In this document: positions 1-64,000 of the stretch, piece after piece
How the letters are laid out: each line of letters begins with the position of its first letter
Numbering within the stretch: the first letter of the stretch is position 1
Source: a virus
DNA length: 64,000 bases
Virus record (IMG/VR): IMGVR_UViG_3300027797_000016
Span: 41,060-105,059 of that record
Reading direction: 5' to 3' (one strand)
Notes under the pieces: model-generated
Told to the model about the DNA's origin: nothing
The model's database searches: none
What the model saw: the letters and a program-made list of their open reading frames with translations, nothing else
Position numbers and translations under genes: made by a program

Positions 1-136
1 CCCAAGTCATAGGAGAAAAACTAGCATCACCACCAAACGCATAACAAGTCCAGTTAGATAGTTTTGGTTGTGTGATAGTATATGTGTTTGATTTATTGTA
101 ATCAGCAGGAAAAGTATATTCAGTATATTCAGTCAT
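1..136 (-). CDS. Small hypothetical protein, C-terminal part cut by window edge
   Basis: Open frame from the ATG at 136 to the window edge, starting MTEYTEYTFPADYNKS. The segment with LSNWTCYAFGGDASF resembles the middle of the protein encoded at 3256-3534 (SNYTCYLFGGNASF), so the two are probably paralogues. Its ATG overlaps the TGA of the gene upstream (133-288), which suggests translational coupling. Function unknown. Confidence 0.6.
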   Translation of the reverse strand, partial: MTEYTEYTFPADYNKSNTYTITQPKLSNWTCYAFGGDASFSPMTW

Positions 137-288
137 CGTATTCCAATTTTGAGAGTGCCTTTCAGTTCATTATAAAGTCCATTCAATCCCTGTCTCCTAT
201 CATTATCAGTTACATCAAGAATATGATACAATAGTCGTGCCTGTTCTTCGTCCAGTGTGATTTTGTAGTTCTTTTGAATTTCAATCAT
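133..288 (-). CDS. 51-aa hypothetical protein
   Basis: Codes for a charged 51-residue protein (MIEIQKNYKITLDEEQARLLYHI...). It overlaps both neighbours through ATGA junctions (start inside the stop of 285-521, stop inside the start of the next gene). That tight fit is the main evidence that it is real. No domain recognised. Confidence 0.6.
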   Translation of the reverse strand: MIEIQKNYKITLDEEQARLLYHILDVTDNDRRQGLNGLYNELKGTLKIGIR

Positions 289-521
289 TTTGGGCAGTGG
301 AGAAAATATTTGTATTCAGAAAGCATATTATATTGCCATTGAACTAAATCACAACCTTTGTATTCACTGACAACTGTAAAAGTTCCATGTTTCTCAACTG
401 GTTCTGCAACTGCTTGTGCTTCTGGTTGTTTGAAACTCTCAAGAATAGCAGGCACCATAAAATACAGACAAGCAAGACAAAATCCAGTAAGTAATCCAAG
501 TGCGTATTGTGGGTATCTCAT
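285..521 (-). CDS. Small membrane-anchored hypothetical protein
   Basis: 78 residues with a clear N-terminal hydrophobic segment (about residues 6-27, LGLLTGFCLACLYFMVPAIL) followed by a polar domain containing two cysteines. It is probably a single-pass inner-membrane protein with a soluble C-terminal part. Coupled to its neighbours by 4-bp overlaps. Function unknown. Confidence 0.65.
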   Translation of the reverse strand: MRYPQYALGLLTGFCLACLYFMVPAILESFKQPEAQAVAEPVEKHGTFTVVSEYKGCDLVQWQYNMLSEYKYFLHCPK

Positions 522-1267
522 CGTAGTTTCCTCTTGATTTTATTGAGACAATCGTTGAAACCTTCTACAGTACACTCAACATAAGCATTTTGAGACCCAG
601 CGGCAGATTGTTCTTTCGGCAACCATTCTTCAATGGCATCCACAAGTTCCTGAAGTGATGTTTCTTTCTTGGTGAATGTATCATCCCACCAGTCAGCAAT
701 CACATCATAAAGAGTTTGTGGTTTGGTAGATGAAACTACACCTTGCTTGACTGCTTCCCTGAATGCTTCTTTCAATCCATCAGCAACTTGCTCTGGTGTT
801 TGAGGTTTCAAACAATCTAATGGGTCTTTATCTGGATTTTCTTCACACCATTTCTTACTCTCACGAACAGCATCTTTTATTTGTTGTCCTTTCCCATAAG
901 TAAATACCGCCCACCTAAACCAAGCAGCAGGAGAAAGTTCATAATAACCATCACTCAAATATCCACTCAACTTTTCACCAAAACGAAGAGCAACAGATTT
1001 CCATTCATTATCTTCTTGTTCTTCTTGAACTTTTTCCATTACTTCCTTTGCGGTAGAGATTGCGTAAGCAAACTCATATCCTGCTTGGAAACCTTGCCAC
1101 CTTGTATCATCATACTGGGAGTCAGTTTCTAATTCAGGATATTGCCCCCACCAATCTTTGTAGCATTCTTCTACTGGTGATTTTGTTCGTTGCTGTTCTT
1201 CAAGTTTTTGTAGTTTCTCTTGGAGAATAGCAATATCCTCTTTGAGTTGTTGAATAGTTTCAGTCAT
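518..1267 (-). CDS. Hypothetical protein with N-terminal coiled coil
   Basis: 249 residues. Residues 1-30 are heptad-rich (ETIQQLKEDIAILQEKLQKL) and should form a coiled coil. The middle is rich in Trp and Tyr. Around residue 155 there is a PQTPEQVADGLKEAF segment that recurs in the proteins at 3256-3534 (PQTPDEVDAGLRGAM) and 10250-10543 (RTPDELAQGL), so a short shared motif circulates among the small proteins of this phage. ATG overlaps the upstream stop. No catalytic motif seen. Confidence 0.7.
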   Translation of the reverse strand: MTETIQQLKEDIAILQEKLQKLEEQQRTKSPVEECYKDWWGQYPELETDSQYDDTRWQGFQAGYEFAYAISTAKEVMEKVQEEQEDNEWKSVALRFGEKLSGYLSDGYYELSPAAWFRWAVFTYGKGQQIKDAVRESKKWCEENPDKDPLDCLKPQTPEQVADGLKEAFREAVKQGVVSSTKPQTLYDVIADWWDDTFTKKETSLQELVDAIEEWLPKEQSAAGSQNAYVECTVEGFNDCLNKIKRKLR

Positions 1268-1467
1268 TTCAAGTTCTCCCTTGCTTTGCGAGCAGTATCA
1301 TAAAGTTCCCGAAGTCGTTGCGACCTCTCCTCTCGTTTTTTGACTTGTTCTGGACTATTATGCCACACACTATCAGTTCCGTGTAAAGGGCAATCTGGAT
1401 TGAGGTTTTGAGTGTTTGAAGTTTTGGTTCCTATTTGAATGTAGGAACAGGTGCATTTGGTAGTCAT
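1264..1467 (-). CDS. Small Cys-containing hypothetical protein
   Basis: 67 residues. N-terminal CTC and a later CPLHG could bind one zinc ion (Cys5, Cys7, Cys26, His29). The C-terminal half is a highly charged helix (VKKREERSQRLRELYDTARK). It starts at an ATG overlapping the upstream gene's stop. Zinc binding is an inference from Cys/His spacing only. Confidence 0.6.
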   Translation of the reverse strand: MTTKCTCSYIQIGTKTSNTQNLNPDCPLHGTDSVWHNSPEQVKKREERSQRLRELYDTARKARENLK

Positions 1468-1649
1468 ACATCCTCCATATCAAAACTCATATCATATTTT
1501 GGTAGTGGTTGTCCTGCTACATTATAGCACCAATCACAAAAGTTCATACTCTCTACCATATCAACATCCCATCCACAACACTCCACAGCACTATGAAGTG
1601 TGGAAAGAAACTCTGGTGTGAGAAGTTCTTTGAGTTCTTGTTTCGTCAT
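1464..1649 (-). CDS. 61-aa hypothetical protein
   Basis: 61 residues starting MTKQELKELLTPEFLSTLH, with four cysteines in the middle (CCGWDVD, CDWCYN). Starts at the ATG overlapping the stop of 1646-1825 (ATGA). Function unknown. Confidence 0.6.
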   Translation of the reverse strand: MTKQELKELLTPEFLSTLHSAVECCGWDVDMVESMNFCDWCYNVAGQPLPKYDMSFDMEDV

Positions 1650-1825
1650 CGGTTCATCCAGTCTCTCAAATCAACAATTTCATACCAGTCATACCTATAC
1701 TTTTGTTTTGATATTTCCTCCCATTTTTCTTTTGCTTCCTCTTTGGTTTCGTAGCATTCAATCCAATCATCAGTATAGGCAGAAGGATAATAGTTGTCTC
1801 CAGCAATCAATAGATAAGGTTTCAT
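1646..1825 (-). CDS. 59-aa hypothetical protein
   Basis: Reads MKPYLLIAGDNYYPSAYTDD... to NR-stop. The pattern (short beta strands, then a helix with ETKEEAKEKWEEI) is common in small cyanophage proteins. It fills the gap between neighbouring genes exactly and overlaps the next gene by ATGA. Function unknown. Confidence 0.6.
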   Translation of the reverse strand: MKPYLLIAGDNYYPSAYTDDWIECYETKEEAKEKWEEISKQKYRYDWYEIVDLRDWMNR

Positions 1826-1828
1826 CGT

Positions 1829-1918
1829 TCAGCAACCACATCGTTGATAGTGAGCAAAATCACTCAAACTGGTGCTACCATATTCTACAACACCATCAAG
1901 TAAGCAAAGGTAGTTCAT
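1829..1918 (-). CDS. 29-aa putative microprotein
   Basis: A 29-residue frame (MNYLCLLDGVVEYGS...) whose ATG overlaps the stop of 1915-2100 and whose stop precedes the next start by four bases. It is too short for statistical support; the evidence is its fit into the chain of coupled genes. It ends in CGC, so it carries several cysteines for its size. Confidence 0.4.
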   Translation of the reverse strand: MNYLCLLDGVVEYGSTSLSDFAHYQRCGC

Positions 1919-2100
1919 TTCAGTTGCTCCAAGCAAATAGAACAGAGACAATCATCAGTTTTAGGAACTCTAAACATAATATGGTTTCCAGAGCAACAAT
2001 CTCTATCACCACATTTTCTACATTCATCACAAACCCACTCCTTTTGATTACGACATTTTACGAAATCTTCAAGAGTGTATTGTTGGAGAATAGAAGTCAT
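1915..2100 (-). CDS. Small cysteine-rich, probable zinc-binding protein
   Basis: 61 residues with nine cysteines: one at C16, then CDECRKCGDRDCC in the middle and CLCSIC near the end. Two CxxC pairs plus a further cluster fit one or two structural zinc sites. Possible roles are nucleic-acid or protein binding, but no family is recognised. Coupled to its neighbours on both sides. Confidence 0.6.
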   Translation of the reverse strand: MTSILQQYTLEDFVKCRNQKEWVCDECRKCGDRDCCSGNHIMFRVPKTDDCLCSICLEQLK

Positions 2101-2246
2101 TCTAATACATCAGTAAGTTTGTTATACATCCAAGAGATTATGAGTGCCTGTCCCCAAGTAAGAGGAAAGAAAGATACAAGTGCCCAACCCATCAATCCCA
2201 CAAAAATATAAAATCCAATTGTTTCACCAATCTCTTGTTTAGTCAT
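2097..2246 (-). CDS. Small inner-membrane protein
   Basis: Start chosen at the ATG at 2246 (MTKQEIGETIGFYIF), which overlaps the upstream stop by ATGA. A longer frame opening at 2285 would run into the upstream gene. Residues 9-40 hold one long or two short hydrophobic segments (GFYIFVGLMGWALVSFFPL, then ALIISWMY). Likely an integral membrane peptide; function unknown. Confidence 0.6.
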   Translation of the reverse strand: MTKQEIGETIGFYIFVGLMGWALVSFFPLTWGQALIISWMYNKLTDVLE

Positions 2247-2425
2247 TTGAGGTTCCTCATCAATCGTGCGTAAGAATAATTCCAAGTAGAAGGGTCTTCT
2301 GGGTCAAAAGGGTTCTTGTATTCTTTTGGTTCATAAGGTTCTGGTGTATATTGGAAGAATTTAGAAGCAATATAAGAACCAAGACAAGGAAACAGAAAGC
2401 AAAGAAGAGCAGATGTAAGGGTCAT
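2243..2425 (-). CDS. 60-aa membrane-associated protein, first gene after an early promoter
   Basis: N-terminal hydrophobic stretch (LTSALLCFLFPCLGSYIAS) then a Pro/Glu-rich tail (YTPEPYEPKEYKNPF). The first third resembles a signal anchor. It is the first gene behind the promoter module at 2449-2505, with a leader of about 20 nt and no obvious Shine-Dalgarno. Function unknown. Confidence 0.65.
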   Translation of the reverse strand: MTLTSALLCFLFPCLGSYIASKFFQYTPEPYEPKEYKNPFDPEDPSTWNYSYARLMRNLK

Positions 2426-2448
2426 CAGGGTTGTTTGTGTATGAAACT

Positions 2449-2505
2449 ATTATAAGGCATCAGGGCACCGAGTTCAAGTGCCCTGTGCCGGTTCTTCAAG
2501 TGTCC
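2449..2505 (-). promoter_or_regulatory. Repeated early promoter module 1
   Basis: Minus strand: conserved box ending in GAACCGGCACA (2484-2505), then a dyad CAGGGCAC/GTGCCCTG (2461-2485) with TTGAAC (2472-2477) in its loop, a 17-bp spacer and TATAAT (2449-2454). The -35/-10 pair fits a host sigma70 promoter. The dyad over the -35 could be an operator or an attenuating hairpin. Box, dyad and -10 recur at seven other places in the window. Confidence 0.8.
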
Positions 2506-2876
2506 CCAACAGAGTTGAGAGCAAGACCAATTCTACTAATTTTATTTTCTAAACTATTGTAATACTGATAAACATAATTATCATCAAGATTATCATTTTT
2601 TGCTTTCCTCACAAGAGCAAGCAAATCGTTAATCTCATAATTACTAAAGGGTTCTACCGTCCATTCACCGATAGATACAACTTTTTTAGTCATCAGGTGT
2701 CTTTGTGTGTATGAATGTATTATAAGGCATCTGGTGCCCCTGTGGAGTGGTGTCTGTGCCAGTTCGTCAAGTGTCCTCTGCTCTTCAAGGATTATTTCAA
2801 AAATCATTCTGGTGTAGCTTTCTGTTGCTCCCCAGTGTCTTGCTAATCTTATAATGTCTTTATGTTTATTAGTCAT
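2496..2876 (-). CDS. Hypothetical protein reading through an internal promoter; alternative start at 2693
   Basis: From the ATG at 2876 (MTNKHKDIIRLARHWGATE) the frame is open for 126 codons. It passes through promoter module 2 (2719-2776), coding RTLDELAQ across the box. A second ATG at 2693 (MTKKVVSIGEW) sits in the usual place behind that promoter and would give a separate 65-residue protein ending in GDT. In sister modules the upstream gene stops inside or near the box; here the frame does not. Either two genes have fused or two nested products are made. Function unknown. Confidence 0.55.
   Translation of the reverse strand: MTNKHKDIIRLARHWGATESYTRMIFEIILEEQRTLDELAQTPLHRGTRCLIIHSYTQRHLMTKKVVSIGEWTVEPFSNYEINDLLALVRKAKNDNLDDNYVYQYYNSLENKISRIGLALNSVGDT
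2719..2776 (-). promoter_or_regulatory. Repeated early promoter module 2
   Basis: Shares the box (2755-2776, GGACACTTGACGAACTGGCA) and the CAGATGCCTTATAATA stretch (-10 at 2719-2724) with the other modules, but there is no TTGAAC-like -35 at 17 bp. If active it may need an activator that reads the box. It lies wholly inside an open reading frame. Confidence 0.65.
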
Positions 2877-3117
2877 CCCCATAAACCTCAAAGATAATTT
2901 TTGCTCCACCCATTACATCCCTTTCCATACTCATACTCAACACCTGTGCCCTACTAGTTTGGAGTTGTTCTGCTACTTGTTGAAAAGATACTTTCAAGTC
3001 ATTAGGGTCATAACATTTTGCGAGTTTTCGTAGTTTTGATTTCTCTACTGGTTTTGGAGGTTCTGGTGGTTTTGGATTATGGATTTCATTATATTTTTCA
3101 ATTAGTGGATTAGTCAT
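2869..3117 (-). CDS. 82-aa hypothetical protein
   Basis: Basic, proline-rich N-terminus (NPKPPEPPKPVEKSKLRKL), then a segment (SFQQVAEQLQTSRAQVLSMS) with helix-turn-helix-like spacing, and a C-terminal beta-rich end (MGGAKIIFEVYGDD). A nucleic-acid-binding role is possible but unproven. Overlaps the upstream stop by 8 bp. Confidence 0.6.
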   Translation of the reverse strand: MTNPLIEKYNEIHNPKPPEPPKPVEKSKLRKLAKCYDPNDLKVSFQQVAEQLQTSRAQVLSMSMERDVMGGAKIIFEVYGDD

Positions 3118-3259
3118 TTTCTTTACAATACCTTTGATATTCCCAATGATGAACCATTTCTACAAGGTCTTTGGTAACTAAACAATCTTCATTATCTTTA
3201 ATTTTATCCCAATCAATAGGATTTTTTTCACTCCATTCTTCGTAGGTTAGTTTAGTCAT
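3110..3259 (-). CDS. 49-aa hypothetical protein
   Basis: Short acidic and aromatic protein (MTKLTYEEWSEKNPIDWDK...). ATG overlaps the TGA of 3256-3534 and its own stop overlaps the next start. No domain recognised. Confidence 0.55.
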   Translation of the reverse strand: MTKLTYEEWSEKNPIDWDKIKDNEDCLVTKDLVEMVHHWEYQRYCKEND

Positions 3260-3534
3260 TTGTTCTTCACCCAGTTACAATCTAAAAATACTTTCATAAA
3301 AAACCTCACCCAAGCATTAGGAACTTTACCTTCTTCTGGTGTCCAAGTGATAGAAGAAAATGAGGCATTACCACCAAAAAGGTAGCAGGTATAGTTAGAT
3401 TGTTTTGGTTGGTGAATAAAAAGATAATCGTTGGGAATTGGGAATACACCATCTTCCTTTGCTTGTTTCATAGCACCACGAAGTCCAGCATCTACTTCAT
3501 CTGGTGTTTGTGGCGTTGGTTGATATTCAGTCAT
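3256..3534 (-). CDS. Hypothetical protein, paralogue of the gene at the window start
   Basis: Start taken at the ATG at 3534 (MTEYQPTPQTPDEVDAGL), just before the upstream stop; upstream alternatives overlap more. 92 residues: the recurring PDEVDAGLRGAMKQAK motif, then a beta-rich part with SNYTCYLFGGNASFSSITW that matches the partial gene at 1-136. Role unknown. Confidence 0.6.
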   Translation of the reverse strand: MTEYQPTPQTPDEVDAGLRGAMKQAKEDGVFPIPNDYLFIHQPKQSNYTCYLFGGNASFSSITWTPEEGKVPNAWVRFFMKVFLDCNWVKNK

Positions 3535-3997
3535 AAGGAATCCATTCAGCAAAACTAAAGATATACGCAAGTCCCCATTCTAATGTATGAGGTGGTAGTT
3601 CGTCAATATGATTAAACGCAAGTCGTCTTGCTTCCAAGATGCGTTCTTTACCTACCGCAAGTAGATTTGCTTTAGAACCTTTGAGAAACTCATTATAATC
3701 TGCCTGATTATTCTGTTTCGCACCAGAGATATACAATCGTCTCATTTCAGTAAAAAGTTCTGCGGTTTCGGGGGCAAATGTAATCACTTCTTCCCCCAAA
3801 GGGATTTCCATAGTTTTCATCGCACTCATTGAAAATTTCATCGCATCTCTGGTTTCTTCTACTGATAAGGCATCCTCATCCTCATCACGAAACTTATGTT
3901 GTATTATACCGTTACTGCACTCAACTAATCTTAAAAGAGCAATCTTGTCCTTCTCAGAGTCAGGTAGTGCTTGAAATCTTGCGTCCCAGTCAATCAT
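3527..3997 (-). CDS. 156-aa hypothetical protein
   Basis: Start taken at the ATG at 3997 (MIDWDARFQALPDSEKD), which overlaps the endonuclease stop by ATGA. Mostly helical with no recognisable motif. It follows the GIY-YIG gene directly, so it lies at the downstream edge of that insertion. Confidence 0.65.
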   Translation of the reverse strand: MIDWDARFQALPDSEKDKIALLRLVECSNGIIQHKFRDEDEDALSVEETRDAMKFSMSAMKTMEIPLGEEVITFAPETAELFTEMRRLYISGAKQNNQADYNEFLKGSKANLLAVGKERILEARRLAFNHIDELPPHTLEWGLAYIFSFAEWIPYD

Positions 3998-4665
3998 TTT
4001 CTTCCAAGTCTCCAACCATCACCGGGACATTCTACCATCCTTTTACAATTTCCGCAACCATCATTCCACCACTTTTTACCTTTTCGTGTCTCACTCATTT
4101 TTCTTCTGGTTTCTTTGGAAAGGATTTTACCTTTTCGTGTCTCACTCATTTTTCTTCTGGTTTCTTCTGAAACAGGTCTGCCTTTAAGACCTTCAATTAT
4201 TTTATCTATATGCTCTTTTGAGAGAGTTTTACCAATTTGTGACTCACTCATTTTTCTTCTGGTTTCTTCCGAATGAATTTTACCATAGTTATGATTTTTT
4301 TCCCCTCTCCTTGCTTCACTCATTTTTTTTCTAGTTTCTTCTGAAGGGGTTCTTTCTCTCATTTTTTTTCTGGTTTCTTCACTAAAAACATAACCAGAAG
4401 CACCATCACCACCATCTGTAAGGTTGTGAAGAATACCAGTTCCCAAATCTTTCCTACCAAACACAGCAATCATATAGATTTCGTGTCTAAATGCTTCTTC
4501 TTCTGTTAAGTTTTGTTTGAGGAATATAATTCTTGATTTATCTTTGGGTGGGTTATTTCGTCTGTTTGTAGAATAAATCCTATCTCCAGTACCTTTACCA
4601 ATATAATAAGGTGTCTTATCTTCACGCAAATATGCGTAAGTGTAAAACCTATTAGGATTTACCAT
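3994..4665 (-). CDS. Free-standing GIY-YIG homing endonuclease with NUMOD3 repeats
   Basis: Residues 5-100 form a GIY-YIG nuclease domain: the core reads YTYAYLREDKTPYYIGKG, followed by an Arg/Glu-containing helix (EEEAFRHEIYMIAVFGRK) and NLTDGGDGASGY. From about residue 110 there are at least five copies of the NUMOD3 DNA-binding motif (SEETRKKMSE, SEETRRKMSES, etc.). It ends in a short Trp-rich tail. Such proteins cut at specific sites in related phages and spread their own gene. Start chosen at the ATG at 4665 rather than upstream TTG, because the leader inverted repeat and late promoter lie upstream of it. Same family as 44250-44783. Confidence 0.92.
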   Translation of the reverse strand: MVNPNRFYTYAYLREDKTPYYIGKGTGDRIYSTNRRNNPPKDKSRIIFLKQNLTEEEAFRHEIYMIAVFGRKDLGTGILHNLTDGGDGASGYVFSEETRKKMRERTPSEETRKKMSEARRGEKNHNYGKIHSEETRRKMSESQIGKTLSKEHIDKIIEGLKGRPVSEETRRKMSETRKGKILSKETRRKMSETRKGKKWWNDGCGNCKRMVECPGDGWRLGRK

Positions 4666-4681
4666 AGTTCTGCTTCTAAAT

Positions 4682-4754
4682 TGTGTTCGCAATACTATTT
4701 ATACAAGAAAAGGTGCCCGAAGACACCCTTCCCACTCTTATGGATGCGAACACA
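4682..4754 (-). promoter_or_regulatory. Endonuclease leader: inverted repeat enclosing terminator and late promoter
   Basis: Minus strand: 5' arm TGTGTTCGCA (4745-4754) and 3' arm TGCGAACACA (4682-4691) are exact complements and can extend toward the start codon region. The loop holds a terminator hairpin and the T4-type late promoter TATAAATA (4696-4703). Early read-through RNA would fold with the region before the start codon paired. Late RNA begins inside the loop and lacks the 5' arm. Confidence 0.75.
4706..4727 (-). terminator. Rho-independent terminator inside the endonuclease leader
   Basis: Minus strand GGTGTC-UUCG-GGCACC stem-loop (4712-4727) with the stable UUCG tetraloop, followed by TTTTCTT. 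It would end most early transcription just before the GIY-YIG gene. Confidence 0.75.
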
Positions 4755-4793
4755 TTAGAGCACCAGTATTTATCTGTTTAGCACAACTCCACC

Positions 4794-4958
4794 CTATAAC
4801 AAGCAAGAAAGCATGATTTGATGTGCTAATTTGTCCCGCAAAAAATTAATTCTTTCTTCATCATACTGCTGAAAGTTTCCTTTCTTCTCCACTTTCTTAT
4901 AATAATGTAGAGCATTTATAATTATACCATAATCTTCTATTGTAATATCAATTTTCAT
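4794..4958 (-). CDS. 54-aa hypothetical protein
   Basis: MKIDITIEDYGIIINALHYY... ending HQIMLSCLL. Mixed beta-helix pattern, no known domain. Overlaps the upstream gene by 11 bp. It is the gene just upstream of the GIY-YIG insertion. A late-type GATAAATA lies downstream of its stop (about 4770). Confidence 0.55.
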   Translation of the reverse strand: MKIDITIEDYGIIINALHYYKKVEKKGNFQQYDEERINFLRDKLAHQIMLSCLL

Positions 4959-5178
4959 AACTCAATTGAATAATCTTTGATATATCTATTGTTGCGAAGA
5001 ATGCCTGTAATCCTACAATATCCCAAGTTTTAATTTTAATGGAGAACGGAACCATTACTAAACCACCAACCAAACGAAAATAACACCCTAACTTTACATC
5101 CACATAAAGAAGAATGAAGTATCCAACCAATAACAGAACACTACCAATAATACGAAGAGATGTTGGTGTTAATTTCAT
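4948..5178 (-). CDS. Small integral membrane protein
   Basis: 76 residues with two or three membrane segments (LRIIGSVLLLVGYFILLYV; YFRLVGGLVMVPFSI; a weaker one after). Polar C-terminus. Start ATG directly abuts the upstream stop. Likely in the host inner membrane; function unknown. Confidence 0.65.
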   Translation of the reverse strand: MKLTPTSLRIIGSVLLLVGYFILLYVDVKLGCYFRLVGGLVMVPFSIKIKTWDIVGLQAFFATIDISKIIQLSYEN

Positions 5179-5363
5179 TACATTCTCATTTTTAATACTT
5201 CTGCCGTTACTTCTTGTTGTTTCATATACAACTTTAGCATACCTTTGAGTGAAATCTGTAGTTCTTCTACATTCTCACAATTATCAATATTTCTTGCTAA
5301 TTTTTCATACTCAAACATCTTTGAGGGATTTGTGAGTATAATATCATCTGGATGTCCCGTCAT
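5178..5363 (-). CDS. 61-aa helical hypothetical protein
   Basis: MTGHPDDIILTNPSKMFEYEKLARNIDNCENVEEL... ending LKLYMKQQEVTAEVLKMRM. Amphipathic helices and a Met-rich C-terminus. It resembles a small protein type common in T4-like cyanophages; no function known. Confidence 0.6.
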   Translation of the reverse strand: MTGHPDDIILTNPSKMFEYEKLARNIDNCENVEELQISLKGMLKLYMKQQEVTAEVLKMRM

Positions 5364-5544
5364 TTTTCTTATAAAATTCTATTTTGAGTTGAGTAATGAG
5401 TAAATCAACTTTATCTTCAATACGAGTAAGTCGTTCCTCAATAGTATCTATACGATACTCATCAAGTGCTTCTTTTTTAACTGAATAAGGGTCAATCGTA
5501 GCCATAGTTCCTTGTAGTGAATTGAGTAGTTGTTCGTCAGTCAT
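5344..5544 (-). CDS. 66-aa hypothetical protein with coiled coil
   Basis: Residues 30-58 (YRIDTIEERLTRIEDKVDLLITQL) show clear heptads, so a short coiled coil is likely. Overlaps its neighbours by 20 bp downstream and 8 bp upstream. Function unknown. Confidence 0.6.
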   Translation of the reverse strand: MTDEQLLNSLQGTMATIDPYSVKKEALDEYRIDTIEERLTRIEDKVDLLITQLKIEFYKKNDGTSR

Positions 5545-5743
5545 TTACCACCTCCATAAACTCATCATAAGACAAATCAACAAAATCTTCATAATACAAT
5601 TTATTCACAATTTTATTCACCACTTCTAAATCAAAATATTTTTCTAATTCAGTTCTGGTTTCGCAGGATACTCTTCCGTGTCCGTCGTGAGTTGTTTTTA
5701 GTTTCTCAAAGGAACTCATATCAAAAATATTAGTATCAGTCAT
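5537..5743 (-). CDS. 68-aa hypothetical protein
   Basis: Acidic, helical C-terminus (VVNKIVNKLYYEDFVDLSYDEF). Its ATG overlaps the upstream stop. No domain recognised. Confidence 0.6.
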   Translation of the reverse strand: MTDTNIFDMSSFEKLKTTHDGHGRVSCETRTELEKYFDLEVVNKIVNKLYYEDFVDLSYDEFMEVVND

Positions 5744-5930
5744 TTTGTGTCTCCTCTGGTTCTATCCATTCTTTATAGTCATCTGCTTTTACATAAGGAG
5801 CAGTTTCCCAATCACTCCATTCTTTCCAGAGAGGGGGAGCAATACAACCTCTAGGCAACTGATTTTTATACCGATACTGAAAATCTGGACGGCACATCAG
5901 TCCATTATCAACCACTCGGATTTCGATCAT
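5736..5930 (-). CDS. 64-aa hypothetical protein
   Basis: Trp- and Pro-rich (PPLWKEWSDWETAPYVKADDY). Start ATG overlaps the stop of 5927-6094 (ATGA). Function unknown. Confidence 0.6.
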   Translation of the reverse strand: MIEIRVVDNGLMCRPDFQYRYKNQLPRGCIAPPLWKEWSDWETAPYVKADDYKEWIEPEETQND

Positions 5931-6094
5931 TCTTTCTCTCCAAATCTAAAAGGATAAAGTCGTTTCACACCACCAGAAGCATACTTGATTTCATCTTCTA
6001 ATTGACGAATATAAACGAAAATTGAGTATGGAACCTCAAAGTGCTCTAACTCTTTGGTCTCATTATTATAGCACGAAATGTAGGATTTACTCAT
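5927..6094 (-). CDS. 55-aa hypothetical protein
   Basis: MSKSYISCYNNETKELEHFEV... with a C-terminal basic end (VKRLYPFRFGEKE). Fits exactly between coupled genes. Function unknown. Confidence 0.6.
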   Translation of the reverse strand: MSKSYISCYNNETKELEHFEVPYSIFVYIRQLEDEIKYASGGVKRLYPFRFGEKE

Positions 6095-6338
6095 CATCTA
6101 ACACTTCATCCCTTTCAATAAGTTCATCATATTCATCAAGTTGAGTTTCGTATTTGATAAATCTCAAGTTATTCAACATCTCAAAAAGTTCAGTTTTCTC
6201 ATCAATTAATTCTTTACGATAATTATCACTAAAAACTAATTTAAGTTTTTCTTCTGGATGATTTAACTCTTGTTTAATATATTCGTATCTTTTAGATAGT
6301 ATGGTCTCACACCTTTCAATCGTTTCTACGAGTTTCAT
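6087..6338 (-). CDS. 83-aa charged helical protein
   Basis: Almost fully helical by composition (ERCETILSKRYEYIKQEL; EKTELFEMLNNLRFIKYETQLDEYDEL), probably a helical hairpin or coiled coil. ATGA-type overlap with its neighbour. Function unknown. Confidence 0.6.
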   Translation of the reverse strand: MKLVETIERCETILSKRYEYIKQELNHPEEKLKLVFSDNYRKELIDEKTELFEMLNNLRFIKYETQLDEYDELIERDEVLDDE

Positions 6339-6565
6339 TTCAGTTCCTCAATAGTCAGTTTCAGTCCGTTTCCATTATCGTCAATTGTTTTGTTGATAAA
6401 GTCCTCATAATCACCAATATCTTCCCAAGCACCAAACTTATAATAGAGTGTCTTCTCAACATAATGCTGATACATTCTTTCAGTCTCTTCAACATCTCCA
6501 TCACACCATTCACTAAAAGTTTCAGGAGTGAGTGTGATTTCTGCTGTGATTTTTACTGGTTTCAT
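6335..6565 (-). CDS. 76-aa hypothetical protein
   Basis: Starts MKPVKITAEITLTPETFSEW and carries an acidic central part. The N-terminal strand followed by PETFSEWC recalls small antirestriction-like or inhibitor folds, but there is no firm match. Coupled on both sides. Confidence 0.6.
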   Translation of the reverse strand: MKPVKITAEITLTPETFSEWCDGDVEETERMYQHYVEKTLYYKFGAWEDIGDYEDFINKTIDDNGNGLKLTIEELK

Positions 6566-6825
6566 AATGCCTCCAAATAATCTGCGATTTCTTTAATACT
6601 TTCCAATTTTGGTTCAGTCTTTCTGGAAAGGTCAATCATTAGTCCGTCATTTTGATTTACAAAGGGTGATGTAGTTGGAGTATTTTCCTTATACCATTCA
6701 TCATTTCTTTTTTCTCTTGTGAAGTTTGTCCAAAGAAGTCTTGTTTTGTATTTTAGATTCAAATAATCTGCGATTTCTTTAATACTTTCCAATTTTGGTT
6801 CAGTCTTTCTGGAAAGGTCAGTCAT
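6562..6825 (-). CDS. 87-aa protein with duplicated 20-residue end segments
   Basis: The same segment, DLSRKTEPKLESIKEIADYL, occurs near the N-terminus and again near the C-terminus. It is encoded by an exact 61-bp repeat 186 bp apart and in frame. The linker between holds YKTRLLWTNFTREKRND. The gene probably arose by in-frame duplication of its own start. Function unknown. Confidence 0.6.
   Translation of the reverse strand: MTDLSRKTEPKLESIKEIADYLNLKYKTRLLWTNFTREKRNDEWYKENTPTTSPFVNQNDGLMIDLSRKTEPKLESIKEIADYLEAL
6574..6634. repeat. 61-bp exact direct repeat, copy 1
   Basis: Identical to 6760-6820, 186 bp away, both copies inside one reading frame and read in the same phase. Exact identity, including third codon positions, points to a recent duplication. 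Confidence 0.95.
6760..6820. repeat. 61-bp exact direct repeat, copy 2
   Basis: Partner of 6574-6634. It lies at the 5' end of the gene 6562-6825. Confidence 0.95.
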
Positions 6826-7040
6826 TCCAGTTCCTCAATCATATCATAATAACCATCATTTACTATATACCAGAAGTTCACAGCAACTGTTTTCTTATCC
6901 TTACTATAAGACCAATAAGTATTTCTCACAGAATAATAACCAGTATAAGTCTCTAACTTCTCGTAAGGAGTAAAAACCCAATGTTTCCAACTATTACAAG
7001 TCAGTTTCATACGATAAAAGTAGTAAGATAAACTATTCAT
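6822..7040 (-). CDS. 72-aa aromatic-rich hypothetical protein
   Basis: Rich in Tyr and Trp (SWKHWVFTPYEKLETYTGYY, NFWYIVNDGYYD) with a beta pattern. From residue 11 (MKLTCNSWKHW) it resembles the protein at 7243-7488 in layout, so it may belong to the same small family. ATG overlaps the upstream stop. Confidence 0.6.
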   Translation of the reverse strand: MNSLSYYFYRMKLTCNSWKHWVFTPYEKLETYTGYYSVRNTYWSYSKDKKTVAVNFWYIVNDGYYDMIEELE

Positions 7041-7246
7041 AATGCCTCCAATTCATTAGCAAGGTCATAAAGCACCCGAGCATCAACTACCATATCTTCT
7101 ACACCTTCTTCTTCACAACACTGATAGTATTGAAACTCATTCACAATCTCACGAATAACAGCAGCAAGAGAAAGTTCTTCGTGATGTGTACTGTCCACCC
7201 ACTTATCTTCCCAAGCACGATAAATTCTTTTTGCCCTTTCAGTCAT
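7037..7246 (-). CDS. MTxRA-family small helical protein (paralogue 1)
   Basis: Start at the ATG at 7246 (MTERAKRIYRAWED), overlapping the upstream stop. Residues 28-69 read AVIREIVNEFQYYQCCEEEG...VVDARVLYDLANELEAL, nearly identical to 8453-8680 at protein and DNA level. Member of a tandem family sharing MTxRAxxI, then AIREIV, then ANELE. All helical. Function unknown; the family's expansion suggests a role under diversifying or dosage selection. Confidence 0.7.
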   Translation of the reverse strand: MTERAKRIYRAWEDKWVDSTHHEELSLAAVIREIVNEFQYYQCCEEEGVEDMVVDARVLYDLANELEAL

Positions 7247-7488
7247 AGTGCCTCCTCCAAATCTTTCGGGCAAATAAACGGAACATAAAATTTAGGATTT
7301 TCTGCCCAAGTATAAGAAAGTGATTTATTATTCATCTTATACCAAGAAGCATTCAAAATCCACCAAAACTGAACCTGTGGATATTCTGAATGAGAAGGAA
7401 AGTATATCCCCTCTACATTACTACAAAATTCTTTTGGTTGTCTTATCAAAGTTTTCCAGTAATCAAAAATGAGTTTAGTTAGTTTCAT
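7243..7488 (-). CDS. 81-aa aromatic-rich hypothetical protein
   Basis: MKLTKLIFDYWKTLIRQPKEF... with alternating aromatic beta segments (VQFWWILNASWYKMNNKSLSY). Resembles the layout of 13531-13809, 13996-14259 and 11775-12032, all starting MK-L-L/I and containing a beta-rich core. Probably a second small paralogous family. Confidence 0.6.
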   Translation of the reverse strand: MKLTKLIFDYWKTLIRQPKEFCSNVEGIYFPSHSEYPQVQFWWILNASWYKMNNKSLSYTWAENPKFYVPFICPKDLEEAL

Positions 7489-7646
7489 TTCTGGTTCTCC
7501 TGAAGTTCAAGTTCTTCAATCATACTTTCACTCCAAGTAATACCATCAAAATCTTCAGGACATCCCATCCAATTCCTTGCTTCTTCTTCGGTTTCAAAAT
7601 CAAGAAACCCAATATTGGTTTCAACAATTTTTACTGTGTAAGTCAT
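7485..7646 (-). CDS. 53-aa hypothetical protein behind promoter module 3
   Basis: Start at the ATG at 7646 (MTYTVKIVETNIGFLDF), because the frame upstream of it is promoter DNA. Short beta-alpha protein with EEEARNWMG typical of small cyanophage proteins. First gene of a run that continues to 7243 and beyond by ATGA overlaps. Confidence 0.65.
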   Translation of the reverse strand: MTYTVKIVETNIGFLDFETEEEARNWMGCPEDFDGITWSESMIEELELQENQK

Positions 7647-7667
7647 CAGGTCTTTGTGTATGAATGT

Positions 7668-7725
7668 ATTATACGACAAAGGGCACTCGGTTTCAAGTGC
7701 CCTTGTGACGGTTTCTCAAGTGTCC
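7668..7725 (-). promoter_or_regulatory. Repeated early promoter module 3
   Basis: Box (7704-7725) ending in ACCGTCACA, then a dyad AAGGGCACT...AGTGCCCTT with TTGAAA (7691-7696), a 17-bp spacer and TATAAT (7668-7673). The best sigma70-like member of the family. The box overlaps the last codons (EDT, stop) of the upstream gene. Confidence 0.8.
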
Positions 7726-7916
7726 TCCAGTTCATCAAGTTCATCGGCAATCTCAAGAATATCCTTTGATTTTACCATATAAGTTCCATCTTCCCAACTC
7801 TCATAATCACTTACAATCTCACGAAGAACATTAATAAGAGAAGATATCTCATTCCTTTTTGAGAACTTTGGTTCCCGTAAGAATGTTTCCAAGATTTTTT
7901 GTGCCCTTTTAGTCAT
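7716..7916 (-). CDS. MTxRA-family small helical protein (paralogue 2)
   Basis: MTKRAQKILETFL..., then VLREIVSDYESW and ILEIADELDELEDT. It matches the family pattern seen at 7037-7246 but is well diverged. Its last residues and stop lie in promoter module 3. Confidence 0.65.
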   Translation of the reverse strand: MTKRAQKILETFLREPKFSKRNEISSLINVLREIVSDYESWEDGTYMVKSKDILEIADELDELEDT

Positions 7917-8119
7917 TTCAGTTTCTCCTGAAGTTTTAGATAATCATAAGAAATCTTACATTTCTGTGGTTGTTCCATACATAACACAATACCTTGATTT
8001 TTTCCATCTACCACACCATCATCAAAACCAAAACGAACACCTATAAGAAATACAACAGCAGAGGTTGCGAGAACGGCAATACAAATTATTCCAGATAAAA
8101 CAGCATTATCATCACTCAT
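7913..8119 (-). CDS. Small single-pass membrane protein
   Basis: 68 residues. Residues 7-30 (AVLSGIICIAVLATSAVVFLIG) form one membrane helix; the rest is polar and ends KLQEKLK. Coupled to its neighbours. Function unknown. Confidence 0.65.
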   Translation of the reverse strand: MSDDNAVLSGIICIAVLATSAVVFLIGVRFGFDDGVVDGKNQGIVLCMEQPQKCKISYDYLKLQEKLK

Positions 8120-8265
8120 TTCAGTTCCTCCACCCGAACTTTTACAATACCATTAGACAAATCATCTGTATTATTATCTTCATCATAAACAGAGACTTCT
8201 ACATTATCATTAGCAAGATTGAGAACTTCTTTGATATATTCTGTGAGTTGTTTGTTTTTAGTCAT
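8116..8265 (-). CDS. 49-aa hypothetical protein
   Basis: MTKNKQLTEYIKEVLNLANDN... followed by an acidic beta-strand part. ATG overlaps the stop of 8262-8456 and its stop overlaps the next start. Function unknown. Confidence 0.6.
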   Translation of the reverse strand: MTKNKQLTEYIKEVLNLANDNVEVSVYDEDNNTDDLSNGIVKVRVEELK

Positions 8266-8456
8266 TCCAGTTCCTCCACAGCATTAGCAATTTTGTTGAA
8301 GTCATCAGCAGTCAACCAAGCAAGTCCATAATCATCATACACAAAACTATCAGCAACAGCACGAATAGCAGCAGCAACTCCATCCTTTGGAAAGTTGTAA
8401 GTATCCTCTGCTTCGTATGCTCTCATAATCTTTTTTGCTCGTTCTTGATTAGTCAT
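8262..8456 (-). CDS. MTxRA-family small helical protein (paralogue 3)
   Basis: MTNQERAKKIMRAYEAEDTYN, then AAAIRAVADSFVYDDYG and FNKIANAVEELE. Same three-block layout as 8453-8680. Coupled by ATGA to both neighbours. Confidence 0.65.
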   Translation of the reverse strand: MTNQERAKKIMRAYEAEDTYNFPKDGVAAAIRAVADSFVYDDYGLAWLTADDFNKIANAVEELE

Positions 8457-8680
8457 AATGCCTCCAATTCATTAGCAAGTTCATATAAAACTCTCGCATC
8501 AACTACCATATCTTCTACACCTTCCTCTTCACAACACTGGTAATACTGAAACTCATTCACAATCTCACGAATAGCAGCAGCAAGAGCATCATTATTAAGT
8601 TTTTGAATAATAAAATCTTGTCTTTTATCTGCGAAAGTGAGATAAAATGCTTCCATAATCCTTTGTGCTCGTTCAGTCAT
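8453..8680 (-). CDS. MTxRA-family small helical protein (paralogue 4)
   Basis: MTERAQRIMEAFYLTFADK, then AAAIREIVNEFQYYQCCEEEG and ARVLYELANELEAL. The C-terminal half is nearly identical to 7037-7246 at the DNA level (8457-8587 against 7040-7170). That points to recent duplication or gene conversion between the two. Confidence 0.7.
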   Translation of the reverse strand: MTERAQRIMEAFYLTFADKRQDFIIQKLNNDALAAAIREIVNEFQYYQCCEEEGVEDMVVDARVLYELANELEAL

Positions 8681-8886
8681 AATGCCTCCACATTATCAGC
8701 AAGTTCGTTGATATCTTCCATAATTTTATGGACTATTTCCCATTCAGCATACTGCATATAGGAAAGCACTACTTCAATAACAACCTCACGAATAGAAGAT
8801 GCTAATGCTTCTTTCATATCATCTGTTGGTTCTACAATCAATTCTGATTTGAATGTTTCCCAGATTTGGTATGCGGTGTTAGTCAT
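8677..8886 (-). CDS. MTxRA-like small helical protein (paralogue 5)
   Basis: Start at the ATG at 8886 (MTNTAYQIWETFKSEL), because the frame upstream is promoter module 4. Contains SSIREVVIEVVLSY and NELADNVEAL, so it is a distant member of the family. First gene of its transcription unit. Confidence 0.65.
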   Translation of the reverse strand: MTNTAYQIWETFKSELIVEPTDDMKEALASSIREVVIEVVLSYMQYAEWEIVHKIMEDINELADNVEAL

Positions 8887-8907
8887 CAGGTTTCTGTGTA
8901 TGAGAGT

Positions 8908-8964
8908 ATTATAAGGCATCTGGTGCCCCTGTGGAGGGCTCTTGTGACGGTTCTTCAAGTGTCC
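8908..8964 (-). promoter_or_regulatory. Repeated early promoter module 4
   Basis: Box (8943-8964) and CAGATGCCTTATAATA (-10 at 8908-8913) as in the others. No TTGAAC-like hexamer at 17 bp, as in modules 2 and 5. The box codes the last codons (KDT, stop) of the upstream gene. Confidence 0.65.
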
Positions 8965-9140
8965 TTATGATTAGTCATTCCATTCACATTTTCAATATTT
9001 TCCTTTACAAGTTCAATAAGAATATCTGATGCCCCTTTACATATGAGAGTTTCCCAATGACCAACTACAAGTTCATTATTTACAAGGTTTAGAAGGTCAA
9101 GAGCAAAGGAAATTGCTCTTTCCTGTTGTTCGTCAGTCAT
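8955..9140 (-). CDS. 61-aa helical hypothetical protein
   Basis: Start at the ATG at 9140 (MTDEQQERAISFALDLL), overlapping the upstream stop by ATGA. Contains ERAISF and ASDILIELVKEN, weakly like the MTxRA family. Ends NHKDT inside promoter module 4. Confidence 0.6.
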   Translation of the reverse strand: MTDEQQERAISFALDLLNLVNNELVVGHWETLICKGASDILIELVKENIENVNGMTNHKDT

Positions 9141-9544
9141 TTCTTCCAATCCTCATATTTAATCTTTTTACATTCAGTCCTATCTTTGAGTGTTAATACA
9201 CCTCCACAACTGCTTATCACTGGATTTTTACTGGTTTTATCAAGAACTTCAATATTTCCATTTGAATATTGAGCGATATATTTTCCACCGTCCCATTCAG
9301 GAAGTTCTAAATCATTGGGATTAGTAATCCATCCAATACCCCACCAATTAAATCCTTCATTATACACAACCATTAAAACACCTCCACTTTTCACTAGAAT
9401 AGAATGAGGATTTTCATTCAACCATTCTTGAATATATGGGTGATTTACAAGTTCTTCTGTGGTATCAAAGTCAAATTCCGAAGGATTGTCACCATCAACA
9501 AATCCAGGAATTCTTTGTCTAAAATGGTTTTTTGGTTTAGTCAT
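9137..9544 (-). CDS. 135-aa hypothetical protein
   Basis: Start at the ATG at 9544 (MTKPKNHFRQRIPGF), which has a good GGAGG Shine-Dalgarno 9 bases upstream. Beta-rich with many Trp and Gly (YNEGFNWWGIGWITNP). No domain recognised. Confidence 0.65.
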   Translation of the reverse strand: MTKPKNHFRQRIPGFVDGDNPSEFDFDTTEELVNHPYIQEWLNENPHSILVKSGGVLMVVYNEGFNWWGIGWITNPNDLELPEWDGGKYIAQYSNGNIEVLDKTSKNPVISSCGGVLTLKDRTECKKIKYEDWKK

Positions 9545-9722
9545 TTTTCGTTCCTCCATAATAATGTTGTGCGTTGAGTGTTCTCCACATTACAATCTGC
9601 TCAAAACATTCTCCAAGAGAACGGCAAACAAAACTATCTTCATCTATTCCATCTGGTCCATCCCAGATTGTTGCCGTGTATCCTTTGGTTGGATGTGGGG
9701 TATAAGTGATTTCAATTCTCAT
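9537..9722 (-). CDS. 61-aa hypothetical protein
   Basis: MRIEITYTPHPTKGYTATIWDGPDG, then a helix SLGECFEQIVMWRTL. Beta-hairpin plus helix layout. Its end contains the Shine-Dalgarno of the next gene. Function unknown. Confidence 0.6.
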   Translation of the reverse strand: MRIEITYTPHPTKGYTATIWDGPDGIDEDSFVCRSLGECFEQIVMWRTLNAQHYYGGTKND

Positions 9723-9886
9723 TCTTCATCCTCATCATCAGCACGACTTACACCAGAGTGAGTCATTTGGTAATTATAAACACCACGAACATCCCACATC
9801 ATATTTTTTAGTAGTTTTTCTGCTTCCTCATAAGTATCAGCAGCAATTACAACTTCACCAGAATATTTGAAGTGGTAGTCAGTCAT
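9719..9886 (-). CDS. 55-aa hypothetical protein
   Basis: Start at the ATG at 9886 (MTDYHFKYSGEVVIAADTYEEAEKLL), with GAGG 8 bases upstream located over the preceding stop. The strand-helix segment ADTYEEAEKLL is a common small-protein fold in phages. Acidic tail DDEDEE. Confidence 0.6.
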   Translation of the reverse strand: MTDYHFKYSGEVVIAADTYEEAEKLLKNMMWDVRGVYNYQMTHSGVSRADDEDEE

Positions 9887-9896
9887 TTCAGTTTCC

Positions 9897-10226
9897 TCAA
9901 AATTTCTCTTCAATTTCTTGTTTTGTTGCTACCTCTACACTAGGATAACTCACATCCTCATAATCACCAAAGTCAAAATCCATAATCAGTTTTGAGGCAA
10001 CATTATCACACAGATAATCCGCAAAAATGTTAGGGTCAAGTTCTCCGTCATCTGTAAGCATATCATCATTCTTATGCTTTTCGGGGTCAAACCTCATATA
10101 AAAAGTTACTTTATAACCTTTTAGATTTTTTAGATTATCTTTGTGTTTTTCTTGTTCCTTATGTTTTTGGATTTGAAGTTCAAGTTCGTCGATTTGGTCT
10201 TCTGTCAGTTGAGAAAGGTCAATCAT
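9897..10226 (-). CDS. 109-aa hypothetical protein behind promoter module 5
   Basis: N-terminal charged helix (LTEDQIDELELQIQKHKEQEKHKDN), then beta strands (YKVTFYMRFDPEKH) and an acidic region. First gene behind the module at 10249-10305. Function unknown. Confidence 0.65.
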   Translation of the reverse strand: MIDLSQLTEDQIDELELQIQKHKEQEKHKDNLKNLKGYKVTFYMRFDPEKHKNDDMLTDDGELDPNIFADYLCDNVASKLIMDFDFGDYEDVSYPSVEVATKQEIEEKF

Positions 10227-10248
10227 CGGTTTGGTTGCTTATGAGACT

Positions 10249-10305
10249 ATTATAAGGCATCTGGTGGGATTTTGGGAAGTCCTTGTGCCAGCTCATCAGG
10301 TGTCC
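10249..10305 (-). promoter_or_regulatory. Repeated early promoter module 5
   Basis: Box variant (10284-10305, GGACACCTGATGAGCTGGCA) and CAGATGCCTTATAATAG (-10 at 10249-10254) without a good -35. The stop codon of the upstream gene (TAA) lies inside the TATAAT. Confidence 0.6.
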
Positions 10306-10543
10306 TTGTTTCTTCTATTTTAGTTTCACTCAATCTTCCTATATTATAACCAGAATAAAAACTCGCATATATCCATTTTCTCATCAGGTCTTCACGGGTC
10401 TTTGGGTCTTCAACAGCACAATCTCCATAAAAGTATTCGTTTTTGAAAGAATAGTCAGTATGATTGGAATAAAACCATTCGTTGAAGGAAGTTTCAATAT
10501 TATCAACAAACTTCCAATCTTCTATCGGGTATTTTTTAGTCAT
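10250..10543 (-). CDS. 97-aa hypothetical protein ending in a promoter
   Basis: MTKKYPIEDWKFVDNIETSFNEWFYSN..., ending ETRTPDELAQGLPKIPPDAL. The tail is coded by the box and spacer of promoter module 5, and its stop is part of the -10. The RTPDELAQGL motif also appears in 518-1267 and 3256-3534 as coding sequence away from promoters. Confidence 0.65.
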   Translation of the reverse strand: MTKKYPIEDWKFVDNIETSFNEWFYSNHTDYSFKNEYFYGDCAVEDPKTREDLMRKWIYASFYSGYNIGRLSETKIEETRTPDELAQGLPKIPPDAL

Positions 10544-10749
10544 AAGTTTTCCCAGTCATAATCAAAAATAATTCTTTTATGTTTTATATCTGTGACGACA
10601 ATTACTTTACCCACACTATAAGGATTACTACTACATTCATCCCAGTGTTTCTTTGCTATTGATTTATCCGTTGTGCGACCAGAGTAATTTGCATCACCCA
10701 TACCATCAGCAGTTGTTCCAGCAAACAAAAGATACCAAGTTTCAGTCAT
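10540..10749 (-). CDS. 69-aa hypothetical protein
   Basis: MTETWYLLFAGTTADGMGDANYSGRTTDKS..., beta-alpha-beta layout, ends FDYDWENL. It resembles a small protein type common in T4-like cyanophages; function unknown. Coupled to its neighbours. Confidence 0.6.
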   Translation of the reverse strand: MTETWYLLFAGTTADGMGDANYSGRTTDKSIAKKHWDECSSNPYSVGKVIVVTDIKHKRIIFDYDWENL

Positions 10750-11153
10750 TCAAACAACCTCTCATTTACTTCACGAATACAAGCATTATAACCAACAGAA
10801 TACTCTGGTAGTCCAACACCTTTTTTATATTCGGGAATATTCTCCCTAATCAAACGCAGCACTCTAATAGTCATATCGTCTATATCAACTCTCTCATCAA
10901 GGTTAGGTTTTAGCAATTCCCAGAGTTTATCATAAAAACTTTCAGGTTCTATGATGCGTTGATACTTCACACCCATAATGGTTGCGGTATCTCCTTCTAT
11001 GAGAACTGTTGAGATGTCTATTTCTTTAGTCATTTGTGATTTTAGATAAGGGCAATAGTCAGGTTCAAAACAAGCACTTTGAAAACTGGCACTTGTTTCT
11101 ACATCATCAGGAGCATAACACCAACCGCAGTCCAAGTATTTACAGGAATTCAT
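10746..11153 (-). CDS. 135-aa hypothetical protein with Cys-rich N-terminus
   Basis: Start at the ATG at 11153 (MNSCKYLDCGWCYAPDD), overlapping the upstream TGA. Cysteines at positions 4, 9, 12 and then SACFEPDYCPYL could bind a metal. The C-terminal two thirds resemble other small cyanophage proteins (FYDKLWELLKPNLDERVDIDD). Function unknown. Confidence 0.6.
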   Translation of the reverse strand: MNSCKYLDCGWCYAPDDVETSASFQSACFEPDYCPYLKSQMTKEIDISTVLIEGDTATIMGVKYQRIIEPESFYDKLWELLKPNLDERVDIDDMTIRVLRLIRENIPEYKKGVGLPEYSVGYNACIREVNERLFE

Positions 11154-11335
11154 AGTTTTACGGGTTGTTGTAGGTCTTGTGTCCAAAGTTGTTTATATGT
11201 AATCCACCTTTCTACACCAGTTTCCTGTTGTGCCGTCCAGTGATTCCCATACTCATCAACCGCATCCAAATAATGAATACCTGTCTTGGGGCAGATTACT
11301 CTGGATACTTGTGTGAATTTTAGTCGTTCAGTCAT
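11150..11335 (-). CDS. 61-aa hypothetical protein
   Basis: MTERLKFTQVSRVICPKTGIHYLDAVDEYGNHWTAQQ... a small beta-barrel-like pattern. Stop overlaps the next start by ATGA. Function unknown. Confidence 0.6.
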   Translation of the reverse strand: MTERLKFTQVSRVICPKTGIHYLDAVDEYGNHWTAQQETGVERWITYKQLWTQDLQQPVKL

Positions 11336-11601
11336 AATTTTTCAAGTTCCATAATAACAGATTGAAGGTCTCTAACACCTATAACCCAGTCATCCTCTAC
11401 ATCATCTTCAATCTCATATACATTCTTGAATTGATTGATGAGTTCTTTGAGTAATTCGGCAACAGATTTATTATATTGAGAACATTCATATGCAATACCG
11501 TAAATATAAGTATCTCTTCCGGTTTCTGGATGATTATAATTCTCTGGATGGTTCGGGTTGTGAAGATAAATCGCACCCGTTAGTTTTTCAGTTTCAATCA
11601 T
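11332..11601 (-). CDS. 89-aa hypothetical protein
   Basis: N-terminal His/Asn-rich segment (YLHNPNHPENYNHPETGRD), then helices with ELLKELINQF and VIGVRDLQSVIMELEKL. The C-terminal part follows the MTxRA-family pattern and could be a fusion to it. Confidence 0.6.
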   Translation of the reverse strand: MIETEKLTGAIYLHNPNHPENYNHPETGRDTYIYGIAYECSQYNKSVAELLKELINQFKNVYEIEDDVEDDWVIGVRDLQSVIMELEKL

Positions 11602-11610
11602 TTTAGTTCC

Positions 11611-11778
11611 TCAAATATAAGTATTACAAAAACTACGATGTCCTTTTACCCATTCAACTGCCTTTTCAATATTCCCATCACACATATAAAGACCTTTCAA
11701 ACACTCCAAATACCCAGCACCAGTTTTTTCACGAACTTCTGGAACTAACTTTTTATAATATTGTATTTTTTCAGTCAT
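11611..11778 (-). CDS. EF-Ts N-terminal (UBA-like) domain mimic
   Basis: 55 residues, essentially one domain: [20 protein letters not shown] followed by [17 protein letters not shown]. This follows the N-terminal domain of elongation factor Ts (VKELREKTGAGMMDCKKAL...GDIEKAIEWLR) closely. In EF-Ts that domain contacts EF-Tu; the core and dimerisation domains are absent here. The ATG overlaps the upstream stop by ATGA. It may bind host EF-Tu or another UBA partner, or compete with EF-Ts; that is inference. Confidence 0.75.
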
Positions 11779-12032
11779 TCCCCCCACCCCTCAAAGTATT
11801 CCGCAAAAAATGCAAATCCTAACCCGAATTTATATTGTTGCATATTTACACTAAAAAGAGAAGAACCGAAGAAAGAAAGCAAGATGTTAAACCCCCCAGA
11901 AGAATGAACTATACCACCAGGAGTATCATAATACACCCAAAGAAATGAACGATTTTTGAGAATACCAAACTGCCAAGTGTGGGAGGTTTCACCATTATCC
12001 CAAACTTTTTTATCGTGCTGGAAGAGTTTCAT
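11775..12032 (-). CDS. 85-aa aromatic beta-rich protein behind promoter module 6
   Basis: Start at the ATG at 12032 ([20 protein letters not shown]). Beta-rich with [33 protein letters not shown], like 13531-13809 and 13996-14259, which share the layout (MK-L, strands, SLFG). Probably a small paralogous family. First gene of its transcription unit. Confidence 0.65.
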
Positions 12033-12053
12033 CAGGTCTTTGTGTATGAGGTC

Positions 12054-12110
12054 ATTATACGACAAGGGCACTCGGTTTCAAGTGCCCTTGTTCCAGTTTC
12101 TCAAGTGTCC
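12054..12110 (-). promoter_or_regulatory. Repeated early promoter module 6
   Basis: Box (12089-12110), dyad AAGGGCACT...AGTGCCCTT with TTGAAA (12076-12081), a 16-bp spacer and TATAAT (12054-12059). Almost identical to module 3, including the leader before the start codon. Confidence 0.75.
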
Positions 12111-12129
12111 TCAGTTTCTACCAAATACC

Positions 12130-13053
12130 TTATACAACACTATTAATCCAGTTACGATCTGGTTGTAAACTCTCTTGATTTCTCAGCATAGTGCCCTTAA
12201 ATCCATCCATCACCCAAACACTTCTACCATCATCCCAAGCATTTTGTAATCCAGCAACATTAGACCACAAAGGCCAAGCATGATCGGTATCAAGTATTTG
12301 TGGTCCTTTAAATCCAGATAGTTTTGTTGGACCAGATGGAGCAATCCAATCAGCATCAATATTAGTTAACCAATCTTGTGTCCTACCCTTTGATGGTTTC
12401 ATTCCAGTAGCATAAGATGCTCCAACTGGTTTATCAGTATAACCTTTCACCCACTCAATCACTTTACCCTGAAACCATTTTACAGATTCACGATTTAACT
12501 CATTACCAACTTCATATATCACATTATCATACTTTTCAAGTCGTGATGTAACCTCTTTTACATGAGCACGTTGATACTTATTCCACGGACCTCTACTATG
12601 AACTTGTGAAGGATCTTTTGGTCCATTTTTTATACCATTAAAGGGATGTAACCTCCAAGAATCACCACCCTTTGGAAAATATGGAACAATAGCACCCTCA
12701 AACAAACAAACACCCACAGTAATACCAAGTTCATCTGCTGCTTTGACTGCTCTCTCCAGAGCATCATAGTATCCACGATTTAACCTCCCACTTTTATCTT
12801 TTCTCCACGGCACATCATCAATCTTCACAACTCCTGGTGTATTACTTCCCCAAGGAGAAGCAGCAAAGTTTGCTCCTCCTGTCTCTATAGTCCACAGACG
12901 AGTAAAGTTTCCAGTAATCTTATTCATACCAATAAGTTCACCATTTATAGCCTGAACCGTATTCCAAGTATGATTACCTGCCAATTGTTCTTTCTTTCCG
13001 TCAATATAAAAGTTATTACGTTTAATTGTAATCCCAGTTATATTGTCTTCCAT
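12130..13053 (-). CDS. Putative GH5-like (clan A) glycoside hydrolase
   Basis: 307 residues with the course of a TIM-barrel glycosidase: early strands (NFTRLWTIETGG), LGITVGVCLFEGA, and at strand 4 the signature YDNVIYEVGNELN, where Glu185 would be the acid/base. At the expected strand 7 (SVWVMDGFKG) there is Asp283 instead of the usual nucleophile Glu, so activity is uncertain. No signal peptide. It lies at the border of late and early genes with an AAATAAATA late-type sequence upstream. It could degrade host surface polysaccharide or be a lysis or virion component. Confidence 0.75.
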   Translation of the reverse strand: MEDNITGITIKRNNFYIDGKKEQLAGNHTWNTVQAINGELIGMNKITGNFTRLWTIETGGANFAASPWGSNTPGVVKIDDVPWRKDKSGRLNRGYYDALERAVKAADELGITVGVCLFEGAIVPYFPKGGDSWRLHPFNGIKNGPKDPSQVHSRGPWNKYQRAHVKEVTSRLEKYDNVIYEVGNELNRESVKWFQGKVIEWVKGYTDKPVGASYATGMKPSKGRTQDWLTNIDADWIAPSGPTKLSGFKGPQILDTDHAWPLWSNVAGLQNAWDDGRSVWVMDGFKGTMLRNQESLQPDRNWINSVV

Positions 13054-13107
13054 TTTATTCCCATTACTGATATCTTGTATTTATTTGATCATCAGTATCC
13101 TCATCAA

Positions 13108-13392
13108 TCATTGAGGTGTCTCTGTTACTGGGGGTGGAGGGGTTAATGGTGGTAGTATAACAGGTTCTGGTGCTGGTAGTTGTAGTGGTTGTGGTTGTGG
13201 TTGTGGTTGTGCTTCTACAACTGGTTTTTGTGTTTTTACTTCTTCCAGTTGTTTCTCAAGTTGAATAATCTTCTCCTCAAGTATTGGTGAAGGAATATTT
13301 GTAGAACCTTCAGCAAGTTTATAACCAGCAACACTCACACCAAAGATACTTGAGAGTGCTGCAACAATAGAAACAGTCTTAGTGAAACTCAT
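13108..13392 (-). CDS. Single-pass membrane protein with coiled coil and Pro/Gln-rich tail
   Basis: Residues 5-28 (TVSIVAALSSIFGVSVAGYKLA) form a membrane helix or signal. Residues 37-54 (ILEEKIIQLEKQLEEVK) form a coiled coil, followed by a QPQPQPQP and PPLTPPPP tail. The layout recalls a spanin or other periplasm-spanning protein, and it sits next to the glycosidase gene, but no lipobox or spanin partner is seen. Confidence 0.65.
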   Translation of the reverse strand: MSFTKTVSIVAALSSIFGVSVAGYKLAEGSTNIPSPILEEKIIQLEKQLEEVKTQKPVVEAQPQPQPQPLQLPAPEPVILPPLTPPPPVTETPQ

Positions 13393-13394
13393 AA

Positions 13395-13538
13395 TCAGTC
13401 AGCAAGTCCTACGATGGGTTTAATGTTCATAAAGTCGTTATACAGCAACCTGGCGAATATAATGTGGGGTTTCTGTCTAGTTTCAATTGCTGAACTGGTT
13501 GCGACTGCCCACAGTATATTCAGTTCTTTTTCAGTCAT
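13395..13538 (-). CDS. 47-aa hypothetical protein
   Basis: MTEKELNILWAVATSSAIETRQKPH... helical. Overlaps the stop of 13531-13809 and ends three bases before the next start. Function unknown. Confidence 0.55.
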   Translation of the reverse strand: MTEKELNILWAVATSSAIETRQKPHIIFARLLYNDFMNIKPIVGLAD

Positions 13539-13809
13539 CATAATTGCACTTATTATCCTCAATATTATTCAAATAATCCCATTTCCAAGTTCTTGATGCG
13601 AGACTCACATCAAATCCTATGCGATGGACCCAAAATAGAAGTCCAAAGAGACCATTAGAACCTACATTAATTTGCAGATAAGGCCATCCTGCATAATCGT
13701 TAATGGAAAATGAGACCTGAAGTAAACTCCAATTTCTTATATTGAGAATTTGTACATAGAAATCCGTTCCAAAATCTTTTCTAACATTAAATTGAATTAG
13801 TTTTTTCAT
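13531..13809 (-). CDS. 92-aa beta-rich protein, paralogue of 13996-14259
   Basis: MKKLIQFNVRKDFGTDFYVQILNIRNWSLLQV... with NDYAGWPYLQINVGSNGLFG. The same order of motifs (FGxxxYxxIL, LLQ, YAG, INVG, SLFG) occurs in 13996-14259. A pair of diverged tandem duplicates separated by one MTxRA gene. Function unknown. Confidence 0.65.
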   Translation of the reverse strand: MKKLIQFNVRKDFGTDFYVQILNIRNWSLLQVSFSINDYAGWPYLQINVGSNGLFGLLFWVHRIGFDVSLASRTWKWDYLNNIEDNKCNYDD

Positions 13810-14003
13810 TCTTGGAGTTCCTGTGCGAGTTGTATCATATCATCACGGTCTAAAACTTGCAAATCATTTTGTGCTGTATAAGACCTTACAGTTTCTGCAG
13901 CAACTTGTAGAATTGCAGAAACCAGTTTCTCTTCAGTATCAGCACCTTGATTGTTTCTACAGTCCCAGATTGCATTCATAAAATCCCGTGCTCTTTCAGT
14001 CAT
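13806..14003 (-). CDS. MTxRA-family small helical protein (paralogue 6)
   Basis: Start at the ATG at 14003 (MTERARDFMNAIWDC). Then SAILQVAAETVRSY and MIQLAQELQE. Same layout as the cluster at 7-9 kb but located 5 kb away, between two members of the beta-rich family, so the two families travel together. Confidence 0.65.
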   Translation of the reverse strand: MTERARDFMNAIWDCRNNQGADTEEKLVSAILQVAAETVRSYTAQNDLQVLDRDDMIQLAQELQE

Positions 14004-14259
14004 TTGCAATTCCCTCCCGATAAGAATTTAAGTTTCTACAGAACCAAGAAAGAACATCAACAGAAACACCATACCTCCAGATTGTAAGGTCAAATCCAAA
14101 TAAGGAAGAGTGTCCAACATTTACAAGCAAACCAGAACTTCCTGCATATTCATTAAGGTCAATATTAAACTGAAGCAGACATAATCGTTTGATTTGTAGA
14201 ATATTCAGGTAATACTCTTTGCCAAAATCATCAACAAACAGATAATCAATTAGTTTCAT
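13996..14259 (-). CDS. 87-aa beta-rich protein, paralogue of 13531-13809
   Basis: Start at the ATG at 14259 (MKLIDYLFVDDFGKEYYL) with GAGG 9 bases upstream; an in-frame ATG lies 9 bases earlier. Motifs DFGKEYYLNIL, LLQFNIDLNEYAG, LLVNVGHSSLFG match its sister gene. Function unknown. Confidence 0.65.
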   Translation of the reverse strand: MKLIDYLFVDDFGKEYYLNILQIKRLCLLQFNIDLNEYAGSSGLLVNVGHSSLFGFDLTIWRYGVSVDVLSWFCRNLNSYREGIAND

Positions 14260-14434
14260 TGTTTTCATCCTCAAAGTCAAAGTATTCGTGAATTTGTTCC
14301 ATTACACACATTTCAATATGGTCACAGATAGACTCTTCAGTCGGGTTCTCAATATGCTTATGAGCACGACGATAACCCCGACACACACCCTCCTCGATTG
14401 CTCGTTCCAGTATAACAAGTGTTTTTACTTTCAT
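14246..14434 (-). CDS. 62-aa hypothetical protein
   Basis: MKVKTLVILERAIEEGVCRGYRRAHKH..., helical, acidic C-terminus. Resembles small conserved cyanophage proteins of unknown role. Overlaps its neighbours by 4 and 14 bp. Confidence 0.6.
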   Translation of the reverse strand: MKVKTLVILERAIEEGVCRGYRRAHKHIENPTEESICDHIEMCVMEQIHEYFDFEDENNETN

Positions 14435-15036
14435 TTGCTCAACTCCTTAATACCTTTTTGCAAGTATCCATAATCTCTTGTTTCAGTAATGTTTTTCACT
14501 TCTCCACAAACATTACACTTACCTTCCCAGACCGATGATACTCTGTCGTGGTATTCTCCATATTTACTTCCACAATCAAAACAAACTACATCAGCATTCT
14601 TAAGGGTATCAACAGTCACCTCATTTTCAGCACACATTGCAGAAATTTCTTCCTCTGTATATTGCTCTGCAGAAGGATTAAGTGCGCGGGAGAGTTTTGC
14701 TTTTAGGTCACGAACTTCTGCTTCTAACTTACAGACCTCATCACGATAATCCTCAACCAATTTTAGATCATACTCTTCAGCAATCTTACGCATCTCTTCT
14801 TCACTACGCATATCATTAAAGGTGACAGCACAAGCACCTTTCATAATACCCATTTCAGTATGTCCAATCGCACGTGCAAAGTTACTGAAGAGAGTAAAGA
14901 GTTGAGTTGAGTTCAGGTCTTGAGCAGGAACCTCAAAGGTATAATGCTCCTCTGGAAGTGTCTCATCATCATAGATACCACCAGTGTGGTCCCAAGTGGA
15001 ATCAAATTTGAGAGTGATTTTTGCTTCGTAGGTCAT
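14431..15036 (-). CDS. Hypothetical protein with C-terminal zinc ribbon
   Basis: Start at the ATG at 15036 (MTYEAKITLKFDSTW), behind promoter module 7. 201 residues: an N-terminal beta domain, a coiled-coil stretch (KLEAEVRDLKAKLSRAL) near residue 115, and a zinc ribbon near residue 160 (VCFDCGSKYG ... GKCNVCGEV; two CxxC pairs). Zinc binding is well supported by spacing. It may act in nucleic-acid or protein contacts; function unknown. Confidence 0.7.
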   Translation of the reverse strand: MTYEAKITLKFDSTWDHTGGIYDDETLPEEHYTFEVPAQDLNSTQLFTLFSNFARAIGHTEMGIMKGACAVTFNDMRSEEEMRKIAEEYDLKLVEDYRDEVCKLEAEVRDLKAKLSRALNPSAEQYTEEEISAMCAENEVTVDTLKNADVVCFDCGSKYGEYHDRVSSVWEGKCNVCGEVKNITETRDYGYLQKGIKELSK

Positions 15037-15058
15037 TGCTTTGGATTTGTATGTACAT

Positions 15059-15114
15059 ACTATAAGACCCTCAACTGCGAAAGTCAAGGGTCAGTGGACG
15101 GTTTGTAAAGTGTC
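15059..15114 (-). promoter_or_regulatory. Repeated early promoter module 7
   Basis: Box variant (15095-15114, ACTTTACAAACCGTCCA), dyad GACCCT...AGGGTC, TTGACT (15082-15087), 17-bp spacer, TATAGT (15059-15064). Strong match to a sigma70 promoter. Confidence 0.75.
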
Positions 15115-15299
15115 TATGAAATCAAAACTTCTTTACATATTCGTTTACATACTTGTTGATTTTCATCACACTCAATTAGACACTGATAGTAATCGTTAAT
15201 CAAATCATTATGTTCGTTAGATTTTTCAGTTATTCCTCCAAGATTTTGAGTAGTATCGTTCCAACCTGCAAGTTGATTAAAGGAAATTAAGTTATGCAT
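15114..15299 (-). CDS. 61-aa hypothetical protein with C-terminal cysteines
   Basis: Start at the ATG at 15299 (MHNLISFNQLAGW) with AGAGG 6 bases upstream. C-terminal YYQCLIECDENQQVCKRICKEV has four cysteines that could form disulfides or bind metal. TATAAT lies 24 bases upstream (15323-15328) without a good -35. Confidence 0.6.
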   Translation of the reverse strand: MHNLISFNQLAGWNDTTQNLGGITEKSNEHNDLINDYYQCLIECDENQQVCKRICKEVLIS

Positions 15300-15410
15300 A
15301 ATAGCCTCTACGCACAAGTAACATTATAATAAAGAGTTTTTATGTTGTTGTATTCTCACCTTACTATTTTAACATCATAAGTTCTTTTTGTGTTGATTTC
15401 TTAACATATC

Positions 15411-15719
15411 TCAATCTCTTCTCATTTCATCGTCATTACGAAAGAAATCTGCAATATCATCAACACTATTAAATTTAGTGCGATGGTTTCTGGGATCAGG
15501 ATCACCCAGGTCAAGAGCATTTAGAAATCCATCAAGACTTTCTTCAGTCATTTCTGGATTTGCTGCTTTTCTACGTGCTTGTCTTAATATTGATCCAGCA
15601 CTTCTGTTAGATTTACTTAATTTTTCTGCCCATATTACATCACTTAAACTTACTTCTTCTTGATTTGCAATACGATCACATATCTCCTGAAGACGAACAC
15701 GGTAAGCAGTTGATAACAT
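15411..15719 (-). CDS. Conserved 102-aa cyanophage-type protein
   Basis: MLSTAYRVRLQEICDRIANQEEVSLSDVIWAEKL..., helical, then an acidic C-terminus (DDIADFFRNDDEMRRD). The type is familiar from T4-like cyanophage genomes, usually without function. The 91 bp between it and 15299 contain AT-rich DNA with the TATAAT noted for the next gene. Confidence 0.7.
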   Translation of the reverse strand: MLSTAYRVRLQEICDRIANQEEVSLSDVIWAEKLSKSNRSAGSILRQARRKAANPEMTEESLDGFLNALDLGDPDPRNHRTKFNSVDDIADFFRNDDEMRRD

Positions 15720-15745
15720 AATGGTATTATCCAGATATGGTGTAT

Positions 15746-15919
15746 TTATTGTTCTTTTAACATTTTAAAATACATCTTATAATACTTCTGTTTCATTTTT
15801 TGTATATATTCATACTCTTCTGGTTCATCATAACAACTCAAAAGGTATGAAATTCCCTCCAATTCACTAATCAATCGTGCTATTGTCGTTGGATGCTTTG
15901 GATCTACGTTCCATTTCAT
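15746..15919 (-). CDS. 57-aa hypothetical protein
   Basis: Start at the ATG at 15919 (MKWNVDPKHPTTIARLISELEG). The frame extends further upstream but lies inside 15867-16133. Ends with a Lys/Tyr-rich helix (KMKQKYYKMYFKMLKEQ). The 53-bp overlap with the upstream gene is unusual for this region. Confidence 0.55.
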   Translation of the reverse strand: MKWNVDPKHPTTIARLISELEGISYLLSCYDEPEEYEYIQKMKQKYYKMYFKMLKEQ

Positions 15920-16133
15920 CTTGTATTTCTTTTGCAAGTTTATATGATCTTTGCTCAATATTCCATCTAACAATAGGATTTCGTGGGTCATTTAGTATTA
16001 TCCATTTTGTTTTCTCATAATGAAGACGCAAAAGATGACTTGAGTAGGATACAAGACCAGCAACGTTCTCATCAGTTGCAATGAGATATGCGATACAGAA
16101 AAATATGAGAAGATAAAGGTATACTGAATTCAT
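15867..16133 (-). CDS. 88-aa membrane-anchored protein
   Basis: N-terminal hydrophobic segment (VYLYLLIFFCIAYLIAT) as signal anchor, then a charged helical domain (RSYKLAKEIQDEMERRSK). Topology probably N-out or single pass. Function unknown. Confidence 0.65.
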   Translation of the reverse strand: MNSVYLYLLIFFCIAYLIATDENVAGLVSYSSHLLRLHYEKTKWIILNDPRNPIVRWNIEQRSYKLAKEIQDEMERRSKASNDNSTID

Positions 16134-16155
16134 TATAAGAATAATTACATCTTAC

Positions 16156-16353
16156 TTATTTAATCATTCTCCAGTTCTTATCCTCGTTGTTTTCGTTCAT
16201 CCAAAACTCATATCGTCCAGAGATACTTTCCAGTTTCATCATTCCATCTTTACGGTCGGTGACTCTGCAAGAATGTAGTCGGTCCATATCATATACAAAG
16301 ATATCCTTCGCATTAGAATTTTTTGGGCTGACATAAACGAATTCAGTTTTCAT
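16156..16353 (-). CDS. 65-aa hypothetical protein with its own sigma70 promoter
   Basis: MKTEFVYVSPKNSNAKDIFVYDMDRLHSC... small beta-rich protein ending NWRMIK. A consensus-like promoter lies 45 bases upstream. Function unknown. Confidence 0.65.
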   Translation of the reverse strand: MKTEFVYVSPKNSNAKDIFVYDMDRLHSCRVTDRKDGMMKLESISGRYEFWMNENNEDKNWRMIK

Positions 16354-16397
16354 AATGTTTTTAAGTGGTTAAAAGTAGTCTCAAACCTAACAAAGGT

Positions 16398-16426
16398 ATT
16401 ATACAGGTTTATTGAGTATCCGTCAA
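16398..16426 (-). promoter_or_regulatory. Sigma70-type promoter
   Basis: TTGACG (16421-16426), 17-bp spacer, TATAAT (16398-16403) on the minus strand. It overlaps the last codons of the metalloprotease gene and drives 16156-16353. Confidence 0.75.
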
Positions 16427-16828
16427 GTATTGTTGGTACAGGATGCGTTCATTCCATCTCGCAGCAATTTCGTGGGGTTGTTCCCAGTACTCCAAGTTCT
16501 CCATACATTCACCTTTGTAGTATCTTTTAGATGCTTTGAGTTTTAGTTCTCCTTTACAAAATTGCAGGACATGATATAATTCATGAATCAATGTTTTTGT
16601 ATAAGTTTCCTTATCCAAGTGAGTATCCAGTTCAATAAGAAACTCACGAGGATTGTAATGTCTTCCAGCAACATCACAATATCCATATGCCTGCTCTTTT
16701 TTCATACCACGATGAAGAACCTCAATCTCCAGTTTGTGCCTTGGAAGATGCTTGGATACAAACCAACTCACCACATCTTCACAGAGTGTCTTGGAGTAAC
16801 CATACCCTTCTGTGTAAAGCGTTAGCAT
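16409..16828 (-). CDS. Zincin-type metalloprotease (SprT-like)
   Basis: 139 residues. HELYH at residues 82-86 (TLIHELYHVLQF) gives the HExxH zinc site. A third ligand is probably Glu120 in WEQPHEIAARW, a layout seen in SprT/WLM-like zincins. Cellular partner unknown; small phage zincins may process virion or host proteins. Overlaps the start of 16829-16930 (TAAATG). Confidence 0.75.
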   Translation of the reverse strand: MLTLYTEGYGYSKTLCEDVVSWFVSKHLPRHKLEIEVLHRGMKKEQAYGYCDVAGRHYNPREFLIELDTHLDKETYTKTLIHELYHVLQFCKGELKLKASKRYYKGECMENLEYWEQPHEIAARWNERILYQQYLTDTQ

Positions 16829-16930
16829 TTAGAATGAGGTGATAATGGTGTAAGTCACACGAGTTCCCCATTGCATAAAGGTGAGGAATGAGACGACAAA
16901 AATCAGTCTATCAAGGTTAGAAAGGGACAT
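16829..16930 (-). CDS. 33-aa membrane microprotein behind promoter module 8
   Basis: MSLSNLDRLIFVVSFLTFMQWGTRVTYTIITSF: hydrophobic over most of its length (RLIFVVSFLTFMQW). It sits right behind a promoter and its TAA overlaps the protease ATG. Short, but well placed. Confidence 0.55.
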   Translation of the reverse strand: MSLSNLDRLIFVVSFLTFMQWGTRVTYTIITSF

Positions 16931-16953
16931 TAGGTCTCTTGGGTTACTCACCT

Positions 16954-17010
16954 ACTATAAAGCACCTTGCAGACGATCCTGAAGGTGCTTGTGACGGTTT
17001 TAGAAGTGGA
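16954..17010 (-). promoter_or_regulatory. Repeated early promoter module 8
   Basis: Box (16990-17010, CTTCTAAAACCGTCACA), exact 9-bp dyad AAGCACCTT...AAGGTGCTT (16960-16990) and TATAGT (16954-16959). It marks the border between late fibre genes and the small early genes, and the dyad could also act as terminator for the former. Confidence 0.7.
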
Positions 17011-17018
17011 TAAGGTAT

Positions 17019-17351
17019 TTAACTTAAGACAGATGCATTGACAATAATATTACCTTCTCTTTGTTTCTCTTTGACTGAACTTCCATTCACAGTAAAGACA
17101 TTATAATAATATCTACCACTATCAAGAGAAGCAGTTATAGTACTTGCCATTGAGATTCTAATTGTACTGGTACTTGTTGTAATTCCAGTCGTAAATGGAT
17201 AAGTTGTTGTGTCTCCTGCATACTTTGCAAGAAATGCAGATGCTGTGTATGATGAAATACCAACAAGAGATTGGTCTGGGTTTTTAAGAATAAAATCTCT
17301 TGTAAAATCTTCACCTTGTTGTATTGTGAAGTTCTCTGCGATGACTGACAT
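17019..17351 (-). CDS. Small virion/fibre-associated protein
   Basis: MSVIAENFTIQQGEDFTRDFILKNPDQS... beta-sandwich pattern with many Thr/Ser, ending in NIIVNASVLS. Similar short proteins accompany fibre genes in T4-like cyanophages. It follows the adhesin 17355-18683 by 3 bp. Exact role unknown. Confidence 0.65.
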   Translation of the reverse strand: MSVIAENFTIQQGEDFTRDFILKNPDQSLVGISSYTASAFLAKYAGDTTTYPFTTGITTSTSTIRISMASTITASLDSGRYYYNVFTVNGSSVKEKQREGNIIVNASVLS

Positions 17352-17354
17352 TTT

Positions 17355-18683
17355 TTATCTTGTTAATGCTTGGAGTTGTTGATTGGGAAGTCTTTTTGGG
17401 TAGTATTTTAAGTATTTGCAATGACAATTAATTCTAGAATTGCTGGCTATTTCGGTGAGACCTATAATTAACATACTAACATTAATTTTATCTGGAACTA
17501 CACCTAAATTATCAGTACCCATCAAAATACCATTTCTGGCAGCAGCAAAATTATTCTCTTTAAATGCAAAGGAAACTTTTGATCCTGTTGCTGCCAACCC
17601 AAAATCAATTCCAACTTGATCGTTATATGCACCTCCAGGTCGAACTCCATTTCTTACAAGAAAATATCCCCCACCAAATCTGGTAGTTATAAAATATTGA
17701 ATTGTATAAAATGAATCTCCAACTGCAGTACCTGCAACACCAAATCCTGGATATCCTTCTGGTGCATTGACATTAAACGGGAAATCAGTATGTTCCAATA
17801 AAATAGTTCCTTCAGTTCCATTATACCAACTAAAATTATTTTGTGTTATTATTGCAGTATCTTTATCTCGGGTTCTTGTTGATCCTATTGTGGGTATGTA
17901 GGAGGTTGGGAATGCTCCTGCTTCCAGTTGAGCACCCCAGATGTAGATACCTGATGTTCCGTCTCCAGTATATTGTGTTGTAGAACCATTATATATTATA
18001 ATGGATGGGTTATTGGTTGTATTTACTGTACCCTTTGTTGCAGTTAAAATGCATCTATACCATCCGTTTGGATATGCTATTGTTGTTGCTGATATTGCAG
18101 TATAATCTGCACTTGTAAGACCAGTAGATACAATTGCACCATTAGATAAATTAAAAATTACTTGTGCAGCGGCATTTAAAAAATTAGAAAGAGATAATGA
18201 AACATAACCTCTTTCTGCTGCTTTTGCAAATACACTCAAAGTTACAGTTTCATTACTTGCAGTTCTTCCAACATAAGCAAAATGTTCTACATTAGATGCA
18301 GTATTTTCTACTAATTTCTCTGCACTATTAGTTCCATCAGGTGCAGTCGTTGCTGATGTATTTGTTGTAATACCTATATTTGATTTAGTCCAAGCAGCAT
18401 TATCAAACTGCTCACTATAAGTCAACAAATTAGTCCTACTCTCCTCCACCAACAAACCCAAACTCTCACCAGTCACCGGGTTGTGGTCAAAACGTGCCTC
18501 ATTGACTCCGGATAACTTAATCAACCCATCAGCACCCGTATAAGACCCACCAGATGCTCTTGTGAAGGTGATTCTTGAGTCTAGTGCCTTCACCCGTGCA
18601 AAGTTTAGATCCAGAGTTGGTCTAACCTCTGGATAGTCTAAATCAGTTGTATCAGCAGAAAGCAGAAAGGTATCAATACTCAT
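17355..18683 (-). CDS. Lectin-like tail-fibre adhesin, paralogue 1
   Basis: 442 residues. The N-terminal 95 residues (PTLDLNFARVKALDSRITFTRASGG...GLLVEESRTNLLTYSEQF) are shared with 19504-20835 and 22484-23752. The middle is a jelly-roll-like carbohydrate-binding domain, then GIYIWGAQLEAGAFPTSYIP and a variable concanavalin/LamG-like C-terminal domain ending in YYPKRLPNQQLQALTR. Likely a receptor-binding tip. It shares a 108-bp identical block with paralogue 2. Confidence 0.75.
   Translation of the reverse strand: MSIDTFLLSADTTDLDYPEVRPTLDLNFARVKALDSRITFTRASGGSYTGADGLIKLSGVNEARFDHNPVTGESLGLLVEESRTNLLTYSEQFDNAAWTKSNIGITTNTSATTAPDGTNSAEKLVENTASNVEHFAYVGRTASNETVTLSVFAKAAERGYVSLSLSNFLNAAAQVIFNLSNGAIVSTGLTSADYTAISATTIAYPNGWYRCILTATKGTVNTTNNPSIIIYNGSTTQYTGDGTSGIYIWGAQLEAGAFPTSYIPTIGSTRTRDKDTAIITQNNFSWYNGTEGTILLEHTDFPFNVNAPEGYPGFGVAGTAVGDSFYTIQYFITTRFGGGYFLVRNGVRPGGAYNDQVGIDFGLAATGSKVSFAFKENNFAAARNGILMGTDNLGVVPDKINVSMLIIGLTEIASNSRINCHCKYLKYYPKRLPNQQLQALTR
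18390..18497. repeat. 108-bp identical block, copy 1 (adhesin paralogues 1/2)
   Basis: Identical to 20548-20655. It codes the conserved RTNLLTYSEQF region of two adhesins and provides homology for exchange of their variable domains. Confidence 0.95.
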
Positions 18684-18689
18684 TGTTTA

Positions 18690-19112
18690 TCAGGTAGTGG
18701 TTATTCCATATCTCCAAGTCCCAGCTGGAGTTCTAATATAAAGTCTGTTATTTGTGGTATCATAAATCAACGGAACAGTTCCAATTGGTACTGCAGGTTC
18801 TGCACCAGTAGGAGGACCTACAGTAGGAGCACCAGCACAAGTTGGAATACATAAGAACCCATTTGTTGCGGTGGTTGCTAATGAACTTCCAGCACCAATG
18901 ACTACATTACCACTATTTGGTTGTAGTGTAAGGTTAGTATAATTATTTGTTGTTCCAGTTGTAGGAAAACCAACAATGGTTGTAGTTGATGCAATACCAA
19001 CGGGTGACTGAATATTTCTTACAGTAATACCAGAAGAGTTCTGGAATGCAAGTTCACCAAGCATTCCATTGGTAGGAATTTGATTAGAATTTGAGCCTAT
19101 AAGACTTGCCAT
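18690..19112 (-). CDS. Small virion protein
   Basis: 140 residues, MASLIGSNSNQIPTNGMLGELAFQ..., with NYTNLTLQPNSGNVVIGAGSS and a C-terminal DTTNNRLYIRTPAGTWRYG beta hairpin. That hairpin type is frequent at the ends of phage fibre proteins. A CTAAATA late promoter (19134-19140) precedes it. Confidence 0.65.
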   Translation of the reverse strand: MASLIGSNSNQIPTNGMLGELAFQNSSGITVRNIQSPVGIASTTTIVGFPTTGTTNNYTNLTLQPNSGNVVIGAGSSLATTATNGFLCIPTCAGAPTVGPPTGAEPAVPIGTVPLIYDTTNNRLYIRTPAGTWRYGITTT

Positions 19113-19133
19113 ATGACTTATACTTTATTTTAC

Positions 19134-19140
19134 TATTTAG
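19134..19140 (-). promoter_or_regulatory. Late promoter CTAAATA
   Basis: T4-like late promoter core on the minus strand upstream of 18690-19112. It also contains the stop codon of the previous gene. Confidence 0.6.
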
Positions 19141-19487
19141 AAGAAGGTTCTCTGTGGATTTTGTGGAGTTACTACATAATCTTCTAACTCATTAGGAAGT
19201 GGAATTTCTGGTTTGTTACCATAAACCGTTCTGTAGTTATAATGATATCCTTCTATTTGAGTTGGTGGAGTAATGACTTCTCCAACTTCACTATAAACAC
19301 CATCACCATTAAAAAGAATACCAACCTCATCAATTGCAAAAGTTTCAGTTTGAGTTGTGATTTCTAATGAGTCTAGTGGTTCATTAGTTTCTGGGTTATA
19401 TGAAGTATGAGTGTGCTCTGGGATTGTGGAGAACACTTGGAGTGCTTCTTCTTTGGAAGCGAACTTAAGGAAATAATCTGTTATCAT
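19137..19487 (-). CDS. 116-aa fibre-region protein
   Basis: MITDYFLKFASKEEALQVFSTIPEHTHTS..., acidic, alpha/beta. Similar proteins sit between fibre genes in cyanophages and may assist fibre assembly; this is inference from position. CATAAATA lies upstream. Confidence 0.65.
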   Translation of the reverse strand: MITDYFLKFASKEEALQVFSTIPEHTHTSYNPETNEPLDSLEITTQTETFAIDEVGILFNGDGVYSEVGEVITPPTQIEGYHYNYRTVYGNKPEIPLPNELEDYVVTPQNPQRTFF

Positions 19488-19503
19488 GATGTTTTTGTTT
19501 TAT

Positions 19504-20835
19504 TTATGATGTGAGGGTTTGGAGTTGGGAGTTAGAAAGACGGACTGGGTAGTATGAGAGTCTGGAGATGGTTCCATTTAGGTATCTATTAGTATCACTT
19601 TCACGACCAACAACTAATATATTAAATCCACTTTGACTTATATTACCTGTAGCATCCAAAGAAATATTTCCTCCATTTAAACATTGTGAGAAGTAATTTA
19701 CATCCTCATAATTAAATATCGATTTACCATTTCCTGATGTATAAGTATTTGATATAAATTCAACTGCATATGTAAAATCTGTTAAAAATGCAAAACTTCG
19801 CATGGTTGATATATACACTCCGGATTCTTGCCCTCCTATTCTTGAGGACATTCTACGACTAATATTAGAACTATCAAATATACTAACTAAATACATATCT
19901 AAAATACTACTTGGGTGAATTTTGTTATTAAAATTCACTAAGAAACTCCCCTCATCCTGTCTATACCAACTACTAAAGTTCTTACCAGTTATTGATGCAT
20001 TATCTGCTGCTCGGGTTCTTGTTGATCCTACTGTGGGTATGTAGGAGGTTGGGAAGGATGCTTGTTCTATTTGGGCGCCCCAGACGTAGATGCCACTGGT
20101 GCCGTCTCCTGTGTAAACAGTATTTATACTCGTTGTATTTAAAGTTACATTAAAATTAACTGCAGTTCCACTACCTGCGGTTGAAGGAATTCCCGTTAAA
20201 ATACATCTATACCACCCGTTTGGATATTGTTGAATATTTGTTGTAATTACCGATCCATTTCCTTCTGCTAAAGTACTAACTACACTTCCAGTATCACTAT
20301 CAAACCAAGCAGATGCTCTATTTCCTGCTGCACCTGCTGCAATTATTTGAAATCTTATTCTATATCTTTCTGCAGATTTTATGAAAATAGAAGCAGTATA
20401 TGTTGCAGATGTTGATCCGGATACATCTAAATTTATAAAATGATCTGTGCTTGGACTTGTATCTTCATATAGTTTTTCGCAATCATTAGTTCCATTTGGA
20501 GATAAAGTTGCTGCAACATTTGCTGATACAGAAGTCCGGACTTTACTCCAAGCAGCATTATCAAACTGCTCACTATAAGTCAACAAATTAGTCCTACTCT
20601 CCTCCACCAACAAACCCAAACTCTCACCAGTCACCGGGTTGTGGTCAAAACGTGCTTCATTTACTCCAGATAACTTAATCAACCCATCAGCACCCACATA
20701 AGACCCACCACTAGATCTTGTAAAGGTAATACGGGGGTCTAGTGTTTTACTATTTGCAAAATCAAGGTCAAGTGTAGGTAGCACAATAGGGTAATCAAGT
20801 TCTGCACTGGTATTAAAAACTTGTTTGACTGACAT
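19504..20835 (-). CDS. Lectin-like tail-fibre adhesin, paralogue 2
   Basis: 443 residues. Conserved N-terminal block as in paralogue 1 (PTLDLDFANSKTLDPRITFTRSSGG), a jelly-roll-like middle, GIYVWGAQIEQASFPTSYIPTVGSTRTR, then a C-terminal domain different from both sisters, ending SRLSYYPVRLSNSQLQTLTS. Shares a 108-bp identical block with paralogue 1 and a 79-bp identical block with paralogue 3, so it looks like a mosaic of the two. Confidence 0.75.
   Translation of the reverse strand: MSVKQVFNTSAELDYPIVLPTLDLDFANSKTLDPRITFTRSSGGSYVGADGLIKLSGVNEARFDHNPVTGESLGLLVEESRTNLLTYSEQFDNAAWSKVRTSVSANVAATLSPNGTNDCEKLYEDTSPSTDHFINLDVSGSTSATYTASIFIKSAERYRIRFQIIAAGAAGNRASAWFDSDTGSVVSTLAEGNGSVITTNIQQYPNGWYRCILTGIPSTAGSGTAVNFNVTLNTTSINTVYTGDGTSGIYVWGAQIEQASFPTSYIPTVGSTRTRAADNASITGKNFSSWYRQDEGSFLVNFNNKIHPSSILDMYLVSIFDSSNISRRMSSRIGGQESGVYISTMRSFAFLTDFTYAVEFISNTYTSGNGKSIFNYEDVNYFSQCLNGGNISLDATGNISQSGFNILVVGRESDTNRYLNGTISRLSYYPVRLSNSQLQTLTS
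19973..20051. repeat. 79-bp identical block, copy 1 (adhesin paralogues 2/3)
   Basis: Identical to 22935-23013. It codes the TSYIPTVGSTRTRAADNASITGKNF region just before the variable C-terminal domain. Confidence 0.95.
20548..20655. repeat. 108-bp identical block, copy 2 (adhesin paralogues 1/2)
   Basis: Identical to 18390-18497. Confidence 0.95.
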
Positions 20836-20851
20836 ATTATTAGTTTATTTT

Positions 20852-20858
20852 TATTTAG
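20852..20858 (-). promoter_or_regulatory. Late promoter CTAAATA
   Basis: Minus-strand CTAAATA 17 bp upstream of the start of 19504-20835, fitting a T4-like late promoter with a short leader. Confidence 0.65.
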
Positions 20859-22456
20859 ACTGTGATTCCACTTCTTATAACCTTTAATGTATTATTACGA
20901 TATGTAGGTGAGAATAATAACCGTGCATTTGCTCCGCTAATATCAGCACCAAAAGAACCTAAAACCTCACTATTTGCAAGACTTGCATATTCTATATAAT
21001 CACAAGCAGTCGCAGCAGAACCAACACTTTGTAAAATCATAATATCAGTACTTTGATAGTTTCTCACTACACTTGTGGCAGGAAAACTAAATCCAGACCC
21101 TAATGCACCCAATGTTGCACTTAATGTATTTCCAGTCACATAACCACTTCCGGGAGATACAATCACAACAGATGCAACTCCACCAGATTTAGTCATTGTA
21201 TTACCAACACCAGCAAAGGTAGTTGTTCCAATACCAGTGACTTGAGACCCTGCCTGATTATAAAAGAGTCTTAATGCAGTAGTACCAACACCAACTGCAA
21301 AGTAAATATTACCCGCAGTCACTGCAAACCCAGTAAATCCAGAGTTTGGAATACTAGATGCAAATGAGACTGCAATTGATGATGCAGTTCCTAGTCCGTG
21401 AACTGCAGTAGTTACAATTAAATTAGATGCACTTGTAAATCCAACTGCATTAAAGGAAAGTCCAATACCAATATTTGCTCTTGCATCATTACCACTACCA
21501 CCAGTAATAGCAACATTCGTATAAGATGCTTCTGTAAATCCAGCACCAGCAGTGATTGTACCAACTGATGTAAGATTCGTAGACATTCCTGATGTAATCA
21601 GTTGTCCGGTGCAAGCAATCGAGACTTGATATCTTGCAGTCTGGAATGTTGCAGTAGGAAGACTATCTAATACTTGATTCGCAGTGGTTGCAGTAGTGGT
21701 AAGAATACCAGAGGTTTGAGAACCTATGACTCCAGTATTAAATGTTGCTGATGTAGTAACTCCAGAAACATTTAGATTAGTTGCAGATGCACTTCCTAAT
21801 ATTGGTGTGACTAATGTAGGACTAGTAGCAAATACAGCAGCACCAGTACCAGTCTCATCAGTAAGTGCTGCTGCTAGATTAGAACTTGATGGTGTTGCAA
21901 GGAAAGTAGCAACGTTAGCAGCAAGACCAGAAATACCTGTAGAAACCGGTAGTCCAGTACAATTTGTAAGAGTACCAGATTGTGGAGTTCCTAATATTGG
22001 TGTGACTAATGTAGGACTAGTAGCAAATACAGCAGCACCAGAACCAACATTATCAGTAAGTGCTGTTAAGAGTTGTAGTGATGTAAAAGACCCCAATGAT
22101 GTTGCGGTATTAACTGATGTGATTGCACCAGTGAGATTAGGTATATTAGTTGTTGAGGTTGCAGTTCCACTGACTGCACCACTAAATGATGTTGCAGTAA
22201 TGATACCTGCAGTTACATTTGCAAGTGTTGTGATACCAGTTACATTTAAGTCAGTAAAGGTATTGGGTGCATTTGCGATTGCAGTTTCGATTGTTGCAGT
22301 TGTGGTTGCATCTAATGAAGCAATGTTTCTTAACTGTCTTCCTGCACTGATGACTTCTGTGTTACCAATACTTACTGATGTGACTGATGTGATACCAGCA
22401 TTTACAATATTTCTACTATCATCGATGATAGTAGAGTTTGAAATTTTAATTGCCAC
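20855..22456 (-). CDS. Repeat-containing fibre/virion protein with split C-terminal domain
   Basis: 533 residues. N-terminal repeats (ITSVTSVSIGNTEV, NVTAGIITATSFSG, TSPTLVTPILGT twice) resemble phage fibre shafts. From residue ~255 a domain with TTTATTANQVLDSLPTATFQTARYQVSIACTGQL and, after an insertion of about 100 residues, TDIMILQSVGSAATACDYIEYASLANSEVLGSF...YRNNTLKVIRSGITV. The same domain ends 25603-29862, where the insertion is about 700 residues. Late promoter upstream. Confidence 0.7.
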   Translation of the reverse strand: MAIKISNSTIIDDSRNIVNAGITSVTSVSIGNTEVISAGRQLRNIASLDATTTATIETAIANAPNTFTDLNVTGITTLANVTAGIITATSFSGAVSGTATSTTNIPNLTGAITSVNTATSLGSFTSLQLLTALTDNVGSGAAVFATSPTLVTPILGTPQSGTLTNCTGLPVSTGISGLAANVATFLATPSSSNLAAALTDETGTGAAVFATSPTLVTPILGSASATNLNVSGVTTSATFNTGVIGSQTSGILTTTATTANQVLDSLPTATFQTARYQVSIACTGQLITSGMSTNLTSVGTITAGAGFTEASYTNVAITGGSGNDARANIGIGLSFNAVGFTSASNLIVTTAVHGLGTASSIAVSFASSIPNSGFTGFAVTAGNIYFAVGVGTTALRLFYNQAGSQVTGIGTTTFAGVGNTMTKSGGVASVVIVSPGSGYVTGNTLSATLGALGSGFSFPATSVVRNYQSTDIMILQSVGSAATACDYIEYASLANSEVLGSFGADISGANARLLFSPTYRNNTLKVIRSGITV

Positions 22457-22483
22457 CGTCTTCGTTTACACTAGGGGTTATTG

Positions 22484-23752
22484 TTATTTAGTTAATGCTT
22501 GGAGTTGAGCGTTGGTAAGTCTTTTTTGGTAGTATGAGAGTCTGGAGATGGTGTACTGTCCAATTGTAGTTCTTTGATCAGTATTTTTTCCAAATTCTAA
22601 TTGATTAAATCCTGGAGAAGTTGCGTATATATTACCACTTCCTGTTCCTATTGTCCCATTTAATGCAGAAATAATTGGAGATGAATTTATATTGTAAGAT
22701 TGAATTACTTTTTGAAAATTATTATTTGTTAAAGAAAATTGTGGATATAAATTTGTTCCTCCAACATTATATTGAGTATGAATACTGTTTGATATAGTTA
22801 GTAATCTAAAGTAATTATTAATCGTTCCAAATGTGGTTGCTGGGTAATTATTAATACTCCATATATTATTAGTAATATTTAATTCAGTTTTAAATTGTGC
22901 AAAAAATGTCCCCTCATCCTGCCGATACCACTCTCTAAAGTTCTTACCAGTTATTGATGCATTATCTGCTGCTCGGGTTCTTGTTGATCCTACTGTGGGT
23001 ATGTAGGAGGTTGCGAATTCTCCGGATTCGACTTGTATTCCCCAAAAATAATTGTCTGCAGACCCGCCCTCAAGGTCAACACGAGCATCAGGTCCAAAAA
23101 CTCCACCATTATAATCAGGTCTTGCAACTAAAGTACAACTAAATCTATACCAATCATTTTGATATCTTTCAGTTCTTATATTTTGAAATTGTCCGCTATT
23201 AGGATTATTTCCATCAAATCTAAAATTATATGTTCCCAACGACCCGCCACCAACTGACTGTTGAAATATTTCTATATTACTAAAGTCTCTATTCAGTCCA
23301 CCAAATCTTCTTTTAGAAAAAAAACTGAGTGCTAGTGTAGAAAGTCCATTAGCATTAAAAACACTTGACGTTAATTCACTTACAGTAATATAATAAACAG
23401 TTCCTAAAACTCCATAAGGATTTAATATTGTATCAGTATTTACTTGTGTATTTAAATTCCCACTCCAACCTGACACAAAGTCTTCACTATAAGTAATCAA
23501 ATTAGTCCTACTCTCCTCCACCAGTAACCCCAAAGATTCACCAGTATAAGGATCGTGGTCGAATCGTGCCTCATTGACTCCGGCAAATTTAATATAACCA
23601 TCAGCACCCACATAAGACCCACCAGATGCTCTAGTGAAGGTTATTCTTGGGTCTAGTGTTTTACTATTTGCAAAATCTAGGTCAAGTGTAGGTCTTACAC
23701 TTGGGAAATTATTAACTGATGACTTATTGGAACCAACTCTAAAAACAGACAT
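22484..23752 (-). CDS. Lectin-like tail-fibre adhesin, paralogue 3
   Basis: 422 residues with the family N-terminus (RPTLDLDFANSKTLDPRITFTRASGG, GLLVEESRTNLITYSEDF). Its middle domain (WSGNLNTQVNTDTILNPYG) and C-terminal domain differ from the sisters; it ends SRLSYYQKRLTNAQLQALTK. The stop of the S74 fibre upstream overlaps its ATG. Confidence 0.75.
   Translation of the reverse strand: MSVFRVGSNKSSVNNFPSVRPTLDLDFANSKTLDPRITFTRASGGSYVGADGYIKFAGVNEARFDHDPYTGESLGLLVEESRTNLITYSEDFVSGWSGNLNTQVNTDTILNPYGVLGTVYYITVSELTSSVFNANGLSTLALSFFSKRRFGGLNRDFSNIEIFQQSVGGGSLGTYNFRFDGNNPNSGQFQNIRTERYQNDWYRFSCTLVARPDYNGGVFGPDARVDLEGGSADNYFWGIQVESGEFATSYIPTVGSTRTRAADNASITGKNFREWYRQDEGTFFAQFKTELNITNNIWSINNYPATTFGTINNYFRLLTISNSIHTQYNVGGTNLYPQFSLTNNNFQKVIQSYNINSSPIISALNGTIGTGSGNIYATSPGFNQLEFGKNTDQRTTIGQYTISRLSYYQKRLTNAQLQALTK
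22485..22491 (-). promoter_or_regulatory. Late promoter CTAAATA
   Basis: Minus-strand CTAAATA about 30 bp upstream of the start of 20855-22456. It overlaps the end of the preceding adhesin gene. Confidence 0.65.
22935..23013. repeat. 79-bp identical block, copy 2 (adhesin paralogues 2/3)
   Basis: Identical to 19973-20051. Confidence 0.95.
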
Positions 23753-25563
23753 TACTTAATATTCTCCTTCAGGTTATTTATCTCTTTCTGTTGCTTCTTC
23801 ACGACCTCAATCAGTAATCCAATCAAACCATTATAATTCACAGTCTTACTATCAGTACCATTTACAAGTTCTGGAAGAACTTTCTCCACTTCTTGAGCAA
23901 TCACACCCATAGAACTTCTACCACTTTCTTTCCAATCAAAGGATACTCCATTAATCTGTAGAACCTTATCTATTGGATTTATAATTGGTTTAATGTTCTC
24001 TTTGAGGTTAATGTCCGATGCAGAGTTAAAATCAGTAGATGTGGTAACACCAGAGACTAATACATCTCCAATGACGTGAAGTTTACTTGTTGGATTTGTG
24101 GTTCCAATACCAAGATTACCAGAGACATAAGCACCACCAGTGACCTGAAGTCTTTGTAATGATGTTCCTGTTGATGTTGCAGCACCAATAAAGACGGGTC
24201 CATTTACAAAGGTAGAAATTCCTGTAATTTGTAAGTCAGTAAATGTATTGGGTGCATTTGAGATTGCACTCTCAATTGTTGCAGTCGTAACACTATCAAG
24301 AGAAGCAATATTTTGTAACTGTCTTCCTGAACTAATGACTTGAGTAGATGCAATATTTAAAGAACCAACTGTACCAATACCACTATAAGAAACATTGGTT
24401 CCTGATAGGTTAGTAATAGTTCCATTAGTACTGTTAAAGGTTGTAATAGTCCCTGCAGTACCAGTTAAATTGGTAATAGTTCCATTAGTACTGTTAAAGG
24501 TTGTAATAGTCCCTGCAGTACCAGTTAGATTGGTAATAGTTCCTGTGGTACTGTTAAGAGTTGTAATCGTACCAATACCAGTAATCCTTCCATTTCTTGC
24601 TGTAAACTCATCAAATACTAAATCATCAGCAACATATAAGTCTCCACCAACATATAAATCTCCACCAGTAGTTGTAATACCACCAGAACTTGCAAGTGTA
24701 CTAATACCAGCAACAGTAATACTACCAAATAAAGTAGTTGGTCCACTTATGTTTGATGGACCAGGAAAGACTGTAAGTGCATCAACAACAGCAGTAGTTA
24801 CAACATCAATACCTTGTAAGAAAGTAGAAACTCCAGATACTCTTAATGAACCAGTACTTGTAAGACCAGATACTACTAGTGAATTTGTTGTTGTAACTCC
24901 AGAAACTACTAATGAACCAGTTGTTGTAACTCCAGTATTATTGATTGTAGTACTTCTTACATTAGTGATTGTAGAAATACCAGTATAGTTTAGATTAGTT
25001 CCAGAGATATTAGTTACAGAACCATTTGTATAAGTTAATGTAGTTCCACTGATTGTTGTTACAGTACTAACACCTAAAGAGTTTATATTTCCTGTTAGAT
25101 TACCAACAAAACCACCAGAAGAAGTAGTAACTCCAGAAACTAATACATTTCCACGAACATCAAGAGTTACTAAAGGATTTGTGGTTCCAATACCAACAAG
25201 ACCAGTATTTGTAGTAGAAACAATCGTTCCACCAGTTCCTACATTTAAAATTCTAACAGTTGCAATACCAGTTATATTTCCGTTTCTTGCTGTAAACTCA
25301 TCAAATACTAAATCATCAGCAACATATAAGTCTCCACCAACATATAAATCACTTACAGTAGTTGTGACCCCAGTAAATGTAGATACACCAGTTACAATTA
25401 ATGTTTGTAGTTTTGTATTTCCAACTACCTCAAACTTTGTACTTGGATTTGCAGTACCAATACCAATATTTGGTAGTGCTGTGGTTGCAATACCAACATT
25501 TTTATTGGCGTCATTAACTCTAACAAATGAAGCAAATTGTGAAAGTTCTCTATTATTAGCCAT
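23752..25563 (-). CDS. Fibre protein with S74 intramolecular chaperone
   Basis: 603 residues. N-terminal NVGIATTALPNIGIGTANP and many GIGTTNP, TGVSTF and TITNLTGT repeats form a beta-structured shaft. Residues 516-603 are an endosialidase-type chaperone domain (SDINLKENIKPI ... SMGVIAQEVEKVLPELV ... YNGLIGLLIEVVKKQQKEI). The Ser516/Lys521 dyad is expected to self-cleave after trimer folding. GATAAATA late promoter upstream. Confidence 0.85.
   Translation of the reverse strand: MANNRELSQFASFVRVNDANKNVGIATTALPNIGIGTANPSTKFEVVGNTKLQTLIVTGVSTFTGVTTTVSDLYVGGDLYVADDLVFDEFTARNGNITGIATVRILNVGTGGTIVSTTNTGLVGIGTTNPLVTLDVRGNVLVSGVTTSSGGFVGNLTGNINSLGVSTVTTISGTTLTYTNGSVTNISGTNLNYTGISTITNVRSTTINNTGVTTTGSLVVSGVTTTNSLVVSGLTSTGSLRVSGVSTFLQGIDVVTTAVVDALTVFPGPSNISGPTTLFGSITVAGISTLASSGGITTTGGDLYVGGDLYVADDLVFDEFTARNGRITGIGTITTLNSTTGTITNLTGTAGTITTFNSTNGTITNLTGTAGTITTFNSTNGTITNLSGTNVSYSGIGTVGSLNIASTQVISSGRQLQNIASLDSVTTATIESAISNAPNTFTDLQITGISTFVNGPVFIGAATSTGTSLQRLQVTGGAYVSGNLGIGTTNPTSKLHVIGDVLVSGVTTSTDFNSASDINLKENIKPIINPIDKVLQINGVSFDWKESGRSSMGVIAQEVEKVLPELVNGTDSKTVNYNGLIGLLIEVVKKQQKEINNLKENIK
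24421..24540. repeat. Two 60-bp tandem repeats in fibre shaft
   Basis: 24421-24480 and 24481-24540 differ at a single base. They code the 20-residue shaft unit TITNLTGTAGTITTFNSTNG twice. Such units let shaft length vary by recombination. Confidence 0.95.
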
Positions 25564-25596
25564 TTTTCATTTGTTAGATGTTACTTCTTACTATAG

Positions 25597-25604
25597 TATT
25601 TATC
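25597..25604 (-). promoter_or_regulatory. Late promoter GATAAATA
   Basis: Minus-strand GATAAATA about 34 bp upstream of the S74 fibre start; it overlaps the end of 25603-29862. Confidence 0.65.
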
Positions 25605-28600
25605 AATTGGTAATTGAGTTGGTAGCAATCTTAATCGTGTTATTTCTATAAGTTGGAGTAAATACTAATCTTGCATTAGAACCTGAAATATCAGCATTAA
25701 AACTACCAAGAATTTCATTATTTGCAATGGTTGCAAACTCAATATAATCACAAGACGTAACAGCACTTCCAACAGATTGTAAAATCATTACGTCACTGAA
25801 TTGATAGTTATTAACTACCACAGATGATATAAAGGTAAATCCAGTACCCACATTTGCACCATCAAAATTAGTTGCGGTTAATCTACTTGTTGCAGTATAA
25901 CCAGAACCCGGAGATACAATTGATACATTAGTTATTGATCCTCCAATACTTGCAACTGGTGCATTGGATGCAAATAAATCATCACCAACATCAGTTCCAG
26001 TCAATGTTCCAATTCCAACACCAGTAGAAATTCCAAGACTATTAGAAGTTCTTGGTATTGCATAATAAATTTGAGTACTTCCAGTTGTAGTCACACCAGG
26101 ACCAGGAAGAATACCTGGGTAACCTAATGATGCAGTTGCTCTTGCAGTTGTTCCAATACCAATATTTGGTGTACTAAATGTAACTACAGCAGATGCAGCA
26201 GTTGTATATCCAATACCTAGGTTTACAAGAGAAATTGTACTCACTCCAAATCCAACAGTTGCAGAAGTACCAACTGGATTAAATGTTGCAATTGGACTTG
26301 CTGCTAAATCAGTTGCAGTATAACCACTTCCAGGATTAGTAACATATACATTTGTGACTAAAATAGTAGAGACTGCTGCACCAACACCTGACCCTGGTGC
26401 TAAAGATGGACTATTAAAAGAAATTGCTGGGATACTTATACTATAACCAATTCCTGGATTTGAAATTCTTATTTGAGTAATTCCAACTCCAACACTACCA
26501 ATTGCAGTGCTTGCAACTCCAACAGGACTTGAGACAGTGACTGTAGGTATTGAGGAATAACCAAACCCTGGATTTGTAATTGTAACATTAGTAAATGTAA
26601 CTCCAAGACCAGCAATAACAGCACCACCAGAACCAGTAAGTCCATTAACTGCAGTCACTGCAATTCCTGGTGCAATATTGTATCCAGAACCAAATCCAAC
26701 TACATTTACGCTACCAATACCCATTGCTACCGTAACACTAGCACCACTTCCCACAGTTGCAAGAATTTGAGGAGTTGGGACCAGTGATGCACCAAATCCA
26801 GCATTATTAACTGTTACATCAGTAACTCCCATTTTAGTGATGGTAACACCAGCACCTGTTCCACCACCACCAGTAATTGTAACAGTAGGAATATTAATGT
26901 ACCCAGAACCACTATTTGTAATTGTAAAATCTTCAAGAGCTCCACCGGCACCAATTCCACCGAATGCTCCTGTTGCACTGTTAATACCAATACTCGGCAT
27001 ACTAAAGATAACATTGGGTGAACCACCAAATCCACTTCCAAAATTGATAATAATATCAGTAGAGGTTACTCCAAGTCCTACAGTTGCTGCAAATCCAGTA
27101 ACTGTAGGTGTGAGTGCTAATGTTGGTGAAGAAGTATATCCAGTACCAGCATTTACTACAGTAACTGTACTAACCCCTAGTGTAGAAAGAATTGTTGCAG
27201 TATTAATTCCAACATTGGGAGTACTAACTGTAAGTAAAGGAGGTCTTGTATATCCAATTCCTGTTGTAATATTAAATTGTGATGATATACCTAGACTGTT
27301 TACTATCGCAGTAGCAGTATTAATACCAACTTGAGGTGCAGAGAATGTAAGAATTGGGAAATTGCCAGAAGTATATCCAGTTCCAGTAATTGGAAATTCT
27401 ATATTAGTTACAAATACATTTGATACTGATAAGGATGCTCCTACTAATGCAAATCCACTTACAGAAATAGTAGGAATTGGATTATATGCTGAACCACTAC
27501 TTGTAATCGTAATTGTAGAAACTCCAAATCCAACAATACCTGATGCGCTACTACCAACACCAACTGGACTATTAAATGCTACTGTTGGAACTGTTGTGTG
27601 AATTCCTGGAGTATTAATAGTAACGTCGGTTACTATTACAGTACTGACTATTGCAGTTGCAGTGCTTCCAATACCAGATACACCAGAAATCGCAGGACTA
27701 TTAGTAGGATTTGCAATAGTAATGGTTGGAATTGCAGTATAACCAGAACCTTGATTTGTAATAGTTAATGCAGTAACTTTTGAGTTTTGTGCTGGAGTTG
27801 CTGGAATTGCACGATTAAATAAAACAGGAGTATTGGTTGATATTCCAGAGACATTTGATGAAGTATTAAAGGACCCATTTGAAATGGAGTCAATATCAAC
27901 TCTTAATTCTGGAGCAATATTTATATTTGCTCTTGCATCAAGACCAGTTCCAGAACTTGTACTTAACAGAACATTAGTATAACTTCCAGATGCATATCTT
28001 GTTCCACCCTGAAGACTTCCAACTGACAGTGAACTTGAGGATGATGCACCACCAACAAGTTGTCCCGTGCAAGTTACCTGAACATTATACTTTGCACTTC
28101 TAAAAGCAGTAGTATTAAAACTATTCAGTACTTGATTTGCGGTAGTTGCTGTAGTTGTAACAATTCCAGAAGTAAGGTTTACAACAGGACTTGTTCCAAT
28201 AATTACTGTTGTTCCTACAGAAACACTTTCCAATACATTAACAGTTCCCCGAACATCTAAAGTTTGTAATGGATTTGTGGTTCCAATACCAATACGATTT
28301 GTAGCAGCATTTACAGATAAAGTATTACCATTGACCGTTAAATTGCCGCTAACAGTTGCAACTCCAGTAATCAGTGCATTACCAACCACATCCAAAGTTG
28401 CTGTTGGATTTGTAGTTCCAATACCAAGACGATTTTCTCCTGGATTATAAACCAATCCACTATTATCTACTTTTAGTATTGCATTATTTTCAGTCTGTTC
28501 TGTAAATGTTGGATAAAAAAGACTGGATGCTTGTGTAATCGCAACTCCAACAGAGTTTGCAGAACCAACTGTAACTGCACCAGGAGCACCCCAAACAGGA

Positions 28601-29862
28601 GAACCTACTCCACCAGAAAGTAATACCTGACCTGATGTTCCACTATCATTATTTACATATAACTTACCAGAAAGTGCAATATCTCCACGAGTATCTAATG
28701 AGTATTGTGGATTTGTGGTTCCAATACCAACTCTTGCAGTATCAGTAACCACTGTTGCAAATGTTCCAATACCAACTTGCAGTTTTTGTAATGGATTTGT
28801 GGTTCCAATGCCTACTCTGCGAGTATTGGAGTTAACAAATAAGGTATTTACATCTACCTGAAGATTTGATGTGATTGTTGCTGATGTACCTACAAAAAGA
28901 TTTGTAGTAGTCGTAAAACCACTGTTAATTGTATTTGCAGTCAGTACTCCAATAAAACCAGTAGTTGCCGTTATAAAACCAATAGTTGCAGCAGTACCTA
29001 CAAAAAGATTTGTAGTTGTTGTAAAACCACTGTTAATTCTATTTGCACCCAGTACTCCAATAAATCCTGTGGTTGCACTAATAACACCAACAGTAGATAC
29101 TCCACTTACTTTACTATCACCGACTACATCCAAAGTTGATGTTGGATTTGTGGTTCCAATACCAACAGAACCTGAAACTACTTTAAAGAATGTTGTAGTG
29201 TCTGAAATCTCAAAATTACCTACTTTCAGACTTTCAGTAAATGTTCCTGTGGTTGCAGTTAATATTCCAATTGTTGCAATACCACTAATCTTTACATTTC
29301 CTAATACATCCAGTTTAGATGTAGGAAGAGTACTACCAATTCCAACAAAATCATTGGAAGCACTGTATACAAAATCTTGCGATCCTTGTAAAAATCCACT
29401 ACTATTCTTATAAGGAACTGCTCCAATATCTCCAGTTACAGAAACATCAGTAACTGTAATTTGAACGTCTACAGAACTAGAACCAGCACCTACCCAAGAT
29501 GCTGGATTATTTACGGTTACTCCACTTCCAACAAAGTTTAAATCAGTAATCTGATTTACACCACCAACGATTACTCCTGCGTTTCTTATAGTAACGCTAC
29601 CAGGAGTTACAACCCCACCAGCAATCAAACTGGTCTGTTTCGTCCAGTATCTTTCACCGGATCCTGCAGATGCAACTACATATAAATCAGCAATGTCTCC
29701 AGTATAAGGATTTACTCCAACAGAAGATACGCCAATTAGTGGGTCTCCTAAATCAGGTTCTGCCTGATCTAGACCCAAAAATTCATAACGATCTGATGTG
29801 ATACCACTTTGATCTCTTCTTTTTACTCTATTACTTAAAAAGTTTGGATTTGGATTAACCAT
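25603..29862 (-). CDS. Giant fibre/virion protein with GxGYxxxP repeats
   Basis: 1419 residues. N-terminus MVNPNPNFLSNRVKRRDQSGITSDRYEFLGLDQAEPDL is the conserved virion-binding end of this type. Residues ~150-560 hold VGIGTTNP-type shaft repeats. From about 560 the split C-terminal domain begins (TTTATTANQVLNSFNTTAFRSAKYNVQVTCTGQL) and resumes near 1345 (SDVMILQSVGSAVTSCDYIEFATI). Between them are many repeats of the form VTNPGSGYTxxPTVTIS. The repeat insertion into a domain shared with 20855-22456 is striking. Confidence 0.75.
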   Translation of the reverse strand: MVNPNPNFLSNRVKRRDQSGITSDRYEFLGLDQAEPDLGDPLIGVSSVGVNPYTGDIADLYVVASAGSGERYWTKQTSLIAGGVVTPGSVTIRNAGVIVGGVNQITDLNFVGSGVTVNNPASWVGAGSSSVDVQITVTDVSVTGDIGAVPYKNSSGFLQGSQDFVYSASNDFVGIGSTLPTSKLDVLGNVKISGIATIGILTATTGTFTESLKVGNFEISDTTTFFKVVSGSVGIGTTNPTSTLDVVGDSKVSGVSTVGVISATTGFIGVLGANRINSGFTTTTNLFVGTAATIGFITATTGFIGVLTANTINSGFTTTTNLFVGTSATITSNLQVDVNTLFVNSNTRRVGIGTTNPLQKLQVGIGTFATVVTDTARVGIGTTNPQYSLDTRGDIALSGKLYVNNDSGTSGQVLLSGGVGSPVWGAPGAVTVGSANSVGVAITQASSLFYPTFTEQTENNAILKVDNSGLVYNPGENRLGIGTTNPTATLDVVGNALITGVATVSGNLTVNGNTLSVNAATNRIGIGTTNPLQTLDVRGTVNVLESVSVGTTVIIGTSPVVNLTSGIVTTTATTANQVLNSFNTTAFRSAKYNVQVTCTGQLVGGASSSSSLSVGSLQGGTRYASGSYTNVLLSTSSGTGLDARANINIAPELRVDIDSISNGSFNTSSNVSGISTNTPVLFNRAIPATPAQNSKVTALTITNQGSGYTAIPTITIANPTNSPAISGVSGIGSTATAIVSTVIVTDVTINTPGIHTTVPTVAFNSPVGVGSSASGIVGFGVSTITITSSGSAYNPIPTISVSGFALVGASLSVSNVFVTNIEFPITGTGYTSGNFPILTFSAPQVGINTATAIVNSLGISSQFNITTGIGYTRPPLLTVSTPNVGINTATILSTLGVSTVTVVNAGTGYTSSPTLALTPTVTGFAATVGLGVTSTDIIINFGSGFGGSPNVIFSMPSIGINSATGAFGGIGAGGALEDFTITNSGSGYINIPTVTITGGGGTGAGVTITKMGVTDVTVNNAGFGASLVPTPQILATVGSGASVTVAMGIGSVNVVGFGSGYNIAPGIAVTAVNGLTGSGGAVIAGLGVTFTNVTITNPGFGYSSIPTVTVSSPVGVASTAIGSVGVGITQIRISNPGIGYSISIPAISFNSPSLAPGSGVGAAVSTILVTNVYVTNPGSGYTATDLAASPIATFNPVGTSATVGFGVSTISLVNLGIGYTTAASAVVTFSTPNIGIGTTARATASLGYPGILPGPGVTTTGSTQIYYAIPRTSNSLGISTGVGIGTLTGTDVGDDLFASNAPVASIGGSITNVSIVSPGSGYTATSRLTATNFDGANVGTGFTFISSVVVNNYQFSDVMILQSVGSAVTSCDYIEFATIANNEILGSFNADISGSNARLVFTPTYRNNTIKIATNSITN

Positions 29863-29888
29863 CTTTGTTTAAACTTATATTATATGTA

Positions 29889-30245
29889 TTACTGATTTGA
29901 AGTCTCTAGAATAGAGGTTAAAAATTTAAGATTAGTTGCAGAACTTCCATTAATTGTGATAAAATCATCGGTCTCAAGAACAAGTTTTCCAGGAAGAAGA
30001 TTTACTGTATCATTTCCAGGAATAGCAAAATTTCTAACTATTTCGGTTGTGACTGTACCAAATCCAGAAACATTCCTGTTATGATAAAAACTTATTGATT
30101 GAGTGCCTGCACTTATGTTAGAGCACTGTGCTAACAAGAACACTCCAACAAATCCAACCGGTGCCCTATAAATCTCCTCCGTGGAAATTCCAACTACTTT
30201 TGTTACAGTTCTAAAACTGTTGACTGCTGCTGCTGCGACTGCCAT
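29889..30245 (-). CDS. 118-aa virion structural protein
   Basis: MAVAAAAVNSFRTVTKVVGISTEEIYRAPVGFVGVFLLAQCSN..., beta-sandwich pattern, good GGAGG Shine-Dalgarno 11 bases before the ATG. It resembles a small conserved structural protein found between large fibre genes in cyanophages. Confidence 0.65.
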   Translation of the reverse strand: MAVAAAAVNSFRTVTKVVGISTEEIYRAPVGFVGVFLLAQCSNISAGTQSISFYHNRNVSGFGTVTTEIVRNFAIPGNDTVNLLPGKLVLETDDFITINGSSATNLKFLTSILETSNQ

Positions 30246-30260
30246 TTAATTTAAACCTCC

Positions 30261-33200
30261 TTATTCGGCTAGAGCGAGAATGAATGGGGTCATAGTTGTA
30301 AAGAGTGCTTTTGTAAAGTCTCTTCCTGAAATTTGACCCGTTGCTTGATTAATAATAACACCATCACCAATTTTAAAGTTTCCTGCTTGGTCAGTTGAAG
30401 TGTAGACAACTATACCACCATTTTCCTGAATTACTTCATTTTCAGGAATAACTACACCCCCAAGAGCTGGCTTTGCTCTATTTATATCATTTCCAGAACC
30501 CACCCATTCAAATGAGTGAGATGAAGTAATCTGTAAACTTACTCTAGAGAAGTACACAGTAGTTCCAACACTTACTGTATTATTCAGGTTTTGTAATAAA
30601 GAAATTGTGGAAATTCCAGCAGAAGGTAAGGTAGCACTATCAACTTTATAATAAATTGGTTGCATCCTAGATACAGATGCTGTTGCTGTATTAACACCTA
30701 CATTTGGCGATGCAATAGTGATTGTAGGTGGATTTCTATATTGTGTTCCTGAATTTAAAATGTTTATTGCTGTTACTTGCCCACCCACAACAACTGAAGA
30801 TGCTTGAGCAGTAATGCCATTTACTCCCTCTGGAGAACTTATAGTAACTCTTGGAGCAGAAGTGTAACCAGACCCACCATCAGTAACTTCAATAACATCT
30901 ACAAAGGATAATAACTCTCCAAAGTAACAAACTTGTCCGTCATAAGGTCTATAAGTACCTACTCCAGAAACAACAACTGCGTTTGTTTTTTCAAGAGCCT
31001 CTGTATTAATAACACCAGTTGAACGATAAATTGACTTACTCTCTGCATCACCAACTCCATCTGCAACAAGTCCCAAACGACCAAATGATGAGTTGGAGTT
31101 AGTGATATCACATTGTCCACCAGAACCAGTAAAGATTGCAATATCATCGCATATTGTAAAGATGGAAACTAACTGTGAGTATGCACCATTTGTAATAGAA
31201 ACTCCAATGCCACCTTGATTGTATTGGGTATAACTATCCACACTCATCGTACCAGTTACACCAATATCATCTTGATCGCCAGGTTCTGCATCAAATCCAT
31301 CCACTTTCATTCCAATTGAACTTGGAATAAAGTTGGTACAGTTCCTCACATAAGGACCTTGAGTAATATTTCCAACACCTCTGGAATATGCTGGTTTAAC
31401 TATTCCACCAGAAACATAAGTATGAGGAAGAGTAGAGGTGCCAACATTTACGACAAATGTTGTTCCTGCAATTCCAATTACTTCAATAACAGGAAAATTG
31501 TAACCCAAATTTCCACTTGGATAGGTAACTATTCCTGGTCCAGAAGGACAAGTAAATCCTAATCCAATTAGAGTAACCACATCTCCAACTTTAACATATG
31601 CTCCAGTAGCAGTAATTGTAGTAATACCCGAAGTATTATCATATTTTGCTGCAGTAATTCCAATAGAACGATTTACAACAAAACCACCATTTACATAGGT
31701 ATGGGGAATAGTGGATATTCCTGTGTTAATTATAAATGATCCATCATTATTTAATTTATTAACATAAAACTCATATCCATATGCCCCAGAAGGGAATGTT
31801 TGAGTTGAGATCCCACCACCAGAATCGCAAGAAAAATTTAAATCACGAACTTCAATTACATCACCTGGTCTTACAGAAAGACCCGGAACAGTTAATGTTG
31901 TACTTCCAGTTTCATTATCATATGATGCAGTTGATACACCTATAATTGATGTAAAACCAATTCCAAGATTTCCTGGATAGGTGGTCTTAATTCCAGCAGG
32001 ACCAAGAGCAGATAATCCATTATTAATTATAGTTGTAATAATTCCAACGCAAGAATAAATTGCAGATACTACATTTGAACATCCATTAATTGCATTATTA
32101 AATCCAGTATCTGGATCATCTTGCATTGACAAATCTTTTACTTGAGTAAACTCATTTTGGAAATTTGCATATTTTTGTACTGTTCCGCCAGAAACATAAG
32201 TATGAGGAAGAGTTGACTGACCAACAACAACCTCAAAGGTATTCACTCCAACTATGCTCTTAACATTAAAAATGTAACCCAAATTTCCACTTGGATATGT
32301 AACTATTCCTGGTCCAGAAGGACAAGTAAATCCTAATCCAACAACTTTAACTGCATCATTAATTGATAATCCGTGATTGATTGCAGTAATTGCGGTAACT
32401 CCAGTTGTATTATTGTAAACTGCATTGGTAACTGCAGTTTGAATACCTACAGGATTAGAACCCCACGTTACATTATTAATAATTGCTCTTGCAATACCAG
32501 CAGAATACTTTAATGCATCAATTGTTTCTGTTTTTATACCAACAATATTTTGTAATACACCTTCACTTGTATAATATGATTTTCCTGCTCCAACACATTT
32601 AGTATTTCCACCTCTGGTAATATCAAAACAAACTGACTTAAACATATCCTTAATATCATTCTTACGACCTGATATAGAACTAATACCAAGAGTAAGTGGT
32701 GGGTTTCTATATTCGGTACTTGTTAAGTATCCTACTGCCTCACTTGCAATATAATCAAGATTTAATCGAAGCATTCTTGCTCCGTCAAAAAATCTATCAG
32801 TAGATACACCAAGCAATGGTTGTAAGGTAACAACTGCTGATCCATTTGTCATATCTGGACCAATAAAACTTAAGTCAGTTATGTGACAACCATTATTAAC
32901 ATAAAATAAATCACGACTTGGATATTTGGGAGTAATTATACAGTTACGAAGTTCTGTTCCTTCTACAGCAACCCGTGTTGCAAGAACTATTGGGTTTTCT
33001 TCCACATATGCACCCGGAAATACTTTAACCGTATCTCCAGGAAATGCTATCATTGCAGCAGCTTTGATAGTTCTCTTTGTATAATTTTCTGCAAGACCAC
33101 TATTATCATCATTACCAGTTTGTGAGACATATATTGTCTTTCCAACTGGACGATATGACTTAACTTCTACTGCCCCCTTTCCAATTGTTGGAGTTAAATC

Positions 33201-34880
33201 AATACCAATTCCAGCAGTAATTTGAGTTACAATTCCAGAAAGATTTGCACCATCACCATAATAATTAAGTGCAGTTACATCACCAACAACTTCCAATTCT
33301 GTTGAGGGTAAATCTGTTCCAATACCTAAAGAATTTGTTGATGGATTAAAAGTAAATCCACTTGAATTTACAGATAAAGTTGTAATTCCTGATGTAACTG
33401 GAGAAAATACTCCATAAAATACGTCATTATCATTCGTTTCAGTAACTGTAATGTCTACAAAATCGGAAGCACTTGCCCAGACTGATGGTAAAGTAGATCC
33501 TCTAGAAACAAGGACCTGATTGTTAAATCCAGGAGATAATTGTGTTGGGATGAAAAAAGATAGATTAGTAGTTGCACTTCCAACTAATACCCGATGAAAA
33601 GTACTAATCCCAATTGAATTAACTCCAATTGAAGTAATTGTAGTTCCTGGTACTATATCATTTTCTCCTGCAGTTTCTTCAACAAGATAACCAATTAATA
33701 AATTTGATGTATTTACTCCAATTACACTTCTATTTGAACCACTTAAAGTACCAATTCCAGAAGAAGAAAATGTTTGTGGAGTAGTTGCATATAATTGGTT
33801 ACTAAATGCAATATCACCAACTACATCAAGATTTCTTTGTGGTAAATTAGTACCAATTCCAAGTTTTGCTGTAGATGGAATAAAGGATAATTTAGAAGTA
33901 TTTACATTTATAGAGGTACTTCCAATTCCAGTAGCGAATGTTGGAAATAATACATTAGATGTAGAATTTGATGTAATTATTACACTTGTTGAAACGCCAG
34001 ATGTAGATGAAAATCCACTTATATTAATATCATATGTTCCACTTAAAGTAATATCAACAGTAACAATTCCAACTGTTCCTGCACCAGGTCCATTAATTAC
34101 AAACCCATTTCCAAAATCTAGAATTGTTCCTAGACCAACATTTATTCCATCATCACGAACTTCAATTGTAGCACCACCGATTAGAATAAGATCATTTGTA
34201 TCAACAAGTGAAATCATTTCCACTACATCACCAGAAAATGCTGAAGTTAATAATCTTACAGTTGTGCCTATTCCAACATATTCTGTTGTTGGAATTAACT
34301 TAACACCATTTAAATAAACATCAAGTTGATCTTGTTGGTATATGAAATAATAATCAGTTTGACCTTCAGTTGATATAAATGTCTGTTGATTTCTGTATAC
34401 ACCAAAACTTTCCCATTCAACACCAGTTCCAGTGGATTTTAAATATTGTCCTGATGAACCAGAAGCATTATTATTATCACGAAGAGTTCCATCAATACCT
34501 AAAGTATTAAAGGTACTAATTCCAACACTATTAATATTTCCATCAATAAATACATCACCTTTTACATATAATGCAGTTTGTCCTGCAGATACAGTACGAA
34601 CATCTAATAAGTATGCAGGATTTGCAGTGCCAACACCAACCGAACCACCAACTCCAAGAACTGTAAGAACTGTTCCTCCAAGTCCTACATTGAGTTCATC
34701 TGCAAAAGTACCAATACCCGTAAGATAAAAATTAGTTGCTCCAATGCCACCATTAACGTCAAGAGTGTATTTTGGTGCTGTTGTTCCTATACCAACCTTT
34801 CTTGTATCTGCATCAGCAAGAATGAGGTTTGTAGATGCCTCAAAACCGTGACGTACTACGAAGTTTTTTGAGATGGACAT
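30261..34880 (-). CDS. Giant fibre/virion protein with pectin-lyase-like helix
   Basis: 1539 residues. N-terminal MSISKNFVVRHGFEASTNLILADADTRKVGIGTTAPKYTLDV is the usual attachment end. Near residue 578 a right-handed beta-helix starts (GKTIYVSQTGNDDNSG ... AAAMIAFPGDTVKVFPGAY). Three modules of about 100 residues follow at ~830-1165, each containing FTCPSGPG or FSCDSGGG, YPSGNLGY-like and LPHTYVSGG. The C-terminus GVIINQATGQISGRDFTKALF... is of a conserved type. Polysaccharide binding or cleavage is possible; no catalytic residues identified. Confidence 0.75.
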   Translation of the reverse strand: MSISKNFVVRHGFEASTNLILADADTRKVGIGTTAPKYTLDVNGGIGATNFYLTGIGTFADELNVGLGGTVLTVLGVGGSVGVGTANPAYLLDVRTVSAGQTALYVKGDVFIDGNINSVGISTFNTLGIDGTLRDNNNASGSSGQYLKSTGTGVEWESFGVYRNQQTFISTEGQTDYYFIYQQDQLDVYLNGVKLIPTTEYVGIGTTVRLLTSAFSGDVVEMISLVDTNDLILIGGATIEVRDDGINVGLGTILDFGNGFVINGPGAGTVGIVTVDITLSGTYDINISGFSSTSGVSTSVIITSNSTSNVLFPTFATGIGSTSINVNTSKLSFIPSTAKLGIGTNLPQRNLDVVGDIAFSNQLYATTPQTFSSSGIGTLSGSNRSVIGVNTSNLLIGYLVEETAGENDIVPGTTITSIGVNSIGISTFHRVLVGSATTNLSFFIPTQLSPGFNNQVLVSRGSTLPSVWASASDFVDITVTETNDNDVFYGVFSPVTSGITTLSVNSSGFTFNPSTNSLGIGTDLPSTELEVVGDVTALNYYGDGANLSGIVTQITAGIGIDLTPTIGKGAVEVKSYRPVGKTIYVSQTGNDDNSGLAENYTKRTIKAAAMIAFPGDTVKVFPGAYVEENPIVLATRVAVEGTELRNCIITPKYPSRDLFYVNNGCHITDLSFIGPDMTNGSAVVTLQPLLGVSTDRFFDGARMLRLNLDYIASEAVGYLTSTEYRNPPLTLGISSISGRKNDIKDMFKSVCFDITRGGNTKCVGAGKSYYTSEGVLQNIVGIKTETIDALKYSAGIARAIINNVTWGSNPVGIQTAVTNAVYNNTTGVTAITAINHGLSINDAVKVVGLGFTCPSGPGIVTYPSGNLGYIFNVKSIVGVNTFEVVVGQSTLPHTYVSGGTVQKYANFQNEFTQVKDLSMQDDPDTGFNNAINGCSNVVSAIYSCVGIITTIINNGLSALGPAGIKTTYPGNLGIGFTSIIGVSTASYDNETGSTTLTVPGLSVRPGDVIEVRDLNFSCDSGGGISTQTFPSGAYGYEFYVNKLNNDGSFIINTGISTIPHTYVNGGFVVNRSIGITAAKYDNTSGITTITATGAYVKVGDVVTLIGLGFTCPSGPGIVTYPSGNLGYNFPVIEVIGIAGTTFVVNVGTSTLPHTYVSGGIVKPAYSRGVGNITQGPYVRNCTNFIPSSIGMKVDGFDAEPGDQDDIGVTGTMSVDSYTQYNQGGIGVSITNGAYSQLVSIFTICDDIAIFTGSGGQCDITNSNSSFGRLGLVADGVGDAESKSIYRSTGVINTEALEKTNAVVVSGVGTYRPYDGQVCYFGELLSFVDVIEVTDGGSGYTSAPRVTISSPEGVNGITAQASSVVVGGQVTAINILNSGTQYRNPPTITIASPNVGVNTATASVSRMQPIYYKVDSATLPSAGISTISLLQNLNNTVSVGTTVYFSRVSLQITSSHSFEWVGSGNDINRAKPALGGVVIPENEVIQENGGIVVYTSTDQAGNFKIGDGVIINQATGQISGRDFTKALFTTMTPFILALAE

Positions 34881-34922
34881 TTGTGCTCCTGGAGTTCACT
34901 ATCCCTCCATTATTGTTTTTAT

Positions 34923-34930
34923 TATTTATA
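34923..34930 (-). promoter_or_regulatory. Late promoter TATAAATA
   Basis: Perfect T4 late promoter core on the minus strand 43 bp upstream of the start of 30261-34880. Confidence 0.75.
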
Positions 34931-36887
34931 CAATTGCTTCAATTTTTGCAAAAGCATTAGTACTACTATTACCACCAAGTTGAGTATTGATCACATTAAC
35001 ACTCCCATCAGTATATCCACTACCTCCTCCACCACCAGACCCATATTCAACCGCCGCATTTCCTCCATAAGCACCAGAACCACCACCACCTTGTTTTCCA
35101 CTACCATCACCACCATTATTGCGATAACCAAGACCTTGCTTATATCCTCTTTGTATTACTGCTGTTTGTGATGTTATAGATCCGGTTTTTGCTGCTCTCC
35201 ATTGCTGCTGTCCAACATCTTGACAGGGAGAGAACCCAATATCTCTATAATATTTCCCAATTGTACAACCAGAAACCTGACCACCAGAAGACCCAGAAGC
35301 AAGTGATCCACTTCCAGTAGGCAGTGCTCCATTATCAACTCTTCTACCTCCAGCACCACTACGTCTTCCCTGACCAAACTCACCACCTACACCAATACCA
35401 CCACCATCACCACCACTATGGGCAGTTCCAGAACCTCCACCACCACCACATACGGCAATTAATCTTGCTTTTTCATAAAGATATGCAGCACCTCCACCAC
35501 CATTAGAACCTCCTGTTGAAGCAGTTGCAGCACCCAATTTAAATACATATTCTGTATTTTGTCTAATCACATATTCAAAGACTGATAGACCACCTTGACC
35601 TCCCCTTGGTCCTCTTGATGCTCCTGCAGATGCTGCTAAAGTAATTCTAACTCTTATATCTTTTTCTGATGGATATATGACCAAAGAACGATCTAAATTG
35701 TTAAGATCTGCAGTAAAAGTTGTAGGATTATTAAAAAGATTTATTGATCCAGAATCAATAAAACCTCCACTGTCATTTATAGACTCAAAGTTTATAATTT
35801 GTCTTGCCAATACAGTACTAAAATTAACAGTATTTGTAAAAATGGGTGAGTTGCAAGCAATAGGATGAGTTAATCTTGCTCTTACTGTATTTGTTGTGGT
35901 TCCTGGAGACCAATCTATAGAGATTGTTGTAGTACCACTAACAGTTATATGTGTAACCGTATTATTTTGAAGTATTGGTTGAGAAGAACTGGGAGTTGCC
36001 TGAATAGTGAAATTTCTACAGAAGTTATAATAGTCTCCAGCAAATAGTCCTTCAATAGCAAATCTTAATCTATATTGTTGAGAACTAATTCTCACAAATT
36101 CTGTAATCATTAATGTAGGTTGAGAGTTGCCACCAGCTCCAATGCGTTCAAATGTTGGAATGCTAGCTGTGTCAACTGGAACACTGAAATTAATTAAATA
36201 GAATCTTGTTGAACCAGAAATAATAGGAACTACACTAGTAATAATATTAGGTAATGATACTGAAAGTGAAGTAGTACCAGAACCAATAACCGTGGTACTA
36301 TCACTTAAGTCATTACCATTCAACTGCCATCGATAAGAAATATTACCTTGTGTTGTATCAGTTAATGCTCCTAAAGTAGTAAAAATTGTAGATCTTGTTG
36401 GTGCTGCAGTTTGATCTGTTGGTTGTGTAACTATGCTTATGAATGGAAAAACTGTAAGAGTTGCTGAATTGGAGTTTAGAACCTCATTAACTGCATTTCC
36501 TGTGGATCTTCCAGTACCTACAGTCACTGCAGATCCTACTGGTTGTGAGTAAGCAGAAGGTACATAATCAACATCAACATAAAATCCTAGTCCATTTTCA
36601 GTAGGACTTTTTGCGTTTGTAATCGTTAATGTAGTTGTTCCAGACCCTGTGATTGTTGCCCCCCGAAAAGTTCCATCAGTAAGTGGTCCAAATCCTTTAG
36701 CATACCATCTATAGGATAAAATTCCAGTATTTGATGCTGGATTTGGTGGGTCTTGTGTAGGAAAGAATGCAGTTGCGATTCCTATAAATGTTGCAGACCC
36801 ACCATCACATACACTTACTGATTGTGGTTGTGTTGTAAAAGATAGAATGGGACCATTAAGATCCAGAGTCGTTTGTTTTCCAATCAT
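34926..36887 (-). CDS. Ig-like domain adhesin with glycine-rich C-terminus
   Basis: 653 residues. Residues ~12-110 are an Ig-like domain (LSFTTQPQSVSVCDGGSATF ... LSYRWYAKGFG ... TTTLTITNAKSPTENG). Residues ~150-215 form a second one (TQPTDQTAAPTRSTIF ... ISYRWQLNGNDLS). Residues ~430-653 are glycine-rich (GGGGAAYLYEKARLIAVCGGGGGSG), like glycine-rich host-recognition tips of phage adhesins. Probable receptor-binding or capsid-decorating role. It is followed by 36889-42681 with a 1-bp gap. Confidence 0.75.
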   Translation of the reverse strand: MIGKQTTLDLNGPILSFTTQPQSVSVCDGGSATFIGIATAFFPTQDPPNPASNTGILSYRWYAKGFGPLTDGTFRGATITGSGTTTLTITNAKSPTENGLGFYVDVDYVPSAYSQPVGSAVTVGTGRSTGNAVNEVLNSNSATLTVFPFISIVTQPTDQTAAPTRSTIFTTLGALTDTTQGNISYRWQLNGNDLSDSTTVIGSGTTSLSVSLPNIITSVVPIISGSTRFYLINFSVPVDTASIPTFERIGAGGNSQPTLMITEFVRISSQQYRLRFAIEGLFAGDYYNFCRNFTIQATPSSSQPILQNNTVTHITVSGTTTISIDWSPGTTTNTVRARLTHPIACNSPIFTNTVNFSTVLARQIINFESINDSGGFIDSGSINLFNNPTTFTADLNNLDRSLVIYPSEKDIRVRITLAASAGASRGPRGGQGGLSVFEYVIRQNTEYVFKLGAATASTGGSNGGGGAAYLYEKARLIAVCGGGGGSGTAHSGGDGGGIGVGGEFGQGRRSGAGGRRVDNGALPTGSGSLASGSSGGQVSGCTIGKYYRDIGFSPCQDVGQQQWRAAKTGSITSQTAVIQRGYKQGLGYRNNGGDGSGKQGGGGSGAYGGNAAVEYGSGGGGGSGYTDGSVNVINTQLGGNSSTNAFAKIEAIV

Positions 36888-36888
36888 T

Positions 36889-39800
36889 TTAGTTTAGAAA
36901 GTTTTGTCCTACAACAACACCATACCAACTAGAACCACCATCAAAGGTCTTATAGGAATAGATATCACTTCTACCTGCAGTTGGTGTTACAATTGGAATA
37001 ACTCCACCACCAGGCCAATTAACAGTAATTGGTGGTCCATCACCAGTTGTAAAGGTATTAATACCAACTCCAAATGCAGCAGTTTGTGTAATTTTAATTG
37101 TAAAGGAACTTACTTCACCTGGAGGATTTGTGATTGTAAAGGAGTTTACCTTATCAGTTGCAGATAATAAGAAGTTCTGTGCTCTTGAGAGATCAACAGT
37201 AACAACATTTGATGCAATAGAAAGTGTTTTTACTGCTTCTCTTGAAGTCTTAATTCTTAAAGTACCCTCAACATCAAGTTTTGTTCTTGGTACTGTGGTT
37301 CCAATACCAACATTAGGACCAACAGTTGTGATTGCAGTTCCACCACTACCAACTACAAGTGTTGCAGTGGTAACGATACCAAGATTAATCGTACCAGTTC
37401 CACCAGAGAAGTTAAAGGAACTTGCAGTAATAATACCAGTGATGATTACATTATTTGCACTTAAGGTATTATTAAATCTTGCAGTATTATTGACCCAAAG
37501 TGAAGTTCCACCAGCGCCAACTGCACCAACCTCAAGTTTAAATCGTGGAACAGAAGTACCAATACCAACATTATTAAGTGCAGTATTATAAATGCCTCCA
37601 GATATTTGAGTCCATCCTGCTGCTGGGACAGTTACTCCAAATAGTCTGGATCCATCACCAACAAAATATGTTGCTGTTAATGTACCAACAATATTTGTAC
37701 CTCCAATAACGTGAAGTTTATATTGATTTGCAGTGGTTCCAATACCAACTCCACCATTTCCATCTATAGAAACTTGAGTTGTTCCAGAACCAACCAGAAG
37801 TTTTGATGTTCCTGGATTATTAGTTGCAATACCAATAGCATCAAAGATGCCAATATTAGCAGTTTTAGAAATACTTACATTACCAAAACGATACCATTCA
37901 TTATCTAAAGTATAAATCCAACCAACATAACCACCCTTCTCTGGGTTGTTAAGGTATACAATGTCTCCTGGGTTTCCTGAAAGTGTTGGTTCAGTGATTC
38001 CTACAGTATACTTTCTTGAGACTATTTCATCACCCTGTAAAAAGAGTGAGTTTGCCTCAAGACCATCAGTAGAAGTTGAGGTTACTTTACCTCTTAAAAC
38101 TACAGGTCCATTAAACTCTGAGATTGCCTTACTATCAGGACCACCCTCTACACGAATTGAGCGACTAAAGTTACCCTCAACTGGACTAATCACATTCAGT
38201 CCAGGAAGACCTCCAATGTCTTCACCAGTCACTGTTTGTATAGGGGTATCAAAGATGTCTTCTTGACCGGTAATAGAACTTAATCTTTTATTACCAGAGT
38301 ATGAAATACCCTTATCATTCATACCAGTGTAGAAGTTAACACCACCATCTTTTTTAGTTGATTGTGCTAATAGTTCTTCTTGTAATGAGATTTGACGGTC
38401 TTGTTTGTCTGGGAATGCAGTTGAGTAGTTACCTGGACCATAACCAACATACTCAAAGGTATGTCCCGACGCTCTCATAATAGAGTGTCTTCTTAATTCA
38501 ATTGGCTCAACACGGATTCTTCTTACAACACTACCAATCGCGTGATTGACTGCACGAGTTCCTAATACACCACGGAACACCTTGATTGGGTTTGTAGGAG
38601 TACTTGGAACATTAGACTTGACTCTTACAATCTCATCATCAATCACCAGATAATCACCAATATTGATATCAAGATTTGATACATTAAGAAGATTAACTTC
38701 ATCAATTAGTGCATCAGGTATCAGTGCAGAAAGTGTAGTAGTAATACCAGCATAAGTTGGAACCATTCTACCATTCAGGTTCTCATTCTCTCTTGTAATC
38801 ACACCTTCATTTGAGGTAAAACCTTCACGATATGCAAGAAGAGTTCCTGTTGCTGCTGGAGCACTTGTAGAAACGCCAATATTCACAATAAAGGAGTTAA
38901 GACTTAAGTTCTCAGTAACAACAAACTGACCAGTATAAAGTGCTTCATTTGCACCAGTAATGCTAATCTTATTATCTACTTTCAGTCCGTGAGCATTGAT
39001 TGTGGTAATCGTTGCAATACCAATTACATTATTATAAGTAAGTGAACTAATACGAATTGCTTCACCAGTTAGATATGTGATTGCATTAGAAGTAAATACT
39101 GGACCAACTGTAGTGGAAATACCCGATACTGCAGAGGCAGATACTGCAGTAAAACTTGTTGCAGAACCTACATTCGTAATACGGTAAAGGTTGTTATAAT
39201 CCTGATAAGAAGTAGAAGTTACGCCAGAAATACTAACAACATCACCAACATTATTATAAATTTGAGTGACTGTAAGAACTGCACCACTAAATCCACCATA
39301 AGAACCAATACCAGTTACAGTCAGTGTATTACCGATTCCATATGCACTACCACCATCCATAATCTTCACATTAGTGATGCTTCCTGAACCATCAACAGTG
39401 ACTTTTGCAGTTGCTTGTTGACCTACAGTAGAAGTTCCAATACCTACAAGACTTGCATTATAATAGTCACCAGGAGTACCAGAACCATAACCTGTACCAG
39501 CATTTGAAATAGAAACTCTTGTAATACGATTGAGTCCGTGATCTAATGAAGTAAAGACATTATGTGAAGTGGATGATACTGAACGAATATCAGTCAGTCC
39601 AATACCAATATCACTATCATTAAATACCTTATTGATAGTTTCTTTTGTTAAACTATTACGAACATCATTCACTACAACTTCACCAATCAGTGAAGAAGAT
39701 GCAAAACACTTGGTTTCTTCAGGGTCTGCTTCTGGATTATCACGATTGATTTGTGGAAAAAGTTCTTTAACTGGTTGTGAGAACTTTTCATTAGTAAATG

Positions 39801-42681
39801 GAGCAACACTTGGAGCATTTGATGCATTAACAAGAGTTAAGTAATAAACACCATCTTGTTCTCCTGCAATATATTTCTGTGCTTCTTCACTTCTGTAGAT
39901 GAAATAAGTATTATTAAATTTCTTTCTTCTAAAATGTGGTAGTGATGTAGATCTATTTGTTGTATCACTTGTAAATGTGCCTGGATTTGTGGTTAATGAG
40001 AAACTAAATTGCTTAGTATTAGCAACTGCAGTCACAGTAAAGGTTCCATTAAATCCAAGATTTGCAGTACCTAAAGTATTATTAGTACTTATAATATTCA
40101 GTATCTCAACTTGAGAACCAATTGTAAGATTATGTGATAGTTCAGTTGTAATAGTTGCTGTGTTAGAACTCCAGATAGCATTTGCAATGAACTTAAAGTT
40201 TCTCTGCTCATTCACATTAGTAATAGATCCAGAACCAAAGTAAGTTTGGATTTCACTATTTGTTGCACCAATTGTTGTGTTACTTTCCTGAATAATAAAT
40301 CCATCACTTGGCGGTCTTGCGGTTGCACCAGAGTCTGATGGGAGAACATAACGAACACGATAGATTGTATCTACTGCATTACGATCATCAGTGAGACGAT
40401 TAAAGAATGTTCTTGGAGTTGCATCACCAAGAACAGAAGATCCAAGACTTACAATCGTTGAGTAAATGGTGTTATTAGATGTTGCAACTTTAATGTACCA
40501 TTGACCTTGAGTATCATCAAACTGAATTGGATGTCCAATGTCTCCAGGATTCTTATCACTAACACGACTTGCAACAGTTAGAGTTCCACCCTTTGCATTA
40601 ATAATGAGTGGTGTTGCACCGATTGCATCATTCTGGGTTTTGGCAATCTTGATTTGATTTGTTCCAATTCCTGACGTAATCGCATAATAAACTGTATTAG
40701 GAGTCATTCCATCAGGAAGTTGACCTGTATCACCAATCACACGAATACTTTCACCATTTGCAAAAGTATGTGCAGTTGTAAGAGTGAGTGTATTGCTTGT
40801 AATGCTATTGACTCCTACACTTCTTCCTACAAAAAACTCTTTCTCACTAGAAGTTTGAGAATCAGGCATTACGATTCTTGCACTATATTCAACGGGAGTT
40901 CCTCCAGATGAAATAAGTACTTTGAGAGTATCATTTTCTCTTGCACCAATACGATATCCTTCGAAAACATTTTCTGGTGGAACATCTGGATTAGTTTGTG
41001 CATAAAGATATAGATGTCCTGTGGATGCAACACCAACAGTTGCATTTACATCAATCGCATTAAACTCAATAGAGGTTTCGGTTTTTGAGAATTCTTTTGG
41101 TGGAATGATGTGTGTAATATATCCTTGGTCATCTTGTGGAAATGCAGTTCTTCTAAATCCCGATGCAACTAGTGCCTTTGCACCAAAGTTTGAGTTGGAG
41201 TTGGTGATAGACATATCTCCACCACTCTCAACCACAAAATGCTCTGCATAACCAATCGCAAATACTGATACGTTTTGAATGAATGCATCATTAGTTGCTT
41301 TAATATGGAAGTTACGATATTCTGGTTTAAAGATTGACCTGGAGTTTGTACTGATAGTCTCATTTCCAGAAACAGTGCTATCTTGATAAACACCAGAATC
41401 ATTATCATAAAGTACAAAAGCATTATCATCTTTTTGCAGTCCAATACCAGTGAATTGAGCAACCACCATCGATTTAAATCCAGTTGCTTTATTACCATCC
41501 GCGAGCAATCCACACATACCAAAGACAGAACGCAGAGTTATGTTAAAGATATATGGTGATGCAGAAGTTACAGTATCTGACTGAAGTGTTAAAGAAGATC
41601 CAGTAACTGAAGGAAGAGCAAGTGATGGTGCATTTTGTACTTGATAGGTAAGTTCTGTATCACTCAACTTTTCAGCAACAACAAATTGTCCATTATATCC
41701 AGGTGCAGTAATTCCTCCGATTCTAAATGGAGTATCAACATCTAAACCAGGAACTGCAGTGGTCGTTGTAACTGTGATGATTTTAGAAGGTACTACACCA
41801 TTTCCAGCACGAATACTTGAGATTCCTGCAGATTCTCCTATGGATCCTACAATACGGAACTCATCAATCTTTGGTTGAATATCAATACCAGAACTTGGAT
41901 AATCAGGTGAAATTTCACGACCTGATGATTGTCCATATGCAAGTCCAACTTTCTCATAATACATCTCAAGATCTGTGCGATCTGTGGAGTATGTTTGGAA
42001 AGGATCAGAAATATTTACATCGTTTACACCATCAGCATACTCAAAACACGCTAACTTATGATGTGAGAAGTTAGGAACAAATGTGTTGCTAGTGTAATCA
42101 ATATAACAGGTTCCATTAGGATCTGCATCAAACATTGAGAACTGCCAGAGATAGCAAGCACCAGTGACCCGGAATATTGCAGAACGTTCAATATTGTTAT
42201 TGGTTGGGTTTGGAACATACAGAGGTCTTATTTTCGTCTTTCTTAAATCAAGACCAACAATAGAAGTTCCTCTTGGAATAATGACCCCACCATTAATACT
42301 ATTCAGTTTGTAAAGTTGATTATTTGGGTCTACTAAATTAAAACTAGTGGTGAGGTCAAATGGTGGAAAGTCATTACTTGTAGATCCATTACGAAGTCTA
42401 TAGTTATTAGAACCATCAGGAATCCATCCTGGACGATTATCTACGATATGATCGCCAGGATATAGAAGAATTGTCGTTTTTGCGAATCTATCGTTATTCA
42501 GTCCTTGCTGATACGAAAATCTCGCAGATTCTATCAAAGAACGTTGAATAGTTTTAAATGGACGAGTTAATGAACTCCCTTGATTTTCAATAGAGTCAGT
42601 TGCATCAAGACTATTGGGATCTACATATATGATATTTCCACGAACAGATTTCAAAAAATTATTTAATCTTGAAAGACCCAT
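36889..42681 (-). CDS. Giant virion/fibre protein, pectate-lyase-like N-terminus
   Basis: 1930 residues. N-terminus MGLSRLNNFLKSVRGNIIYVDPNSLDATDSIENQGSSLTRPFKTIQRSL is typical of a parallel beta-helix start. Beta-rich modules follow, including GIGS/GYGSGTPG stretches and an RVEPIELRRHSIMRASGHTFEYVGYGPGNYSTAFP segment. The C-terminal part has fibre shaft repeats (VGIGTTVPRTKLDVEGTLRI near 1797) and a small beta domain ending SSWYGVVVGQNFLN. Virion protein of the T4-like cyanophage type; exact location unknown. Confidence 0.8.
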   Translation of the reverse strand: MGLSRLNNFLKSVRGNIIYVDPNSLDATDSIENQGSSLTRPFKTIQRSLIESARFSYQQGLNNDRFAKTTILLYPGDHIVDNRPGWIPDGSNNYRLRNGSTSNDFPPFDLTTSFNLVDPNNQLYKLNSINGGVIIPRGTSIVGLDLRKTKIRPLYVPNPTNNNIERSAIFRVTGACYLWQFSMFDADPNGTCYIDYTSNTFVPNFSHHKLACFEYADGVNDVNISDPFQTYSTDRTDLEMYYEKVGLAYGQSSGREISPDYPSSGIDIQPKIDEFRIVGSIGESAGISSIRAGNGVVPSKIITVTTTTAVPGLDVDTPFRIGGITAPGYNGQFVVAEKLSDTELTYQVQNAPSLALPSVTGSSLTLQSDTVTSASPYIFNITLRSVFGMCGLLADGNKATGFKSMVVAQFTGIGLQKDDNAFVLYDNDSGVYQDSTVSGNETISTNSRSIFKPEYRNFHIKATNDAFIQNVSVFAIGYAEHFVVESGGDMSITNSNSNFGAKALVASGFRRTAFPQDDQGYITHIIPPKEFSKTETSIEFNAIDVNATVGVASTGHLYLYAQTNPDVPPENVFEGYRIGARENDTLKVLISSGGTPVEYSARIVMPDSQTSSEKEFFVGRSVGVNSITSNTLTLTTAHTFANGESIRVIGDTGQLPDGMTPNTVYYAITSGIGTNQIKIAKTQNDAIGATPLIINAKGGTLTVASRVSDKNPGDIGHPIQFDDTQGQWYIKVATSNNTIYSTIVSLGSSVLGDATPRTFFNRLTDDRNAVDTIYRVRYVLPSDSGATARPPSDGFIIQESNTTIGATNSEIQTYFGSGSITNVNEQRNFKFIANAIWSSNTATITTELSHNLTIGSQVEILNIISTNNTLGTANLGFNGTFTVTAVANTKQFSFSLTTNPGTFTSDTTNRSTSLPHFRRKKFNNTYFIYRSEEAQKYIAGEQDGVYYLTLVNASNAPSVAPFTNEKFSQPVKELFPQINRDNPEADPEETKCFASSSLIGEVVVNDVRNSLTKETINKVFNDSDIGIGLTDIRSVSSTSHNVFTSLDHGLNRITRVSISNAGTGYGSGTPGDYYNASLVGIGTSTVGQQATAKVTVDGSGSITNVKIMDGGSAYGIGNTLTVTGIGSYGGFSGAVLTVTQIYNNVGDVVSISGVTSTSYQDYNNLYRITNVGSATSFTAVSASAVSGISTTVGPVFTSNAITYLTGEAIRISSLTYNNVIGIATITTINAHGLKVDNKISITGANEALYTGQFVVTENLSLNSFIVNIGVSTSAPAATGTLLAYREGFTSNEGVITRENENLNGRMVPTYAGITTTLSALIPDALIDEVNLLNVSNLDINIGDYLVIDDEIVRVKSNVPSTPTNPIKVFRGVLGTRAVNHAIGSVVRRIRVEPIELRRHSIMRASGHTFEYVGYGPGNYSTAFPDKQDRQISLQEELLAQSTKKDGGVNFYTGMNDKGISYSGNKRLSSITGQEDIFDTPIQTVTGEDIGGLPGLNVISPVEGNFSRSIRVEGGPDSKAISEFNGPVVLRGKVTSTSTDGLEANSLFLQGDEIVSRKYTVGITEPTLSGNPGDIVYLNNPEKGGYVGWIYTLDNEWYRFGNVSISKTANIGIFDAIGIATNNPGTSKLLVGSGTTQVSIDGNGGVGIGTTANQYKLHVIGGTNIVGTLTATYFVGDGSRLFGVTVPAAGWTQISGGIYNTALNNVGIGTSVPRFKLEVGAVGAGGTSLWVNNTARFNNTLSANNVIITGIITASSFNFSGGTGTINLGIVTTATLVVGSGGTAITTVGPNVGIGTTVPRTKLDVEGTLRIKTSREAVKTLSIASNVVTVDLSRAQNFLLSATDKVNSFTITNPPGEVSSFTIKITQTAAFGVGINTFTTGDGPPITVNWPGGGVIPIVTPTAGRSDIYSYKTFDGGSSWYGVVVGQNFLN

Positions 42682-42710
42682 TTTTATTACTACTATAAGT
42701 TCCTTATCAT

Positions 42711-43502
42711 TTATTTATCGTCCTTATTTCTTGGTCTTCTTGTTGCTTTCCATCCTTTATAATTATCTTGCTTTCCATTTACGACTTCATATACAAACTT
42801 AGAAAATAAATTATTTTCTTTGCAAAATTTTAAAGCATTAATAGTTTTAAATATTTCACCATCAGGAGAAATAAAAGTATAAACATACTTACATTTTGAA
42901 TCACTTAACTTTTCTTTAGTTTCAATAGTGTGATTTTTATTATAAAAAGGATTTTTTTCTCCCGTTATATCTCTTCCACCATTTTCCCAAAATTTTTTAT
43001 GCGACACACTTATTTTATTTTTATGCTCCTCTTCTTTTTTAATTCCTTTCATTTTTTTGGAAAATTTTTCAATATGTTCTTTTGATTTTGGTGGTTTTGA
43101 TTTACCCTTTAAAGATTTTGATATATTTTCTCTTCTTTCTATACTAAATTTAATTCCTGTTTTTAATTCACTCATTCTTTTTTTACAATTTTCATATAAA
43201 ACTGAGGTATATCTTACTTGAGTTTTATTTTTTGCACTCATACTACAGAATGCCTGATTCATTTTAATAGTTTTATAATGCTTTAATCCATACCTTTTGA
43301 TACAAATCTTTTCCAATAATGCGTGAGCAATATAATGTTCTCTTGCGGCCAAATAGACAATTCTTTTATTATTTCCATATATGCTTTTAGGAAATGTATG
43401 ATGTCCCTCAACATACACTCCTTTCTCCTTTGCTTTCTTTTTAGTGTAATTTCTTTGTTCTGCTTTTCTTATGAGGTTACAATAAACCTTTAGATAATTC
43501 AT
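42711..43502 (-). CDS. HNH homing endonuclease with NUMOD3 repeats
   Basis: 263 residues from the ATG at 43502 (MNYLKVYCNLIRKAEQR); an upstream TTG would lie in the leader stem. Residues ~25-70 hold the HNH core (VYVEGHHTFPKSIYGNNKRIVYLAAREHYIAHALL), a form common in phage endonucleases. NUMOD3-like repeats follow (KTGIKFSIERRENISKSLKG, KSKEHIEKFSKKMKG), then GGRDITGEKNPFYNKNHT and a C-terminal NUMOD-like domain. The GRDITGE(K/N)NPFY segment is shared with the GIY-YIG protein at 44250. Confidence 0.88.
   Translation of the reverse strand: MNYLKVYCNLIRKAEQRNYTKKKAKEKGVYVEGHHTFPKSIYGNNKRIVYLAAREHYIAHALLEKICIKRYGLKHYKTIKMNQAFCSMSAKNKTQVRYTSVLYENCKKRMSELKTGIKFSIERRENISKSLKGKSKPPKSKEHIEKFSKKMKGIKKEEEHKNKISVSHKKFWENGGRDITGEKNPFYNKNHTIETKEKLSDSKCKYVYTFISPDGEIFKTINALKFCKENNLFSKFVYEVVNGKQDNYKGWKATRRPRNKDDK
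42712..42719 (-). promoter_or_regulatory. Late promoter GATAAATA
   Basis: Minus-strand GATAAATA 31 bp upstream of the start of 36889-42681. It overlaps the 3' end of the HNH gene. Confidence 0.7.
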
Positions 43503-43513
43503 ACTGCTCTTAA

Positions 43514-43589
43514 AACTGACTAGCAATATTATTTATACTAAAAAGGAGGAGATTTTAGTCTCCTCCAACCTCAAAGATGCTAGTCAGTT
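43514..43589 (-). promoter_or_regulatory. Endonuclease leader: inverted repeat enclosing terminator and late promoter
   Basis: 12-bp exact inverted repeat: 5' arm AACTGACTAGCA (43578-43589), 3' arm TGCTAGTCAGTT (43514-43525), extendable with a small bulge to the AAGAG before the ATG. The loop has a terminator and TATAAATA (43530-43537). Layout equals that at 4682-4754. Confidence 0.8.
43540..43566 (-). terminator. Rho-independent terminator after the Mom-like gene
   Basis: Minus strand GGAGGAGA-CUAAAA-UCTCCTCC stem (8 bp, 43545-43566) followed by TTTTT. Placed inside the endonuclease leader. Confidence 0.85.
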
Positions 43590-43598
43590 AAGGCATTT

Positions 43599-44231
43599 TT
43601 ATTTATTACTCTTCCACTTATGATCTTTCCATTTTAGTCTTTTTTCTAATTCTTTATCAAAGATTAGCATATATCTATGTTTCCTGGTTCTCTCTCTCCA
43701 CTCGCCTTTAAGACTCCTTGTAGGACCTCTTGAGTGCTTTATATAGGATCCATCAGGTTGTTCAATCCAGAAGTCACTCTTAGGATCGGTCGTCCCAAAA
43801 TACCGGAAATTAGTTGCACGATAAATGACTCCTGTATGGTGATTAGCATCAGCATAGCTAAGAATACAACGAACATTTGCATCTTTACGAAACCTCTTGA
43901 TACAACGACTTACGAACCAGGATGTGATATTATATTCTTCTTTTTGGACATCTGGATGAACACAAAGTCTTGAGAGTTCATAGAGACCTTCCTGTTCATT
44001 TCTTTGTAGTCCAAATGCACCTACGGCAAGCTCTGGAACTGGGAAAGAAGTAAAAACGCAAGCAGCAATAGGGCTGCCAATTCTAAGGACATCTGTGAAA
44101 GATTTTCTATAGAGTGCATAGTTATAGTGACTTTTAAAAGTTTTACTCTCATCCTTAAGATAATGATATGTTAAAAGGAGTGGTTCAAGTTCTTTTTTTG
44201 TCACTCTTTCTATATAGAAGTCACTTTTCAT
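43599..44231 (-). CDS. Mom-like DNA adenine modification protein (GNAT-fold)
   Basis: 210 residues. Motifs in the order seen in the phage Mu Mom family: TYHYLKD (21-27), GSPIAACVFTSFP, YELSRLCVHPD (84-94), NITSWFVSRCIKRF, CILSYADANHHTGVIYRATNFRYFGTT (123-148). Mom proteins convert adenine to a carbamoylmethyl form and protect phage DNA from restriction. Substrate here is unproven. Neighbours are homing endonucleases on both sides. GTAAATA late core at 44251-44257. Confidence 0.8.
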   Translation of the reverse strand: MKSDFYIERVTKKELEPLLLTYHYLKDESKTFKSHYNYALYRKSFTDVLRIGSPIAACVFTSFPVPELAVGAFGLQRNEQEGLYELSRLCVHPDVQKEEYNITSWFVSRCIKRFRKDANVRCILSYADANHHTGVIYRATNFRYFGTTDPKSDFWIEQPDGSYIKHSRGPTRSLKGEWRERTRKHRYMLIFDKELEKRLKWKDHKWKSNK

Positions 44232-44249
44232 AATAATAAGTATTTGTAA

Positions 44250-44783
44250 TTATTTACTAACACGATTATATGATTTTCCATAAAATGGATTATTTTCTCC
44301 AGTAATATCTCTTCCACAATCTTTCCAATATTTTTTGGCAGCTTTTCTCATTTTATTTTTAGTTTCCTCACTATGCGGTTTTCTTTTTCTATTCTTAGAA
44401 GAAAGTTTCATTTTTTCTATTGTTTCTGGTGAATGTTTTTTACCATAAAATGGATTTTTACTGCCAGGTTTTGAAATTTTTTTCTTAGTATCTTCATTAT
44501 GCGAATATCCAGATATTCCATCACCACCGTTAGTCATATTACGAAGAATACCAGTTCTCAAATCTTTTCTACCAAAAATAGAAATCATATAAACTTCGTG
44601 TTTATTTGCCTCTTCTTCTGTAATATTTTTCTTTAAGAAGATAATTTTATTATTGTCTTTTGGTTTTAAGTTTGTTTTATTTTGTCTAATATGACTTTTA
44701 TAAACTCTCCTTCCTCTACCTTTACCAATATAATAGGGAGTTCCGTCTTTACGCAAATATGCGTAAGTGTAATATTCGTTCAT
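44250..44783 (-). CDS. Free-standing GIY-YIG homing endonuclease with NUMOD3 repeats
   Basis: 177 residues from the ATG at 44783 (MNEYYTYAYLRKDGTPYYIGKGRGRR); upstream starts would lie in the leader. GIY-YIG core, catalytic helix (EEEANKHEVYMISIFGRKDL) and NMTNGGDGISGY as in 3994-4665. Two or three NUMOD3 units follow (NEDTKKKISKPG, SPETIEKMKLSS, SEETKNKMRKAA), ending GRDITGENNPFYGKSYNR. Shorter than its sister, so fewer repeats. Confidence 0.9.
   Translation of the reverse strand: MNEYYTYAYLRKDGTPYYIGKGRGRRVYKSHIRQNKTNLKPKDNNKIIFLKKNITEEEANKHEVYMISIFGRKDLRTGILRNMTNGGDGISGYSHNEDTKKKISKPGSKNPFYGKKHSPETIEKMKLSSKNRKRKPHSEETKNKMRKAAKKYWKDCGRDITGENNPFYGKSYNRVSK
44251..44257 (-). promoter_or_regulatory. 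Late-type promoter GTAAATA
   Basis: Minus-strand GTAAATA 19 bp upstream of the Mom-like gene, at the stop of the GIY-YIG gene. Confidence 0.5.
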
Positions 44784-44857
44784 TGTGTCTTGGTGTTGAC
44801 TATTAATATTTATAACATAAAAGTGGGACTTATACAACTATATCCACCAAGACACAA
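44783..44857 (-). promoter_or_regulatory. Endonuclease leader: 13-bp inverted repeat with late promoter in loop
   Basis: Exact 13-bp inverted repeat TTGTGTCTTGGTG (44845-44857) / CACCAAGACACAA (44783-44795). The 3' arm runs into the A of the ATG. The loop contains TATAAATA (44807-44814). No terminator hairpin here. Confidence 0.8.
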
Positions 44858-44883
44858 GTTGCTGCCCATTTTACTTAATTATG

Positions 44884-45042
44884 TTATGATTTGCTGATAA
44901 GGTACTCAACAGTATTTGCTACATCATTCATAGCATCACGAAGATTTTCTCTTTGACCTGATTCCATATCAAAAGTAACGGGATCTGTAAGAGTCCATCT
45001 CCACTGATTCATATCTTTATTGAACCATAGGTTAATTATCAT
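44884..45042 (-). CDS. 52-aa conserved cyanophage-type protein
   Basis: MIINLWFNKDMNQWRWTLTDPVTFDMESGQ... ending NTVEYLISKS. Beta hairpin then helix. The NQWRWTL segment is familiar in small cyanophage proteins. Start ATG overlaps the upstream stop (TAATGA). Function unknown. Confidence 0.65.
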   Translation of the reverse strand: MIINLWFNKDMNQWRWTLTDPVTFDMESGQRENLRDAMNDVANTVEYLISKS

Positions 45043-45194
45043 TATGATTTTTTATATTTTTCTAATTTGATCCAATTTAGGAGTGCATTTAGTTCTCCTC
45101 GTTTTGATTCAGTCATATCTTGACCTTTACTGAAGAGATAGAAATCAATTGCTTCAATAGTGAGATTACGATCTTTTTGTGAAATTAGAGACAT
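45042..45194 (-). CDS. 50-aa hypothetical protein
   Basis: MSLISQKDRNLTIEAIDFYLFSKGQDMTESKRGELNAL..., helical, basic end (KLEKYKKS). It lies just downstream of tRNA-Thr and shares its transcription. Function unknown. Confidence 0.6.
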   Translation of the reverse strand: MSLISQKDRNLTIEAIDFYLFSKGQDMTESKRGELNALLNWIKLEKYKKS

Positions 45195-45216
45195 ATTAAA
45201 GTTTTTAAGAAACTTA

Positions 45217-45288
45217 AGCCCCCGATCTGATTTGAACAGACGGCCGACGGTTTACAAAACCGTTGCTCTACCACTGAGCTACAAGGGC
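45217..45288 (-). tRNA. tRNA-Thr(UGU)
   Basis: Cloverleaf on the minus strand: acceptor GCCCUUG/CGGGGGC with G-U pairs, D-arm AGCUCAGUGGUAGAGC, anticodon arm ACGGU-UUUGUAA-ACCGU (anticodon UGU), T-loop UUCAAAU. No encoded CCA. A sigma70 promoter ends only a few bases upstream of the 5' end. Confidence 0.92.
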
Positions 45289-45297
45289 AACAAAAGA

Positions 45298-45326
45298 ATT
45301 ATAGATTATTTAGAGCATTTTGTCAA
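45298..45326 (-). promoter_or_regulatory. Sigma70 promoter of tRNA-Thr
   Basis: TTGACA (45321-45326), 17-bp spacer, TATAAT (45298-45303): consensus in both hexamers. The expected start lies near 45291, about three bases before the mature tRNA 5' end. Confidence 0.85.
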
Positions 45327-45588
45327 GGACTTCAGGATTCTCAAGATCCATTTCGAATAAACAAGGATGTGCCTCCTCATCAATTAAGTAGAATGATTTT
45401 TGATAGAAAAATTCTGGATCATATGTTAGATGCTCATTTGCTTTTTGGATGATCTCTGGATCATCTTGCATAATAATTGGTATTTCATCAAAAGTAAATG
45501 CAATACCATTAATATAATAAGTTAGAATAATAAACTTATCGTCTTCTGTCTCATACCAATTATAAGAAGTTGTGATCTTATATTTCAT
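45310..45588 (-). CDS. 92-aa hypothetical protein
   Basis: MKYKITTSYNWYETEDDKFIILTYYINGIAFTFDEI..., beta-rich first half, acidic helical second half ending ENPEVLDKML. Its 3' end carries the tRNA-Thr promoter. A CAATAAATA late-like core lies upstream. Function unknown. Confidence 0.6.
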   Translation of the reverse strand: MKYKITTSYNWYETEDDKFIILTYYINGIAFTFDEIPIIMQDDPEIIQKANEHLTYDPEFFYQKSFYLIDEEAHPCLFEMDLENPEVLDKML

Positions 45589-45599
45589 TGGTTTTTTTA

Positions 45600-46316
45600 T
45601 TATTTATTGATCCATTTGCGAATAGAATTATCACTAACACCATATTTTTTACCTACAGCAAGATAAGAACTTTCTTTTACTTCTTGTAATAATTGTTCTT
45701 TAGAAGGTCTTTCAACTTTTCTTTGAGATTTTGAATAACAACTATTACAAAGACCCGTTTTGCAGTTTGTTTTTAATTCAACCTCACACGAAGAACATTT
45801 ATGAATTTTTTTGGTTCGTATTATTTGAATTTTATTTTTTATTGTTTGTGAGTTTTTATTTTTCTTATTTTTACCACGATATGTTGGTGTTTTAGCGTGG
45901 CAGTTGGGACATAATATTTTTAGATTTTCTAACATATTGTTATAATGGTCTCCATCAATATGATCTAATTCTAAAGGTATTGGTTCTCCTAACCATTCAC
46001 TCAACTCACAACATTCGCATCTATGATTCTTTAATCCCTCTATAATTAATCTTTTTCGCAATTTGTTAGAATTGTACTCATAATTCTTAACAAGTATTTC
46101 GCTTAATGGAGTTGTATTAAACTTGTGAGTTTTCCCCTTTAGATGTCCTTGACCTGTAAAATGTGAAGTGTCTATTCCATAAAGTTTTTCAAATTTTTTA
46201 AATACTCTATAGTTTCCACCTCTTGGAGATAATCCAAGTTTTGTAAGTGCTTGTGCTATAGAAAAACTTTCTTCTACTGCTTTTTTAAAGTCTTCTATAG
46301 AATATGAATGTTTCAT
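45600..46316 (-). CDS. HNH homing endonuclease adjacent to the intron-containing tRNA
   Basis: 238 residues from the ATG at 46316 (MKHSYSIEDFKKAVEE). The N-terminal helices (SIAQALTKLGLSPRGGNYRVFKKFEKLYGID) look DNA-binding. The HNH core near residue 95 (HRCECCELSEWLGEPIPLELDHIDGDHYNNMLENLKILCPNCHA) has the CxxC and CxxC zinc pairs. A second zinc ribbon (CSSCEV ... CNSC) and a C-terminal helix-turn-helix (YLAVGKKYGVSDNSIRKWI) follow. It starts 48 bp downstream of the tRNA-Leu gene and could serve intron homing. Confidence 0.88.
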   Translation of the reverse strand: MKHSYSIEDFKKAVEESFSIAQALTKLGLSPRGGNYRVFKKFEKLYGIDTSHFTGQGHLKGKTHKFNTTPLSEILVKNYEYNSNKLRKRLIIEGLKNHRCECCELSEWLGEPIPLELDHIDGDHYNNMLENLKILCPNCHAKTPTYRGKNKKNKNSQTIKNKIQIIRTKKIHKCSSCEVELKTNCKTGLCNSCYSKSQRKVERPSKEQLLQEVKESSYLAVGKKYGVSDNSIRKWINK

Positions 46317-46359
46317 ACTGATAAACATATTGTATAGTTATTTATATAAGTTTATCAGT
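46317..46359 (-). promoter_or_regulatory. Endonuclease leader: 10-bp inverted repeat with late promoter in loop
   Basis: Exact inverted repeat ACTGATAAAC (46350-46359) / GTTTATCAGT (46317-46326), the 3' arm directly before the ATG. The 23-nt loop contains TATAAATA (46339-46346). The most compact of the four such leaders. Confidence 0.8.
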
Positions 46360-46363
46360 TCAA

Positions 46364-46716
46364 TAGGAGCGGGGGGACTTGAACCCCCACGGTCTAAGAC
46401 CAGCGGATTTTACTTACCACTATAGTTTTCACTACCCTTTCGGTTTGTGGTCTGGACTATGCCTTCACCATTTACTAAAAGTAATTAGGTGGGTGATTAT
46501 AGTCTCTACACGTTTTGTATTCTTTCAGATAATTCAAACCCTCTCTGAAACCACATTGGGTAGCGGTTGTCTTTCCAACTGTCATACAACTTCGCTCGGC
46601 GTTGGCATCAGCATTACCCGTTAAGCGTTCACCGAATTTACACCTTACTACTTACTCGTTTCCAAATAAGCGACCCATTTTGAGTCCGATGCGGCTACCA
46701 ATTACGCCACACTCCC
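46364..46716 (-). tRNA. tRNA-Leu(UAA) interrupted by a group I intron
   Basis: Exon 1 (46683-46716): acceptor GGGAGUG, D-arm GCGUAAUUGGUAGCCGC, anticodon stem UCGGA and loop CU. Exon 2 (46364-46412): UAAAA completes the loop CUUAAAA, then UCCG, a long variable arm (UGGUCUUAGACCGU), T-arm GGGGG-UUCAAGU-CCCCC and acceptor CGCUCCU plus A73. No encoded CCA. The spliced anticodon is UAA. The U27-C43 pair is a mismatch. Its own sigma70 promoter begins transcription about three bases before the tRNA. Confidence 0.9.
46413..46682 (-). other. Group I intron, 270 nt, ORF-less, in tRNA-Leu anticodon loop
   Basis: P1 pairs exon GACU and C46682 with intron GGGUC, giving the required U-G at the 5' splice site (U46683, G46675). 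Core elements: P AAATTCGGTGAACGC (46625-46639), Q AACGCCGAGCG (46593-46603; P4 UCGGUG/CGCCGA), R GTGTAGAGACTATA (46498-46511) and S AAGGCATAGTCC (46454-46465; P7 GACUAU/AUAGUC). The last base is G46413. Insertion lies between U33 and U34, one base from the classical cyanobacterial tRNA-Leu(UAA) site (34/35). Confidence 0.88.
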
Positions 46717-46725
46717 GATAAGACA

Positions 46726-46754
46726 ATCATAAGACCTCTGCCTCAGATTGTCAA
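46726..46754 (-). promoter_or_regulatory. Sigma70 promoter of tRNA-Leu
   Basis: TTGACA (46749-46754), 17-bp spacer, TATGAT (46726-46731) on the minus strand, with start predicted near 46719. A 10-bp dyad GTATCATCCC/GGGATGATAC (46757-46787) lies just upstream over the end of the preceding gene; it lacks a U-run. Confidence 0.85.
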
Positions 46755-46759
46755 GTGTA

Positions 46760-46966
46760 TCATCCCAAATAAGTTGCGGGATGATACTTCAAGTACTCAC
46801 GAAAAGTCAACTTCATTTCCTTTCCACTCATCCCACAGTTTTTTGCTGCTGCAGGAAGGTTCATTTTAGAATAAAATAATGCTTCATTTGATTCCTTTAC
46901 ATTTTCTGGTGTTGTTTTCACTGGTTCATCTTTCAGTGACTTAAGATTAATGCGATAAGGATTCAT
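46760..46966 (-). CDS. 68-aa conserved cyanophage-type protein
   Basis: MNPYRINLKSLKDEPVKTTPENVKESNEALFYSKMNLPAAAKNCGMSGKEMKLTFREYLKYHP... The AAAKNCGMSGKEMKLTF part looks like a small helix-turn-helix. This type is common in T4-like cyanophages; function unknown. Its 3' end forms the dyad before the tRNA promoter. Confidence 0.7.
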   Translation of the reverse strand: MNPYRINLKSLKDEPVKTTPENVKESNEALFYSKMNLPAAAKNCGMSGKEMKLTFREYLKYHPATYLG

Positions 46967-47021
46967 AAGAAGGTATTGTGTGTAAAATTTTACCGGAGAT
47001 TTTTACCCCCAAAAATGGAAC

Positions 47022-47204
47022 TTAAAGTGGATTTGCATATGAGAGAGTGTTCTCATCAACAGTAGCACGAACGAAGTCTAGCACATTCATAAATTCTTGA
47101 ACAGTCTCACAGAATACTTGCTTCTCATTACCATCACTGGAATAGAGGTACACAGTACGCTTGAGAGGGTCAACCACACATCGGGTCAGGAACTCGTCTT
47201 GCAT
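47022..47204 (-). CDS. 60-aa hypothetical protein behind a consensus promoter
   Basis: MQDEFLTRCVVDPLKRTVYLYSSDGNEKQVFCETVQEFMNVLDFV..., a beta hairpin then a helix. Typical layout of small phage proteins with a conserved VYLYSSDG-type strand. First gene after the sigma70 promoter at 47230-47258. Confidence 0.65.
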   Translation of the reverse strand: MQDEFLTRCVVDPLKRTVYLYSSDGNEKQVFCETVQEFMNVLDFVRATVDENTLSYANPL

Positions 47205-47229
47205 TCGGTTTGTTTTTGATTACCTTGTT

Positions 47230-47258
47230 ATCATAGCAGGTCCTTGGTCGGTTGTCAA
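47230..47258 (-). promoter_or_regulatory. Sigma70 promoter
   Basis: TTGACA (47253-47258), 17-bp spacer, TATGAT (47230-47235). Drives the small genes 47022-47204 and 46760-46966 toward the tRNA region. Confidence 0.85.
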
Positions 47259-47332
47259 GAGGTGTGAGATCAGCAAACCTTATGACTCTATTGAGACAAC
47301 AATTATAGTACTGACATCCATTTTAATTTTTT

Positions 47333-48001
47333 CTATAATGATAACCAAAGACTTGGATGAGGCATAGACTGATGATGTAAATTATATTCTGGTTTTAAGC
47401 ACAGTTTTACATCACCAGCAATTACATACCTATTCTTTAGATTTTCCTTTTTTAATGTTGAATGCATAAGATTACTAGGAAATATAATTGCTGTTCCTTC
47501 AGTAGGAGTAATTGTATAATTTCCACAATTATACTTGTTAAACTTTTTGATTAGATTATACTTATTACTTGGTTCAAAAATATTTCCAGAAACCTCATTT
47601 ACATTATTTAAATTATGAACACAGAACTTATCTGAAGTATCGTCAGAAGACAGATAATAACAAAAAGAAATATCTGATCCATTGTGTATATGAGGTTTGA
47701 GTTGAGGAATATCTTTATTGTGATATCCAACCCAAGATTTTACAAAGTTAATATTCAGTTTTTCATAATCTATTTCTAATAAATCAAGATAATTACATAT
47801 ACATTTTTTTAATGATTGGAAAAGACTGGTATAATTTTTATTCAAATGCAACGAACACCTTCCGGAATTTTCTGGTGTTTCATTTTCATATCCATTAAAC
47901 CACAAAGATTTTAATTCTTCAAAATATTGATTCTTAAATTCTTCATGCATTTCTATAGTATCTTGAGCAACTAATATAGGAAAAACCTCATGAACCTTCA
48001 T
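47333..48001 (-). CDS. 2OG-Fe(II) oxygenase family protein
   Basis: 222 residues. Residues 89-116 (SWVGYHNKDIPQLKPHIHNGSDISFCYYL) and 167-196 (PTEGTAIIFPSNLMHSTLKKE ... RYVIAGDV) match the layout of a phage-type 2-oxoglutarate/Fe(II) dioxygenase. Likely Fe ligands are His104 or His106, Asp110 and His180, with Arg191 for 2-oxoglutarate. Substrate unknown; such enzymes are common near baseplate genes in cyanophages. Confidence 0.8.
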   Translation of the reverse strand: MKVHEVFPILVAQDTIEMHEEFKNQYFEELKSLWFNGYENETPENSGRCSLHLNKNYTSLFQSLKKCICNYLDLLEIDYEKLNINFVKSWVGYHNKDIPQLKPHIHNGSDISFCYYLSSDDTSDKFCVHNLNNVNEVSGNIFEPSNKYNLIKKFNKYNCGNYTITPTEGTAIIFPSNLMHSTLKKENLKNRYVIAGDVKLCLKPEYNLHHQSMPHPSLWLSL

Positions 48002-48002
48002 A

Positions 48003-48842
48003 TTATGTGTTTATATTATACTCACTATTATCTCCTGGATAGTCATTTGGTGTCAAGCCTTGATACTCGGCAATTAAATCTTCACCATCAGTTCTTGTTC
48101 CATAAACATGGTAAAAACAATCAATTGGCATTCCACCTTTTGCTTGTAGATAAATTTTCTTTTCATCCCATCTTTTTATAATTACATCCTGATGAGCACC
48201 AATAGGAGTTAAATTAATTGTAATTGATTGAATATCAACTAAATCTTTCCAATACAACGGCAATTCAATTTCAGTTTTATTTTTAACTCTTCCACGAACA
48301 TAAACATCATTACTAGGACCTTCTGGACAAGTATGTCTTAGTCTCCAACCTTCTTTTGTTGGGTGAGGAATATCAAAGTTTTTCTTTGCTGATAACACAT
48401 GAGCGCCTCCATTTGAAGTTACCCTTCCCCCCGCCGAAATATTTCCTTCTACTTCTAATCCTCCCTTTGCTATTTCCTGGGGTCCTTCAACTAAAAGAGC
48501 GACATACTCTGGAAATCCTTCAATTTTTACCGTACCTTGAACCAATAGAGTTCTGGCTTTGGATTCTGCGCTACCCTCCTCTCGTCCATCAATAACTACA
48601 TCCCCCAGTACATAAAGAGATTTCTCCGGACTTTCGCAATCCACATTTGCAGTTTTTGCAATCATCAAAGTTCCTAGTCTCTCTGGGAAAGCACCAGATC
48701 TTCCTATTTGTGCTGGACCCTCAATAAATGCAGAACCTCTTATTTTTTTATTCTCACCAACACCCAATCCAAGTGCAATGGGTTGTCCTGCACCAATCAT
48801 TACTTGTCCACCGAAAGCCGCATCATCTAATAAAAATGACAT
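48003..48842 (-). CDS. Baseplate-region structural protein
   Basis: 279 residues. N-terminal FGGQVMIGAGQPIALGLG, then stacked beta repeats (SAFIEGPAQIG, LYVLGDVVIDG, LLVQGTVKIEG, LLVEGPQEIAKGGLEVEGNISAGG). These look like a left-handed or single-stranded beta-helix. The C-terminal domain (GWRLRHTCPEGPSNDVYVRGRVKN) is the conserved part of this cyanophage virion-protein type. Position suggests a tail-tip component. Confidence 0.7.
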   Translation of the reverse strand: MSFLLDDAAFGGQVMIGAGQPIALGLGVGENKKIRGSAFIEGPAQIGRSGAFPERLGTLMIAKTANVDCESPEKSLYVLGDVVIDGREEGSAESKARTLLVQGTVKIEGFPEYVALLVEGPQEIAKGGLEVEGNISAGGRVTSNGGAHVLSAKKNFDIPHPTKEGWRLRHTCPEGPSNDVYVRGRVKNKTEIELPLYWKDLVDIQSITINLTPIGAHQDVIIKRWDEKKIYLQAKGGMPIDCFYHVYGTRTDGEDLIAEYQGLTPNDYPGDNSEYNINT

Positions 48843-48854
48843 AATTTTTCTCCT

Positions 48855-49472
48855 TTACTTTGGTTGTTGTTTTCTTTGGAAGGATTGACCACCGACTTTT
48901 GAATCTACATTTGCACATCCATCACTTACTCCACGAATAATTGATGAATAAATTGTCATACAACTATTTGCAACGATTTCTGCTTTACCAGGACTTGCAA
49001 TTTTATACATTAACTTTGCATTAATAAGAACCTTATTATCAGCATCAAGTTTTATGTTTTCATTTGCTTCCAATCTAATATTACCTTTAGTTCCACCTTC
49101 TCCTATTGCAATAAGTTCTATATCAGTACCTTGCAATCTTATCTTACCATTGGATGCAATAATGTCAATATTTCCATTAACCGCATTAATGAATAGAGTA
49201 TCTTCTGCTTCTACTCTATCTTCTCCCGATTGAATTGCAATTCTTCCTGGAGCAGTAATTTGAGTGGATCCTGTTCTTACACCATCCTTATCCAAAACAA
49301 TAGAGTGCCTTCCATCTGATGCTTGAAGTAATATATCCGAAGTAACTGCCCCATCAGCAGAAACGTGTCCAAAAGAAATTGAACCGTGATCATTTCCTTG
49401 GCGGATTGCTGTATAATTCTTTTTAGCAGTAGGTGTATTTCTATTCTTATTTCTATTCTGAGGGGTTGCCAT
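48855..49472 (-). CDS. Detached gp5 beta-helix-like spike protein
   Basis: 205 residues. Repeating short strands with Asp/Asn turns (HSIVLDKDGVRTG, INAVNGNIDIIASNGKIRLQG, GNIRLEANENIKLDADNKVLINAK) resemble the triple-stranded beta-helix at the C-terminus of T4 gp5 (membrane-puncturing needle). In T4 this is fused to OB and lysozyme domains; here the OB protein (52232-54046) is a separate gene. Confidence 0.7.
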   Translation of the reverse strand: MATPQNRNKNRNTPTAKKNYTAIRQGNDHGSISFGHVSADGAVTSDILLQASDGRHSIVLDKDGVRTGSTQITAPGRIAIQSGEDRVEAEDTLFINAVNGNIDIIASNGKIRLQGTDIELIAIGEGGTKGNIRLEANENIKLDADNKVLINAKLMYKIASPGKAEIVANSCMTIYSSIIRGVSDGCANVDSKVGGQSFQRKQQPK

Positions 49473-49483
49473 ATGATTAATTA

Positions 49484-52222
49484 TTAAGGTGTGAACATTT
49501 CGATTGTTGGATATTCTGTAAATCCAAATCCAGGATCAATAACAGCAACTTTAATCACTCTTCCAAAAGATCCAAAAACTGGTTCAAGAACAGCACCATT
49601 ACTTGGAGTAATTCTAATTTTATCAGTAACATTATAATTGATTCCTGGATTTGTCACAATAACACTTTTTAATCTTAAAGCTACTGGATAAGTTGGATCT
49701 TTAACTGGTTCTTGAACAAAAGGAACTGAAGGTGGGAAATAATCTCCAGCACCAATAATACTACGACTACTTAACGTTGACCGAACTGTTCCTGGAATAT
49801 TTAGTAGAGGGTCATTACTTGTTATATCAGTACCTTGTCTTAAGATAGCAGATGGTAGAGTAGTAACTTGCGCAATAATACTTTCTCTTAAAGTATCATA
49901 TACTTGAATTGGTTCTCCTACAGTTTCATAATAACCAGCATAACGAATACCATTATCATAATAAACAGCACCATAATAAGCCCTTCCATTTACATATCCA
50001 GTTTGTTTTAATCCAACAAGATCAGTGACTTGTAAAAGTTTTGATCCATCTATTACAATTGGATCTCTTACAACTTCAAATTGTGGTATAAATGTTGCAT
50101 TAATTCCTGTTGGTGTAGGAGTTCCTGGTGGAGTTCCTGGTGGAGTTCCTGGTGGGGTTCCTGGTGGAGTTCCCGGTGGAGTTCCCGGTGGGGTTCCCGG
50201 TGGAGTTCCCGGTGGAGTTCCCGGTGGAGTTCCCGGTGGAGTTCCTGGTGGAGTTCCTGGTGGAGTTCCTGGTGGGGTTCCCGGTGGGGTTCCTGGTGGG
50301 GTTCCCGGTGGAGTTCCCGGTGGAGTTCCCGGTGGAGTTCCTGGTGGAGTTCCTGGTGGAGTTCCTGGTGGGGTTCCTGGTGGAGTTCCCGGTGGAGTTC
50401 CTGGTGGAGTTCCTGGTGGAGTTCCCGGTGGAGTTCCCGGTGGGGTTCCTGGTGGAGTTCCTGGTGGAGTTCCTGGTGGGGTTCCCGGTGGGGTTCCCGG
50501 TGGGGTTCCTGGTGGGGTTCCCGGTGGAGTTCCCGGTGGAGTTCCTGGTGGAGTTCCTGGTGGAGTTCCTGGTGGAGTTCCTGGTGGAGTTCCTGGTGGG
50601 GTTCCCGGTGGGGTTCCTGGTGGAGTTCCTGGTGGAGTTCCTGGTGGAGTTCCTGGTGGAGTTCCTGGTGGAGTTCCTGGTGGAGTTCCTGGTGGAGTTG
50701 GTGTAGGAGTACCAGGAGTTGGAGGTGTTGGAGGTGTTGGTGTAGGAGTACCAGGAGTTGGAGGTGTTGGAGGTGTTGGAGTTGGAGTTAGTGAAGTTGG
50801 TGTAGGATAACCCAGACCAGGATCTATTACTTCTATTTGCGTTACAAGTCCTCGTATTTCTTTTTCTGGTCTTGGTGGAATTGGTAGTTTTGGTGTATCT
50901 ATATCCACAGAGAACGCAAGGATTCTCATATCATTAAAATCATTTCTAGTTATGTTTGCATCAGCAAATATAACATTAGATTTTTCGCCGGGAGTTTGCT
51001 TTAACTTATTAGGACCATCTTCATGTAACTTTGTGAAGTCATGTTTTCCTTTTTCTAGGGTTCCTACTTGGATTCCACCCCCTCCACTGCCACGTGGCCG
51101 GCCGACTCTGTTTCCATCAATATCTCTATCCACAAAGGCTCCCCCTTCCCCCTTTACTGTGCCACCATCTGATGATGCTACTACTCTATAGTCAACATTT
51201 GGTTTTACCATTCTACGCTCAACCATACTTCTCCTTAGACCACCAGGTCCGCCCTTACGATCTTCTCTTATGCTAAATTCATGTCGTGGGCCGGGGTTTT
51301 TTCTAGGATTCTGCTCTGTAAATGTAAATCTATAACCCGTTCCAATATCTCCTGCACCTGTTACCCTCCAAGTTACCTCTAAAAGATCTCCGGGTTTATA
51401 ACCTTTTATTCTTGCAAGAGTCTCTGGAGAAACTTTTAGTCTATATGTGAGACTATATGTTGTTCTGCCTCCGAATGGTGTTGGACGAGGACTTGAAGGT
51501 GTAAATACGCCTGCCTCAAACGGACCTTGACGACCTGTACCTTGACCAAGACCTTTACCAGGACCTGAAGATGCCTTACCATCAAATAGTACGGATGGTA
51601 ATGTGGACGCACTGAAGTAAGATTTTGGATCCCAAGGGCCCATATCTTCTCCATCTAGACCCCAATTTCTCCCATAACCAACTTCATTTTCGGGGCAAAG
51701 TTTTTCTGGCGGCGCATCTCGTTTTTCTTTTTCTTGCTTAACAGGAGGATCGTCAAGAATAGCTCTGAGTACAGCACCACTTCCAATTGATGCATTATCT
51801 CTTGCAGAAACGAGTGGTGGATACTGATATCCATTGCCACGACGAACAATATCTACAGCCATAATAGCACCATCTGTACCTATGACTGCATTAGCCGCAG
51901 CACCAATTCCACCTCCACCAAAAATTTGAATGGTTGGAGGTTTACATAGTGTATTTGAACTAGTAATTCCTACGCATGGGTCACCTTTTTTTGTTAACTC
52001 TTTTGTTCCTGACTTTTCAATTAAGTCTCTAACCTGCTTAATATTCAAATATTTAAGTACTTGCTTTCCACTTCTAAAGATAAAAATAGTTCCTGGGTTT
52101 TTCTTGTCATATTCTTTTGCCTCACAGAATGTTACATTCCTAACCAATCCCAAAATAGGATCAATATAAGCAAATCTAAAATCATCTTCTATTGCTTCAC
52201 CAAATAAAATTAATTTTGACAT
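49484..52222 (-). CDS. Baseplate-region protein with ~48 PGTP repeats
   Basis: 912 residues. N-terminus [26 protein letters not shown], then [17 protein letters not shown] and [10 protein letters not shown] modules. Residues ~507-700 are a Pro-Gly-Thr-Pro repeat made of 12-bp units. The C-terminal 210 residues ([37 protein letters not shown] ... [12 protein letters not shown] ... [10 protein letters not shown]) are folded. The repeat is expected to be an extended, flexible stalk or linker. Confidence 0.75.
50119..50698. repeat. 12-bp tandem repeat array (~48 units) coding PGTP
   Basis: Units read GGTGG(A/G)GTTCC(T/C) on the plus strand. Variation is confined to two positions, which are third codon positions of Gly (GGA/GGG) and Thr (ACT/ACC) in the coding strand, so all changes are synonymous. 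Confidence 0.95.
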
Positions 52223-52231
52223 ATCTAAGTT

Positions 52232-54046
52232 TTATTTTTCCTGTGTAAAACGGTTATCAAGTAAAGATTGTGGGAAGAATTGACCTGTCCCATACTCTTG
52301 TACTGGAGGACGTAAATTTGGTGTATCTTTTGATGGCTTTCCAAAATCAATTGTCGGTTCACGAAACACTGAAATACGAGGGAGACCTGCTGCTGCATCG
52401 GAAGCTGCCAAAGCAACCTCTGCAGGTCTTGGTAATTGTGCTTCTTCCGCAGCTCCAGCACCTTCTTGTAAGGTATAAAAATCTGATATAGGGCAATTTG
52501 GTTTTAAATCACACCCAAAAATATCCATAGAAATATTTTCAAAAGAAAATGCTGATACAATAGTTGCAGTAATATCAGGTATATCTATATCACCAAGTTT
52601 CTCAACGAAAGAACCCAATAAATTTTGAATCTGATCAACATCTAATATTTCATCCCCTCTATCCTCAAGAGTTTCCTCTTTTGGACCTTGATTAAAAAGT
52701 TGTTCTGCAGCCTCGATTTGACCCAATTGAACATCACTTAAAAAATTACCAATAGATCTAGTTATTTTTATAACAGTTCCATTCACAATTCCTTTATTTT
52801 TTTCAATTATAGATCCTGTTAGATCTTCAACAAAACAAATTGGCACGAAAGGTGTGGTGCCTCCTTCTGGAAATGGTTTTTCTTTGGTTGGAGGATTTGT
52901 AGGACCTTGTGATGGTTGTGATTGTGGTGTATCTTCATTATCACCCAATAGCAAATTTTTTAAAGTACCTTCTATTTGTTTAGGCAAATTTTCTGTAATC
53001 TTAATGAAAAGACATTTAATTTCTTCAGTAATTTCTATTTTAATATCAAAAAATTGAAATCTTTGATTTGGATACATTATATCGGCTAAAGGACTAAGTG
53101 CGTTATTGATTTTCTTTGTAATGAATTCTAAAATTTTATTAAAGACAATCTTCATATATTTTGCAATTTTAGGTACAAATTTTTTAACTAATTTTTCTAT
53201 TTGTTGAGCATCAGTACCAAGATCAGTCCCGATTGCTCCAATTTGAGAGACTGCATCGACATAAGATGTTGCCGATTGCAAAATCTTTTCAATTTCTTTA
53301 GTTAAAGTATCAATATCAGTTTGCATTGCTTTCATTGCAGAACCAGGAAGATCACAAGGACTTAACATTACAGTCTTTTTAAGATATAAATCTAGTCTTT
53401 TTGTATCAGCATTACTCTGCAAATGAACTGCATCAACATTTTCTATAGTTGCTCCTGGTACTGCAACTTCTAAATCTAAATCTTGAAGTTGTTCAGAAGT
53501 AGGAACTGGTGTTGATAATGATGTTGGTTTCTTAATTACAAGTCCTTCGTCAGGTGCTTTAATATTTGGATCCTTACTTCCAATAGTAGATTCGGCATAC
53601 CCACTTGTCGCAAGACTTCCTGGTGTTGTATTAGTTACCCTACTATCACCAATTTTTGTCGCAAGAGAAGTTTGTGCATTATTACCAAGCACCCCCATAA
53701 TCACAGGAACTTGTTGATCCTGACCATCTAGGAAGAAACCAAACACCATATTTCCTTGTCGGAGATTTGCTGTTCCACCCGACTTTGCTTGACCACCACC
53801 ACCAGTCACAGGATACATTACCTGTGCCCAAGGAAGTTCCTCTGATTTTATTTCATTTTCTCCTTGATCGTGAAGACCTATAATACGAACCTTATATCTT
53901 CTACCCCATCCAGGAACTTCATCCGCACTTTCAAACTTTCCTGGCAGTATATTGTCTCTCCAAGTGGAGTCATCGGCAATTTGTCCAATCCACCAGTTAA
54001 AACTTGCACCAAGAAAACCTGAATTAAATAAAGATCCTTCACTCAT
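52232..54046 (-). CDS. 5: gp5-like baseplate hub with OB fold
   Basis: 604 residues. Residues ~12-140 match the OB-fold hub domain of gp5/VgrG type proteins (WWIGQIADDSTWRDNILPGKFESADEVPGWGRRYKVRIIGLHDQGENEIKSEELPWAQVMYPVTGGGG ... NMVFGFFLDGQDQQVPVIMGVLGN). No lysozyme domain follows; the rest is helical with ITKKINNALSPLADIMYPNQ and a Pro-rich part. Forms the central hub with the gp27-like protein. TATAAATA late promoter upstream. Confidence 0.85.
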   Translation of the reverse strand: MSEGSLFNSGFLGASFNWWIGQIADDSTWRDNILPGKFESADEVPGWGRRYKVRIIGLHDQGENEIKSEELPWAQVMYPVTGGGGQAKSGGTANLRQGNMVFGFFLDGQDQQVPVIMGVLGNNAQTSLATKIGDSRVTNTTPGSLATSGYAESTIGSKDPNIKAPDEGLVIKKPTSLSTPVPTSEQLQDLDLEVAVPGATIENVDAVHLQSNADTKRLDLYLKKTVMLSPCDLPGSAMKAMQTDIDTLTKEIEKILQSATSYVDAVSQIGAIGTDLGTDAQQIEKLVKKFVPKIAKYMKIVFNKILEFITKKINNALSPLADIMYPNQRFQFFDIKIEITEEIKCLFIKITENLPKQIEGTLKNLLLGDNEDTPQSQPSQGPTNPPTKEKPFPEGGTTPFVPICFVEDLTGSIIEKNKGIVNGTVIKITRSIGNFLSDVQLGQIEAAEQLFNQGPKEETLEDRGDEILDVDQIQNLLGSFVEKLGDIDIPDITATIVSAFSFENISMDIFGCDLKPNCPISDFYTLQEGAGAAEEAQLPRPAEVALAASDAAAGLPRISVFREPTIDFGKPSKDTPNLRPPVQEYGTGQFFPQSLLDNRFTQEK

Positions 54047-54078
54047 TATTTTTTATACTTTCCATATTAATAATAATC

Positions 54079-54086
54079 TATTTATA
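54079..54086 (-). promoter_or_regulatory. Late promoter TATAAATA
   Basis: Perfect T4-type core on the minus strand 33 bp upstream of the gp5-like gene. Confidence 0.75.
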
Positions 54087-55470
54087 ATGGTTTTGGAGAC
54101 CCCATTCTTCCTGTGGAGTCTCTACATAAAGTTAATTTGGTATAACCACCAGAACGTAAACTGATATAATGACATAACTTTGCAATTACATAAAACCCTC
54201 CAAATTGTTTGTCCATAATTTTTGTATCTTTTGTAGAAGTTTCTGGGGCATCAACAAAAATATAATCGCCTGCGTGTAAACTAAAATCTCCTGTGATTGT
54301 AATTTCAACTTTTGTTGAGAAGAATTGATTATATCTCATTACAGATTGATTGAGAATATTTTTGGGATCAAAGTTTTTTGTTGTAGAATTATCAATTTGT
54401 TGTTGAGTATTTCCGTCTGGTAATGTTCCCGTATCAATTAGCATATATTGAGTTCTTGAGTAGTCTTGATTAGCACCCTCTTGATTAAATTCTTTGTTAT
54501 ATTTTGGTAGGTTTTTTCCTGCTTTTTGAAGTTTACTTTCTGCACCTTTTCCCCCTCCCAAAACATTTGGTGTTATAACTTCATAGTAACAATTAAAAGG
54601 ATCAAACATAATTGTTCTTGTTGAATATGTTCCAATTTGAAGTTTTGATTGGACACTTCCACTAGGAGTCACAACATTATATTCTAATATTTTTCCTCCA
54701 TATTCGGGAGGAACACTTGAACCTCTTCCATCAGGAGTTTCATTATAAACTAAACTCTTATACTTTTTTGGACCACCACCAGGTTCATTTTTTGAAAGTA
54801 ACCCCTCCACAGATTTAAATTTATATCCATCAGAAGTTTCATAAAAAAAGAAACCTGCAGTATTACCTAAAGCATTTGAACCATTAGGGCCTGAAATTTG
54901 AGGTACTGCTTTTCTTGCAAGTTGTAAAATAGTAGCAAATGGTCTCATATTGTTTCCAATATGATTTAAATTGTTAGATGTTTGCTCAATATCTAATTTT
55001 TTCTTTTCATCAACTTTTAATGTGTCTTCTAATATTGTTTTAATGCTATCTGATATTCTTCCCTTCAATCTATAATTTACTGTGGTTTTGTAATTCATAA
55101 TTGATTCTTTAGATCCAAGAGTTACAGAGACTAAAGATTTTCTGTTTTCTTTTGCTACTGGTGTTATTGCATCAGTATATAAGGTAACTTTTATTTCTTC
55201 ATCATTTGGATCTGTAAGTATTAAATCAACCTTTTCAGTTCCAACCATTTGCAAAGCATCTACCGCATTTTTAAACTCACCACCTTTTTGTACTGTACCC
55301 GTATCCCCAAAAAGAATATCAACTTTTAGAGTTGGGCTTAAAAGATCTTCAAAGTAATACAAATCAGTAATCAAAACTCCAATGTCGGATTTTGTTGCTC
55401 CATCATTAGAATGCACCAGACATTTTTTAATATCAAACTCTTTAGCTTGTGCTGCTGTGATTGCGGACAT
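54082..55470 (-). CDS. 27: gp27-like baseplate hub protein
   Basis: 462 residues. N-terminal tube-like domain (IGVLITDLYYFEDLLSPTLKVDILFGD ... VDLILTDPNDEEIKVTLYTDAI), middle part (IGNNMRPFATILQLARKA), and C-terminal hub domain (VEITITGDFSLHAGDYIFVDAP ... GGFYVIAKLCHYISLRSGGYTKLTLCRDS). This layout fits the gp27 trimer that joins the tail tube to gp5. Located directly upstream of the gp5-like gene, as expected for partners. Confidence 0.8.
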   Translation of the reverse strand: MSAITAAQAKEFDIKKCLVHSNDGATKSDIGVLITDLYYFEDLLSPTLKVDILFGDTGTVQKGGEFKNAVDALQMVGTEKVDLILTDPNDEEIKVTLYTDAITPVAKENRKSLVSVTLGSKESIMNYKTTVNYRLKGRISDSIKTILEDTLKVDEKKKLDIEQTSNNLNHIGNNMRPFATILQLARKAVPQISGPNGSNALGNTAGFFFYETSDGYKFKSVEGLLSKNEPGGGPKKYKSLVYNETPDGRGSSVPPEYGGKILEYNVVTPSGSVQSKLQIGTYSTRTIMFDPFNCYYEVITPNVLGGGKGAESKLQKAGKNLPKYNKEFNQEGANQDYSRTQYMLIDTGTLPDGNTQQQIDNSTTKNFDPKNILNQSVMRYNQFFSTKVEITITGDFSLHAGDYIFVDAPETSTKDTKIMDKQFGGFYVIAKLCHYISLRSGGYTKLTLCRDSTGRMGSPKPL

Positions 55471-55492
55471 TTTTTAAATCTTTTCTTACTAC

Positions 55493-55499
55493 TATTTAC
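55493..55499 (-). promoter_or_regulatory. Late-type promoter GTAAATA
   Basis: Minus-strand GTAAATA 23 bp upstream of the gp27-like gene. Confidence 0.5.
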
Positions 55500-58400
55500 C
55501 TTTGTTCAAGACCATCTTGAGAAGGATCTTCATCTCCACCTCCTCCACCACCATAACTAGAAGATCCAATTTCGATAACTGGACCAGGAATCATTATAAC
55601 TTCTGGTGCAGGAACAGGAAAATCATAATCTTCTGGATTTTCGGTGAATCCATCTTCAGTATATTGACTTAAGATGGATATTAAACTATCAGCAGCATTT
55701 CTTCTTTGACTTACTGTTTCTACTTTATTAATAATATCATAAAACTGTCTTCCAAATCCAGTTTTAGGTAAAACAGAGTCTGCATCAATAACATATTCTC
55801 CTGGGTGAGTTAGTGCATAGTCAGTTTTATTTACAGGACCACCTTCTTCATATGCTACGTGAACGTGATCACCATGACTACCAGACTCTGGAGTTCCCGG
55901 TTTTCCATAAAGAAGTTCTACAGGTTTAACATTATTTTTTGTGTTAAATTCTTTAACTTTTGCTAAAATTTTCACTTGATCTTCTGGCCAATATCCACCA
56001 ATATCAACCGCACGATTTACATTATGCCAGGACCGATAAGATCTTGTAAAAGATCCCCCAAAATCAGGATGTTCAGTTACCTTACTAAAATCTGGTCCAG
56101 ATTTTAAAGATTGATACATATATCTTCCAAGATCACCCGCAATTTTAGTTCCTTGTACACTCCTTCCATATTTTCCACCAGTTCCCGAATCAATTTGATT
56201 TTCTTTTCCCTTCATATTAGCAGAAGATTCTTCCTTTGAAATGGAAACAGATTGTGGAACTGCAAGAGCACGATTTCCTGCTGTATTAAAATAATGATTT
56301 TTATATTTAGAAACATTTACATTTTGTGAAGGATCATTAAAAGCAGCACCTGTTCTAAATCCAGTTGAGGCAACTAATTTTTTGATTGATGCATCATCAA
56401 GACCTTCACTTTTTAATGCAGTCATTAACTCTGATGGTTTTTGTGCAAGTGTGATTGCATCTTTAGATTGATTAATTTGAGAATCGGATAACTTTTGATT
56501 AATTCTACCATCAGTTATTGGAGAAAATTGTCCTCTTCCATTAATAACATCAGATATACTACCACTTTTAGCATTAAAAGTACCAGCACCAACCTTACCA
56601 GATTGTATTAATCCGGCACGATTTAAAATGGATCTTGCAACAAGAGCCATTCCAGTTTTTCCTTCTCCCCCTGCTTCAGCATAAACCATTCTTACAAACA
56701 AATCCATTTCACCTGCAGATATAGAAGCATCTTGAATTCCTTCCGATCCTGCACCAGGTTCAGCGCCAGCACCAGCATCTTTAACTAGTCCTGGACCAGC
56801 ACCAGATTTAAGCATAAATTGTTCTTTTAAAGATTGTAATATTTGATTTACCGGATCAATCATACTTTTTCTTATAGAATCTCTAGCCCAACTAAAAATA
56901 TCAACAAATCCAAGTTCATCTGCTAAAGATTTTTTTGTTCCTGGAACTAAAGTTCTTCTCAATATATTAATAAATAAACTGTTTGTTGCTGCTGCAAGTG
57001 AATTGTAATCACCCTCTGATGAACCATTACCCATAATTATTTTAATGGGCATCTGTAAAAATGGTTTTAAAAATTCACCAGAAGATACTACATTATATGA
57101 ACTAGTTAAGTATTCGTATGAGTTTATGTATTGAGGATCTTCTGGATTTAGAAAAAATGTTTCTATATTAGAACTTTTTGTTGGTTCTTTTGTATCGGGA
57201 TCCACATAATTCATCTGCCCACCAATACTTGCTCCTGGGTTTAATGGAGACATTGGAATTTCAAATGTTCTTGATATTGCTTTTTTACCTCCAGATCTAG
57301 TAATTACACCACCAATTGCTTCTTGACCTTCTCTGGTAACTGCACCACCAGAAGCATACCCCATTGCCTTTGTTGCACCACTGCCATACAAACTTCCAAA
57401 AGAACCCTTTTCTTTTGCAAGAGTTCCTAAACTTAAAGTATTCACTACCTCTCTAATTTGTTCTCTTATTCTTGCATCAAGTTTTCCAAGATTTTCTCTT
57501 TGTTTTTTAATTCCACTAGCATCACCAGTTAAAGACATTATACCAAGATTAACCAACTCTCCCAAATATCTAAACGGAGCACCAATAATATCCAGTAATG
57601 TTCCAACTCCAGTTGAAACAAAATTAAAATATCTAAGCCCAGGAAGAGCAGCATTGTAAGCAACAAGTTTGAGTGCTCTTGTGATTGGGTTTTGATCTGA
57701 GTTTGCCTCCTTTAATTGGTATGCAACATCATTTTCAAGTTTTTTAGTAAATTTTCTTTGCTGAAATGATAGTTCTCCTAAAAGTGAAGATGCAAGTCCA
57801 ACAAGTAAAACAACACCAGAAGCCTTTGCAGCACCACCAATAACACGACCTGCAGCTTGAATAGATGCTCTAAATCCTTGTCTTTTTTTTATTTCTCCTG
57901 CAACTGTTTCTCCAATTTCTCCAATAGCATCCTGACTAGAATCTGCTTGTGCCTTTAACGAAATTAAGTCTGAGAATAACATCCCAGCAATCACCATAGT
58001 GTTTATAACTTTGTTGGTCATTCCCAACATTTTTTCATAATTTTTAACACCAGAATCACCACCAAGAATTTTTGCTTGTTGTTTTCCAAAATCAATAATT
58101 CCATATACTTTGTCTATAAAAGTTACCATTGCATTTAAAATTGTTCCTGCAAATTCAACTGCAAAGTTACCAACTTTAAGAGTGGTGATTAATAATCCTT
58201 TTAGTTGTGGTAGATACGGTAATAGTTTAAGAGCTAGTGATCCAAATAAGACGGTGAATAAAAAATTCTTTACACTATCAAGAAATCCAAGACGTGGAGT
58301 AGAGAATCCTTTTATCTTACTTCCTCTATCTTTATATTTTTCAAGAGATTCTTCAGTTTCTTCTCTACGAAGACTTTCTGTTAGTTTTATTTTTTTCTTA

Positions 58401-58507
58401 AATGCAACTTCCTTAAATTTATTTTTTTTACCTACAAGTTTTTCTACCTGAATAACTTGTTTTTTAATTATGAAAGCAGTAGGATCTTTTAGTTTAATAT
58501 ATGCCAT
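55496..58507 (-). CDS. Tail protein with SleB-like and M15-like murein hydrolase domains
   Basis: 1003 residues. N-terminal ~400 residues, with hydrophobic helices (GFLDSVKNFLFTVLFGSLALKLLPYLP), are shared with 58512-61457 and suggest a tape-measure or membrane-channel role. Residues ~598-745 resemble SleB cell-wall hydrolases (MVYAEAGGEGKTGMALVARSILNR; Glu611). Residues ~785-888 resemble M15/D-Ala-type peptidases with zinc ligands H828-x6-D835 and HVH (881-883). The C-terminal HPGEYVIDADSV and SYGGGGGG tail is shared with its sister. Confidence 0.8.
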   Translation of the reverse strand: MAYIKLKDPTAFIIKKQVIQVEKLVGKKNKFKEVAFKKKIKLTESLRREETEESLEKYKDRGSKIKGFSTPRLGFLDSVKNFLFTVLFGSLALKLLPYLPQLKGLLITTLKVGNFAVEFAGTILNAMVTFIDKVYGIIDFGKQQAKILGGDSGVKNYEKMLGMTNKVINTMVIAGMLFSDLISLKAQADSSQDAIGEIGETVAGEIKKRQGFRASIQAAGRVIGGAAKASGVVLLVGLASSLLGELSFQQRKFTKKLENDVAYQLKEANSDQNPITRALKLVAYNAALPGLRYFNFVSTGVGTLLDIIGAPFRYLGELVNLGIMSLTGDASGIKKQRENLGKLDARIREQIREVVNTLSLGTLAKEKGSFGSLYGSGATKAMGYASGGAVTREGQEAIGGVITRSGGKKAISRTFEIPMSPLNPGASIGGQMNYVDPDTKEPTKSSNIETFFLNPEDPQYINSYEYLTSSYNVVSSGEFLKPFLQMPIKIIMGNGSSEGDYNSLAAATNSLFINILRRTLVPGTKKSLADELGFVDIFSWARDSIRKSMIDPVNQILQSLKEQFMLKSGAGPGLVKDAGAGAEPGAGSEGIQDASISAGEMDLFVRMVYAEAGGEGKTGMALVARSILNRAGLIQSGKVGAGTFNAKSGSISDVINGRGQFSPITDGRINQKLSDSQINQSKDAITLAQKPSELMTALKSEGLDDASIKKLVASTGFRTGAAFNDPSQNVNVSKYKNHYFNTAGNRALAVPQSVSISKEESSANMKGKENQIDSGTGGKYGRSVQGTKIAGDLGRYMYQSLKSGPDFSKVTEHPDFGGSFTRSYRSWHNVNRAVDIGGYWPEDQVKILAKVKEFNTKNNVKPVELLYGKPGTPESGSHGDHVHVAYEEGGPVNKTDYALTHPGEYVIDADSVLPKTGFGRQFYDIINKVETVSQRRNAADSLISILSQYTEDGFTENPEDYDFPVPAPEVIMIPGPVIEIGSSSYGGGGGGDEDPSQDGLEQR

Positions 58508-58511
58508 TTTT

Positions 58512-61457
58512 CTATGCTCTCAACTCCAACATATCTAGTTCCCAGTTAGATCCAGAACTACCACCAGATGATCCACCATAAGACTTGGATTCAATATAAG
58601 TTGGTGGTCCCTGAATTATTATAGGATCAGAGTTCTCAACAATCATTTCAGGTCTTTGTTGGTCTATTTTTCTTCCGGTATATTTACTCAAATGTTGCAT
58701 CAGTTGAGAAGATTTTTCAGATCTTTGTTTTTTATTTTCAATTCCATTAATCATACTAAAGAAAGAAGTTCCGCCAAACAAATCAACAGAATCCTTATCA
58801 ATTACATATTCTCCTTCGTGCAGTTGTCTTATACCACCAGATAAAGTAGAACCACCAGTCATACGAGATCCAGTAAAAGGAGATTCTTTACTGTATTTTG
58901 ACAGTGGATTAAATCTAGACAACACTGCAGATTTATCTCTTCCAGTGTCTCCTGGTTTTGTTGACGTTTCCCAGTGAAGGTGAGGAGCAGTAGATCTTCC
59001 AGTGTTTCCAAGTTCTCCAAGTACAGTTCCTTTTTTTACCTTTTGTCCTTTTCTTACAAATGCAGGTTTATTCATGTGTGCATAAAAATGTGCTATACCA
59101 GAAGAATCTATCCAATTAACATAATTTCCATAACCACTCTGTTGTCCAACAGATTCAATAGTACCGTCTGTAAAAGCTTTTAAATGTTCTCCTGTGTTTC
59201 CAGATATATCTACTCCCATATGCATACCTGGAGATAATGCAAGTGATCGGTTTCCCATACCTGAAGTAACGATATGTCCTCCGGCAGGTTGATTTGCTGA
59301 TGGTGCTAAAGAAATGGGTTCAATTTTAGTAAAAGTTCCCTGTTCACCTTTTTCAAGTGCTGCAAGAATTCTTGCAGATTGTTTCCAACGATCACCTTCT
59401 ACTCCCCACCCAATGTATTTGTATGAGTCAGATTTTAATTGATCTTCAGTTCTATTTGGATCCATAAACTCATCAAGTAATCCATATTGTCTAAGTTCTT
59501 CTTTAATCCATCTAACTTGTTCAGCATTACTTGCAGTTTCTAATGGTTTACCTAAGAATTTCTCTCCATTAACAATTCTTGAACGGTTCCAACTAATAAG
59601 ACCTTTATTAGTTCCAGCACCATCATTTAAAACCCAAGGAGTTCTTTGTCCTTTCCATGCCGATTCTGCTTGAACATTTCCAGCAAGAATTGCCGCAGCA
59701 AGCATAGGAAATCCTTCTGCCATGAACAATCTTGCTCCACCAACTGCATCAGTGGCATCTCCACCACTAGAACTTTCACCATCTTTTTTAGTTGTATCTG
59801 CACCTTCACTTGGTTTTGGTATAAGTCCAACTTGAATTTTTAGTAAATTTATAATACCACCAAGGGGCATACGCATAGACTTCATTAGAAATCCTGATAT
59901 TTCTCTATTAAATTGTTTAATATTAGTCAAAGAAGAAAACTTTTGATATGCTCCAGGGTTTGTTTCATATAATCCCAGTAACATAAAACTACTTAATGAA
60001 CTAGATGCTCTATCATAATCATCTTTTGTGACTAAATCTCCCAATAATGTTTTAGCCGTAAGAGCAAATACTGAACCCAAATCAGGAATACCACTAATAG
60101 TATCATAAGAACTAACCATATAACCATAACGATCCATTTTAGATTTATCGTCTCTAGAACTAGGAAAAACTTCAGCAAAACGTTCTTCACCACCAATAGA
60201 AGCACCTGGTTTTGTAGATTTTTTTTTAATATCTTCACCTCTAGGAATATCAACTTCCTCTACTTCTGTTCTTGAAATATTAACAGGTCCACCAGCAGCA
60301 TATTTTCTAACAGATATTACTTTTCCTCCACCACTATATCCCATATCTTTAACAGCTTTCTTACCATATAAACTTCCAAAAGATCCAGGAGTTGATAATT
60401 TTTTAGCAGTATCATTTTGACCGAAGAAAGTAAAAACGGGTGCAAAAACTCCAGCAAATCTTCTTATATTTTCCCTTACTCTTGCATCAAATTTACCAAG
60501 ATTTTTAGCCTGCTTTTCTAATCCATCTTTCATATTAAACATTTTCATAAATCCAGCACGTATCAACTCAATACCATATCTAAAAGGAGCACCAAGAATA
60601 TCAAAAATAGTTCCAACTCCCTCTAGAATACCAAGAGGAACCTGAAAAAATTTGGATATTGGCCCAAAACCGATTAATCCTTTTGCCCATTTTGTTAACT
60701 GAAATACACCCTCACCAGCAGCAGAGAAAAGTAATCCAGCACCGATGATAATTCCAGCAGATGCTAGAGGACCTAGTGCTGCTTTTCCTGCTGCATTAGT
60801 TGCTGCATTTGATGCAGCACTTGCAACCTCACTTGATATATTACCTTTAATAGCATCAGCACTCTTATTAAATATTGATGGAGCACTTCCCATACTTGCA
60901 AATGGACTAAAATCACTGAATAACATTGCAGCAATGAAAAGTTGATTCATTACTTTGGTGCTTTCACTAGTTGCATTATCTAAAGCTGAGATTGCTTTTT
61001 CACCACCAATTTTTCCTACAATTGTTCTTGCGTGATCATATGCTTTATATCCATAGTCAACAAAAGTAATTAAACCATCTAATATTTTTCCACCTATATC
61101 AAGAATAAAATTTCCAACTTTTAAGGCAGTAGTTGCAAATTGTATGAGTTGTGGAAGATATTTTAATAATCTTAAAGCAATAAACCCAAGCAAAACATTA
61201 ACTATAAAAGTTTTGAGACTATCCAAAAATCCCAATCTCTTACCCACTACATTCTTAATACCTCTTCCTAAAGAACGTAGAGGTCTTTCTAATACTTTTT
61301 CATAATCAATAAATCGTTCTCTTTCCGCATTTGACCGATTTAAAGTAATTCTTTTTTTATGAACATTAAGAGTGGATTTAAGTAGTTTCTCCTTACTAAT
61401 AAACTGCTTCTTAATAGATTGTAAGGTTCCTGTTAAAGGAGAAATTATTTTTGCCAT
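58512..61457 (-). CDS. Tail protein with tail-lysozyme and M23 peptidase domains
   Basis: 981 residues, sister of 55496-58507. N-terminal helical part (KRLGFLDSLKTFIVNVLLGFIALRLLKYLP). Residues ~572-705 match the phage tail lysozyme domain (AAILAGNVQAESAWKG; Glu598). Residues ~725-850 are a complete LytM/M23 endopeptidase with H746, D750 (GMHMGVD) and H826-x-H828 (APHLHWE). The C-terminus HEGEYVIDKDSVDLF is shared. It probably opens the peptidoglycan during DNA entry, cutting glycan and peptide. Confidence 0.88.
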   Translation of the reverse strand: MAKIISPLTGTLQSIKKQFISKEKLLKSTLNVHKKRITLNRSNAERERFIDYEKVLERPLRSLGRGIKNVVGKRLGFLDSLKTFIVNVLLGFIALRLLKYLPQLIQFATTALKVGNFILDIGGKILDGLITFVDYGYKAYDHARTIVGKIGGEKAISALDNATSESTKVMNQLFIAAMLFSDFSPFASMGSAPSIFNKSADAIKGNISSEVASAASNAATNAAGKAALGPLASAGIIIGAGLLFSAAGEGVFQLTKWAKGLIGFGPISKFFQVPLGILEGVGTIFDILGAPFRYGIELIRAGFMKMFNMKDGLEKQAKNLGKFDARVRENIRRFAGVFAPVFTFFGQNDTAKKLSTPGSFGSLYGKKAVKDMGYSGGGKVISVRKYAAGGPVNISRTEVEEVDIPRGEDIKKKSTKPGASIGGEERFAEVFPSSRDDKSKMDRYGYMVSSYDTISGIPDLGSVFALTAKTLLGDLVTKDDYDRASSSLSSFMLLGLYETNPGAYQKFSSLTNIKQFNREISGFLMKSMRMPLGGIINLLKIQVGLIPKPSEGADTTKKDGESSSGGDATDAVGGARLFMAEGFPMLAAAILAGNVQAESAWKGQRTPWVLNDGAGTNKGLISWNRSRIVNGEKFLGKPLETASNAEQVRWIKEELRQYGLLDEFMDPNRTEDQLKSDSYKYIGWGVEGDRWKQSARILAALEKGEQGTFTKIEPISLAPSANQPAGGHIVTSGMGNRSLALSPGMHMGVDISGNTGEHLKAFTDGTIESVGQQSGYGNYVNWIDSSGIAHFYAHMNKPAFVRKGQKVKKGTVLGELGNTGRSTAPHLHWETSTKPGDTGRDKSAVLSRFNPLSKYSKESPFTGSRMTGGSTLSGGIRQLHEGEYVIDKDSVDLFGGTSFFSMINGIENKKQRSEKSSQLMQHLSKYTGRKIDQQRPEMIVENSDPIIIQGPPTYIESKSYGGSSGGSSGSNWELDMLELRA

Positions 61458-64000
61458 TATTTAATATTATACTGCTTTGCAGTTTTACTATTATCTTTAC
61501 CTCCAGGAATATTTGGTAGTTTTGTTCCTTTAGATCCTCCACCAGATCCTCTTCCGCCACCCATTCCACCACCCGCAGGATTATATACTTTTGGTGCTGG
61601 TTTTGGTGTTGGAGTTATTGGTTTTCCTTTTACAGGAGTTGTTGCAAGTCTTGCTTTTTTTGCTTTAGATGCAGCATTATAATCTTTATAGTACTTACCA
61701 TCAGATGAAGAATAATACCTACCAATAGATGAAGCACCCGCTTGTTTTGTTTTTATTGATGCTGCTTTGTCTTGTTGGTTTAGTTTTTCTATTTGATCTC
61801 CACCACCAAACATTCGAGTAAATCCTCTACCAATACCACCAAATATACCACCTCTTTTATCAAAGTCTTCTTTTTTAGATGCTCTTTCTGCCTCTCCCCT
61901 TACACCCAGACCATACTGTCCACTTCTTTTTGCATAACTCAATTTATCTAATCCTTGTTGTGATGCTAGTGAAGTCATTCTAGATTTTTTGGCTGCCTTC
62001 GCATCATTTTCATTCGCATAGGTTTTTTGATCAGAAGAAGAATAATATTTTCCTTTTGATGTAGCATAATCTGTTCTTGCTTTCATTCTGGGACCACCAA
62101 ATAATCCACCAGGTTGGAACATTCCACCGGACTCGTCACCACGATCCCCTAATCCACTCAACCCTCTTCTTTCAGATTCCTTTTGGAATAAATTTAGTCT
62201 TTCATTCGGGCCTGCTGCAAATTTAGTAGAACTAGATAACGACTGTTCTAATTTTAATTCGTCTTCAATTTTTTTCTTTAATTCTGTATCGGAAAGATTA
62301 CCTATTCCTATTCCCATTTTATTATACAAACTTCCTGTAGCATCCCCTAGTTGTGGAGCAAATATTTGTGCTAATGTGGTTAAAATAGTTCCGGCTAATC
62401 CACCACGACCTCCACGAATACGACCACCAGGTACATTCATATTTGTTTTTATTTGTTGTATTGGTGGTTTTACATTCGTAGAAAGTCCCGCCCCAGGAGA
62501 TCTCACCATTGAACTATTAGAAGTTGGTTTATAATTAACATTAACATTAGTTTTTACATTTGGAGAAGTATTTACTTTTGCTCCAGTTGGTGGTTTATAT
62601 AATCCTTTGTCAACTGCTCTTTTTTTAAATTTTTCATATGCATTTTTATGCTCTTTATTATTTGGATCATAAGAAATTTCTTTAAGATTTGATCCTCTAT
62701 TATAATTTGCAGCTGCCCGATAAATTTCTTCATCACCAACAAAACCACCACCATATGCGTGAATTCTTTTCTGAACAATCTTTGGTTTATTAGTTCCACC
62801 ACCAGAAGCATTCATTGCCTCAAGATTACTCACACCAAACTTTTGTACTGCTCCACGAGACATCACAAACTCACCATCAGTAAGCATCGCAGGAACTTTA
62901 TCAATACCTTTTGGTCCAGATACGACTCCAGGAACACTATTCAGTAGTCCAGCAAATCCACCAGATCCAAAAAGTTGCGCAAAGATACCTAACTTAGAAT
63001 CAACTTGACCACCAGAGGCAGCAAGCATCGTCTTAAAATCAATAAGACCCCCACCAAATGCTTCTGCGGTTGGTAAAGATGCTGGTTCTGGTACTGATAC
63101 TTGTGGAGCATCTCCTCCACCCATCATTTTACTTGCTACTAATGCTGTACCACCAGCAACCGCAGCACCAGTTAATAGTCTTGCTGCAAGACCTTTAAGT
63201 CCACCTCCACCACCAAGACCCGACATCAAGGCTCCTGCCTTTTTAAACTTAAGAGCAGACGCTATAGCACCTATAAGTTTTAATGTTATACCACCAAGAG
63301 CACCAACTGCTCTTAAACCAATACCAGCAAGATTTCTTACAACTCTACCAAATCCTGTACCAAAAAGTATATAACCCGCAACAAGAGCTGGCCACCAATC
63401 TTTCAGAAACCTAGCAATAGATCTTATTTTACTTTGATTTTCCTTTTTAGAAAACCAATCTATTAGATTTAATATTGCCTTTCCTAAAAATAAAGTAACA
63501 AAAAATTGTATAATTGAATCAAGAATATTTTTTACAGGTGCAATAACTGATTGGGCAACATTTTTAACTGATGCAAAACTATTTTCTAATCCAAGTTCTA
63601 TTTTATTTCTTTTGGCGTTTTCTTGATTTTTTCTTTCTTGATTTGCTTCTGCAGTAACCTGCGAATTTTGTTGAGTGAGAAGTTGAGTAATTTTTGCAAG
63701 AGATTTTGAAATATCTTGCAGTGTAGCAATATCCGCTGGAGCAGCAATTAACTGCTGTTGTGGTTGTGGTTGAATAGAAGGTCCAGGAGGTCCAGGAGGT
63801 CCTACTAATCCAGGAGGTCCAGGAGGTCCAGGAGGTCCAGGAGGTCCTACTAATCCAGGAGCAGAAATTAACTGCTGTTGTGGTTGTGGTTGAATAGAAG
63901 GTCCAGGAGGTCCTACTAATCCAGGAGCAGAAATTAACTGCTGTTGTGGTTGTGGTTGAATAGAAGGTCCAGGAGGTCCAGGAGGTCCTACTAATCCAGG
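61457..64000 (-). CDS. Tail protein with collagen-like repeats, N-terminus beyond window
   Basis: The reading frame is open to the window edge (at least 847 residues). Visible N-terminal part: GPPGPPG collagen-like stretches alternating with [12 protein letters not shown], then a coiled-coil region, then hydrophobic helices ([38 protein letters not shown]). The middle has [18 protein letters not shown], like the GEYVID motif of its two downstream neighbours and of tape-measure proteins. No hydrolase domain seen. Stop overlaps the next ATG. Confidence 0.75.
63775..64000. repeat. Collagen-like GPP repeats with duplicated 45-75 bp units
   Basis: Three copies of a unit coding [16 protein letters not shown] separated by blocks of 9-bp GGACCTCCT repeats (Gly-Pro-Pro) and PGLV. 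Near-identity at the DNA level shows recent unit duplication. Confidence 0.9.

Follow-up and report, generated by a model that had tools for sequence, protein, structure and literature searches.

Sequence analysis confirmed that the window, a stretch of 64,000 nucleotides from a 105-kb virus fragment whose tail protein is closest to those of T4-like cyanophages (41–44% identity), carries on its minus strand, at positions 46364–46716, a tRNA-Leu(UAA) gene interrupted by a 270-nt group I intron without an open reading frame (ORF). The reading favoured here, with a probability of roughly 0.7, is that this intron belongs to a phage lineage, is self-splicing and spreads by collaborative homing with the adjacent gene of an HNH endonuclease, which a hairpin enclosing a late promoter would keep under control. 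The features on which this reading is built are collected in Table 1.

Table 1. Coordinates of the split tRNA-Leu(UAA) gene, its intron and the adjoining elements within the window.
Feature	Position	Strand	Evidence
Sigma-70-like promoter TTGACA-17-TATGAT, upstream of the tRNA	46726..46754	-	11/12 consensus positions; a match, not proof
tRNA-Leu(UAA) 5' exon, 34 nt, last base U33	46683..46716	-	ARAGORN with introns; alignment to intact cyanophage tRNA-Leu
Group I intron, 270 nt, no ORF	46413..46682	-	RF00028, 30 bits; leave-out profile, E 3.3e-25; covariation
Internal guide GGGUC; partner exon GACU (46683-46686), U-G at the splice site	46672..46676	-	P1 pairing in 20 introns
P3 5' strand GGUG; partner CACC (46492-46495)	46641..46644	-	Double changes at all four pairs
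P4 5' strand UCGGUG; partner CGCCGA (46596-46601)	46630..46635	-	100% paired; double changes at three pairs
P7 5' strand GACUA; partner UAGUC (46455-46459)	46500..46504	-	100% of cells paired
tRNA-Leu(UAA) 3' exon, 49 nt, anticodon UAA first	46364..46412	-	ARAGORN with introns; intact relatives
Putative hairpin ACTGATAAAC/GTTTATCAGT, late-promoter-like TATAAATA (46339-46346) in the loop	46317..46359	-	Layout in relatives; fold z -2.88
Free-standing HNH endonuclease, 242 aa; start conserved in relatives probably ATG at 46316	45600..46328	-	phrog_10822, E 1.2e-55

Run with introns permitted, ARAGORN places a split tRNA-Leu with precisely the same outer ends, its inner boundaries being slightly off, and the exons, once joined, fold as a complete class II tRNA-Leu(UAA) that matches intact relatives. 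The group I covariance model of Rfam (RF00028, Intron_gpI), a search already envisaged in the original prediction, aligns end to end with positions 46431–46692 at 30 bits (E 7.8e-6 over 501 searched bases), which lies under the curated gathering score of 50 bits. A leave-out profile made from related introns, without the window intron and without its 93% identical twin, detects the window intron with E-values of 3.3e-25 and 2.8e-9. No substantial ORF was found on the intron's own strand over its 270 nt, so that both the length and the ORF-less state had been called correctly; the tRNA halves, the U-G of P1, the P/Q/R/S elements and the terminal G described beforehand are likewise all present on the minus strand.

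The intron is inserted between positions 33 and 34 of the tRNA (33/34 hereafter), as originally claimed, and not at 34/35. Intact tRNA-Leu(UAA) genes of related phages (DSL-LC03, S-SSM4 and the syntenic contig L129) read CGGACTTAAAATCCG across the junction, and those of the cyanophages DSL-LC03 and S-SSM4 align without a break to the joined exons at CGGACT/TAAAATCCG; the L129 gene, the nearest intact one, is 89% identical to the joined exons. Because only 33/34 restores the sequence of the intact relatives when the anticodon is UAA, the junction is placed at U33/U34, and this placement also yields the P1 U-G pair and a terminal G (46413). A tRNA-Leu(CAA) with its junction at 34/35 or later, as called by ARAGORN, also pairs, but its 5' exon would end in C or A and its intron in U or A, the P1 U-G pair would be absent, and all 44 intact relatives contradict it by reading CTTAAAA. 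Protein-spliced tRNA introns are short, lie canonically one nucleotide 3' of the anticodon (37/38) and carry a bulge-helix-bulge motif; an intron of this type was rejected in view of the insertion at 33/34 and the full ribozyme core.

The ribozyme structure was assessed in an alignment of 20 introns from different phages and tRNAs, with variable loops trimmed. Under the group I pairing scheme 94.8% of cells are paired, a value reached by none of 500 shuffles, and slid versions of the scheme pair 30–40% of cells. Double changes occur at 32 of the 48 pairs, and 11 helices are backed by covariation, the P3/P7 pseudoknot included, with 98.8% of cells paired in P3 and 100% in each of P4, P6 and P7, all with double changes; part of the lower pairing (86%) seen for P2 in the L332 group is artefactual, this helix having been damaged by column trimming. 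The U-G pair at the 5' splice site is constant (20/20 introns). The next two P1 pairs are C-G and A-U in introns at 33/34, and U-A and C-G in those at 34/35; in these pairs both strands vary with the site of insertion, so that the guide is rewritten in step with it. The pre-tRNA would probably be transcribed from the sigma-70-like promoter, after which the intron would fold, its guide GGGUC holding the 5' exon GACU through the U-G pair, and two guanosine-initiated transesterifications would join U33 to U34, giving a normal tRNA-Leu.

Although the original prediction recognised the split tRNA itself, it overlooked the adjacent HNH gene, which starts 35 nt after the tRNA end and whose product has a weak HNH match in Pfam (16.3 bits) and a clear match in PHROGs. 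An endonuclease-free intron with a free-standing endonuclease gene at this short distance downstream is the layout of collaborative homing, and it is conserved in relatives. In co-infecting relatives with an intronless tRNA-Leu gene, the HNH enzyme would most likely cleave that gene close to the anticodon loop, the corresponding site in its own genome being split by the intron, and repair would copy the intron, the 3' exon and the HNH gene together. Intronless alleles exist at the same locus: in a survey of 80 contigs retrieved via a neighbouring gene, tRNA-Leu(UAA) is intact in 44, all syntenic, split in two contigs (L173 and L188), and was found in none of the 34 remaining stretches. The psbA intron of cyanophage S-PM2 and its endonuclease F-CphI provide a precedent for the split layout and for collaborative homing, likewise with an endonuclease-free group I intron and a free-standing endonuclease beside the split gene of a T4-like cyanophage (PMC6083498). 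It differs from the window in that psbA rather than a tRNA is the target and in that F-CphI has an Endo VII motif whereas the window enzyme is a phrog_10822 HNH protein; moreover, in the case of the window, different introns stand beside nearly the same endonuclease. Collaborative homing, known at S-PM2 psbA, is proposed here with a tRNA target.

An alternative, which is unlikely but deserves attention, is that the intron splices itself while the HNH gene is an unrelated homing gene of the tRNA region, like T4 SegB, that lies nearby by chance, the intron being immobile or moved by other means. Many phage tRNA arrays that contain no split tRNA (L341–L361) do harbour members of this HNH family, and in two contigs (L126 and L149) a related HNH gene (53%) lies beside an intact tRNA-Leu, so that the family can exist at tRNA-Leu without an intron. 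However, all nine of the closest HNH relatives (78–95% identity, several of them near-duplicates) directly follow split UAA tRNAs at a similar distance, and more distant relatives are encoded inside about 17 phage tRNA-Leu introns of 670–880 nt, one of them in a 595-kb phage (LR756511, L324). Four states therefore coexist, with no temporal order implied: an intact tRNA, an intact tRNA with HNH, a split tRNA with HNH outside and a split tRNA with HNH inside. Under collaborative homing, the partnership itself calls for some explanation, because the introns beside the nine closest relatives are at 34/35 wherever the junction could be placed, whereas the window intron is at 33/34: either one enzyme tolerates both sites or the partnership is recent. 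In one of these relatives (L339) the HNH gene starts inside the intron, and in another (L332) DNA identity with the window is 92% from the intron end through the HNH gene, with differing tRNA exons. Turnover of partners between these introns and endonucleases is suggested by other introns of the 33/34 family, which are often found near other HNH-like or endonuclease VII-like genes, some of them assigned only by eye. Two further homing-type proteins with NUMOD3 are encoded at 42711–43526 and 44250–44837, on one side of a tRNA-Thr (45217–45288), so that the tRNA region appears to be a cluster of homing genes; between them lies a gene for a Mom-like DNA modification protein (43599–44231; Pfam PF25680, 71 bits; phrog_1384).

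The candidate hairpin lies between the tRNA and the HNH gene, its 3' arm ending at the ATG start codon, and in L126, L188, L332 and DSL-LC03 related HNH genes are preceded by the same layout with TATAAATA, the arms differing in sequence. All nine TATAAATA octamers of the window (54086, 46346, 44814, 43537, 34930, 30486, 27925, 20128 and 4703) belong to the minus strand, which also carries most of its genes, and several lie just upstream of ORFs, as expected of T4-like late promoters. In T4 homing genes, the late promoter is positioned so that the hairpin forms only in read-through transcripts (PMC2988022). By analogy with T4 SegB and I-TevI, which share the control layout of late promoter and hairpin, and the first of which also lies in a tRNA region, the hairpin with the late promoter in its loop may hold back HNH translation until late transcription. 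Both T4 proteins are, in contrast, GIY-YIG enzymes, I-TevI being intron-encoded and SegB having no intron partner. This hairpin and the promoter upstream of the tRNA are taken as sequence matches only.

From its sequence, the window intron is a member of a phage-borne family residing in tRNA-Leu(UAA) and tRNA-Met/Ile(CAU). A search of IMG/VR with a P7 pattern gave 119 stretches, many with split tRNAs, and refinement, which demands a terminal G, yielded 67 distinct group I introns spread over phage tRNAs with several specificities, namely UAA at 34/35 (36), UCU at 34/35 (10), UAA at 33/34 (8), CAU at 33/34 (4), GUU at 35/36 (3) and a few others, counts that depend on the patterns searched and may include a few erroneous single calls. 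Another cyanophage-like contig (L204), whose RNR gene is 83% identical to that of Synechococcus phage B23, has an intron 93% identical to that of the window but tRNA exons only 72% identical and different neighbouring genes, which indicates that the intron moved separately from the tRNA. Split tRNAs read as UCU, UCA, UUU and GUU (L366, L122, L107 and L093) contain introns with nearly the same core as the window intron, so that the lineage is not confined to the Leu and Met/Ile tRNAs. On each of four contigs (L010, L041, L057 and L090) two different tRNAs are split, either Leu and Arg or Arg and Asn, and some phages thus carry several tRNA introns. The split tRNAs of L332–L340, L173 and L203 have a UAA anticodon together with a short, class I-like variable loop, unlike class II tRNA-Leu. 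The last 59 nt of the window intron are 97–98% identical to L188/L332, and the intron was considered as a chimaera; since all these families share the flanks of this stretch and differ only in the P9 hairpin, recombination is suggestive only. P7–P9 is also about 80–98% identical over 50–80 nt to introns in crAss-like DnaB genes and in the capsid gene of Pelagibacter phage HTVC120P, which differ in having mRNA hosts, in scoring only 19–62 bits with core model R1 and, in the DnaB introns, in containing GIY-YIG. In L326, L328, L330 and L331, unannotated group I intron 3' ends that share P7–P9 with the window intron lie in crAss-like DnaB genes beside GIY-YIG.

A host origin was one of two explanations put forward at the outset: the intron would be the ancient cyanobacterial tRNA-Leu(UAA) intron, its splice sites slid by one nucleotide. 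The cyanobacterial and plastid intron shares with it the group I core, the compact size and the anticodon loop of the same tRNA, and core model R1 matches cyanobacterial tRNA-Leu introns with 46–78 bits, the upper value being the best cyanobacterial match in 291 genomes. Nevertheless, a host origin is improbable. The site at 34/35, named as the usual one in the original prediction, holds in all 113 cyanobacterial loci placed, where the guide pairs one nucleotide further 3', and an approximately unbiased (AU) test rejects a single group of the 33/34 UAA phage introns and the cyanobacterial Leu introns (p = 0.0045), so that the tree comparison suggested earlier separates the two. Grouping the same phage introns with cyanobacterial tRNA-fMet introns (p 0.0023) or with the L188/L332 type (p 0.0021) is also rejected, and their monophyly alone is not (p 0.097). 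The core tree separates the window family, with 88% support, from a group that unites the L188/L332 phage lineage and all cyanobacterial introns; tree and AU tests are based on 113 columns only, with the deeper branching uncertain, and this core-only tree supersedes a first one whose alignment had endonuclease ORFs mixed in. Model R1 gives 94–127 bits for phage introns at 33/34, except for L362 (46.5 for the stretch matched), and 75–88 bits for the L188/L332 type. The tRNA-fMet introns of cyanobacteria (L372, L375–L379) resemble the phage CAU members in being inserted at 33/34 before CAU, as read from the sequences, and have a similar P9 end, but their cores score only 62–69 bits. Closer kin of the window intron are instead phage introns in other tRNAs, and an independent insertion, the second explanation, fits better, with a phage intron lineage entering the same loop position of several tRNAs. 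What stands of the earlier interpretation is hence a compact phage group I intron in tRNA-Leu(UAA) at 33/34, without the shifted host intron. A second phage lineage, the L188/L332 type at 34/35, is nearer to the cyanobacterial introns in the tree, so that for this lineage exchange between host and phage may have occurred.

It is very improbable that the intron is kept chiefly as a shield of the pre-tRNA anticodon loop against host anticodon nucleases, or to delay maturation, with mobility being secondary. It is known that phage tRNAs counteract defences based on tRNA cleavage (PMC13096335), and every phage intron placed here is in the anticodon loop, but bacterial tRNA introns also sit there, so that position alone is no evidence, and the tRNA is intact in most syntenic relatives. 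Finally, a degenerate intron within a non-functional tRNA gene, as the Rfam score under the gathering cut-off might suggest, is scarcely credible, given that the window core has standard pairs, the terminal G and U-G are retained and the joined exons make a complete tRNA matching intact relatives.

Phage tRNA introns have largely been overlooked by annotation. Default ARAGORN, run without introns, and Rfam at the gathering cut-off both skip the window intron, reporting nearby only the tRNA-Thr. In 2014, a review placed all phage group I introns then known in protein genes, despite the many phage tRNA genes (PMC3984707), and no report of group I introns in phage tRNAs was found in the literature searched, which did not take in most subscription journals or any preprints. 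For instance, the isolated jumbo phage Agrobacterium phage Atu_ph07 (MF403008) carries at 1254–1615 an unannotated tRNA-Leu(UAA) with a 278-nt group I intron, and its paper never mentions introns. In Microcoleus phage My-WqHQDG, a tRNA-Arg feature of 286 bases is annotated, so at least one annotation has picked up a split tRNA.

The window amounts to a natural experiment on how introns spread, as nearly the same endonuclease stands beside introns at sites one nucleotide apart, P1 tracks the site, and all stages from an empty tRNA to an intron-encoded endonuclease are represented. It also supplies a testable vehicle for the long-standing question of how tRNA introns pass from one cyanobacterium to another. 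Tentatively, phage tRNA genes may be an extensive and mostly overlooked reservoir of mobile group I introns, which would jump from one tRNA species to the next via re-specification of P1 and swap homing-endonuclease partners. Phages might then be the route by which tRNA introns, among them the L188/L332-type lineage close to those of cyanobacteria, have moved from one bacterium to another.
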